Of a DNA stretch of 35,672 nucleotides, positions 1 to 35,672 are shown piece after piece (position 1 is the first letter of the stretch; every line of letters starts with the position of its first letter). Below the pieces are notes generated by a model. That model did no database searches. It saw only the letters and a program-made list of their open reading frames with translations, and had not been told where the DNA came from. This DNA comes from Candidatus Obscuribacter phosphatis (GTDB taxonomy: Bacteria; Cyanobacteriota; Vampirovibrionia; Obscuribacterales; Obscuribacteraceae). The stretch covers positions 2,860,400-2,896,071 of the forward strand of contig MOYA01000001.1 of the NCBI GenBank assembly GCA_001899315.1. The letters run 5' to 3'. The position numbers were made by a program, and so were the translations under genes.

Positions 1-57
1 GAGTGTTTGCTCCGGCTGATTTTGAGTCAGCTGCGTCTGCCATTTCGCCACTTCGGC
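1..57 (-). tRNA. tRNA-Leu(CAA), 3' part cut off by window edge
   Basis: Read on the minus strand, the sequence starts with a leucine-type acceptor 5' strand (GCCGAAG), a D-arm region with the GGCAGACGC signature, and an anticodon stem GCTGA/TCAGC enclosing the 7-base loop CTCAAAA. The loop gives anticodon CAA, which reads UUG. The 5' end falls at position 57. The window begins just after the anticodon stem, so the variable arm, T arm and acceptor 3' strand lie outside. The type is inferred from the anticodon and the leucine-like 5' half. Confidence 0.88.
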
Positions 58-69
58 TTGGATTGGTTT

Positions 70-99
70 ATTCTACACCAAGACCTACGAGACAAACAA
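70..99 (-). promoter_or_regulatory. Possible promoter of the tRNA-Leu gene
   Basis: On the minus strand, TAGAAT (75-70) follows TTGTTT (99-94) with an 18-bp spacer. The -10 box ends 12 bases before the tRNA 5' end, a typical distance for a short tRNA leader. The -35 box is weak, so this is tentative. Confidence 0.4.
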
Positions 100-100
100 A

Positions 101-874
101 ATGAAAACAAAAGCAAAGAGTGAAAAGGCGGGTTCAAGCCCCTCCCTAATGACATCCGGCGACTACATTTGCCTACTCAGCGGCTTCGGAAAATTCGGCG
201 GCGGCTCATACAATCCTAGCCAGGAGACCGTTGAGAGCTTTCCCGACATATTGATAACCCAAAGTGAAAACAAAGCCAACAGCACCAAAAGGCGCGCAAA
301 AGAAGTTCACATTGAGAAAATCGTTCTTGAAACAGTCGGCAAAACTGCCTGGAAAAACTTAAATAGCAGACTGAAAAAGTTGCCCGAGGACAAACCGGTA
401 GTACTTGTCATGACTGGTTTAGCCGAAGGAATCAAGGGCTTACACCTGGAACGCTTTGCCATGAATCTGCGCGACTATCGCATCAAAGACATGAGCGGCG
501 CCCAAATAGTCGACAAACCCATAATAAAGGATGCTCAAGACCTAATTAGAACCACTTTGCCTCTAGATAAGCTAAGCGAAAGTCTTGGCAAGAGTGGCAT
601 CCCCTGCCGAGTTTCCAATCATGCCGGTACTTTTATTTGCAACGAGCTTTACTTCAATGCCATGCACCACACGCAAGACATCAAAGCCGTGAAAGCCTGT
701 CTCTTTGTGCATATGCCCCTTGCCGAAGAGTTTGCCCAAGTCTGCAGTACATCTAAAAATAAGAAGCTTAAAGCTAGGGCTATGGCAGCAAACACACGCA
801 AAAAACAAATTGAACTTTTGCGCGATGCACTAGCTGAAGTAATCGAAGGCGTGGTCAAGACCAGCTCCAAGTAA
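101..874 (+). CDS. pcp: Pyroglutamyl-peptidase I-like cysteine peptidase (family C15)
   Basis: Predicted to remove N-terminal pyroglutamate from peptides in the cytoplasm. The 257-residue protein has the C15 opening (SGFGKFGGG, then NPSQETV, residues 27-44). The candidate catalytic triad is complete: Glu117 in LERFAMN, Cys180 in SNHAGTFICN and His204 in FVHMP. It is about 40 residues longer than typical family members (about 210-220) because of a basic N-terminal extension and a lysine-rich C-terminus with no signal peptide. The usual QAGGR segment before the Glu is replaced by LAEGIKG, so substrate preference may differ. It starts at an ATG with no strong ribosome site and is divergent from the tRNA. 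The last codons lie in a 12-bp tandem repeat that continues past the stop. Confidence 0.8.
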   Translation: MKTKAKSEKAGSSPSLMTSGDYICLLSGFGKFGGGSYNPSQETVESFPDILITQSENKANSTKRRAKEVHIEKIVLETVGKTAWKNLNSRLKKLPEDKPVVLVMTGLAEGIKGLHLERFAMNLRDYRIKDMSGAQIVDKPIIKDAQDLIRTTLPLDKLSESLGKSGIPCRVSNHAGTFICNELYFNAMHHTQDIKAVKACLFVHMPLAEEFAQVCSTSKNKKLKARAMAANTRKKQIELLRDALAEVIEGVVKTSSK

Positions 875-916
875 AGCTCCAAGACCATCTCCAAGACTAT
901 CTCCAAGAACATCTAA
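857..916 (+). repeat. 12-bp tandem repeat (5 units) spanning the pcp stop codon
   Basis: Five consecutive 12-bp units begin with AAGACCAGCTCC, followed by AAGTAAAGCTCC, which holds the TAA stop, and three further variants. The period is a multiple of three, so the pcp frame stays in register beyond the stop and meets a second TAA at the end of unit 5. Confidence 0.85.
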
Positions 917-978
917 GGAACTTGAAGTAAGCTTGCTGTATCATCACTAATCTGAGACTGTTTTCTGAGGAGAATGAA

Positions 979-1653
979 ATGTCGGCTTCACGCAAAAACA
1001 ATGGCTCTTTTCTCAAAAGACTCGCAGTACTCTCATTGCCGTCGCTTGTGCTGGTGCAAATGGCTTTGAGCATACCGGTTGCCGTAAAAGCCGATTGCGG
1101 TGATTGCCCAAAGAAAGCCGCCGACAAAGAAAGCAGACGAGAAGGCTTCAACCAACCCATGATTCTCGCAGGCATAAAGAGCATCAAAGTTGCAGTCGGT
1201 GAATTAGAAGACAGCCTCAAAGCACAGGGCGCTTCATCAGAAAATCTAATAGCCAAAATGAAAGAAGAGCTTAGCACCACCCATGCCACTATCGCCGAAG
1301 ACAGTGAAGGCTGCTGCAAAAGCAAGACCGGCAAGAACAGCGAGATTCCACCTATTCTCTATTTAAAAGTACGCTCGGTCAGTGACGATAAAAACAGTGT
1401 CTATTCTGTCGATCTTTCCCTGGTGGAAAAGACACGAGTCAGTCGCAACCACAAAGACATTATGGCGGCAGTTTGGCATAAAGACATAATTGGCAAAAGC
1501 AGCGGCAAGGTAGCTGACGATCTTGCCGAGCAAGTCACCGTTCTCATGAAAGATTTCAAGAAAGACTACTTGCTGGCTAACAGCGCCGATATCAGTCATC
1601 CTGAAATGCTCGATGAGCAAGGCAAGAAAAATCATCCTTTCAAAAAGAAATAG
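979..1653 (+). CDS. Secreted cysteine-containing protein, unknown function
   Basis: I do not recognise a named family. The 224-residue protein has a basic N-terminus and a hydrophobic core (residues about 13-37) ending VKA-DC, consistent with a Sec signal peptide. After the likely cleavage site come a CxxC (Cys40, Cys43) and a Cys-Cys pair (112-113), which could form disulfides or bind metal. A helical segment (about 65-110) precedes a beta-rich part with ILYLKVRSV and YSVDLSLVEK, and the C-terminus is lysine-rich. The order of elements resembles the next gene and they may be diverged paralogues. The ATG is preceded by GAGGAG at good spacing. The stop lies in a 15-bp tandem repeat. Confidence 0.75.
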   Translation: MSASRKNNGSFLKRLAVLSLPSLVLVQMALSIPVAVKADCGDCPKKAADKESRREGFNQPMILAGIKSIKVAVGELEDSLKAQGASSENLIAKMKEELSTTHATIAEDSEGCCKSKTGKNSEIPPILYLKVRSVSDDKNSVYSVDLSLVEKTRVSRNHKDIMAAVWHKDIIGKSSGKVADDLAEQVTVLMKDFKKDYLLANSADISHPEMLDEQGKKNHPFKKK

Positions 1654-1683
1654 GTCAAAAAGAAATAATTCAAAAACAAAGAA
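1639..1683 (+). repeat. 15-bp tandem repeat (3 units) duplicating a stop codon
   Basis: Units TTCAAAAAGAAATAG, GTCAAAAAGAAATAA and TTCAAAAACAAAGAA follow each other. The first holds the stop of the upstream gene and the second carries another in-frame stop. Confidence 0.85.
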
Positions 1684-1698
1684 GCCAAGTAAAAACTA

Positions 1699-2298
1699 AT
1701 GATATCGCCGACCAGACCAAAGAACACAATCATCGCTTTTACTGCGAGCCTTTTGACCTTGGGCTTAGCCTCGCCGCTGCAAGCCCAAATAAAAAAGGCT
1801 GAGCCGACCAAAGCTAAGATTTTCAAAGCCACCGATTTCAAAAGCTCTCTTTTGTCTTTATATAATCTGCCTCAGGTAAAGAAACACAATGGCAGAGTGG
1901 AATTGAAAGTTCTGGCTCGGATAGAGGACTTGAGCCTTTCAATCTATCACCTCGCCACAGGCTTTAAGACTAAAGAACTGGGCGATAAGAAAGAAAAGAT
2001 TGCTTCATTGTTTCAGCAGGCGCTCAACCAAGAGCACGTAAAGATAGTTGCTGACTCATCTAATAACCTTCTTGTCGTAATTGAAGAACGAGGCAAACTG
2101 CCGCAAAAGCTCATTGTCAGTGTCATTCTTTCTAAAAAAGTGGAGAGGAAAGATGCCTCACTCAATAAGTTTGTTTTTTGCTCTTTCGAAGAAACCGACG
2201 AAAAGAAACTGCTTAGCACCCTTGAAAAGATGGCGAACTCTCTTGGCCGGCAGTTTGCCATTGCCCATGCACGCGACGAAGTCAAGCCGAAACCTTAG
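1699..2298 (+). CDS. Secreted protein, unknown function, possible paralogue of the preceding gene
   Basis: The 199-residue product has a Sec signal peptide (hydrophobic 11-25, then SPLQAQ) and no recognised domain. A predicted helix-strand region (about 75-120, ending KIVADSSNN) and a following strand (LIVSVILSKKVERK) match the order, spacing and a few residues of the upstream protein (ATIAEDSEG and YSVDLSLVEKTRV). That suggests a shared fold after ancient duplication, although identity is low. It lies 45 bp downstream of that gene and overlaps the next by 32 bp, so the three are probably co-transcribed. The ribosome site is weak. Confidence 0.7.
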   Translation: MISPTRPKNTIIAFTASLLTLGLASPLQAQIKKAEPTKAKIFKATDFKSSLLSLYNLPQVKKHNGRVELKVLARIEDLSLSIYHLATGFKTKELGDKKEKIASLFQQALNQEHVKIVADSSNNLLVVIEERGKLPQKLIVSVILSKKVERKDASLNKFVFCSFEETDEKKLLSTLEKMANSLGRQFAIAHARDEVKPKP

Positions 2299-2761
2299 CT
2301 TTGTTCTTGCCTGGCTTTTGGCAAGCCAAGTTATGCAAGCCGCTTGGGCAGCTCAACCGACTGTGCAAGCACTTAGCAAGGGTAATCTAGACGTAGAGCC
2401 TTTGCTTTTGGACTCACCAAAGAGACAAAAGATTAGGCTTAGAGATGTTAGCCCTTCTTACTGGTATGCAGGCCGCTACTTTGTCGAGGCCGTGAACTGG
2501 CAGCAGCCGGTTCTAGATAGCCGCCTTCTGCCTGGAAATAAGCAAATTCTTGTCAGTACGCTGACAACGAATCGAACGGCGAACGGTTTTAAGCTTGCGC
2601 AATTTTCGCCTACAAGAAACAGCATTCTCACAAGTAGCCTGCTAAGAGAGAGAAAGGCAGTCTCATACTTCCGCCATTCACTAGAACTCGAAGGCGAGGA
2701 ACCGCTGCTACTTTCGCCGCCTTTGGAAAAAACACCTTACTGGCCTTATTCGCTCTATTAA
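2267..2761 (+). CDS. Small secreted protein, unknown function
   Basis: The open frame extends upstream, but the ATG at 2267 is preferred because it places a clean signal peptide at the N-terminus (SRNLSFVLAWLLASQVMQ, then AAWAA). This gives a 164-residue precursor that overlaps the previous gene by 32 bp in another frame, which fits translational coupling. The mature part is rich in aromatic and basic residues (SPSYWYAGRYFVEAVNW) and ends YWPYSLY. No known domain is recognised. It is the third exported orphan in a row, 54 bp ahead of glpK. Confidence 0.6.
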   Translation: MHATKSSRNLSFVLAWLLASQVMQAAWAAQPTVQALSKGNLDVEPLLLDSPKRQKIRLRDVSPSYWYAGRYFVEAVNWQQPVLDSRLLPGNKQILVSTLTTNRTANGFKLAQFSPTRNSILTSSLLRERKAVSYFRHSLELEGEEPLLLSPPLEKTPYWPYSLY

Positions 2762-2815
2762 GCAAAGCAATGTACTAAAATTAGACCGTTAAAGTAACTG
2801 AAGCGGTTAGAGAAA

Positions 2816-4282
2816 ATGGGAAAATACATACTCAGCATTGACCAGGGAACCACAAGTTGCCGGGCGATTGTTTTTGATAAAACCGGAAAAACACTCGGTA
2901 TCGGGCAGCTGGAATTTGAACAGATTTTTCCCAAGCCGAGTTGGGTAGAACACAACCCACAAGAAATATTAGATAAGCAAATTGAGTGTATTAGACAGGC
3001 AGTCAAGAATGCCGGTGTTGAGCCAGAAGAAATCGCCTGCGTTGGCGTGACAAACCAGAGAGAAACAACTGTGGTTTGGGAAAAGGATACAGGCAAGCCC
3101 ATTTACAACGCCATCGTTTGGCAATGCCGACGCACCAGTGAGTTTGCCGAAAGTTTGAAAGACAAGATGGATCTCTTTAGGTTGAAAACTGGGCTTGTTC
3201 CAGATGCCTATTTTTCTGGTCCAAAAATCAGATGGATTCTAGACAATGTGCCAGGGGCAAGAAAGAGAGCTGAAGCAGGAGAGCTGCTGTTTGGCACAAT
3301 TGATACCTGGCTAATCTGGAACCTAACCAAAGAAAAGACCCATGCCACCGAGGGCAGTAATGCTTCACGCACAATGCTCTTCAATATCAATACAATGGTT
3401 TGGGATGACGAACTTTTAGAAATCATAGGCGTACCGAAAGCAGTACTGCCGGCAGTACTACCATCTAATGCCGATTTTGGTCATACAATTAAAGAGCAAG
3501 TCGGCTTTGAAGCACCTATTTTAGGCAACCTCGGCGATCAACAAGCGGCCCTCTTTGGTCAATGCTGCTTTGAGGAAGGCATGGCTAAGTGTACTTATGG
3601 CACCGGCAGTTTTCTTTTAGCAAACATTGGCAACAAGCCGAGATTAGCAAAGGGACTGCTCACCACAGTGGGTTGGCAATTGGAAGGCGAGAAGCCGACC
3701 TATGCCTTCGAAGGTGCCATCTTTATTGCAGGCGCGGCAGTGCAGTGGCTGCGCGATGGTCTTGGCATAATCGAAAGCAGCGACGAAACTGAAAAGCTGG
3801 CCCGTTCTTTGCCAAGCAATGAAGGGGTCTATTTTGTACCGGCATTAGTTGGGCTCGGATCGCCTTGGTGGAATTCAGATGTACGTGGCACCATAGTTGG
3901 TATCACACGCGGCACCGGTCGCTCTCACTTTGTAAGAGCCACCCTAGAATCTATGGCTTATCAGGTGGCCGACGTCGCCCACGACATGCAAGAGAACGGC
4001 ATAGTCGTAAAAGAATTGCGGGTAGACGGTGGTGCCACCAAGAATACTTTCATGATGGAATTTCAAGCCGATGTCTTGGGAGTGCCGGTCACCCGCGCCA
4101 CCAATGTAGAAGCAACTGCCTGGGGTGCTGCCGCTCTTGCCGGTCTCAAGGCCGGTTTAATCAAAGATCTGGCTGAGCTTAACTCTGGCTGGCAGAAAGA
4201 CCTTAAGGTGGCACCGGCGAGCGATAGACAAAGCGAACTTGCCGGTTGGCGCAAAGCCTTAGAGGCAGCTTTTGCCTTTTAG
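2816..4282 (+). CDS. glpK: Glycerol kinase
   Basis: Phosphorylates glycerol to sn-glycerol 3-phosphate with ATP in the cytoplasm. At 488 residues it has the usual length for the FGGY kinase family. Visible landmarks are the phosphate-binding start (LSIDQGTTSCRAIVFD), the GlpK-typical VTNQRETTVVW and NAIVWQCRRT, the catalytic-base region NLGDQQAAL (Asp241 by position), the TYGTGSF loop, and the C-terminal FGGY segment with DGGATKN followed by FQADVLGVPV. No glpF or glpD is adjacent. It follows the three exported orphans by 54 bp and may share their transcript or have its own promoter. Confidence 0.97.
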   Translation: MGKYILSIDQGTTSCRAIVFDKTGKTLGIGQLEFEQIFPKPSWVEHNPQEILDKQIECIRQAVKNAGVEPEEIACVGVTNQRETTVVWEKDTGKPIYNAIVWQCRRTSEFAESLKDKMDLFRLKTGLVPDAYFSGPKIRWILDNVPGARKRAEAGELLFGTIDTWLIWNLTKEKTHATEGSNASRTMLFNINTMVWDDELLEIIGVPKAVLPAVLPSNADFGHTIKEQVGFEAPILGNLGDQQAALFGQCCFEEGMAKCTYGTGSFLLANIGNKPRLAKGLLTTVGWQLEGEKPTYAFEGAIFIAGAAVQWLRDGLGIIESSDETEKLARSLPSNEGVYFVPALVGLGSPWWNSDVRGTIVGITRGTGRSHFVRATLESMAYQVADVAHDMQENGIVVKELRVDGGATKNTFMMEFQADVLGVPVTRATNVEATAWGAAALAGLKAGLIKDLAELNSGWQKDLKVAPASDRQSELAGWRKALEAAFAF

Positions 4283-4317
4283 AAAAATATTTTTCTGCTT
4301 TCCTCCTAATTACTTCT

Positions 4318-4356
4318 TTTAACCGGTTGGGCTGATACGCACCCCAACCGGTTAAA
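4318..4356 (+). promoter_or_regulatory. Perfect 14-bp inverted repeat just upstream of a start codon
   Basis: TTTAACCGGTTGGG (4318-4331) and its exact reverse complement (4343-4356) flank an 11-base loop. The structure ends three bases before the ATG at 4360 and has no T-run on either side, so it is not a standard intrinsic terminator. Each arm contains the palindrome AACCGGTT. It could be a double operator, a start-site hairpin that controls translation, or the 3' end of the glpK mRNA. Confidence 0.7.
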
Positions 4357-4359
4357 TTA

Positions 4360-4683
4360 ATGAAAGCAGTAGCTTCTTATCAGAGTCAAAACATCCACCT
4401 CAGTGTCGAAAAGGACAAAGCAGTCGTCCTTCTCGGGCTTGTCAACAAGTTGAACAACTCGCAGATTACGCTCGACCATCCGGCTGAGCGCAAAGTGCTT
4501 TGGGATCTCGAATGTATGCTCGCTGGTGTAGTTGAAGAAGCAAGACAAACAGACTTTCACTCGCGCTTGCATAGAGCCAGAGAGGCAACCTGGCCGACCA
4601 GACGTCGCACCGCCCAAAACTTATCTAGAGAGAGCCTAGCGCCGGAAAGCTCTGTGGAAGACACTCTGGTTATCTCAGCCTGA
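4360..4683 (+). CDS. Small soluble protein, unknown function
   Basis: A 107-residue protein without signal peptide or membrane segment. The N-terminal half looks like a compact alpha/beta unit (NIHLSVEKDKAVVLLGLVNKL, then a helix over WDLECMLAGVVEEA). The C-terminal third is basic and probably disordered (REATWPTRRRTAQ). No family is recognised. The region before the ATG is occupied by a perfect inverted repeat, so no free ribosome site is visible and translation could depend on that hairpin. A strong terminator follows 36 bp after the stop. Confidence 0.65.
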   Translation: MKAVASYQSQNIHLSVEKDKAVVLLGLVNKLNNSQITLDHPAERKVLWDLECMLAGVVEEARQTDFHSRLHRAREATWPTRRRTAQNLSRESLAPESSVEDTLVISA

Positions 4684-4718
4684 ACAGGCTCAACCAAGCT
4701 TTTTATGCCGACCTGAAA

Positions 4719-4748
4719 CAGAAAGACCTCCGTAAGGAGGTCTTTCTG
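4719..4748. terminator. Bidirectional hairpin terminator
   Basis: A perfect 13-bp stem (CAGAAAGACCTCC with its reverse complement) closes a GTAA tetraloop. The TCTTT run lies within the 3' arm. It sits between the convergent genes ending at 4683 (+) and 4809 (-), so it can serve both. Confidence 0.85.
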
Positions 4749-4808
4749 CGTGTCTTCGTCAAGCGGGGGGAAACTCAATAAAACTTTCTATGACTGTAGT
4801 CGTCTACT

Positions 4809-6158
4809 CTATTTGCTTGCCGTATCAAGCAAGGCACGGGGCAAGCCTTCGGCGACGACTGTATTGAAAGACTCGACAGAAACGATGTCAAACTGGGCAC
4901 CTTCATCGCCAACCATTCTGAGATCCAGTTTTGCCAGTGCTTCAGTGCCATTTCTTTCGTTTCCTATTTGCAAGAAGTTGATTCTTACTTCATCGGGTCT
5001 GACCATCTTGGCTGTGGCTCGGCTGATTACAGCAATCAACTCGCCTTTATCACTGGGTTCACCATCACTAATTACTTCTATGAGTAATTTCTTTGTGGCT
5101 CCCTTACTCTGCTCACGCCTTTCAAAATAGTCATCTAGAATTTGAGACAGGGGTTTGGCCATATATGTTCCCCCGTTCGGAACATTTTTAGAAAAAATAT
5201 CTGGAACAACCGAAAACCCTACATTCTTGAAGATTTGAGAGTTGCTGGAGAAAAGAGCAACAGTGATGCCACTCTTGAAAACAGGAGAAATTTGCGCGGT
5301 GAAGCTAAGCAATTGATCTCGACACCACTGCCAACGGCTAACACCGCCGGGGCAATCGGTTTCGTTCATCGAACCTGACTTATCGATAACAATGGCAATC
5401 TCATAGTTAGACAAAAGACTAAGCTCTTGAGAACTGAGAACTTTGCCCACTATTGGAACTTTAGAGGCAGCAGCAGAAAGAGCGCTGCCAGCATTGCCTA
5501 AAGCCGTGCCGCCCGAGAGTTTGCCAGTGCCGCCCGAAGTGCTTGCTGACGCTGCGCCTGAAAGACTAGTCTTGCTTTTGCTGGTGAGACCTTTCAACAA
5601 ATTGACAGCCTGCGACTGCAGTTCAGGCGAACTTGAAAGCGCGCGCCCAAGCTGACCGACCGCTTGTAAGCCTCGCTTAAGCAAGAGGTCTTCCGAATTA
5701 CCACTACTACTACCAGAGCTATTTGTAGAACTATTTGTAGAACTGGTGGACAAATTGGTCGAACGAGGCGAGGGGCTTGAAGCTGAGGAAAAAACGCTAC
5801 GGTCGTCAAGTGAGAAGAGCCCACCTTCGCCGGTCGGACTAGAGGAAGGCTGGCGCCCCGGATAGGAATTTTGCGCAGACCCCAGCATAGAACCCTGCAT
5901 AGCCCCCTGCATAGATCCCTGAGAATTGCCCTGATAAACCGTGGAGCCGCTGTCAGGGCGGCTTAGGCGAGGCGTGGTTAGGGCACTCTGGCTGACTGAG
6001 CCAGTTAGTTTGAGATCATCAGTGCGTTTGAGACGAGTGGGCGCCACCGGCGGCATTTCATTGCCGGCCCAGACGGCTTGAGCACAGCCCAGAGCAAAGA
6101 AGGAAGCCAGGGCTCTTATCTCAGGCGAGAGTCTCTTGAATCGCTGACCCATATACAT
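4809..6158 (-). CDS. Secreted von Willebrand factor A-domain protein
   Basis: The start at 6158 (with another Met at 6152) is chosen because AGGG lies about 11 bases upstream and the N-terminus then reads as a signal peptide ending AQAVWAGN. The 449-residue precursor has a low-complexity Ser/Thr/Gly linker in its first half. This includes 12-bp-encoded repeats (QGSMQGAM type, DNA about 5885-5935) and TNSSTNSS. A C-terminal vWA domain follows, with MIDAS motif DKSGSM (Asp259, Ser261, Ser263), GGTYMAKPL for the Thr and ISDGEPSD for the second Asp. This predicts divalent-metal-dependent protein binding outside the cytoplasm. It is divergent from the next gene and ends at a shared terminator. Confidence 0.85.
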   Translation of the reverse strand: MYMGQRFKRLSPEIRALASFFALGCAQAVWAGNEMPPVAPTRLKRTDDLKLTGSVSQSALTTPRLSRPDSGSTVYQGNSQGSMQGAMQGSMLGSAQNSYPGRQPSSSPTGEGGLFSLDDRSVFSSASSPSPRSTNLSTSSTNSSTNSSGSSSGNSEDLLLKRGLQAVGQLGRALSSSPELQSQAVNLLKGLTSKSKTSLSGAASASTSGGTGKLSGGTALGNAGSALSAAASKVPIVGKVLSSQELSLLSNYEIAIVIDKSGSMNETDCPGGVSRWQWCRDQLLSFTAQISPVFKSGITVALFSSNSQIFKNVGFSVVPDIFSKNVPNGGTYMAKPLSQILDDYFERREQSKGATKKLLIEVISDGEPSDKGELIAVISRATAKMVRPDEVRINFLQIGNERNGTEALAKLDLRMVGDEGAQFDIVSVESFNTVVAEGLPRALLDTASK

Positions 6159-6308
6159 ATTTATAGCCCTCGCCCTTTGACTGAATCTTATGAATATACA
6201 GCCTGAAGGAAAGTTCCATGTTTTAAAGTGGTCAGTTATGGTAATTTCTTGGTGGTGCTTGAAAATCACCCCAAAATCTAACGGGAAGCACCTGTGACTG
6301 CATATAAG

Positions 6309-6355
6309 TTTGAGATTTGAGATTTAAATTTTGAGATTTGAGATTTGAGGTTTGA
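6309..6355 (+). repeat. Short tandem repeat TTTGAGA upstream of a secreted-protein gene
   Basis: Two pairs of TTTGAGA units flank an AT-rich spacer, and a degenerate fifth unit (TTTGAGG) provides the GAGG ribosome site for the GTG at 6357. It lies in the roughly 200-bp region between divergent genes, where I see no other clear signal. Confidence 0.7.
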
Positions 6356-6356
6356 A

Positions 6357-6893
6357 GTGAATCGTAAGCGACCAATCATCATTATGTCGGCTGTTTTTTC
6401 CGCTTTTCTGACATCTTCATTGATGCAAAACCCTGCTCTCGCTCAAGGCGAACAGCTTGAATTGAAGGGCTATAAAGACAACGATCCGAGCAAACAAGAA
6501 AAGCAAGCAGCCAAGGCAGCCCAGCCTAGCGATGCAGTTCCGGTTCGTCCCCTTTTAGATAACGGTCAATATGTTCCGCCCGATGGCGTCATTGACGGCT
6601 CCAATCTCAAACAGTTTCTCAATTCCGGTCCGGTTATCGATCCCCGCGCCATGGAAGAAGCCTCGATACAGGCTGACAATATGATGCAGATGCCGGCCGA
6701 AGCACCAAACGGCCGCAAACCAAAGAAAAGAAAAGGCTTCTTTGGAGCCATCTCTAGAGGTTGGGAAAACACCTGCAATGCTATTGGTTTTCCAGTGGGC
6801 AAGAACGACGACATCGGAGTGGACGCCAGTCTCTCATCAGACCTGCCTCAAGAAGTGCGCGACGCATACGGCGCCTACAATCCAAACAAGTAG
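6357..6893 (+). CDS. Secreted protein, unknown function
   Basis: The GTG at 6357 is preferred over an upstream TTG (6345) because GAGG lies six bases before it. The 178-residue product has a signal peptide (PIIIMSAVFSAFLTSSLMQ, then NPALAQ). The mature region is Pro/Asn/Gly-rich: DNGQYVPPDGVIDGSNLKQF, a basic stretch GRKPKKRKGFFGAISRGW near residue 130, and a polar tail. No family is recognised; it could be a cell-envelope-associated protein. Its stop codon directly abuts the stop of the convergent TPR gene with no base between. Confidence 0.7.
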   Translation: MNRKRPIIIMSAVFSAFLTSSLMQNPALAQGEQLELKGYKDNDPSKQEKQAAKAAQPSDAVPVRPLLDNGQYVPPDGVIDGSNLKQFLNSGPVIDPRAMEEASIQADNMMQMPAEAPNGRKPKKRKGFFGAISRGWENTCNAIGFPVGKNDDIGVDASLSSDLPQEVRDAYGAYNPNK

Positions 6894-7787
6894 TTATTTG
6901 TTGTAGCAACGGTCGAATTCGCTCAAGGCTTTTTTAGCCTTAGCCAATGACTTAGTATCGCCTTCTTGGGTAAAGAAATGACAGGCATCGCTGAGCACTT
7001 GCCTATAATTGAGGTTTGCTTCAAGTGACCACAAATACTCTTTCTTAACAGCCGCTTTATCACCCAAAGCTTTAAAAGAATCGATGCGCAGCATAATGGC
7101 TTTGCGACGACTGTTGTAATGAGTGACCGTGACAATCTTCAAGACCTTCTCTGTATCTTCAAGAACACCTTTATACTCTTTCTGCTTGTAGCGAAGGGAG
7201 GCGCGAGTGACAAGCAGGTCAATCCAAGTAGGATACCGTTTCAAGCCATCACTCATTGTCGCTTCGGCATCTTTAAGCAAGCCAAGACGTTCTGCCACTT
7301 TCGCTTTCAATAAATAGCTATTGGGCTCTACTTTCAATAATTGATTGGCAGTAGTTGCCACCTGATAAGATTCTTGCAGCGAGCCTTCATCAAGCAAAAG
7401 CTCAGACAAAATCATTTGGGCATAGCCATCATTAGGTGAGAGCGCCACAGCCTTTCTAATAGCTAGCAGCGCTTCCTTGCGCCTATTTAAGTCTTGCAGC
7501 CAAGACGCCTTGGTACGATAAAACGACGCCTCATCAGGCGCCAAACTAATTGCTTTATTTATAGAAGCCAGCGCTTGCTCTGAGCCATCAAAACTATTCT
7601 CCCAAGCTGACTGAGCTTGCTTGGCCAAATTCTGAGCTTGGCTTGATGGTTTGGCTTGCAGACTGCTAAAAAACTGCAAAGACAAAAAAGAAACAAGCAC
7701 AATAACTGAAATTAGATCCAGCCTAGCGCTCCTAGAACAAAGTCTGGCAAGCGAAAATAATGCAGATATAGATTGCACTAAAGACAA
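6894..7787 (-). CDS. Membrane-anchored or exported TPR-repeat protein
   Basis: The 297-residue product starts at a TTG with GGAG seven bases upstream. A hydrophobic segment at about 25-44 (ISVIVLVSFLSLQFF) acts as signal or anchor. The rest consists of helical TPR-like repeats, for example ALASINKAISLAPDEASFYRTKA, with the matching pattern EALLAIRKAVALSPNDGYAQ next to it, then further degenerate copies to about residue 230. TPR arrays mediate protein-protein contacts; no catalytic domain is visible. It ends back-to-back with the convergent gene. Confidence 0.85.
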   Translation of the reverse strand: MSLVQSISALFSLARLCSRSARLDLISVIVLVSFLSLQFFSSLQAKPSSQAQNLAKQAQSAWENSFDGSEQALASINKAISLAPDEASFYRTKASWLQDLNRRKEALLAIRKAVALSPNDGYAQMILSELLLDEGSLQESYQVATTANQLLKVEPNSYLLKAKVAERLGLLKDAEATMSDGLKRYPTWIDLLVTRASLRYKQKEYKGVLEDTEKVLKIVTVTHYNSRRKAIMLRIDSFKALGDKAAVKKEYLWSLEANLNYRQVLSDACHFFTQEGDTKSLAKAKKALSEFDRCYNK

Positions 7788-7851
7788 GGCAAAACTCCGC
7801 CGAGCTACAACACCAGTCTAGCATCTAAGGAACTGCCGCCTTGGGCTTAGT

Positions 7852-7950
7852 TTAGTCTACATCGCCACTGATGAAAGTAACGGTTCTGACCACGCCGAGA
7901 ATCGCCGCTGTAGGCACGAGCAACATGGGCACAATAGTCCAGAATTCCAT
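7852..7950 (-). CDS. 32-residue single-pass membrane micro-protein
   Basis: An ATG at 7950 is preceded by AAAGAGGT, six bases upstream, which is a good ribosome site. The frame encodes MEFWTIVPMLLVPTAAILG and a short polar tail ending SGDVD: one hydrophobic helix of about 18 residues. A longer frame (TTG at 8047, signal-peptide-like start) overlaps in a different phase but has no ribosome site. I prefer the short one; it might even be translated after the longer one. Function unknown. Confidence 0.5.
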   Translation of the reverse strand: MEFWTIVPMLLVPTAAILGVVRTVTFISGDVD

Positions 7951-8187
7951 GGGATACCTCTTTCTTTTGTCTTTCGGCGTCGGGCACCGAATTTGATAGC
8001 AAGATGGTAACGCCGACTGCAAGAAATGCAGCCAACAACTTGCTCAAGATTTACAGAAGCGGTTCAAAGAAATATGAAGAAAGCGAAAGAGTGGCGCCGA
8101 AAGCCCAACTAGACCAATGAGAGCGAGGAAGACAAAGAGCGAAAGAGAAAAGTCAATTATTACAAGCATTACGCAAGGTAAACGATG

Positions 8188-8670
8188 TTACTGATTGTTT
8201 CTCTCGGCTTCTGGTCTCAAAACTAGAAGCAGGGCTATTCCCCAAGCCGGAGCAAAGAAAACGCTCAGCACCACCATCAGTATCACCAGCGCCTTATTGG
8301 TAGAAACTCGGCTGGACCTCAGTATGGGATAGACCAGATACCAAATGGTCAAGATAATACCAAGACCAAGGGCAATATAGGCGCCGTACCTAATCACTTC
8401 AATAAACTGGTTTGTATGGGCCTCGATAGCCGAAGCAAGTAACCAGTTGATTAAACCCGGGAAAGCCAAGCCAAACAAGCTCAAAAATACGCCCCAAAAC
8501 AGATACCAAAGCCCCTTGAGCCGCAGCCCCCGTATGAAACTAATCAGCACCCCACCAACAAAGAGTGACAAGCCTAGACGCATATAGATAGTTAACGAAA
8601 GCCAACTAATAGTATTTAAATCGTATTGCTTGATGAGAGTTTCAGCCTGGGCTAAAGTTCCACCTTCCAC
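8188..8670 (-). CDS. Four-helix integral membrane protein, unknown function
   Basis: The 160-residue product starts at GTG 8670 with GGAGG seven bases upstream; a nearer ATG is out of frame and soon terminated. Four hydrophobic segments lie at about 23-46, 53-79, 91-115 and 126-151, with a short charged tail. No motif I can name is present. It begins 14 bp after the stop of the yellow-family gene and is probably its operon partner in the envelope. Confidence 0.75.
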   Translation of the reverse strand: MEGGTLAQAETLIKQYDLNTISWLSLTIYMRLGLSLFVGGVLISFIRGLRLKGLWYLFWGVFLSLFGLAFPGLINWLLASAIEAHTNQFIEVIRYGAYIALGLGIILTIWYLVYPILRSSRVSTNKALVILMVVLSVFFAPAWGIALLLVLRPEAERNNQ

Positions 8671-8684
8671 TTCATTGCCTCCGC

Positions 8685-10151
8685 TTATCGAAGATAAACT
8701 GGCTCGGCGTCTACCTTAACCCGAAAGAGAATATAAGGTTTCTCGCGCAAATCTTTGCCGCCATGAAAGAAAGGCTGGCGATGCAATTGGTTGGCGGTGA
8801 AATAAAGATAGCCGTCCTGAGCCAAACAAAGAGTATCTGGCCAGAGCACGCGTGGGTCGCAAACCAGGGTTTCGTGCTCACCCTTGAGCGAAATGCGATG
8901 GACGGCGTTGTGTTCATAGTCAGTGGCATAAATGCGACCAGCCGAGTCAGATTCCAGTCCGTCTGAGGCGCCTTTCTCAGCCACTTCACAGACAGATTTT
9001 GCTACTTCATCGTCGCTGATGCTGCGGTCGCACAAAAGATCGAGATTAACACTATAAAGTTTGCGACTGCTTAGTGGACAGTAAAAAAGATGCTTGCCAT
9101 CTGCACCAATAGCGATACCATCGGCGCCGACGCGCAAACCGGTGCGCTCACCGTCTTCCGAGACAAACATAAGCGGCGCCCCTTCTACTATAGGCAGAAA
9201 GCCCGGGACGGCTTTGGTTGAGATATGCCCGGCTAGGCGGCGGAAGCTCTCGCCTGTTTCGAGGTCGACCACCACAAGCGCGTTATTGCCGCTCGAACTA
9301 GAATCGGTGAGGAAGGCCATGCCGCTCTTGCCGCGCCTCAGGTCGAAGCGCATGTCATTTAGATAAGATGTAGGAAGCGCTACATCGGCGGGAAACTTGA
9401 TTACTTTCACAACTTTATTGGTGCCAAGATCGACACAAACCATCTTGGCAGCACCAGGTTGCACTGCGCCAAACTTGATTGAGCCGGTATCCAAAAGCCA
9501 TAGCCTATCTCGCGGGTCGATAACAACGCTCTGGACGGACACCAGACAGCTATCGACCTTGTCCAACTGCAGCTTGTTGATTTCGGCATTAGGATACGGC
9601 ACCAAATCTCCGTCCCGCAGTTCACAACAAGTATTCTCTACACCTTCTTCCCAGCGGGGGAAGTTGAGAAATTTGCGACCAGAGAAGGAAACAGCTACAC
9701 CAGTGGGCATCGCCCCTTTGATGGCAGCAACCACTTCGGGCTTGCCAAGAAAACGCTGACTGGGGACGAGCTCTTTTATTTCTTCTTCAGCTTTGATGAT
9801 GGTGCCGCCGCTATTGGTGCCGCCGCCACTGGACGTGCTGCCCGGGCTCGCATTCTGGCTGTTGCCGACGCTCGGGGTCTTGGCGCTCTTGCCCATTACC
9901 GCTGAGCCCGCGCCCGAAGCTTTAGCAGAGCCCTTGCCCGTGACCGCCGATCCCGAGCCCGAAGCCTTAGCAGAGCCCTTGCTTGTGACCGCCGATCCCG
10001 CGCCCGAAGCCTTAGCAGAGCCCTTACTAGTGACCGCCGCGCCCGCGCCGGGAGCAGCTCCTGCCGCGCCTAAGGTCTGTAAAGTTAAACTCAAGGCTAG
10101 AGGAACTAACCAAACCGCTCTAATTAGCTTATTCAATTGAATACTCGGCAT
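8685..10151 (-). CDS. Secreted yellow/major royal jelly protein family beta-propeller
   Basis: The start at 10151 is chosen for its GAGG site and signal peptide (AVWLVPLALSLTLQTLGAAG), giving a 488-residue precursor. Residues about 35-110 form a Gly/Ser/Ala-rich linker with a 15-residue repeat. The rest matches the yellow/MRJP six-bladed propeller family: SGRKFLNFPRWEEG, VQSVVIDPRDRLWLLDTG, SYLNDMRFDLRRG, GADGIAIGADGKHLFYCPLS, ASDGLESDSAGRIYATDYEH and DGYLYFTANQLHRQPFFHGG. Bacterial members are mostly uncharacterised; fold-related SMP-30 and lactonase proteins bind metal and hydrolyse lactones, which is only a hint here. It is followed 14 bp later by a membrane-protein gene. Confidence 0.88.
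   Translation of the reverse strand: MPSIQLNKLIRAVWLVPLALSLTLQTLGAAGAAPGAGAAVTSKGSAKASGAGSAVTSKGSAKASGSGSAVTGKGSAKASGAGSAVMGKSAKTPSVGNSQNASPGSTSSGGGTNSGGTIIKAEEEIKELVPSQRFLGKPEVVAAIKGAMPTGVAVSFSGRKFLNFPRWEEGVENTCCELRDGDLVPYPNAEINKLQLDKVDSCLVSVQSVVIDPRDRLWLLDTGSIKFGAVQPGAAKMVCVDLGTNKVVKVIKFPADVALPTSYLNDMRFDLRRGKSGMAFLTDSSSSGNNALVVVDLETGESFRRLAGHISTKAVPGFLPIVEGAPLMFVSEDGERTGLRVGADGIAIGADGKHLFYCPLSSRKLYSVNLDLLCDRSISDDEVAKSVCEVAEKGASDGLESDSAGRIYATDYEHNAVHRISLKGEHETLVCDPRVLWPDTLCLAQDGYLYFTANQLHRQPFFHGGKDLREKPYILFRVKVDAEPVYLR
9888..10037 (-). repeat. 45-bp coding tandem repeat (3 full units plus a partial)
   Basis: Three units of 45 bp (9903-10037) encode AVTSKGSAKASGAGS with few changes, and a fourth partial unit runs to 9888. 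It forms the flexible linker between signal peptide and propeller. High unit identity suggests recent expansion and probable length variation between strains. Confidence 0.85.
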
Positions 10152-10221
10152 CACAACCTCATCAGTCAACCAATTCATTCTATACTGGTGCGCAGTTCTA
10201 TAGCTTTCATCAAAATAAGTA

Positions 10222-10250
10222 TTGACGATATTAGACGACCGGTCTATTAT
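10222..10250 (+). promoter_or_regulatory. Sigma70-type promoter with a dyad operator in its spacer
   Basis: TTGACG (10222-10227), a 17-bp spacer and TATTAT (10245-10250) form a near-consensus promoter about 50 bp before the ATG of the Old Yellow Enzyme gene. The spacer and -10 edge contain TAGAC-GACCG-GTCTA, with GACCGGTC as an inner palindrome. This resembles the TAGACC/GGTCTA sites described for NemR-like TetR repressors that control similar reductases. Repression by RNA polymerase exclusion is inferred; no tetR-like gene lies in the window. Confidence 0.65.
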
Positions 10251-10299
10251 TATCTTAGTCGTCATACGGACAGTTATAACTAACCTTAGAGGAAGACCA

Positions 10300-11454
10300 A
10301 TGTCCAATTTCAGTCAGAATCAGGGTCAGACCCTGACCGCAACGAGCGAAGCAGACCTCAAAAATGTGGGTCTTTTCAGCGAGCTCAAGATTAAAGACAT
10401 CACTTTGCGCAACCGCATAGCGGTGTCGCCCATGTGTCAATACAATTCAATAGACGGTCTGGCTAATGACTGGCACCTGGTACATCTAGGCTCTAGAGCC
10501 ATAGGCGGAGCGGCGCTGGTGATTACCGAAGCAGCCGCAGTGGAAGCAATTGGTCGCATTTGCCCAGATGACTTGGGCATTTGGAGCGACGATCAGATCG
10601 CGCCGCTCAAGAAAATCACTGCTTTTATAGAAAGCTTTGGCGCAGTTCCCGGCATTCAAATTGCCCATGCCGGGCGCAAAGCCTCCACGCGCAATCCGTG
10701 GAAAGACGGCGGATCAAGACACGAGAAACAAAACGTGCCCGAAAGTGATGGCGGCTGGCAGCCTGTCGGTCCTTCAGCATTGCCCTTTTCAGATAATTCA
10801 ATTACCCCGAGAGAACTTTCGATTGCCGAAATTGAAGCCATCCAAGACAAGTTTGCCCAGGCAGCAGAAAGAGCCTACAAAGCTGGTTTCAAATGGTTGG
10901 AAGTGCACGCCGCTCACGGCTATTTGTTGCACAGTTTTTATTCGCCCCTGTCGAACAAACGCACAGATAAGTACGGTGGCAGCTTAGAAAATCGCATGCG
11001 CAACGCCCTCGAAACCATCGAAAAGGTGCGCAAAGTTTGGCCGCAAAATCTACCCCTGACAGTACGAATTTCGGCATCCGATTGGGTTGAAGGTGGCTGG
11101 AGCGTCGATGACTCTGTGATTTTGGCTGCTGAAATGAAAAAACGTGGCGTTGATTTGATTGACTGCAGCAGCGCCTTTGTCAGAGCCGGCGACCGTTATC
11201 AATACGGACCGGGCTGGCAAGTACCTCTTGCAAAAGCAGTAAAAGAACAAGCTCAAATCTTGACCGGCGCAGTCGGTATGATCACCGAAGCGCAGCAAGC
11301 CGACCAAATCATCAAAAATGGCGAAGCCGACCTGGTCTTTCTTGCCCGCGAAATGATCAGAGACCCTTACTGGCCCTATCATGCCGCCCAAGAGCTGCTG
11401 GATAAAGCCGAAGCCAAGAAGATTCTGCCAATCAATTATTCTTATGCAATTTAG
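10300..11454 (+). CDS. Old Yellow Enzyme family ene-reductase (NADPH:flavin oxidoreductase, YqjM/XenA type)
   Basis: FMN-dependent reduction of activated C=C bonds, quinones or nitro compounds with NAD(P)H. From the ATG at 10300 (AGAGGA upstream) the protein has 384 residues. It shows the thermophilic-like/XenA subclass marks: SPMCQY with the tuning Cys46, HAGRKAS, the substrate-anion-binding HAAH pair (His203, His206), NKRTDKYGGSLENR, and the phosphate-binding end (LTGAVGMIT, then DLVFLAREMIRDPYWP). It is the first gene behind an operator-containing promoter and is followed by an MDR reductase, which fits an electrophile or quinone stress response. The stop lies in the first unit of a 12-bp repeat. 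Confidence 0.92.
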   Translation: MSNFSQNQGQTLTATSEADLKNVGLFSELKIKDITLRNRIAVSPMCQYNSIDGLANDWHLVHLGSRAIGGAALVITEAAAVEAIGRICPDDLGIWSDDQIAPLKKITAFIESFGAVPGIQIAHAGRKASTRNPWKDGGSRHEKQNVPESDGGWQPVGPSALPFSDNSITPRELSIAEIEAIQDKFAQAAERAYKAGFKWLEVHAAHGYLLHSFYSPLSNKRTDKYGGSLENRMRNALETIEKVRKVWPQNLPLTVRISASDWVEGGWSVDDSVILAAEMKKRGVDLIDCSSAFVRAGDRYQYGPGWQVPLAKAVKEQAQILTGAVGMITEAQQADQIIKNGEADLVFLAREMIRDPYWPYHAAQELLDKAEAKKILPINYSYAI

Positions 11455-11520
11455 TTCTAAAGTTAGTTTTTGATTTAGTTCTTTAATTAGTTCTTGATTT
11501 AGTTCTTGATTTAGTTCTTG
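11449..11520 (+). repeat. 12-bp tandem repeat (6 units) starting at the OYE stop codon
   Basis: Six contiguous 12-bp units of consensus ATTTAGTTCTTG. Unit 1 contains the TAG stop of the upstream gene, and every unit repeats TAG in the same frame, giving six in-frame stops in 72 bp. It fills most of the gap to the next gene. Confidence 0.9.
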
Positions 11521-11554
11521 TATCAATAAATCTTGTTTGAAAACTGGAGTAGAA

Positions 11555-12595
11555 ATGACAACAGCAGTTGCTTACAAAGCCTGGGAACTGAAGAGCTTTT
11601 CCCTAGACTCTAAGAAAGATATTCAACCGGCCCAGAGACATGAAAAAAGCGAGAAGCTTGAGCATGAACAGGTGCGCATTGAAATCAAGGCCGCCTCGCT
11701 AAACTATCGAGACTTGCTGGTTTCGCGTGGACATTACAATCCGAAGCTACCACTGCCCGTGGTGCCGCTAAGCGATGGCGCTGGTATAGTCACCGCCATA
11801 GGCGAAGGCGTGAGCAAATTTAAGGTAGGCGATCGAGTCATGCCTAACTTTATGCCCGAGTGGCTGGGCGGCGAAGTCACCCCCCAAGCTGCAAAAACCG
11901 CACTGGGAGGCTTTGTTGACGGCATGCTGCGCCAATACGCAGTATTCAATCAAAACTCACTGGTCTCCATACCCGAGCATTTATCTTTCGAAGAAGCTGC
12001 TACTTTGCCCTGCGCTGCCCTCACAGCCTGGAGCGCTTTGTTTGTTAACGGCCAACTGAAAGCCGGACAGACCGTGCTAACCATGGGCACCGGCGGCGTT
12101 TCGCTCTTTGCCTTGCAACTGGCCAAACTGGCTGGAGCAAAAGTAATCGTCACATCAAGCAGCGACGAAAAATTGGAAAAGCTCAAAGCGATGGGCGCAG
12201 ATGAGCTTATCAACTATAAGAAAAATCCTGACTGGGACAATGCCGTACTGAAAGCAACCCATGGTCATGGTGTAGACCATGTGGTGGAATTAGGCGGCGC
12301 CGGCACTTTGGAGCGCTCGATGAAAGCAGCGGCCATGAACGGACATGTAAGCGTTATCGGAGTATTGGACGGCATCGCCGGACCAGTTAATACACTGGCT
12401 TTGATTATGAAGAGCCTGAAAGTGCAAGGCGTCTTTGTTGGTTCAGTTGAGCGCTTCGAAGCAATGAACAGAGCCATCACCATGCATAAGCTCAAACCGG
12501 TCGTAGACAAGGTCTTTAAGGCTGATGAAATTATCGAAGCGCTCGCCTATATGGAAAGCGGCGCCCATTTCGGCAAAGTTGTAGTCAAACTATAG
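11555..12595 (+). CDS. Zinc-independent MDR oxidoreductase (quinone reductase/alcohol dehydrogenase-like)
   Basis: A 346-residue medium-chain dehydrogenase/reductase beginning at the ATG preceded by GGAG. It has the GroES-like N-terminal domain (IEIKAASLNYRDLLVSRG, VPLSDGAGIVTAIGEGV, KVGDRVMP) and a Rossmann domain with TMGTGGVSLFALQLAKLAGA and the SSSDEKLEKLKAMGADELINY region. The catalytic Cys/His zinc ligands of classical alcohol dehydrogenases are missing, as in zeta-crystallin-like quinone reductases. Likely NADPH-dependent. Its position 100 bp after the OYE gene suggests shared control and a shared role in detoxification; the substrate cannot be told. Confidence 0.88.
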   Translation: MTTAVAYKAWELKSFSLDSKKDIQPAQRHEKSEKLEHEQVRIEIKAASLNYRDLLVSRGHYNPKLPLPVVPLSDGAGIVTAIGEGVSKFKVGDRVMPNFMPEWLGGEVTPQAAKTALGGFVDGMLRQYAVFNQNSLVSIPEHLSFEEAATLPCAALTAWSALFVNGQLKAGQTVLTMGTGGVSLFALQLAKLAGAKVIVTSSSDEKLEKLKAMGADELINYKKNPDWDNAVLKATHGHGVDHVVELGGAGTLERSMKAAAMNGHVSVIGVLDGIAGPVNTLALIMKSLKVQGVFVGSVERFEAMNRAITMHKLKPVVDKVFKADEIIEALAYMESGAHFGKVVVKL

Positions 12596-12626
12596 ACAGC
12601 AAGAAACTCTAGTCAATAACAACAAC

Positions 12627-12658
12627 AAAAGAGCCGCCCTGCTATGGACGGCTCTTTT
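12627..12658. terminator. Bidirectional intrinsic terminator
   Basis: AAAAGAGCCG pairs with CGGCTCTTTT, with an inner CC/GG extension past one bulged base. The A-run and T-run flanks suit both strands. It separates the convergent genes ending at 12595 (+) and 12692 (-). Confidence 0.85.
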
Positions 12659-12691
12659 GCTCTCCAAATCAAACGAGCAAACTTTTAGAAC

Positions 12692-13222
12692 TTAGTAAGA
12701 CAGTACCCGACCTTTGACATTGCGATTACTGTCGTACTGAGCGGTTGAACGTACCGGCTGGCTGAAGCTGTAGGAACCGTAGGTGGATGCCACCGAACGA
12801 TTGCCGTAGCTGGCAGCCTGCTGCTGGTTGCGCAGATAGCCGCTCACATCACCAGATGCAATTTGATTATCACCCACTTTGCGAGCCTTAGCACTCATGG
12901 CTGAGGGCTTGTTGGGGCTGGCAGTGCGGTTGATGATTGTATAAGAAGATTTCTTGGACGGTGCCACCCGGTTGATGACATTAACGCGATAGCGGCTGCT
13001 GGCGTCAATATCGGTCCAGTAATAGTGCCTTAGATTGTTATCTCTATTGCACAGGGGCTCTTCCCAACCAGATACTTTATGCCGCTCCTCAAACACGGTC
13101 GATTGAGCGTTGGCTTGTAGATTGTTGGTAAGAATCAGGGCGAAAATTAGGGATACCAGGAGTTTTAGATGGAAAAGAATATTTGCTGCTCTTTGCCGGT
13201 GATCTAATGGATGCTCGCTCAT
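12692..13222 (-). CDS. Secreted protein, unknown function
   Basis: The start at 13222 is chosen for GAGGT upstream; an in-frame Met six codons earlier lacks this. The 176-residue product has a signal peptide (LKLLVSLIFALILTNNLQ, then ANAQS). The mature protein is polar and probably largely disordered, rich in Ser, Asn, Arg and Tyr (YGNRSVASTYGSYSFSQP), with WEEPLCNRDNN and YYWTDIDASS near the front. No domain is recognised. The palindrome array lies about 150 bp upstream and could regulate it. Confidence 0.7.
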   Translation of the reverse strand: MSEHPLDHRQRAANILFHLKLLVSLIFALILTNNLQANAQSTVFEERHKVSGWEEPLCNRDNNLRHYYWTDIDASSRYRVNVINRVAPSKKSSYTIINRTASPNKPSAMSAKARKVGDNQIASGDVSGYLRNQQQAASYGNRSVASTYGSYSFSQPVRSTAQYDSNRNVKGRVLSY

Positions 13223-13373
13223 TGGAGTTACCTCAAACAATTAGAAAATCAGCTGCCTGATATATGTATACAAAAATGATGTAATCGATTTGTAAACGAT
13301 GTCAGGGGAGCTTCCCATCAAAAAGATTAAATCTCAAAAAGCCCACCCCTTGGGCGGCCGACTCAGATAACTG

Positions 13374-13602
13374 AACCGATATCGGTTTATTTTATAAGTC
13401 TCAACTCGGTAGTTTTTCAACCGATATCGGTTTAATTTACAGCTCTGTTTTCAAATCGCAGCCCGCCGGTTTATGAACCGATATCGGTTTAATTTACAGC
13501 CTGTCTTTTAATCGCAGCCAGCCGGCTTACGAACCGATATCGGTTTAATTTACAGCCCTGTTTTCAAATCGCAGCCCGCCGGTTTATGAACCGATATCGG
13601 TT
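13374..13602. repeat. Array of five identical 14-bp palindromes in 56-57-bp tandem units
   Basis: AACCGATATCGGTT occurs without any change at 13374, 13419, 13476, 13532 and 13589. The last four are spaced 57, 56 and 57 bp, and the intervening sequence is also repeated (TTTAATTTACAGC, then TCGCAGCC, GCCGG). In the units with CGGTTTATGAACCG the half-site can also pair with its neighbour, so several alternative hairpins exist. The array lies between the end of the response regulator and the promoter region of the secreted-protein gene, both on the minus strand. A multi-site operator for a dimeric regulator is the simplest reading; an RNA-structured 3' end is an alternative. Confidence 0.92.
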
Positions 13603-13612
13603 TATTTTGCCA

Positions 13613-14287
13613 CTAAGCCTTATCAAGAATATAGCCACTGCCGTGCACAGTCCGAAGAATGCTGTTCTTGCCTTCTTCGTCAATTTTCTTTCTCAACTTA
13701 TTTATATGTACACGAACGGTGTCGGCGGCCGTGTCCTTCTCGTTGGACCAAACTTTGTCTAGTATTTCTTCCGAACTAAAGACCTTATTTGGATTGCGCA
13801 TAAAGAACAAAAGAAGATTAAACTCTTGAGGCAAAAGCTTTATTTCAGCGCCGCTCTTGAGCACCCGCCTGGAATTGCCGTCTATTGAAATATGACCGGC
13901 GCTAAGCACATCGGACATCATCTGGCGCGGGCGACGCAGCAGGGCACGCAAGCGAGCCCCAAGTTCTACCGGATGGAAAGGTTTAGTCAGATAGTCATCG
14001 GCGCCAGACTCAAAGCCCTGAGTCTTGTCTGAAATCTGCCCCCGTCCGGTCAGCATGATTACAGGCAGAGCACCGCCGCGGCTGCGATAAGTACTGCACA
14101 CTTTGTAGCCATCCATATCGGGCAACCCGACATCCATGACAACAAGATCGTATTCATAATGAGCCAGCCGCGAAAGGGCGTCTTCGCCGCAATCGGATGC
14201 TTCCACTATATAACCTTCGCCCTCAAGCCATTCGCCAAGTACTGAAGTGAGCTCAGTATCGTCATCGACAAGCAGGATCTTCGACAT
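13613..14287 (-). CDS. OmpR/PhoB-family response regulator (orphan)
   Basis: A 224-residue two-domain regulator. The receiver domain (1-115) has the acidic pocket DDD (8-10), phospho-acceptor Asp52 (VMDVGLPDMDG), Thr80 and Lys102 (YLTKPF). The C-terminal winged helix (about 128-222) shows LLPQEFNLLLFFMRNPNKVFSSEEIL, RVHINKLRKKI and the wing hairpin TVHGSGYIL. It should bind direct repeats or dyads as a phosphorylated dimer. No histidine kinase gene is adjacent. The palindrome array begins 10 bp after its stop and could be a target, though OmpR-type proteins usually prefer direct repeats. Confidence 0.95.
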   Translation of the reverse strand: MSKILLVDDDTELTSVLGEWLEGEGYIVEASDCGEDALSRLAHYEYDLVVMDVGLPDMDGYKVCSTYRSRGGALPVIMLTGRGQISDKTQGFESGADDYLTKPFHPVELGARLRALLRRPRQMMSDVLSAGHISIDGNSRRVLKSGAEIKLLPQEFNLLLFFMRNPNKVFSSEEILDKVWSNEKDTAADTVRVHINKLRKKIDEEGKNSILRTVHGSGYILDKA

Positions 14288-14326
14288 AAAAACCGCGGGT
14301 GAAACTGACAGTGAAATACTAACACG

Positions 14327-14357
14327 AAAGAGGGAGGGGGCAGCCCCTCCCTCTTTT
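14327..14357. terminator. Strong hairpin terminator downstream of nrdB
   Basis: AAAGAGGGAGGGG pairs perfectly with CCCCTCCCTCTTT over a 4-base loop. On the minus strand it follows the nrdB stop by about 25 bp, and the 3' arm ends in CTCTTTCG. It insulates the nrd operon from the response regulator gene. Confidence 0.8.
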
Positions 14358-14380
14358 CTGTAATTCAGTCGAACCAGAAA

Positions 14381-15580
14381 CTAGTCCCAGCTCAAGGCTC
14401 CACCTGTTTGATAATCGATCACTCTGGTCTCAAAGAAGTTTTTCTCCTTCTTGAGATCAATCATCTCGCTCATCCACGGGAAGGGGTTCTTGGCGCCCGG
14501 ATATTGCTCGGGAAGACCAATCTGACGGCAACGACGGTTGGCGACAAAGCGCAGATACTCAGAGAACATCTGGGCATTCAGTCCAAGCACGCCGCGCGGC
14601 ATGGTATCTACGGCATAGGCATATTCCAGTTCGACGCCTTGCTTAATCAAAGTCTGAATCTCTTCTTGGAACTCGGCGGTCCAAAGATGCGGATTCTCGA
14701 TCTTGATTTGGTTGATAACGTCGACACCATAGTTGAGGTGCATCGACTCATCGCGCATGATGTATTGGAATTGCTCGGAGGCTCCGGTCATCTTGTTCTG
14801 ACGTCCGAAACTGAGCATCTGCACGAAGCCAACATAGAAGAAGATGCCTTCCATGATGATGTAATAGCCAATGAGATTACGCAAGAAACGCTGATCTTTC
14901 TCGGGGGTGCCGGTGTGGAAGTTAGGATCGGCTAGTTCTTGGGTGAACTGCAATTGGAAAACATCTTTAGCATGAATGGAGGGAACTTCGCGGTACATGT
15001 TGAAGATCTCGCCTTCATCGATACCGAGACTCTCCACAACATACTGATAGGCATGGGTGTGAAGGGCTTCTTCGAAGGCTTGGCGCAACAGATACTGACG
15101 GCATTCAGGATTGGTGATATTGCGATAGATAGCCAGAACCAAGTTGTTTGCCACCAGTGAATCAGCGGTGGAAAAGAAGCCGAGGTTGCGCTTGATGATC
15201 ATGCGCTCGTCTTCGGTCAGTCCATTGGGGTCTTTCCAAAGAGCGATATCGCGGCTCATGCTGATTTCTTGCGGCATCCAGTGGTTGGCGCAAGCATCCA
15301 GATACTTTTGCCAAGCCCACTCATACTTGAAGGGAACCAATTGGTTGAGGTCGGCGCGGCAATTGATGATGCGCTTCTCGTCAACAGTGACGCGGTGGCC
15401 GCTCATCGAAATTTGCTCAAGCCCGGTGGCACCAGCGCCGGGAACCATGGTCACCGATATTTCTGAGCCCTGAGTCATGGGCGGCGGGGTGAAATCGAGA
15501 CCGGAGGCTGTGGCGGCCGCGGCATTACTGCTCGTGGGCGGTTGCTTGGTGGTCAGGGGAACGTCATCAAAACTGAGCAT
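14381..15580 (-). CDS. nrdB: Class I ribonucleotide reductase, small (radical-generating) subunit
   Basis: Assembles the metal cofactor and radical that starts catalysis in NrdA. The 399-residue protein has a roughly 75-residue low-complexity N-terminal extension. The ferritin-like core contains all six metal ligands by motif: Asp140 (FFSTADS), Glu171 and His174 (FEEALH), Glu244 (MEGIFFY), and Glu278 and His281 (RDESMH). The radical Tyr178 follows four residues after His174. Chlamydia-like class Ic proteins carry Phe there, so this is predicted to be a tyrosyl-radical enzyme although the surrounding sequence resembles that group. AAGGA lies upstream of the ATG. It is 35 bp downstream of nrdA and shares its riboswitch-controlled transcript. 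Confidence 0.96.
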
Positions 15581-15615
15581 GTGGATGTCCTTTTCTAGTT
15601 TTGTTTTAGGGTTAA

Positions 15616-18447
15616 TTACTGGCAGGCTTCACAATCAGGGTCGGTTATGGAGCAGGCCTTGGGCTGCACCTGAGCCTTCGCGGCTGAGGCTGTCGGAACT
15701 TTGTTGAGCACGCCGATCTGAGTAGTTGATTTCTCAGGGGCTGTGGCTGAGGCGGTGCGCAGGTAATAGGTGGTTTTGAGACCCTTGGTCCAAGCCAGTT
15801 TGTAGGTCTCGTCCAGTTTCTTACCGCTTGGTTCAGCCATATAAAGGTTCAAGCTCTGAGCTTGGTCGATCCATTTCTGGCGTCTGGAAGCAGCTTCCAC
15901 CAACCACTTAGGATCAACTTCGAAAGCTGTAGCGTAGAGAGCTTTCACATCTTCAGGAATACGATCGATGGGCAGCAAGGAGCCGTCGAAATATTTCAGA
16001 TCGTGCACCATCACTTCATCCCAGAGACCAAGACGTTTCAAGTCTTCCACCAGGTAGGTATTGACCACGGTGAACTCGCCAGAGAGATTTGACTTGACAT
16101 AGAGGTTCTGGAAGGTCGGTTCGATAGATTGGCTGACGCCGATGATATTAGATATGGTGGCGGTAGGAGCAATCGCCAAGCAGTTGCTGTTGCGCATACC
16201 ATGGCGAGCGATATGCTCACGCACCGGTGTCCAATCTAGGCGACTGGAGCGGTCTACATCAACACTACCGCGCTCACTGGCCAAGATATCGATTGAGTCT
16301 TGGGGCAGAATGCCTTTGTCCCAGAGTGAACCCTTGTAGCTGTTGTAGGTGCCTCTTTCGGCAGCCAATTCAGAGCTGGCCAAGATGGCGTAGTAGCTCA
16401 CGGCTTCTTGGCAGTAGTCGGCAAAGTCGACTGCTTTATCGGAAGCATAGGGTAGACGCAAGGTGAGCAGAGCATCTTGGAAGCCCATGACGCCTAAGCC
16501 GACCGGACGATGGCGCATGTTGGCGTTGCGAGCTTTGGGCACGCTGTAATAGTTGATATCGATAACGTTGTCGAGCATGCGCATGGCAACGCGACAGGTG
16601 TGAGACAGTTTCTCGAGGTCGAGGGCGCCGTCTTTGATGTGAGCGACCAAGTTGATGCTGCCCAGGTTACACACAGCTGTCTCGCTCTCAGATGTATTGA
16701 GAGTGATCTCGGTGCAAAGGTTGGAACTATGCACAACACCGACATGCTGCTGAGGGCTTCTCAGGTTGCAAGGATCTTTGAAAGTCATCCAGGGATGCCC
16801 GGTTTCGAAGAGCATGGTGAGCATCTTGCGCCAGATAGTGACAGCGGGCACTTTCTTGAAGAGCTTGATGTGCCCTTCTTCAGCCATTTTTTCATAGCGC
16901 TCGTAAGCAGCTTTGAATTTCTTGCCATAGAGATTGTGCAAATCGGGCACTTCGTCTGGGCTAAAGAGAGTCCAATCGGCATTCTCTTTTACTCTTTCCA
17001 TAAAGAGATCTGGAATCCAGTTGGCGGTGTTCATGTCGTGGGTGCGACGACGGTCATCACCGGTGTTTTTGCGCAACTCAAGAAACTCTTCGATGTCCAT
17101 ATGCCAAGTTTCTAGATAGCAGCAGACAGCCCCTTTGCGCTTGCCACCTTGGTTGACGGCGACAGCGGTGTCGTTGACTACTTTCAAGAAAGGCACTACG
17201 CCCTGGCTCTTGCCGTTGGTGCCGGCAATATGCGCGCCAAGAGCACGCACCGGTGTCCAATCGTTACCCAGCCCGCCGCTAAACTTAGATAGCAAAGCGT
17301 TCTCTCTTACTGCCTCATATATAGATGAAAGATCATCATCGACCGTGGTCAAGAAACAAGACGAGAGCTGCGGTCTATGGGTACCGGAATTGAACAGTGT
17401 GGGTGTGGAGGAAACAAAATCAAAACTGGAAAGTAGATTGTAGAACTGGATTGCTTTCACTTCGCGGTCGATTTCATTGAGGGCTAGCCCCATGGAAACA
17501 CGCATCCAGAAAGCCTGCGGCAACTCAAATACAACCCCTTCTTGGTGCAAGAGATAGCGATCGTAAAGAGTTTGCAGACCGAGATATTGGAACTTCAAGT
17601 CGCGGTCGGCGTTTAAGGCGGCTGCTACTTTATCTAAATCAAAAGTAGCCAGACGCGGATCAAGCAAACCGACTTTGATGCCTTTGGCAATATAGTCATG
17701 GAAATAAGTCTTGTAGCGGTCTTTCATTTGCTCTTGGCTGACCGACTCGCCCAAAACTTCTAGGCGCATCTGCTGCAAAAGCAAGCGAGCAGTGGCAAAG
17801 CTATAAGCAGGATCTGTCTCAATCAAAGCCCGAGCGCTCATGATGGCCGAGCGAATTACTTCAGACTCTTTCACGCCTTCATAAAGACTTTCCACCGTTG
17901 AATTGAAAATGCGGCGGGGGTCGACCATATCACCGAGACCGGCACAGGCATCGACAACAATATCTTTCAAACCAAGCTGAGCCAAAGGCACAGTGCTGCC
18001 GTCGGCGCGGGTGACATTGGGACCAAGATTCATCGGCTTGGCTTCAGGCTGCTGAGCGGCACGCTCTTGAGCACGAGCTTCGCGATAAAGAACATAACGA
18101 CGAGCCACTTCTTGCTCACCGGCGCGCATCATGGCCAGCTCAACTTGGTCTTGAATATGCTCGATGTGCAAGACGCCGCCTTCAGGCAGGCGCTTCATCA
18201 GGGTTTCGACAATCTGACCGGTGAGCTTGCTTACCAGCGCACGCACCCGCGAACTCTCGGCGCCATGGGTGCCTTCAACAGCCAAAAAGGCTTTGGTCAT
18301 AGCTACGGCGATTTTAGAAGGATCAAATTCAACGACATTACCGTTGCGTCTGAGCACCTTATATAGTGCAAATTGGCTGATCCGTTCTTCACTCAGTCCA
18401 AAACCAGCGGGGTCGGCATGGTGGACTGCTGTAAGCACCTGGGTCAT
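15616..18447 (-). CDS. nrdA: Class I ribonucleotide reductase, large (catalytic) subunit
   Basis: Reduces ribonucleoside diphosphates to deoxy forms, using a thiyl radical generated through NrdB. The 943-residue protein starts at an ATG with AGGAG. Residues about 28-125 form an ATP-cone ([20 protein letters not shown]), so allosteric activity control is expected. The catalytic set is present: Cys364 (SSCFLTT), the NxCxE motif (Asn576, Cys578, Glu580 in SSNLCTEI) and Cys593 ([10 protein letters not shown]). The C-terminal redox pair for thioredoxin or glutaredoxin is Cys939-Cys942 (DCEACQ). [16 protein letters not shown] segment is also typical. Its expression should fall when cobalamin is abundant, given the upstream riboswitch. 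Confidence 0.97.
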
Positions 18448-18522
18448 CTCGTATCTCCTGAAAAGTAAGAAATTAGTGCGGGAACTGAGGTGAGAATCTT
18501 TATTGAACTAAGGGGAAAGTGG

Positions 18523-18562
18523 ACAAAACAAAGCCCTCTCAGTGGATTGAGACCAAGAGGGC
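18523..18562 (-). terminator. Intrinsic terminator of the nrdAB leader (riboswitch expression platform)
   Basis: On the minus strand GCCCTCT pairs with AGAGGGC, with an inner TGG/CCA, and is followed by TTTGTTTTGT. It lies between the cobalamin aptamer and nrdA, about 75 bp before the start codon. Slightly upstream, CCTCTT can pair with AAGAGG or form CCTC-TTC-GAGG, offering alternative structures that could act as antiterminator. A second copy of TTTGTTTTGT lies just before the hairpin (about 18566-18576). Confidence 0.75.
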
Positions 18563-18624
18563 GCAACAAAACAAAGCATGCCTTGTCTATAAGCGCCTCT
18601 TAACCTCGAAGAGGTTTGACTTTA

Positions 18625-18775
18625 TGTGCGCCCAGGTGGGTAGTCTGGCTTTAAGTGCGACTCTTTCGAAACGCTCCTAATTACAGTTGCGGGACAGCGA
18701 TGGATTCACACCATCTTCCCCCACCAGATCTCTCGCTTGTTTTGCCTCGCTTTCAATTCATAGATAGCCAGCGTC
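18625..18775 (-). ncRNA. Cobalamin (AdoCbl) riboswitch upstream of nrdAB
   Basis: Minus-strand RNA shows the conserved aptamer core in order: GGGGGAAGATGGTGTGAATC (starting near 18725), CGCTGTCCCGCAACTGTAAT, then a variable arm, and the B12 box AGCCAGACTACCCACC (18650-18635), which matches most of the consensus. The 5' boundary is approximate because the outer P1/P2 pairing was not resolved by eye. An intrinsic terminator follows before nrdA. Known logic: bound cobalamin turns off the B12-independent reductase when a B12-dependent class II enzyme can work, as reported for Streptomyces nrdABS. Confidence 0.88.
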
Positions 18776-18780
18776 GAATA

Positions 18781-19286
18781 GCCCAGGAGCAAAACCAAGT
18801 TTCAAACTTGCCCGGGGCTTATTAGATTGGATATGAATGAATCGAAAAGCTGGAGACTCGAGTAGATCCCGTAAATTGCAGGGCACTCAGCTAATTAAGC
18901 GAAATTTCTCCTTGATTCGATTCGTCGATGTGTAGCAAGGTAACACTTACAAATTGCAGGCGCAAGGCTACCCCAAAAGCACGGGTAAGAAAGGCTGAAA
19001 CGAGGCTAAGCTTGGGGCTCAGAAGGCTCAACAAGAACCACCTTTGACTTTGATAATATATACACACGAAACCATTCGTGATACCACCGCATAAACACCC
19101 GATAGTACGAAGAACATAAAATTTCCTCTTCCTGCGTCGTTTTAGCACCATCTAACGATATATAGAAACGGCGTTACACCGCACTCATATTGAGGTTAAC
19201 GAAGAATGATCTTTCAGGCTCAAATAGCGGCAAACTGCTATCTTGCTAGGTAGCAGTCTGCTGCAGCGACTAGAAGGAGATAAGAC
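18781..19286. other. Intergenic region between divergent nrdA and the OsmC-like gene
   Basis: About 500 bp without a supported gene; it must hold the promoters of both flanking units. A dyad CACGAA-ACCA-TTCGTG lies at 19065-19080 next to the AT-rich stretch GATAATATATAC, which could supply a -10 on either strand. A short hairpin, ACTGCTA with TAGCAGT, lies at about 19234-19257, just before the OsmC-like gene. No NrdR box pair was seen with confidence. Confidence 0.5.
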
Positions 19287-19697
19287 GTGGCAAAAGTTAT
19301 AGTCAAAGCCAATGCGGCAAACGGATTCAGACAGGAAATTTCTTCTGACAATCACGCCTTTGCCTCCGATGCCCCCAAAGAGTTCGGCGGCTCAGACTCA
19401 GCCCCCAATCCGCACGAGCTTTTGCTCGGTTCGCTGGGTGCCTGCACGGCCATTACCTTGCAGATGTACGCCAAACGGAAAGAGTGGGACTTACAAAGCA
19501 TTAATGTAGACGTGCAAGAAGAAACAGTTGCAGGCGAAGACGGCACTAAGAAATCGCGCATTGTCAGAACCATCGAAATGACCGGCAATCTCACCGACGA
19601 GCAAGTGACCAACTTGAAGGGTATCGCCGACAAGTGCCCAATTCATAAGCTGCTGGAAGGTCCCAAGCAAATCGAGACAACAGTAGTTCATAAATAA
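19287..19697 (+). CDS. OsmC/Ohr-family protein
   Basis: A 136-residue member of the OsmC-like family, which includes thiol-dependent hydroperoxide reductases. The start is GTG with AGAAGGAGA seven bases upstream. Both redox cysteines are present: Cys53 in LGSLGACTAIT and Cys117 in DKCPIHKLL; PNPHELLLGSLGAC is the family hallmark. It lacks the longer Ohr N-terminal region and most resembles the YhfA-type branch, whose substrate is less clear. A role in peroxide or organic peroxide defence is likely. It stands alone, followed by a short repeat and birA. Confidence 0.9.
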   Translation: MAKVIVKANAANGFRQEISSDNHAFASDAPKEFGGSDSAPNPHELLLGSLGACTAITLQMYAKRKEWDLQSINVDVQEETVAGEDGTKKSRIVRTIEMTGNLTDEQVTNLKGIADKCPIHKLLEGPKQIETTVVHK

Positions 19698-19718
19698 AAT
19701 AGATGCCGGGCAGTCGCC

Positions 19719-19764
19719 AAGCAAATCTAAATTAGCTAAGCAAATCTAAATTAGCGAAGCAGAC
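19719..19764 (+). repeat. 19-bp tandem repeat after the OsmC-like gene
   Basis: AAGCAAATCTAAATTAGCT is followed directly by the same sequence with a G at the end, then the partial AAGCAGAC. CAAATCTAA recurs near 19796. It begins 21 bp after the stop; unlike the other stop-linked repeats, its period is not a multiple of three. Confidence 0.8.
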
Positions 19765-19862
19765 AGATTTAGAGACGCAAACATGTATTAGAGAACCAAA
19801 TCTAATAAAACCGCCAAATCGGCGAGAGACATAAACCCCCGCTTATCTTAAAATTGGGGTCT

Positions 19863-20666
19863 ATGAATTGTGCCGTTCTCAATCTTGCCGACTTTGAAGC
19901 CGCCCTCAAGACCAGATATCTGGGTCGGGGCGCCAACGAATGTCATGAAGAAATAGACAGCACCAATACCCGCGCGGCCAACCTGGCTGCCCTGGACGCA
20001 GCCAGCGGCACGGTGATCATGGCGCGCAGCCAGAGTGCCGGGCGCGGCCGCCAGGGCAGACAATGGGTTACACCCCTCGATGCGGGTCTCGCCTTTTCAG
20101 CCATACTGCGCCCCAACCTTCCCCTCAATAAACTGCCTCTGGTCACTCTGGCGGCAGGCAATGCCGTTTGCCGGGCAGCCACAGCCACATGCGGGGTCAA
20201 ACTCGGTTTAAAATGGGTGAACGATCTCACCGCCCAAGGTAAAAAAGTCGGCGGCATCCTCGCTGAAAAACCAGTGAAGGCTCTCATTATCGGCATCGGT
20301 ATCAATATCAGATTGAACCGAGCCGAATTGCCTGAAGAAATAAAAGATCGGGTGGACTGGCTGGAAAATCTGGCAGGTATGCCGGTAGATGCCAATCTTT
20401 TGGCGGCAGCGCTCTGCCAAAGCCTGGAAGAAGAGCTAGACAAGCTGGAAGAAGCGCAGTATCAAACAGTCATTGAGGACTGGAAAAAGAATAGCGTCAC
20501 CCTGGGCAAGACCATTAAAGCCACCTATGGCGGTGCCGAAATTGTGGGTGTCGCTAAAGATATAGGTGACAGCGGCGCCCTAATTGTAGAGAAAGCCGGG
20601 GGAGAAATAGTAGAGCTATCAGCCGGTGAGATTTCAATTCGTATGGCCGACGGAAGCTACTGCTAG
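19863..20666 (+). CDS. birA: Biotin-[acetyl-CoA-carboxylase] ligase, one-domain (class I) type
   Basis: Activates biotin with ATP and attaches it to the carrier lysine of biotin-dependent carboxylases. The ATG at 19863 is used; a TTG nine bases upstream is possible. At 267 residues it lacks the N-terminal helix-turn-helix of E. coli BirA and so should not act as a repressor. The catalytic loop GRGRQGRQW (60-68) and KWVNDL (117-122, usually KWPNDL) are present, followed by KKVGGILAE and IIGIGINI, and a short SH3-like C-terminal domain. Its TAG stop overlaps the GTG of the next gene (TAGTG), so translation is coupled to an acyltransferase that is not obviously related in function. Confidence 0.93.
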   Translation: MNCAVLNLADFEAALKTRYLGRGANECHEEIDSTNTRAANLAALDAASGTVIMARSQSAGRGRQGRQWVTPLDAGLAFSAILRPNLPLNKLPLVTLAAGNAVCRAATATCGVKLGLKWVNDLTAQGKKVGGILAEKPVKALIIGIGINIRLNRAELPEEIKDRVDWLENLAGMPVDANLLAAALCQSLEEELDKLEEAQYQTVIEDWKKNSVTLGKTIKATYGGAEIVGVAKDIGDSGALIVEKAGGEIVELSAGEISIRMADGSYC

Positions 20667-21886
20667 TGATCTTCTGCACCCATTGGTTCATCATCGCCGT
20701 CTCAATCTTTCTGCCTATTTATTGGCTAGCCGGCGGCAGACCAAAATGGCGCGCCTTTATTTTGCTTGGCTTTTGTCTAATCTTTCACAGTCATTTTGCC
20801 GGTGCCGCAGGGGTTCTGCCTATAATCACTCTGGCTTTAATCACCTATTTTTGTGGTCGCCTATCGGGCACCACCGGTGGGGCAGCGGCAATCGTCGGCA
20901 TTATCATTTCAACTGCCGCCCTCCTTACATATAAGTATCACCAATTTTTGCTCTTTGATTTGCTTGGCGCCGTCAATCGACCACTAGCCGATCACTTTGC
21001 CTCGCTGCTCAAGCCCCTTTTACCGGCCACTCCGCCACTGGCGATTAGTTTCTTTGCCTTTGAGTTTATACACTATTTAGTCGAGGTGAAAAGAGGCAGA
21101 GAGCCAATCAAGAATCCCTTTCACTTTGCCGCCTTCACTATCTATTTTCCTTCTCTAGTAGCCGGTCCAATCAAACGTTACTACGACTTTCTGCCCGAAT
21201 TAGAAAAAGGTCTGAAGCAAACCAAAACAGTAATGATTGCGGAAGGCTTGCTTTTGATGGCTTCGGGCTTTTTCAAAAAGATGGTGCTGGCCGATAACAT
21301 TAATCAGTTCATTTTGCATCAAGAGCCATTTTTCAATGTGCAAAGCCTGCCCGAGCGTTGGCTCTTTGTGCTGGCTTTAGCCGGACGCATCTATTTCGAT
21401 TTCTCTGGCTATACAGATATCGCCCTGGGTCTATCTTGTATGCTCGGCATCAAACTGCCAATAAACTTTAACAAACCCTATGGTGCCCGCTCTATTAGAG
21501 AGTTTTGGCAACGCTGGCATATGTCTTTGAGTTTCTGGATAAGAGACTATATTTATATTCCCTTGGGCGGCGGCCAACACGGCGCCGTAAGAAGAATACT
21601 GAACGGGCTCATCGCCTTTGCTCTTTGCGGTCTCTGGCATGGAGCCAGTTGGAACTTCGTTTTCTGGGGGCTCTATCATGGTGTCGGTCTAGCCATCAAC
21701 AATTACTATCGGCGCATCACCCTGTTTAAGCCGCTGGCAAAAGCCTTCGACCGACTTCCCGCTCTCGCCTGGCTGAGCACCTTCCTTTTTGTTATATTGG
21801 GCTGGCTTCCCTTTTTCTATCCGCTCGATAGAGCCTTCGGCATGTTCCTCTTGCTCTTCCAAACAAAGCTGGTGCCGCTTGAATAA
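20666..21886 (+). CDS. MBOAT-family O-acyltransferase (AlgI-like)
   Basis: A polytopic membrane acyltransferase of 406 residues, expected to move an acyl (often acetyl) group across the membrane for polysaccharide modification. The GTG start overlaps the birA stop by one base. The MBOAT/AlgI core is clear: SFFAFEFIHYLVEVKRG, GPIKRYYDFLPEL, FDFSGYTDIALGLSCMLGI, NFNKPYGARSIREFWQRWHM, and the catalytic His325 in CGLWHGASWNF, with a second conserved His338 in GLYHG. It is shorter than AlgI (about 470-520) and ends soon after the last helices. The following SGNH gene overlaps it by 8 bp, the usual pairing of transfer and export-side enzymes. Confidence 0.92.
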   Translation: MIFCTHWFIIAVSIFLPIYWLAGGRPKWRAFILLGFCLIFHSHFAGAAGVLPIITLALITYFCGRLSGTTGGAAAIVGIIISTAALLTYKYHQFLLFDLLGAVNRPLADHFASLLKPLLPATPPLAISFFAFEFIHYLVEVKRGREPIKNPFHFAAFTIYFPSLVAGPIKRYYDFLPELEKGLKQTKTVMIAEGLLLMASGFFKKMVLADNINQFILHQEPFFNVQSLPERWLFVLALAGRIYFDFSGYTDIALGLSCMLGIKLPINFNKPYGARSIREFWQRWHMSLSFWIRDYIYIPLGGGQHGAVRRILNGLIAFALCGLWHGASWNFVFWGLYHGVGLAINNYYRRITLFKPLAKAFDRLPALAWLSTFLFVILGWLPFFYPLDRAFGMFLLLFQTKLVPLE

Positions 21887-23069
21887 AGAAAAGCAAAAAA
21901 GCTATAGCCGCTATTTCTTACTGGGTACAGCCCTGGGTTTCCTGCTGTGCACACTGCTCGGTCAGATGCTTACCGCCTCACCACTGGCGGTGCCTAGTTT
22001 TACACGCTTTCACGAGTATATCAATCCAAACGGCGGCTTTTATCTAACCTATAACGAAATTCTCGCCCAGGCAAGAAAAACCATGGACGAAAAGCCCGGG
22101 CGAAAACTGCTAATTATTGGCGGCGACTCGGTCTTTTATGGCGAAGGGCAGAGCATCGAGCACTGCTGGACAATTGATTTGCAAGAAGAGTTGGATAAAC
22201 TCTACCCGGGGCAATATGCCGTGCTCAACCTGGCTCTACCGGGCACCAAAGTTTTTGAAGCAGGCAATTGGGTCTATGAAAAACTGAAGCGCGAGGGAAA
22301 AAATGTTCTTCTGGTCACCAATGCCATGCCCTCCACAGTCTTCGAACCATCGGGCACCATTCCTTTGCACTATATGTTCTTTGATGCGGTCGAGAGAGGG
22401 GCGCTGGATAATTTTGCCGAAAGATTATCTTTTGCCGAGAAGCATAAAGAATGGAGCCTCTTTCAAGACGACAGCCATGGCGAAAGCCTTAAACTGAGAG
22501 CACTTTTCAATCATTATTTGGCGGCAGAAGAATTGTGGACCCGCTTTACCTATTATGTTGTGGGCAACTACTATCACCGCTCTACGGCTGCCGCCTCGCT
22601 CTTACCTAGACGCGTATTCAAAGATCCATTTATAGATAGACCAACCTTTGACCGCACCGATGTGGAAAAACTAGACCACGGCATCAGCCAAGTAAGAAAG
22701 TTTCTAGCTGGTATCACAGCCCTCTATGAAGGCGGCAAAGCAAGCGAATACGAACAGTTCTTTTGGCGCCGCCTGCGGGGCTGCACGCAATGCGCCGTTC
22801 CGGCATCAAGCCGCGACTCGATTATTGTGGCTATCACAGCCATTAATCCGCTCTTTATTGACGAACTTTCACCCAGAGAAAAAGCCGACTATTTGCATAT
22901 AAAGAAACTCTGGCGTGAAAACTTTGAAAGATGCGGCTTTAAAACCATCGAACTAAACGAGACTCTAGCGAGCGAAAACTATGTCGACTTTGACCACCTC
23001 AACCCGGCAGGTGGAAAGCTTATGGCGAAAGAATTGGCAGCCAGACTGAGGGATAAATCTAATGACTGA
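21879..23069 (+). CDS. Membrane-anchored SGNH-hydrolase-like protein, partner of the MBOAT
   Basis: Initiation is placed at TTG 21879, overlapping the MBOAT stop by 8 bp; upstream frame-open sequence lies inside the MBOAT gene. The 396-residue protein has a basic start, one transmembrane helix (about 13-32), then an SGNH fold. The nucleophile block is LLIIGGDSVFYGEG (Asp83, Ser84), LNLALPGTKVFEAGNW follows, and the C-terminal DxxH block is DFDHLNPAGG (Asp370, His373). MBOAT-SGNH pairs such as AlgI-AlgJ/AlgX or DltB-DltD acylate extracellular polymers; the polymer here is unknown. Its stop overlaps the next gene by 8 bp. Confidence 0.82.
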   Translation: MNKEKQKSYSRYFLLGTALGFLLCTLLGQMLTASPLAVPSFTRFHEYINPNGGFYLTYNEILAQARKTMDEKPGRKLLIIGGDSVFYGEGQSIEHCWTIDLQEELDKLYPGQYAVLNLALPGTKVFEAGNWVYEKLKREGKNVLLVTNAMPSTVFEPSGTIPLHYMFFDAVERGALDNFAERLSFAEKHKEWSLFQDDSHGESLKLRALFNHYLAAEELWTRFTYYVVGNYYHRSTAAASLLPRRVFKDPFIDRPTFDRTDVEKLDHGISQVRKFLAGITALYEGGKASEYEQFFWRRLRGCTQCAVPASSRDSIIVAITAINPLFIDELSPREKADYLHIKKLWRENFERCGFKTIELNETLASENYVDFDHLNPAGGKLMAKELAARLRDKSND

Positions 23070-23331
23070 AAATAACCCTGAAGCAAATGAAGCAACAAAT
23101 AAAGAACCGAATAAAGAACTAAATAAAGAACCGAATAAAGCTGCCGGTTCAAATCAAGAACTTTTTGGCGACGACGGCAAACAGGCGCAAAGCACAAGAC
23201 TGCAAGAGCTAATCTTGTATAAAAACAAATGGTTATCGCTTGTTTCGGGCTTGGCAGTGGGAATCTTTTTGCACTACTTACTCTTTAGGTTGACTCTGCC
23301 GACCGAACCTTTTATCTATGCCGCTTTCTAA
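23062..23331 (+). CDS. Small single-pass membrane protein at the end of the acylation operon
   Basis: An 89-residue product that starts within the SGNH gene end, with GAGGG upstream. The first half is hydrophilic, with a tetrapeptide-like repeat (NKEP, NKEL, NKEP, NKAA) encoded by 12-bp DNA units (23098-23145). A helix at about 57-80 (WLSLVSGLAVGIFLHYLLF) spans the membrane and a short tail ends IYAAF. It may be a small accessory subunit of the MBOAT complex, by analogy with DltX-like proteins; that is inference from position only. The stop lies at the start of a degenerate repeat. Confidence 0.7.
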   Translation: MTENNPEANEATNKEPNKELNKEPNKAAGSNQELFGDDGKQAQSTRLQELILYKNKWLSLVSGLAVGIFLHYLLFRLTLPTEPFIYAAF

Positions 23332-23434
23332 TGTTTTCTGAAGTTTTCTGATGGTTTCTGATGCTTTCTGCTGATTTCTGATGTTTCCTAATCGTTTCTA
23401 GTGCTTTCAAATATCTTCTGATATTTCCCAAGCA
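23325..23434 (+). repeat. Degenerate 9-11-bp tandem repeat (TTTCTGATG-like) at a gene 3' end
   Basis: About ten imperfect copies of TTTCTGATG/TTTCTAATG run from the last codons of the small membrane-protein gene (GCTTTCTAATG) through the 130-bp gap to the convergent glycosyltransferase gene. Stop triplets are frequent. No hairpin terminator was seen in this gap. Confidence 0.75.
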
Positions 23435-23463
23435 GATAAACCTATTAACTTATCGCCTAACAG

Positions 23464-24738
23464 CTACAAAAGACGCTCCAACTCTTCTACATAGAGAGCC
23501 GCCCGTGCCGCCGCATCACTTTGATCTTGCATAAGGCGAGCCGCCTCTTTAGCTTTTTCTTGATATGGTGCAGAAAGCAAAATTCGACACTTTTCGGTAA
23601 AATCCTGGGCCCGGCTCTCAGAAAAGGCATCGGCCTTAACGCTCTGCGCCACCCCAAGTTTTTTCAGCCTAAAGGCATTATCAAACTGATCATGGGCAAA
23701 CGGTGCCACCAGCTGCGGCACTGCCGCATTGAGCGCCTGAGCACTGGTGCCGATACCGCCATGGTGCGAAACAAAGGCGGCGCGACTAAACAAAATATCA
23801 AAAGGTTCGTACTGAGCATGGTGAACAAAGTCGGGCAAGGGCGGCAAGCAATCTTTATAGCGACTGACAAAAATAGCTCGTCTATTGAGCTTCTTCACAG
23901 CTTCAAGGGCAAGGGCAAAATAACTATGGCTATGAGCCATGGCCGAACCGGCAGTAAAAACTAAAGGCGCTTCGCCTGCGGCAATGAAGTTTTCGGTGGC
24001 GGCGCTAAGACTCTCTACCCCTGAGCGGTTATAGAGCGGAAAGCCAACAAAGCGCAAGGGGGATGGCCAGTCGGCTTGAGGCGCCGCAAACCATTGAGGA
24101 AAAGCACAAAGCACTTGATCGGGCGAATGCAGCCAGCGCGAAAAAACTTGTTTGACCGGCGCCAAACCAAGAGAGCGCCTGTAGGTATTGAGATCGGCGC
24201 GACAGTTGCCGTCTAACAAAAAACGGTCGACAAGATTGAAATAGATGTCTTTGAAAATCTGCGGACAGGCACTGGGAATCTCAAAATCTGGACCGGTGGG
24301 CGGCTCAAATCTAGAGATGAGGCAACAGGGCGAAAGGTGCACCGTCGATAGTGGCACAGCCTGCAGCTTTGCCGATGCCGCCTTCTCTTGCAAAATGCGA
24401 CCGGCAATGGCAAGCGTAGTACCAACCATCACTGTTTTGCCCGGCACAACCAGCTTTTCGAGAGCGTCCACCGAGCCGGGCAAATATTTATAGAGATTCT
24501 TCCAGACCGTGGCAAAGGCGCGGCGCGGCTGCCACAGTTCGGGGTCGGCGGTGACAGCCTCAAAGCTTGCTCGATCGCCCATTTCTATAAAATCTAGACC
24601 ATGGGCGGCTACCTTGTCGGCAAAATATGCATTGGCGACAAAACCAACATCATGACCACGCGACTTGATAGCGCGCGCGATCTCCACCATAGGATTGATA
24701 TCGCCGTCACTGCCTAATGCCAGTACCAGGACTTTCAA
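23464..24738 (-). CDS. GT1-family glycosyltransferase (UGT/MGT type)
   Basis: A 424-residue GT-B enzyme that transfers a sugar from a nucleotide donor to a small or lipid acceptor. The N-terminus has ALGSDGDINPMVEIARAIKSRGH, typical of the sterol/macrolide glycosyltransferase group, with Asp13 in the GDxxP turn. The C-terminal donor-binding block is SHHGGIGTSAQALNAAVPQL (324-343) with HDQFDNA (349-355). Initiation is at TTG 24738 without a clear ribosome site, 9 bp after apt, so coupling is likely. The acceptor cannot be predicted. Confidence 0.88.
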   Translation of the reverse strand: MKVLVLALGSDGDINPMVEIARAIKSRGHDVGFVANAYFADKVAAHGLDFIEMGDRASFEAVTADPELWQPRRAFATVWKNLYKYLPGSVDALEKLVVPGKTVMVGTTLAIAGRILQEKAASAKLQAVPLSTVHLSPCCLISRFEPPTGPDFEIPSACPQIFKDIYFNLVDRFLLDGNCRADLNTYRRSLGLAPVKQVFSRWLHSPDQVLCAFPQWFAAPQADWPSPLRFVGFPLYNRSGVESLSAATENFIAAGEAPLVFTAGSAMAHSHSYFALALEAVKKLNRRAIFVSRYKDCLPPLPDFVHHAQYEPFDILFSRAAFVSHHGGIGTSAQALNAAVPQLVAPFAHDQFDNAFRLKKLGVAQSVKADAFSESRAQDFTEKCRILLSAPYQEKAKEAARLMQDQSDAAARAALYVEELERLL

Positions 24739-24747
24739 TTAGCTAAA

Positions 24748-25332
24748 TCAGTATTGAATAACTGAGAAGACCTCTAATGCGCCTTCTTTGCCCGCCAGCA
24801 ACTTCTCACGGCCTGATAGGAAGTCGAGTTCGACGACGAAACCGGCGCCGACAACCTCGGCTCCCAACTTCTCCATCAGCTGTCTGGCCGCCAAAGCAGT
24901 GCCGCCGGTAGCCAACAGGTCGTCGATGATAACCACTCTATCGCCCTTGCCCACTGCATCTTTATGCACTTCGACAGTGTCTTCGCCATATTCGAGGGCA
25001 TAAGAAACACGCTCGACATGGTAGGGCAGTTTGCCCGGTTTGCGCACCGGCACGAAACCGACACCCAGGTGGTGAGCCACAGCTGGTGCCAAAATGAAGC
25101 CCCGCGCTTCAATGCCGACCACAACAGTGGGATTGAGCTTCTCGGAGGTGTTAGAGAGACTATTGAGAACGCAGGCAAATGCCTCGGCATTCTTCATCAA
25201 AGTGGTGAGATCTTTAAAGATAATGCCCGGTTTGGGAAAATCGGGAATGTCTCTAATGGTCGACTTAAGCCAGTCCTGGCGCTCTGGTGTGAGGGGCAGA
25301 GTCACCTTGGCATTCTCAGTTTTAGCGGTCAT
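24748..25332 (-). CDS. apt: Adenine phosphoribosyltransferase
   Basis: Salvages adenine to AMP using PRPP. The ATG at 25332 is chosen (AAGGAAG upstream, and the length then fits known Apt proteins); an ATG at 25356 overlapping the recJ stop (TGATG) would add eight residues. The 194-residue protein shows [50 protein letters not shown] and the PRPP loop [13 protein letters not shown] (133-145). Adjacent recJ and apt genes are also known in other bacteria. Confidence 0.96.
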
Positions 25333-25355
25333 CTCTTTACTTCCTTGTTTTTCCA

Positions 25356-28010
25356 TCACCGCTCATCAATAGTGATAGACGGTGAGCCTTTCAGCTTTTC
25401 AGCCTCGGCGCCCAGAACTTCCGGCTCGCCGCTTAGCCCAATCTGGTTGGGTATGAGAGCTAATTGTAGCTCTTTCATGCTGCATTGCGAGCACCACTTT
25501 CGGAACTTATCGGTCTGAGCCAAAGAAGCAAGCAGTTGCTTGTACTCGGGAGTCTCTTCTACACTAGCCACCGGTGAGCCAAGCAGATCTAGATAGATAA
25601 TGCCGTTCTCAGTAAACCAATCGATCCAATGCACCCGCTTGAGAGCTGCCAGCGCCAGAGCCACTGACATCTTAGTAGCCCCTAAAAGTGCAGCCAGTTT
25701 GTCGCCTTCCACTTGACCATCGCGCTGGTTAACAGCAAAACGAATCAGTCCCAAAAGCTGCTTCATAAACTGGGCAGGATCTTGAGGCTCCAGGTCATCT
25801 TCGCGTTCACCTACCAAATACACAGTCTTGGCTCTGGTGGCAAAGAGCAGGTCTTGGAAATTCTTCAAAGAAGGCGGATACTGCCAGACCAATAAATGCT
25901 CAGCGGCCTTTAGCTGGGTGCGATCTTGGAACTCGAACTTCTTGAGGTCGGGGGCGGAAATCTTGGTCGCTTCCTCGCCAAAGAGAAACACCCCGCTTAG
26001 CTTACCGACCGCCTTGGCAATGACATCGGCGCGACCGGCATAAGCTCTCAAATCTTTAAATGTAAGCCGCACAAGCGACTGACTCTTGACCAGGTTGGCG
26101 CTCTTGGTCAGTTCATCTATGTCCTGCGAATCTATTACTTGCGAATTTATCACCTGCGAATTTATTTCTGACTCGGTCTCTGCCATAGCTAAAGCCGGTG
26201 CCGGTGAAATGCCCGCACGCTTGACGTTATCGACCGCTTTGCCGCTAGAGGCACCTTGCGATTCGTTGGCCTTCTCGGGCTCATCAACAACGGCTGCAGC
26301 ACCGTGCCTGCGCCAATCGACCATCATAAGCTGCAATCTGTCTCTGCCGCCATAGCTATTGATCTCGGCATTAAAAGCCAGATCTACAGTTTCGCCCTCG
26401 TTAGGAGTGCGACCGCGCGAATTCCACATGACACATTCAAACTGATTTTCACCGGCTGCAAAAATCATGCGGCTATGTTTGCCTTCTTTGCCGAGTGGTC
26501 GCACCGAAGTAACTTTTAGCTCTTCAATAACCAATACCGGTTTGCGGTTATTCATGCCGAACGGAGCCATGCGATTCAATTCTGAAACAATACCCAGGTC
26601 CATTTCAGAAGCGTTCATGACGGCATCAATTTCGACCCTACCGCGCAGACTCTTGGTGCCAATCATCCGGTTACAGCTATTGACGATTGAGCGCGCCGCT
26701 ACTTCCGCTTTCTCAACAGCAAAACTAAAGCCGGCAGCCATCTTGTGACCACCCCATTTATGCAAGAGGGCTTCGTTATCTTTGAGCACCTCATAGAGGT
26801 CAATCTGCTCTACCCCTCTAGCCGAACCACGCACCAGTCCTTCTTCTTTATCGAGCTGCCCAATAAAGACAGGGCGCTGAAACTTCTCGACCAAGCGAGA
26901 AGCCACGATGCCGACTACGCCGTGATGCCAGCTCTCGTCGTAAATGCAAATGCCCTTATCTTGGTCGAGGTCGCAAGTGGTCATCACTCTTCGGTCGGCT
27001 TCGGCAAAAATGCGCTCACACAATTCTTGTCTGCGGGCATTTTCGCGGGCCAACTGCTGAGCTAATTCTTGCGCCCTCTGCGGGTCTTCTGTGGTCATAA
27101 GCTCTACGGCAGAGGCCGCATCAGAAAGCCTACCAACGGCATTAATGCGCGGCGCCAAACCAAAGCCGACCAAGTCGGTATCTTCCTTGCCGCCCACCTG
27201 CTGCAACAAAGCCTGCAAACCGATTCTTTCAGATTTAACCAGTTTCGGTAGCCCAACTTTGACTAAATATCGATTCTCTTTGACCAGAGGCACCAGGTCG
27301 GCGATCATGCCCAAAGTGACAAAATCAAGCAATTTGTCAGACTCTTCACCGCGGCCAAAATGGTGCAAAAGACCCTCGCAGACCTTGTATGCCACACCGA
27401 CACCGGGCAAATTATAGAGGGGATGCTCTTCGCCAAGCAGCTTGGGATGCACCACAGCCACAGCGGGCGGCAGCATCTCGGGCATGGTGTGGTGATCGAG
27501 AACAAGAGAGTCGACACCAAGCGATTTAGCTAGGTTGATCTCTGAAAAGTTTGAGACACCGCAGTCACAGGTAACTATAAGCTTGGTGCGATGCTTGCTG
27601 GCCAAGACGCTTACAGCCTTGAGATTGAGACCATAGCCCTCTGTCAAACGATTGGGAATATAAAAATCGACATTGGCATCAAGCTGACGCAAAACAGAAA
27701 GCAAGACACTGGTGCCGGTGATACCATCAACATCGTAGTCACCATATACGGTGATTTTCTCTTTGCTTTCAATAGCCTTGGCTAAACGCTCGATTGCTTT
27801 CTGAGCATTAGGCAACTCTGAAAAGTGGCTTGGCTTGTAGGTAGCCTCGTCTAGATAGGCTCGGCAAGACTCTACCGAATCAATACCGCGACGCAAAAGA
27901 ATACCAGCCAGCACTTTAGAGCCGCCGCAAGCGGCAAGCAGGTCTTCAGACGGCGGCTCACCGGGGGGAAACATCCAAATCTTTGAGGCTTTCTCGGAAC
28001 TCTGCGTCAT
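25356..28010 (-). CDS. recJ: Single-stranded-DNA-specific exonuclease RecJ with long C-terminal domain
   Basis: A 5'-3' ssDNA exonuclease acting in recombination and mismatch or base-excision repair. At 884 residues it is far longer than E. coli RecJ (about 577). The DHH phosphoesterase core is intact: [11 protein letters not shown] (Asp91, Asp93, Asp95), CDCGVS (Asp149) and LDHHTMPE (172-174). The DHHA1 and OB segments follow ([24 protein letters not shown]). A linker near residue 620 carries the pentapeptide repeat [15 protein letters not shown] from 15-bp DNA units. The last 250 residues resemble the RecJ C-terminal domain known from Firmicutes. The ATG has GGGGTGAG upstream. Confidence 0.96.
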
Positions 28011-28422
28011 CTCACCCCTGCCACAACCAAAACTTCAAAACCTAACAATCAAGAACACAAGTAAAATCGCCCCTGAAAAGACACATCCGATATGCGCAAA
28101 CCACTTATGGGATACGAAACGGATATACTCTTCAAATGCTGCTTATCTGCCTTCTTCTGCAATCGTAACATGGAAGATGGAAGGCACAAGAGGAAACATC
28201 TCTCAGCAAATCAGAAACCCTCCCGCAAGGCAAAGAACCGCACACAAAGCCATTTTCGAGCAATTACACCGACAAAATTCAAGCTGCTCGTTTTGCTTTT
28301 CTATCTTTCGCAGGCAAGACGAGATAACCAGGTGCTATAAAGACAAAACCCGGCGAATAAACAAAACATATACAAACGATCAAGGCGATGCAAGTCAAAT
28401 CGCAAAGATTTCATCTTGCATT
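28011..28422. other. Gene-poor stretch upstream of recJ
   Basis: About 400 bp in which no reading frame shows protein-like composition, domain or ribosome site. Frames on the plus strand reaching 160 codons have basic/Cys/Gln-biased, non-protein-like sequence. The promoter of the recJ operon should lie here, but no convincing -35/-10 pair was identified. Confidence 0.4.
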
Positions 28423-28632
28423 TTATTTGTCGGGCTCGCTCATCAGTTCAAAAATGCGTTTTGGCTTTGCCACTTTCGGCCATCGCCTCAAGTCATACTC
28501 CACCACAGTGGTAAAGACCGGCGACTTTGGCCAAGGCAAAGCCCAACCGGCCATCCAAATAATCGGGAAAAGAGCGACATGCAAACTGAGGGCCACCCAA
28601 AAAGCCTGGAACAGACTCTCATAAGACCGCAA
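28423..28632 (-). CDS. Possible small membrane protein
   Basis: A 69-residue frame from a TTG with one hydrophobic segment (FQAFWVALSLHVALFPIIWMAGW, about 8-30) and a basic/acidic tail with VEYDLRRWPKVAKPKRIFEL. Composition looks protein-like, better than the overlapping plus-strand frames. The start is uncertain: the frame is open upstream to about 28718 with no ATG or GTG, and there is no ribosome site. It could be the truncated end of a longer, damaged gene. Confidence 0.4.
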   Translation of the reverse strand: MRSYESLFQAFWVALSLHVALFPIIWMAGWALPWPKSPVFTTVVEYDLRRWPKVAKPKRIFELMSEPDK

Positions 28633-28766
28633 GAAGTCTTGGATTGTTTTTCTAATTTCGAAAATTGATCTGCCCTCTGCAGGCAGCCGAAATACGGCAT
28701 ATAACTTAGAATGCTATTGACCACCATTCTACTTAAACAGACCTCTTGATGCTACTATGAAAAACC

Positions 28767-29849
28767 ATGAACCAGTTTTCGGGAAAGATTAATAGAGCCG
28801 CGCGGCACAGCCATACCGGCAGCAAAATGGTAGGCGCCCTCGCCCTGACTCTTTGCATCCAATTTAATGCAATTGCTTTTGCCGATGCGGCAAACCCTAA
28901 ATCTAAAATAGCCAACGGCGAAGATGCCGGAGAATTGACAGTCGAGCCCGCCGCCACCAGCGCAGAAAGCCAGGCGGCTAAGCCTGCCTCTAAGAATGAA
29001 AAGGCAACTACAAAGTCAAAGAAGTCAGACAAAGCAGACAAGTCAGATAAATCAGACACTAAAACAAGCAAAGACGACAAGAAAGCAAAAGACGAGAGCC
29101 GGGCAAACTCTGAAGAAAGCGCGGTAGAAGGCAAGAGCAAAGCTCACAAAGAAAAGAAAGAGAAAGAGCCGACCGCCGAAGAATTAGAAAATCAGGCTCT
29201 AGAGAAAGAATATCAAGAGAACCAGGCCGCTCTCGCCGCCCTATTGAAGAAAGTAAGCACCCCATTTACAGCCAAGGGCGAAGATGGCGGAGCCCAAAAG
29301 AAGTCAGGTGAATTGAGCGCCCTAACCTTAAATGCAGGCGGCTCAAGCCGAACCAAACTAGGTAGCCTGGGAGACCGTCTTTTGGTATCGAGACTCTACC
29401 TGCCCGGACGCCTTGTGCTTGGCAAACCCACCCAGTTTACAGTCAAAGCCAAACCCGGCATGTGGGCGGCTGTAGCCATGGCCGACCGTGACAGCGGCGC
29501 CAAACCTATATATGGTCACAATCTGAGACTGGGTCCAGACCGCAAAGTAGTGGCCCTTGGTCAGGTACCAGATAGCGGCGTCCTCTATCTCAAATATTTT
29601 GCACCGGTGGAAGGCGATCTCATCGGTCAAAGTCTATTTTTTGAAGCGGCAGTCTGGCCAGACGGACACCCCGAAATTGTTGAGTTGGCTCAAGTGGTTT
29701 CATCGGAAGTAACCAGCAAGCACAACGGTATCCTAGTGACAGCCGATCTGACCAAGAAAAAAGGGGTCAGAATAGTACCCGACTCGGCCATTCCACCATC
29801 TCAGCGCAACATCGGCAGCGGCGCCACCCTCGACTCGGGCAAGCCCTAA
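28767..29849 (+). CDS. Secreted protein with lysine-rich linker and C-terminal beta domain
   Basis: The 360-residue precursor has a signal peptide (MVGALALTLCIQFNAIAF, then ADAAN). Residues about 60-135 are a highly charged Lys/Asp/Ser/Glu linker with 9-bp DNA repeats (KSDKADKSDKSD). A helix (TAEELENQALEKEYQENQAA) and a C-terminal domain (about 190-330) with beta-like segments follow (LYLPGRLVLGKPTQFTVKAK, VLYLKYFAP). The latter resembles an Ig-like or carbohydrate-binding sandwich but I cannot name it. It is the first of three genes in an apparent operon with the DUF4127 protein and a protease. Confidence 0.72.
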   Translation: MNQFSGKINRAARHSHTGSKMVGALALTLCIQFNAIAFADAANPKSKIANGEDAGELTVEPAATSAESQAAKPASKNEKATTKSKKSDKADKSDKSDTKTSKDDKKAKDESRANSEESAVEGKSKAHKEKKEKEPTAEELENQALEKEYQENQAALAALLKKVSTPFTAKGEDGGAQKKSGELSALTLNAGGSSRTKLGSLGDRLLVSRLYLPGRLVLGKPTQFTVKAKPGMWAAVAMADRDSGAKPIYGHNLRLGPDRKVVALGQVPDSGVLYLKYFAPVEGDLIGQSLFFEAAVWPDGHPEIVELAQVVSSEVTSKHNGILVTADLTKKKGVRIVPDSAIPPSQRNIGSGATLDSGKP

Positions 29850-29882
29850 AAGCCCACAGCAGGTTATAGAAAAGGAAATCCC

Positions 29883-31457
29883 ATGCGAATCTTGCTAGTC
29901 CCACTAGACGACAGACCGGTAACCTACACATATCCCCAACTGATTATGAAATCAGCCCGTGTAGAGCCTGTTCTTCCGCCCAGAAGCTTGCTTGGTTCGC
30001 TCAACCGCCCTGCCCAGATTGATGAACTCTTGAGCTTTTGCGAAAACATCATTCAAAAGAACACACCAGATGCAGTAATTCTCTGCCTTGACAGCTTGCT
30101 GTACGGAGGCCTAATTACTTCGCGGCGCACCGACGAAGATCTAAAAATAATCAACGAAAGATTGGAACGCATAAAGAAGTGGCGCCAACTTGGACAGTCA
30201 GCCAAGCCGCAGATCAAGTTTTATGCCCAGTCGTCGATCATGCGCATTTCAGACAACTATGACAACACCGAAGAAAAAGACTACTGGAAGACCTATGGCC
30301 GTGAGCTTTTCGAATGGTCCGGCTGCTTGCACCGCCTAGCCAAAAGAGAAAAATTGACACCGGGTCTTTTAGAATCATTAGAACGCAAGATTCCAGAAGC
30401 CATACGCAAAGACTATTTCGATACCCGTCTGCGCAACTTCACAATCAATCAGTTTGTCTTGCGGGCGATGGACCGTTCGAAGGGCACGCCGTTTTTAGAC
30501 TATCTAGTTTTCTCGCAAGACGACTCCGGCACCTGGGGCTTAAACGTCTCAGAAAAAGAAAGACTAGAAGCCGAGTGCGCCGCCCTCAAACTAGACGAAA
30601 GAGTGACAGCCTATGCCGGCGCCGATGAGGTCGCTTGCACCTTAATATCTAGAGCCTTAATTGATTATGCCGTACAAACCGAAACAGCCACTCGCCGCCC
30701 CTTGCTCTCTGTGCGCTTTAGCCCCAAAGAAACCTGCTCGATCGCCAGCCGCTATGAAGGTCAAGAAATAGGCGCCACCGTCAAAGCACAAGTAAAAGCT
30801 TGCGGTGTAGATTTTGTCATCGAAGATAATGATGCCAATGGCGCCGAAAGCAAAAACACAGGCAAACAGCCATCTTTCACCCTGATAGTGCACGGACCCC
30901 GCGAAAGACAGGGCGACCACATTACCCTGCCGGGTCTGCCAGACCTCAGCCAGTTAGACACAAGAGCCGCAGTTGAAGCCACTCTAAAAGCAATTAAAGA
31001 AACCGAAAGCGATGTTATCTTAGCCGATGTTGCATATGCCAACGGCGGCGACCCCCTCTTGGTCGAAGAACTGCTCAAGGCACCAGATATGATGACAAAG
31101 ATCAAATCTTACGCCGGCTGGAACACCACCGGTAATACCATGGGCTCCGCCCTAGCCCTGGCAGTCGCCTATTGGTTCTATAGAGAAAACGAAAACCAAG
31201 AACATAGCCCCTCCGCCCCCAACAAGCTGACCGAGCATCAAAAGCAATGCCTCTTTACCCGCTTCCTAGACGACTGGGCCTATCAAGCCCGGGTGCGCCG
31301 TAATCTGGACGGCGACCCTTCCACTCAAAGATTGGCGGAACAAATTTCACCCTTTATCAAGTCTATTAGCCAGGCGGTATCAATCGAGCCGGCAGTACGA
31401 CTGTCCTTCCCTTGGCGCCGCACTTTCGAAATCGAGATAGGCTTTGAGGGCAGCTAA
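29883..31457 (+). CDS. DUF4127-family protein
   Basis: A 524-residue member of DUF4127 by its opening LLVPLDDRPVTYTYPQ, the CLDSLLYGGLITSRR motif and the FSQDDSGTWGLN segment, all containing conserved acidic residues that could bind metal. C-terminal marks are LADVAYANGGDPLLVEELL and YAGWNTTGNTMGSALALAVAY. No signal peptide. The family has no established activity that I can state; related proteins have been annotated near sugar-metabolism genes, suggesting a hydrolase-like role. AGGAAA precedes the ATG by six bases. It lies 33 bp after the previous gene and one base before the next, so all three are probably one transcript. Confidence 0.88.
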   Translation: MRILLVPLDDRPVTYTYPQLIMKSARVEPVLPPRSLLGSLNRPAQIDELLSFCENIIQKNTPDAVILCLDSLLYGGLITSRRTDEDLKIINERLERIKKWRQLGQSAKPQIKFYAQSSIMRISDNYDNTEEKDYWKTYGRELFEWSGCLHRLAKREKLTPGLLESLERKIPEAIRKDYFDTRLRNFTINQFVLRAMDRSKGTPFLDYLVFSQDDSGTWGLNVSEKERLEAECAALKLDERVTAYAGADEVACTLISRALIDYAVQTETATRRPLLSVRFSPKETCSIASRYEGQEIGATVKAQVKACGVDFVIEDNDANGAESKNTGKQPSFTLIVHGPRERQGDHITLPGLPDLSQLDTRAAVEATLKAIKETESDVILADVAYANGGDPLLVEELLKAPDMMTKIKSYAGWNTTGNTMGSALALAVAYWFYRENENQEHSPSAPNKLTEHQKQCLFTRFLDDWAYQARVRRNLDGDPSTQRLAEQISPFIKSISQAVSIEPAVRLSFPWRRTFEIEIGFEGS

Positions 31458-31458
31458 A

Positions 31459-32568
31459 ATGAAAGGGCAAAAGTCGAACTTTTCCAAAAAACTGGCAATG
31501 GAGGCATTACTCTGCTTGCTTGTCTTGCCCCAAGCGCTGCCGCAGGTTGCAGCAGCCGAATCATGGGAAAAGTTGGACCGCAAGCTCAAGAGCCAGGTGC
31601 TGCAAATCAACGTCGGTCTAAAAATGAAAGTAAAAGACAGCCTCTGGGTTCAGCTGGCCGATCTTTCACCCAAACACAAATTTCCTGTTTTTTCATCATC
31701 GCTGCAAGACAAAGGCTTTCGTGTAGTCGGCTTTGGCACCTGCTTTCCGGTAAAGACAACCAGCCGTGATAAGACCTATTTTTTGACCAACAAGCATGTG
31801 GTCGATACAGCCGATCAACTAATCAAAGAGTGCCAACTCTTTTATGCAGCCATGAAGCTTTACGCCGAACAGACCGCAGGCTGGGGCGGCAATGCCGACA
31901 ATCGCTTCAAAGAAGTGCTGCAAATAGTTAATATCTCAACCAAGAAAGACCGCACCGAAAGCGAGTTGGCGCAGTATCGCCAAACCGTCAATGAAATCTG
32001 GGATACCTATGAAAAAAATCTTTCCACAAGGGTAGATCCCAAACGCACAGCCTTCAACAAATATCTCAGTCAAGCTTTAGTAAGCTATGAGCTAGGCTAT
32101 TTTATGCACCCGGCTGGTCCAGCCAACCAACCGCCCATGGTGGCAAAGCTTTATAAAAATGCCAAGCCGGAAAACGAACAAGATCAAGATCTAGCCATAC
32201 TAACAGTGGAAAAGACTAATCTAGTGCCGCTTGATTTGGAATCGACACCGCCTTCGGAAGGTCAAGAAATTCAAGTCATAGGCTATCCGATGGCTTCAGA
32301 TCAAATAGATGCAGACTCCAATAAATATTATGCCCCCACCTTCAGCACGGGGCGAGTAAGTCGTGTGGCGCCGCGCATTTTGCAAGTCGATGCGCCAATA
32401 ACAACCGGCAATAGCGGTGGTCCCGTGGTCAATCAAAGAGGCAAAGTCGTGGGCGTGGTGGCAAGGCGCGCCATGTCATCCAGCGGCACCGAATTAACCA
32501 ATTTCGGCGCGGCAATAACAGCTCAAAGAGTGAAAGATTTCGCGCCGGAATTATTCAGCGGCAATTAG
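31459..32568 (+). CDS. Exported trypsin-like serine protease
   Basis: The ATG at 31459 is used (GAGGG eight bases upstream), giving 369 residues with a signal peptide (LAMEALLCLLVLPQALPQ, then VAAAES). The chymotrypsin-fold triad is His113 (FLTNKHVVDTAD), Asp244 (EQDQDLAILTV) and Ser319 (TTGNSGGPVVNQRGKVVGVV). A helical insertion of about 80 residues lies between the His and Asp motifs. No PDZ domain follows, unlike DegP/HtrA. It likely acts in the periplasm or outside the cell; substrates may include the co-encoded lysine-rich secreted protein (inference). Confidence 0.9.
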   Translation: MKGQKSNFSKKLAMEALLCLLVLPQALPQVAAAESWEKLDRKLKSQVLQINVGLKMKVKDSLWVQLADLSPKHKFPVFSSSLQDKGFRVVGFGTCFPVKTTSRDKTYFLTNKHVVDTADQLIKECQLFYAAMKLYAEQTAGWGGNADNRFKEVLQIVNISTKKDRTESELAQYRQTVNEIWDTYEKNLSTRVDPKRTAFNKYLSQALVSYELGYFMHPAGPANQPPMVAKLYKNAKPENEQDQDLAILTVEKTNLVPLDLESTPPSEGQEIQVIGYPMASDQIDADSNKYYAPTFSTGRVSRVAPRILQVDAPITTGNSGGPVVNQRGKVVGVVARRAMSSSGTELTNFGAAITAQRVKDFAPELFSGN

Positions 32569-32607
32569 CCCGATGAGCTTGAATGATATGAATAGATGAG
32601 GGCTTCG

Positions 32608-32805
32608 TTATTGCCTGGCTGTCGATTGAGCTGGGGAAGGGTCATTATTTTCGAATGAGGCATTATCGCGCTGGATTCTCCACATGAAAATCCGATACAC
32701 TTTTCCAGCCATAGAATTGGCAGCCAATGCGTTTTCCATTAGCTTCTGAAAATTCCGCTGAGGGACAAGACTTACTGAGGACTGACACAAGTACGCAACT
32801 GGCAT
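32608..32805 (-). CDS. Possible small protein at the edge of the repeat-rich island
   Basis: A 65-residue frame starting at ATG, 51 bp downstream of the membrane-protein gene on the same strand. Its sequence (NFQKLMENALAANSMAGKVY, then FMWRIQRDNASFENNDPSPA) looks plausible, but there is no ribosome site, no motif, and a stop immediately precedes the ATG. Low-confidence call. Confidence 0.3.
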   Translation of the reverse strand: MPVAYLCQSSVSLVPQRNFQKLMENALAANSMAGKVYRIFMWRIQRDNASFENNDPSPAQSTARQ

Positions 32806-32856
32806 TTATTTCAGAGCAGAGTCCGACGTTTAATTCTGAAAGTTACATACAGGGAG

Positions 32857-33471
32857 TTACTCATTTAGGTGGCGCTCTCTGTGTGGGCCTTCATACCAGA
32901 GAAATCTTCCTGGTTGCTGACACCAAACATTGGAAATGAGAAAAAGTGGTACAAGAATCATTCCAAGCTGGAGTACAACCAAGATCTTTCTTTTCCATGG
33001 CCATTGACTGGCATTAAACCTAGCAAACTTCTGGACTTGATGTGAATCCCAAAAGTATCCGACACCTACAAAAAGCATAAACACCCCGAGAACTAAGCAT
33101 TGTAGACCTGCGGAAAAATATGGCGAATACTCAATAGCGCAGAAGTACATTTCGCAGAAGAACAACAAGAGAGCTGAGACGAAAACGCACAACGATCCGA
33201 ATATTCGCCTGTTTTGCTTTGAGGCTACGTCTGATGAGAGAGAATCAACACTATTGACAGGCGGTACATAGCTATCAAAGAAGAATATGTTAGTTAGAGC
33301 GAGAATCAAGCATATCAGGAAACTAACCAGCCCGGTTTCTGTCGCTTCTCGAAAAGAAGAAGTATGCTCCGTTGCCTCCATATAGAATCTACTATAAATG
33401 CTACAAGTGCTAATACCGGAAAATAAAAGCATTGCAATAGGTATGATGTTTGAAATTTGACTCTTCTTCAT
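32857..33471 (-). CDS. Five-helix membrane protein, unknown function (immunity-like context)
   Basis: A 204-residue protein with hydrophobic segments at about 7-26, 47-66, 90-112, 119-140 and 161-182; no known motif. The codons are more AT-rich and lack the GCC/GGC preference of the main chromosome genes, which suggests transfer. The ATG overlaps the TGA of a short upstream frame (ATGA), a classic coupling arrangement. That frame is the tail linked to the 194-bp repeat. Small orphan membrane proteins placed right after a variable C-terminal coding tail resemble immunity genes, but this remains a hypothesis. Confidence 0.65.
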   Translation of the reverse strand: MKKSQISNIIPIAMLLFSGISTCSIYSRFYMEATEHTSSFREATETGLVSFLICLILALTNIFFFDSYVPPVNSVDSLSSDVASKQNRRIFGSLCVFVSALLLFFCEMYFCAIEYSPYFSAGLQCLVLGVFMLFVGVGYFWDSHQVQKFARFNASQWPWKRKILVVLQLGMILVPLFLISNVWCQQPGRFLWYEGPHRERHLNE

Positions 33472-33551
33472 CTCTGCTGCTCATTCCATTCTTGATACCG
33501 CATCTCTTTGTACCCGGTGTGCCAATAATGAGTGAGATAGATTTGGTTCAA
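33468..33551 (-). pseudogene. 27-codon tail frame: shared core plus unique C-terminus, copy 1
   Basis: From a TTG, the frame encodes LNQIYLTHYWHTG and a unique 14-residue tail (YKEMRYQEWNEQQR), ending at a TGA that overlaps the next gene's ATG. A TAA lies two codons upstream of the TTG. It could be a truncated remnant of the 3' end of a larger gene, or an incidental frame over a repeat edge. Confidence 0.35.
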
Positions 33552-33744
33552 AGTTTAGTGTAGCAAAATCAATCTAGCGAGGTCGAAGTCTCTCGGGACC
33601 ATGGGCAACGACTGGCTGTGGCTTTGCTGTGCGACCAGGAGGGGAAAAGATGCTTCGAGTTGGCAGCTTCGTAATTCTTTAGTTGTCTACCAAACTTGGG
33701 ACAGGTCAGTCCAAACTGTCTCACCCATTATTGGCAAACAGGGC
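33514..33744. repeat. 194-bp direct repeat, copy 1, bounded by inverted ends
   Basis: The block 33518-33711 matches 34651-34844 at about 182 of 194 positions without indels. The left end TGTGCCAATAATGAGTGAGA reappears inverted just beyond the right end (33715-33744, TTGCCAATAATGGGTGAGAC on the minus strand), so copy 1 looks like a roughly 230-bp element with terminal inverted repeats of about 28 bp. The block also ends in GGGACAGGTCAGTC; TGACCTGTCCC recalls insertion-sequence ends. No transposase is encoded, so a MITE-like non-autonomous element is possible. Confidence 0.8.
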
Positions 33745-33751
33745 CTTTTCT

Positions 33752-34294
33752 TCACTTCAAGTATGGGTTTGCTTTGCCGCTCTCGTTTAATTCTTCTGGT
33801 TCTAGCTTGGGAGAGACTTGATTTTTGGTGTGTTTAAGAGCTGAGAACTTGAACATTGCAGTATAACCCTCTTCGACTGCTATGACTCGACCACTTGGAC
33901 CGCTGGTATCAAAAAGGATTCCTACAGCTATATTTGGATCTAAAGGAGCCCCATATACTAGCAAGCGTGCTTGATGGTTTGAGAGCATACGCCTCTGAGT
34001 TTCAGAAGTAACTGGGTTGAATGCATCAAAACCTTCTCCGTCCACATATGCTGTCAAGCCGAGCTGTTCAATTATCTCTGCTTTAGTTTTACCAAGCAGA
34101 AGTTTTGGATGAGCAATAAAATCTGCTATTAATTTCTCCCTATCAAATAAAGCCCAACCTCGCTTAGTGAAACCACTTGTTTTTGGAAAGACATAGCAAT
34201 ACAAGGAATACCCGGCAATCGAGCATACCAAAACAAGAGTAACTAAAATTATCCGACACCACGTCTTTTGCATGCAGTCTCTGACCCCACTCAT
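33752..34294 (-). CDS. Membrane-anchored protein with SmpA/BamE-like domain
   Basis: The frame is open from ATG 34411, but the Met at 34294 places a transmembrane or signal segment (IILVTLVLVCSIAGYSLYCYVF) near the N-terminus, giving 180 residues; no candidate has a well-spaced ribosome site. After the anchor comes LLLGKTKAEIIEQLGLTAYV and later ARLLVYGAPLDPNIAVGILF, the pattern of the small SmpA/OmlA-type alpha-beta fold, with a polar tail. AT-rich codons match its island neighbours. It lies between two copies of the 194-bp repeat and in the same orientation as the other minus-strand island gene. Confidence 0.6.
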   Translation of the reverse strand: MSGVRDCMQKTWCRIILVTLVLVCSIAGYSLYCYVFPKTSGFTKRGWALFDREKLIADFIAHPKLLLGKTKAEIIEQLGLTAYVDGEGFDAFNPVTSETQRRMLSNHQARLLVYGAPLDPNIAVGILFDTSGPSGRVIAVEEGYTAMFKFSALKHTKNQVSPKLEPEELNESGKANPYLK

Positions 34295-34537
34295 TTTCTT
34301 GTACCACATCAAGCGGACAATTTCTGTTCTCGAAATTGCTGAGCGAATTCCGACGTTGCAATTCTTCTCAGCGACCCGTGCGGTCTTATCGTGTTTTAGT
34401 CGTGCCTCCATTCCTCAGTGATTGTGCGAGCTTCAGGGCGTCCTTTGGCACCAGACGAGACGCTCCAAGACTCTCACAACACGCTCTCCAGGCAAACTAA
34501 AATCCACCTCTATCGCCAGGCAATCGCGCGTGCTGAT

Positions 34538-34684
34538 TTATAGAACCTCTTGCTCAATACCAAAGTTGGAAGACTGGTAAAAGTGAATTACTATTTTTAC
34601 CTTTGTTTTGGTAGGCCTGGTGAACTGACAGTTCTTAAGGCTGGCCCCTGCGTGCCAATAGTGTTTGAGACGGATTTGGTTCAA
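34538..34684 (-). pseudogene. 48-codon tail frame: shared core plus unique C-terminus, copy 2
   Basis: The TTG frame encodes LNQIRLKHYWHAG, matching copy 1 at 10 of 13 residues, followed by a different 35-residue tail (starting ASLKNCQFTRPT and ending GIEQEVL). As in copy 1, a stop lies upstream of the TTG. It is followed after about 240 bp by the SmpA-like gene on the same strand. No independent evidence of expression. Confidence 0.35.
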
Positions 34685-34844
34685 AGTTTAGTGTAGCAAA
34701 ATCAATCTAGCGAGGTCGAAGTCTCTCGGAACCATGGGCAACGACTGGCTGTGGCTTTGCTGTGCGACCAGGAGGGAAAAAGATGCTTCGAGTTGGCAGC
34801 TTCGTAATTTATTAGTTGTCTACCAAACCAGGGACAGGTCAGTC
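34651..34844. repeat. 194-bp direct repeat, copy 2
   Basis: Same length as copy 1 with about 12 substitutions, five of them clustered in the left end. The left flank GCCCCTGCGTGCCAATA is shared with copy 3 at the window edge. The inverted right end present in copy 1 is missing; instead GGGACAGGTCA occurs twice (34831 and 34855). Both sharp boundaries indicate an inserted or exchanged unit. Confidence 0.82.
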
Positions 34845-35025
34845 AACTTTTCTTGGGACAGGTCATTTTTGACGAAAGAAGGCTTGCGTGTGCTTTCTAA
34901 CAATGCAGGAAGTGTCAGTTTTCCAATATTTGGATGTGCCAGAAGGAGATTGGTAGAAGTACGTATTTCCAAATATCCGAGACGAACTACTATAAGAGCG
35001 GATAGTTAAAAAAGGTCCTTTGTGT

Positions 35026-35367
35026 ATGAGCGTTTTCAGAAAGAGAAAAATGCAAGTTAATGCATTAGAGAAAAGCCTGTTAATTGGTTTTGGACTGCTT
35101 TTATGTCAAGTGATAATGTGCTTTACGGTGCAAGGTTGTGCTCCAATTAACGAGAAGCTACCAGTCTGGCTGGGGCTAGCAACAGGTATAGCTAGCATTT
35201 TTCTTTTTCTAAAAGAAAACCCCAAAATAGAAACAACAAGAGTTAAAACCTTGTCATTGCTTTGCACTGTTGTTTTTTGCTCAGTGAGTGTTTACACAGC
35301 AAGTGACTATTGGAAAGGTCACTTTGTGAGTCGGCTTATGCTAGATAGTCAAAATAGCGCTGATTAA
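35026..35367 (+). CDS. Three-helix small membrane protein, unknown function
   Basis: The ATG at 35026 (AAGGT ten bases upstream) gives 113 residues with hydrophobic segments at about 16-36, 47-63 and 74-93, a basic N-terminus and a polar end. No family is recognised. It is the only plus-strand gene of the island, flanked by repeat copies 2 and 3, and is followed by a hairpin. AT-rich codon use matches the other island genes. Confidence 0.6.
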   Translation: MSVFRKRKMQVNALEKSLLIGFGLLLCQVIMCFTVQGCAPINEKLPVWLGLATGIASIFLFLKENPKIETTRVKTLSLLCTVVFCSVSVYTASDYWKGHFVSRLMLDSQNSAD

Positions 35368-35374
35368 ATAAGAA

Positions 35375-35404
35375 GGGAAGTGGAGCAGAGTTACTCCACC
35401 TCCC
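35375..35404 (+). terminator. Hairpin downstream of the small membrane-protein gene
   Basis: GGGAAGTGGAG pairs with CTCCACCTCCC over an 8-base loop with one mismatch, starting 7 bp after the stop. No strong T-run follows, so termination efficiency is uncertain. Confidence 0.5.
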
Positions 35405-35437
35405 TATCTCTAGGCTAGAACCCAGATCAACTTTGAA

Positions 35438-35672
35438 TTAGAGGGGTCCAGGATTTTGCGGACAGCCTATGAGGGCAAGAGTAGCTGCACGCGGGGGCAA
35501 GCCGGTTGCAATATATTCTTGAGCTACGCGCCGGGTACAGTTAAACGAACGCTTTGGAGACTGATTCATTCCCATTACTCGGTCAACCATAGGCAGGAAA
35601 GTAGGAACAGTTTGCGCTCCTTCTAGGGTTATCAAAAATGCCTCAGCCCCTGTGTGCCAATAATGAGTGAGA
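35438..35672 (-). CDS. C-terminal part of a protein entering from the right edge (copy 3 tail)
   Basis: Open from the window edge to the TAA at 35438. The first residues (LTHYWHTGA) repeat the core seen at copies 1 and 2. A unique, protein-like tail of about 69 residues follows (AEAFLITLEGAQTVPTFLPM near the front, then CTRRVAQEYIATGLPPRAAT, ending NPGPL). No domain is recognised. The upstream part lies outside the window, so whether this is a full gene cannot be decided; an internal ATG could also start a 65-residue protein. Confidence 0.45.
   Translation of the reverse strand, partial: LTHYWHTGAEAFLITLEGAQTVPTFLPMVDRVMGMNQSPKRSFNCTRRVAQEYIATGLPPRAATLALIGCPQNPGPL
35645..35672. repeat. Start of a third copy of the 194-bp repeat at the window edge
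   Basis: The last 20 bases (35653-35672, TGTGCCAATAATGAGTGAGA) match the left end of copy 1 exactly, and the preceding CCCCTG matches copy 2. The rest of this copy lies beyond the window. Confidence 0.75.

Follow-up and report, generated by a model that had tools for sequence, protein, structure and literature searches.

A predicted cobalamin riboswitch with a transcription terminator ahead of class I nrdAB in Obscuribacterales

Does cobalamin decide which ribonucleotide reductase is made in Candidatus Obscuribacter phosphatis? The question is raised by a 35,672 nt stretch of its DNA (assembly GCA_001899315.1, contig MOYA01000001.1, positions 2,860,400 to 2,896,071 of the forward strand; hereafter the window), in which the class I genes nrdA and nrdB lie directly 3′ of a riboswitch on the same strand and are followed by a response-regulator gene (Table 1). 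Borovok et al. are said to have described such a B12 riboswitch for Streptomyces nrdABS in 2006, in J Bacteriol 188:2512. The two genes score 1672 and 700 bits against PRK07207 and PRK07209 (cut-offs 965 and 309, respectively), and the predicted NrdA retains NLCTE and a C-terminal CEAC. Its relatives outside the order (64–69% identity) are mostly betaproteobacterial among the matches listed, hinting at gene transfer. The genome that holds the window (G000; 5.49 Mb, 8 contigs, 95.5% complete) also carries the class II gene nrdJ, whose product requires adenosylcobalamin; its presence had been claimed by the initial annotation, and the search of the genome found it at 704 bits (cut-off 400), complete with NPCGE and a C-terminal Cys cluster.

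An Rfam covariance search covers the RF00174 model in full (1–189) at 42.8 bits, above the gathering score of 31.5, with both of the model's variable insert regions nearly missing. The match to the Cobalamin family is full-length, and nothing sets this aptamer apart from it. The match lies on the minus strand inside 18523–18775, together with a terminator at 18562–18533, in agreement with the earlier claim of an aptamer and a terminator before nrdA. RF00174 is present in 31 of the 60 genomes searched, G000 included, which itself has two matches, one being the aptamer before nrdA. A chance origin is excluded by recurrence of the aptamer 5′ of orthologous nrdA in 18 genomes, again including G000.

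Table 1 Features of the nrdAB locus, in window coordinates.
Feature	Coordinates	Strand	Basis
Promoter-like TTGCGC ... TGTTACCTT (putative)	18937..18965	-	TTGC and TGTTA.CTT blocks align across most of the 17 nrdA leaders
Conserved leader element CTGAGTGCCCTGCAATTTACGGGATC, 26 nt	18865..18890	-	aligned in 17 nrdA leaders
Cobalamin riboswitch aptamer	18743-18618	-	RF00174 covariance match, 42.8 bits, E 1.1e-7
P13-like switching hairpin, CCTCTT (18614-18609)/AAGAGG (18601-18596)	18596..18614	-	6/6 pairs here; cognate > non-cognate, 15 distinct rows
Antiterminator, AAGAGG (18601-18596)/CCTCTT (18560-18555), apical hairpin between	18555..18601	-	RNAfold
Intrinsic terminator, stem 18562-18533, tail TTTGTTTTGT 18532-18523	18523..18562	-	terminator scan and pairing analysis
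nrdA, class I ribonucleotide reductase large subunit with ATP cone	15616..18447	-	PRK07207; PF03477, PF00317, PF02867
nrdB, class I ribonucleotide reductase small subunit	14381..15580	-	PRK07209; PF00268

Within the family to which the window belongs and the sister family, the aptamer precedes nrdA in 18 of the 22 genomes with both nrdA and nrdJ and in none of the nine with nrdA and no NrdJ; as the correlation rests on two losses, a Fisher p for it does not count independent events. For these counts nrdA had to exceed its cut-off and NrdJ 600 bits; G034 carries its nrdA in two pieces, G013, whose nrdA is incomplete at the end of a contig, was excluded, and G005, 65% complete, has small class II-like fragments. 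Both reductases occur with no aptamer before nrdA in G010, G011, G023 and G032, and a search for weak hidden aptamers before the 13 switch-less nrdA genes (E up to 1, both strands, 13/13 loci) returned none. Since the nine NrdJ-less genomes form two separate groups on the NrdA tree, and since the aptamer before nrdA reaches the sister family (G036 and G037, NrdA 58–60% identical), the simplest reading of the sequences would be an ancestral switch with two co-losses together with NrdJ. G000 encodes a third reductase, a class II-like protein of 1067 residues (L037:6240-9443, plus strand) with NPCGE, a TSCPD domain and a C-terminal Cys cluster. This protein is also found in nrdJ-lacking genomes without the switch, so that the correlation of the switch is with NrdJ only. 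Approximately 400 nt upstream of the 1067-residue reductase lies ACACTATATATGGTGT, which resembles an NrdR box.

The region 3′ of the aptamer contains four short arms, CCTCTT, AAGAGG, CCTCTT and GAGAGG (the last at 18540–18535). Three pairings are open to them: first with second (P13), second with third (antiterminator) and third with fourth (terminator), the antiterminator sharing an arm with each of the other two. For a transcript that ends with the terminator 5′ arm, RNAfold returns the antiterminator (-26.0 kcal/mol); the terminator-like hairpin has 11 pairs, 6 of them GC. Terminator and alternative pairing are present in the 17 of 18 nrdA leaders examined, and the pairing analysis comprised 17 leaders of the 18 genomes, the G034 leader being left out. 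With six-base arms picked by eye, so that the test leans towards the proposed model, cognate arms form more of the six pairs than non-cognate ones in P13 (5.80 v 5.43, reached by 9 of 20000 shuffles), the antiterminator (5.56 v 5.20, 100 of 20000) and the terminator (5.38 v 4.82, 1 of 20000); the near-copy G002 was excluded throughout, and G037, which among the 17 leaders has no clear P13, from the P13 comparison. The arms of G031 have changed in concert (CCTTCT/AGAAGG/CCTTCT/AGAAGG), G022 retains 3/6 pairs in the chosen terminator register, and a T-rich tail follows the fourth arm in 17/17 leaders, the weakest being that of G007. In isolation, the 223-nt leader folds slightly better than its shuffles (z -1.93).

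This arrangement is very probably a transcription-terminating cobalamin riboswitch that represses the B12-independent class I nrdAB. Binding of B12, probably adenosylcobalamin, would hold the P13 hairpin (CCTCTT/AAGAGG) closed, leaving the second CCTCTT, as the terminator 5′ arm, to pair with GAGAGG; transcription would then end before nrdA, and with nrdAB off the cell would depend on the B12-dependent NrdJ. When B12 is absent, pairing of AAGAGG with the second CCTCTT would form the antiterminator and block the terminator, and NrdAB would be made. The aptamer, platform, terminator, target genes, nrdJ and their conservation are read from the sequence; the identity of the ligand, the sign of regulation and a loop contact (L5–L13) between aptamer and P13 are what we infer. 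Other RF00174 matches in the same families precede the B12-independent enzymes metE, nrdD and prpBC, which supports repression.

A real aptamer could instead be selective for methyl- or hydroxocobalamin, or turn nrdAB on, and many cobalamin riboswitches accept several corrinoids, according to an excerpt of one account (PMC9600662). The terminator layout and the B12-free isozyme as target, however, fit repression by B12. The adenosylcobalamin requirement of NrdJ also speaks against another ligand, and we regard a different ligand or sign as unlikely. It is hardly credible that the aptamer is a non-functional remnant: while its score is moderate and some relatives have no riboswitch, the whole RF00174 model is matched, the platform is intact, and conservation extends to the sister family.

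The leader contains two TTTGTTTTGT tracts (18575–18566 and 18532–18523), from which the initial annotation had suggested two alternative termination points. Both tracts do exist, but the single minus-strand terminator-like hairpin of the platform precedes the second of them, and the first lies in the 3′ half of the antiterminator apical hairpin; because it is base-paired there, we do not read a second terminator at this site. In other leaders the hairpin at that place differs in sequence, and the tract itself is confined there, among the 17 leaders, to G000 and the near-identical G002. A working aptamer whose leader terminates at both tracts is thus very improbable, and we retain the model of a single terminator under aptamer control.

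Such a switch presupposes a supply of B12, and the organism had been expected to take up or make cobalamin. Corrinoid use is indicated by a corrinoid adenosyltransferase BtuR/CobO (88.8 bits), CobS, a methylmalonyl-CoA mutase C-terminal domain protein and a 1179-residue frame with a B12-binding domain, all in G000, in which a PduO-type adenosyltransferase (PF01923) gave no match. Of the two routes the genome favours uptake, as neither CobN nor CobM/CbiF has a match in the 95.5% complete assembly, and B12 is probably salvaged.

Cobalamin control of B12-independent reductases is a known type of regulation. In the excerpts of the literature cited here, B12 riboswitch control of Streptomyces nrdABS is established (PMC4991794), with a cobalamin riboswitch before a class Ia reductase and NrdJ in the same genome, as in G000; Streptomyces belongs to a different phylum, and here a response-regulator gene comes after nrdB. 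Bacillus methanolicus, also of another phylum, has a predicted cobalamin riboswitch before the same target, nrdAB, and another before metE (PMC4342826, in excerpt), and in Chlorobium one precedes nrdD, likewise a B12-independent reductase but a class III enzyme, the cobalamin switches of Chlorobi being described in the excerpt as mainly translational (PMC8620254). The earlier view that this control is uncommon outside Streptomyces therefore holds in degree only, given the Bacillus methanolicus and Chlorobium cases in these excerpts and the 18 genomes of one order here. The literature searched yielded no text joining Obscuribacterales with a riboswitch; the known control is conserved here in a lineage for which that literature gives no description. 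Class I reductase would thereby come under B12 control in a deep, non-photosynthetic and mostly uncultured sister lineage of cyanobacteria as well, an order that NCBI assigns to Candidatus Melainabacteria, and the case offers a natural comparison, with the switch kept in most NrdJ-positive genomes and missing from both NrdJ-less groups. The prediction is that these probable B12 salvagers would shift their DNA-precursor synthesis with the B12 supply of the community.

Across the two families there are 44 RF00174 matches, and the downstream gene is known for 43 of them (not for G016:C287): nrdA in 18, a thioesterase in 6, a thioesterase then metE in 2, metE alone in 3, prpBC in 2, an acyl-CoA dehydrogenase with a 3-hydroxyisobutyryl-CoA hydrolase-like gene in 2, nrdD/nrdG in 1, cobN-type genes in 3, cbiM-type genes in 3, cbiE in 1, and unclear in 2. 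At least one gene of each kind was identified by HMM scan and the rest by tblastn. The riboswitches before prpBC (methylcitrate cycle) and before the dehydrogenase/hydrolase pair are those of L040 and L050, in two genomes. The second riboswitch of G000 (G000:C1, near 1000923-1001057) precedes a hotdog (4HBT, YciA-like) thioesterase (L035:9956-10558, minus strand), whose GGAGG ribosome site lies within a CCTCTT-loop-AAGGAGG hairpin resembling that of the nrdA leader, a translational layout. YciA-like thioesterases stand under RF00174 in 8 genomes of the family, G000 included (L035; L041, L042, L054, L063, L064, L068, L073), and in two of them, G034 and G009 (L054, L064), metE follows the thioesterase. 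In one excerpted paper that mentions both cobalamin riboswitches and 'thioesterase', the latter is an entry in a gene-name list. It is possible, if doubtful, that the cobalamin riboswitch of Obscuribacterales governs a B12-free bypass set made up of MetE, the class I and III reductases, the methylcitrate cycle and a hotdog acyl-CoA thioesterase; whenever the B12-dependent mutase stalled, the thioesterase would drain propionyl- or methylmalonyl-CoA. That the thioesterases relieve acyl-CoA build-up is our conjecture. If true, this would add a new type of target, with the thioesterase acting as a metabolic relief valve and not as an isozyme. Its place under a cobalamin riboswitch, twice ahead of metE, is more unusual than the nrdAB case.

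Upstream of the aptamer, a sigma-70 consensus scan made no call at the promoter-like site of Table 1. An NrdR box near the nrdA promoter was considered and rejected, the sole match in the window having 3 mismatches and lying inside nrdA (0.6 expected by chance), and an 86-residue frame at 18891–19151 has no Pfam match and was not taken as a gene. Between the putative promoter and the aptamer sits the conserved 26-nt element (CTGAGCATTCAGCAA..CAGGGATC), for which RNAalifold predicts zero pairs across the 17 aligned leaders. A strict regular expression found no match in the metE and thioesterase leaders; it also missed several nrdA leaders, and this is weak evidence. The exact pattern has 5 matches in 38 genomes, 4 of them before nrdA, and the copy in Table 1 is its single match in G000. 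The element also occurs 5′ of the nrdD riboswitch in G033 (L059:2166).

Follow-up and report, generated by a model that had tools for sequence, protein, structure and literature searches.

Repeated blocks among small membrane-protein genes of Candidatus Obscuribacter phosphatis appear to be worn ends of IS3-type insertion sequences

Does a repeated DNA block beside a run of small membrane-protein genes mark the boundaries of a gene exchange system, or is it debris left behind by other mobile elements? The question is raised by the last part of the window, by which we mean the whole 35,672-nucleotide stretch that was analysed (C1:2860400-2896071 of a genome in 8 contigs and 5.49 Mb). An earlier note on this DNA had described an island of roughly 1-kb cassettes divided by the block. 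We conclude with high confidence that this plastic locus has become a graveyard for insertion sequences (ISs) of the IS3 type, and that the block is neither a recombination site nor a cassette boundary. The layout is largely ordinary, because the blocks are worn IS3-type ends piled up where gene content varies between species.

The repeat itself is real and far beyond chance. It had been put at 194 bp and about 94% identity, and it measures 199 bp in two ungapped copies (33513-33711 and 34646-34844) with 93.5% identity between them (blastn, E about 1e-83). Positions 1-25 of the block recur at 96% identity in the final 25 bp of the window (35648-35672), which gives start-to-start spacings of 1133 and 1002 bp. 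These 25 bp had been taken for a third block, and they do match its start, but they are most probably the left end of a full-length IS and not a cassette divider. A genome-wide search returned the full block at the two sites only, an outcome that the earlier note itself had named as counting against its proposal. Partial copies occur at C1:2897723 in the same cluster (positions 6-139) and once on contig C2 (positions 76-196); beyond these, the genome holds only terminal pieces (positions 1-25 or about 151-196). In 59 further genomes from this class, positions 6-129 turned up in one congener and end pieces alone in other family members. The half copy on C2 is located immediately downstream of an RHS-core gene and its 366-aa neighbour and adjoins the left end of an element called IS-C here (L014 2288-6544, C2 about 514.3-518.5 kb). 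We considered whether the block might act as a structured RNA or hairpin site and rejected this, as it has no Rfam match and folds no more stably than its shuffles (z-scores 0.2 to 1.9). The only Rfam match in the window is a cobalamin riboswitch at 18618-18743 (-), which scores above the gathering threshold.

Comparison with related elements shows that two IS3-type ends, one from IS-A and one from IS-B, make up the block as a mosaic. Positions 1 to about 140 correspond to the IS-A left terminal repeat (the first 25-28 bp), leader, ribosome-binding site and start codon, and positions about 147-196 to IS-B's final codons and right terminal repeat. In the block, the layout AGGAGGGGAAAAG-ATG breaks off directly behind the start codon. 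In genome G016, the same terminal repeat and a leader with TTTAGTGTAGC are followed by a ribosome-binding site, an ATG and an IS3-type OrfA, and an identical 26-bp end stands upstream of OrfA and OrfB in Schlesneria (L064). On the evidence of these two ends, which run into OrfA, the left part of copy 1 (33513-33652, +) is assigned to IS-A and ends on its orfA start codon. In three relatives (G013, G011 and G025) the terminal repeat and leader are located at contig ends, the usual place of multicopy ISs, at which assemblies break. The right part of copy 1 (33660-33708, +) comprises the end of IS-B orfB, with its final codons and stop, and the IS-B right terminal repeat GGGACAGGTCA. This part, GGCAGCTTCGTAATTCTTTAGTTGTCTACCAAACTTGGGACAGGTCA, resembles the corresponding end of IS-B, an IS3-family element whose OrfB remnants share that ending at several loci of this genome and of G002 (86-89% identity over about 45 bp). 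One such remnant (L016 6698-7111) matches an IS3 transposase model.

Behind copy 1 lies an inverted IS-A left terminal repeat (33717-33743, -), which aligns over 26-28 bp with the left end of the block and with L064. Copy 2 (34646-34844, +) again joins an IS-A left end to an IS-B right end and is followed by a further IS-B end at 34855-34865. Such fusions may not be unique to the window, given that in G013 (L048) an IS-A left end is followed, as seen by eye, by an IS-B-like stretch. At L016 about 6664-7162 lies a separate IS-B derivative, about 500 bp long, that keeps both ends and has an internal deletion in orfB; similar ends are present at L016 1774 and 5297. The block is best read as a fossil, in two full copies, that joins one IS's left end to a second IS's right end and has lost the two coding bodies. 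How the ends fused and how the block was duplicated is inferred, the origin of the junction itself being unobserved.

Complete copies give IS-A its identity. One on contig C3 (L019 6176-7800, 1,625 bp) has both end types and separate ORFs for OrfA and a 347-aa OrfB. Its OrfB matches NF033516 at 195.9 bits against a cut-off of 160 and rve at 74 bits, while its OrfA reaches 23.0 bits for HTH_Tnp_1, just below the cut-off of 24.1 that the OrfA of L064 passes at 24.6 bits. The leader of the C3 copy differs from that of the block, and this genome yielded no complete IS-A whose leader is exactly that of the block. At the edge of the window, the left end at 35648-35672 (+) runs into a stretch of 1,573 N bases that starts at the window's end and whose far edge is of the right-end type GTCTCAAAGTTGTTGACACGTTCCG; N stretch and far edge lie in L013 3673-5270, the element would reach to about C1:2897669, and it measures about 1,623 bp from tip to tip. 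The same two edges bound a second N stretch in the cluster and a third on contig C4, with lengths of 1,664 and 1,616 bp. The N may mark either an assembly gap or masked sequence. We infer that these stretches hold IS-A, since their length and their two edges agree with a full copy of about 1.62 kb. Target duplications flank the C4 copy (aaat) and the C3 copy (cta) and are lacking at the two cluster copies, as would be expected after rearrangement.

The end signature of this IS group, CCCTSTGTGCCAAT...GAGAC / CGGAACGTGTCAA...GAGAC, recurs in Obscuribacterales, Planctomycetota, Cyanobacteria and Proteobacteria. Named records that share the block's terminal repeat are Candidatus Obscuribacterales/Melainabacteria MAGs and Planctomycetota, and plasmid-borne relatives with the same signature occur in Azospirillum (annotated as an IS3 family transposase) and in Kovacikia, which shows both ends (CCCTCTGTGACAAT... 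and CGGAATGTGTCAAC...). At the first matches in G003 and G010, an IS-A transposase was considered and rejected, as only terminal-repeat-like sequence and unrelated genes are present there. Literature searches found no paper on a group of the IS-A type in Obscuribacter.

Three small genes lie among these remnants. They encode an orphan protein of 204 aa with 5 predicted TM helices (32857-33471, -), a membrane-anchored protein of 173 aa with 1 predicted TM helix (33752-34273, -) and an orphan protein of 115 aa with 3 predicted TM helices (35020-35367, +), as judged from the ORF list and hydropathy. Their GC content of 0.38-0.43, against 0.48-0.51 in the upstream flanking genes, and their two minus-strand and one plus-strand orientations bear out the description of small AT-rich genes in either orientation between repeats. 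None of the three proteins has a Pfam or NCBIfam match above cut-off, and a search of 49 other genomes of the family found no homologue of the 204-aa protein.

A length of 173 aa is the likely one for a protein originally called as 219 aa (33752-34411). The longer call is inflated by the 3' end of an OrfB of the IS3 family, together with a terminal repeat, left by a third element, IS-C (34278-34531, -). This fragment is 90% identical to L013 6012-6252, a match that adjoins an OrfB with HTH_21 and rve domains (6139-6675), and IS-C occurs at about nine loci genome-wide. The single homologue of the 173-aa protein, in G002 at a different location, is 48-52% identical, begins to align near the 173-aa start and adjoins an IS-B end. 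Its dN/dS of about 0.27, a rough ratio given the high dS of 1.6, suggests that the gene pair is under purifying selection. A likeness to SmpA had been proposed for this protein; a PDB sequence search gave no meaningful match, and a single-sequence AlphaFold2 model was unusable (mean pLDDT 39), so that the likeness stays unconfirmed. The three genes look like ordinary variable-region genes.

The locus is a site of gene turnover between related species. Its conserved flanks, a protease gene ending at 32568 and a gene at L013 14647-15465, lie on one contig each in the congeners G001 and G002, where they are 14.7 kb and 8.9 kb apart, versus 14.1 kb here. The DNA of the island interior has no match to the interiors between the same flanks in either congener, and the island's MarR-GNAT and YbaK-like genes sit on another contig in G002. 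Gene content thus differs between related species, in keeping with the proposal of variable cassettes, but the conserved block that was to separate them was not found at the corresponding loci. Also in the island is a DUF1493 gene (acyl-carrier-like, L013 6954-7364), between two inverted full-length IS-A copies. In our reconstruction, IS activity would drive the turnover at this locus: insertion, internal deletion and recombination between ISs have probably fragmented and rearranged this DNA, with the small membrane-protein genes, as genes of a variable region, left between IS fragments.

Several observations count against reading the region as an IS graveyard. Besides the differing leader of the C3 copy and the unobserved origin of the mosaic junction, the N body beside the window is unreadable, so its identity rests on its edges and length. 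Furthermore, the order of block, minus-strand gene and IS-C fragment is seen twice (33513-34531 and L013 5319-6954), a recurrence not predicted by decay alone. What lies inside these two units shares no residual homology, and their common order could be a small-cluster coincidence or the mark of recombination events between copies of an IS. An extension of the latter thought, that IS3-type remnants serve here as homologous-recombination handles for exchanging small membrane-anchored (possibly immunity) genes, with the repeated order as its trace, seems to us quite improbable. The same order, together with the roughly 1-kb spacing and the different genes between copies, would also suit dedicated recombination sites of an integron-like system of gene-cassette exchange. 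We give that idea almost no credence, as the parts of the block are IS ends that include a transposase start and stop codon, the block shows no excess secondary structure and was not found at the locus in congeners, and no integrase was recognised among the ORFs of the cluster. A cassette island built on a dedicated repeat is therefore unsupported, whereas the guess that a mobile-element family is involved was right in substance. It might further be supposed that the block is a working non-autonomous, MITE-like element, moved in trans by the IS-A transposase and seeding copies here, as the fused block is present in more than one place and copy 1 (33513-33743) bears an IS-A terminal repeat at both ends. 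Both of those ends are of the left type, whereas IS-A has distinct left and right terminal repeats; copy 1 has no target-site duplication, copy 2 has no right IS-A repeat, and the two full copies are confined to one cluster and not dispersed. This makes a mobile block highly improbable.

Another proposal is that the island stores polymorphic-toxin immunity genes, whose small membrane proteins protect against the toxins of neighbours while the IS debris merely accompanies them. The island does hold a DUF2750 gene (L013 9180-9510), apparently truncated by the left end of the second IS-A copy, and DUF2750 is listed as Imm16 (PMC3482391). Moreover, two of the five SUKH-1 (PF09346) matches in the genome (L091 and L097; C1:1317405-1317740 and C1:635768-636118) are found no more than about 1.3 kb from IS-C 3' fragments, L097 has in addition a fragment of a deaminase toxin of the BURPS668_1122 type, and the half block on C2 follows an RHS gene. 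Yet none of the three proteins in the window is linked to immunity by a family match, the ORFs of the island include no recognised toxin gene, and ISs and immunity genes both gather in variable regions anyway. We consider such a store unlikely. An immunity role for the small genes themselves is possible and a fair guess, circumstantially supported, because of the DUF2750/Imm16 gene in the island and the SUKH-1 matches near IS-C. To judge from L091 and L097, IS3 debris may mark toxin/immunity tails in this genome.

Reading the region as an IS graveyard removes a false lead, in that what appears by eye to be a cassette system is a mosaic of IS3-type ends. The IS-A end signature should also help others to recognise such debris, and the N stretches that go with it, in draft genomes.

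Among known systems, polymorphic-toxin immunity loci (Zhang et al. 2012, PMC3482391) resemble the island in having small genes in a variable region, with one DUF2750/Imm16 gene nearby, but no toxin gene is recognised beside that gene and the window's proteins match no immunity family. Integron cassette arrays share with the window the alternation of repeats and small genes; unlike theirs, the repeats here are IS ends with no attC-like fold, no integrase is recognised among the cluster ORFs, and the genes lie in both orientations. MITEs and IS deletion derivatives are closer, for the block is short, lacks a coding body and takes its terminal repeats from an IS, but it is a mosaic of two ISs with no target duplication and one copy without the second repeat, whereas a MITE has repeats at both ends, a target duplication and dispersed copies. 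The IS3 family (NF033516; Pfam rve and HTH_Tnp_1) differs in that the window keeps only ends and fragments, and in that the IS-A tips read CCC.../CGG... instead of the TG...CA that is usual in the family without being strictly defining; the ends of IS-B and IS-C begin TGAC. It is nevertheless this family that IS-A resembles in its OrfA/OrfB layout, the DDE integrase core of OrfB, its length of 1.6 kb, its imperfect terminal inverted repeats and the target duplications of 3-4 bp at two of its copies.
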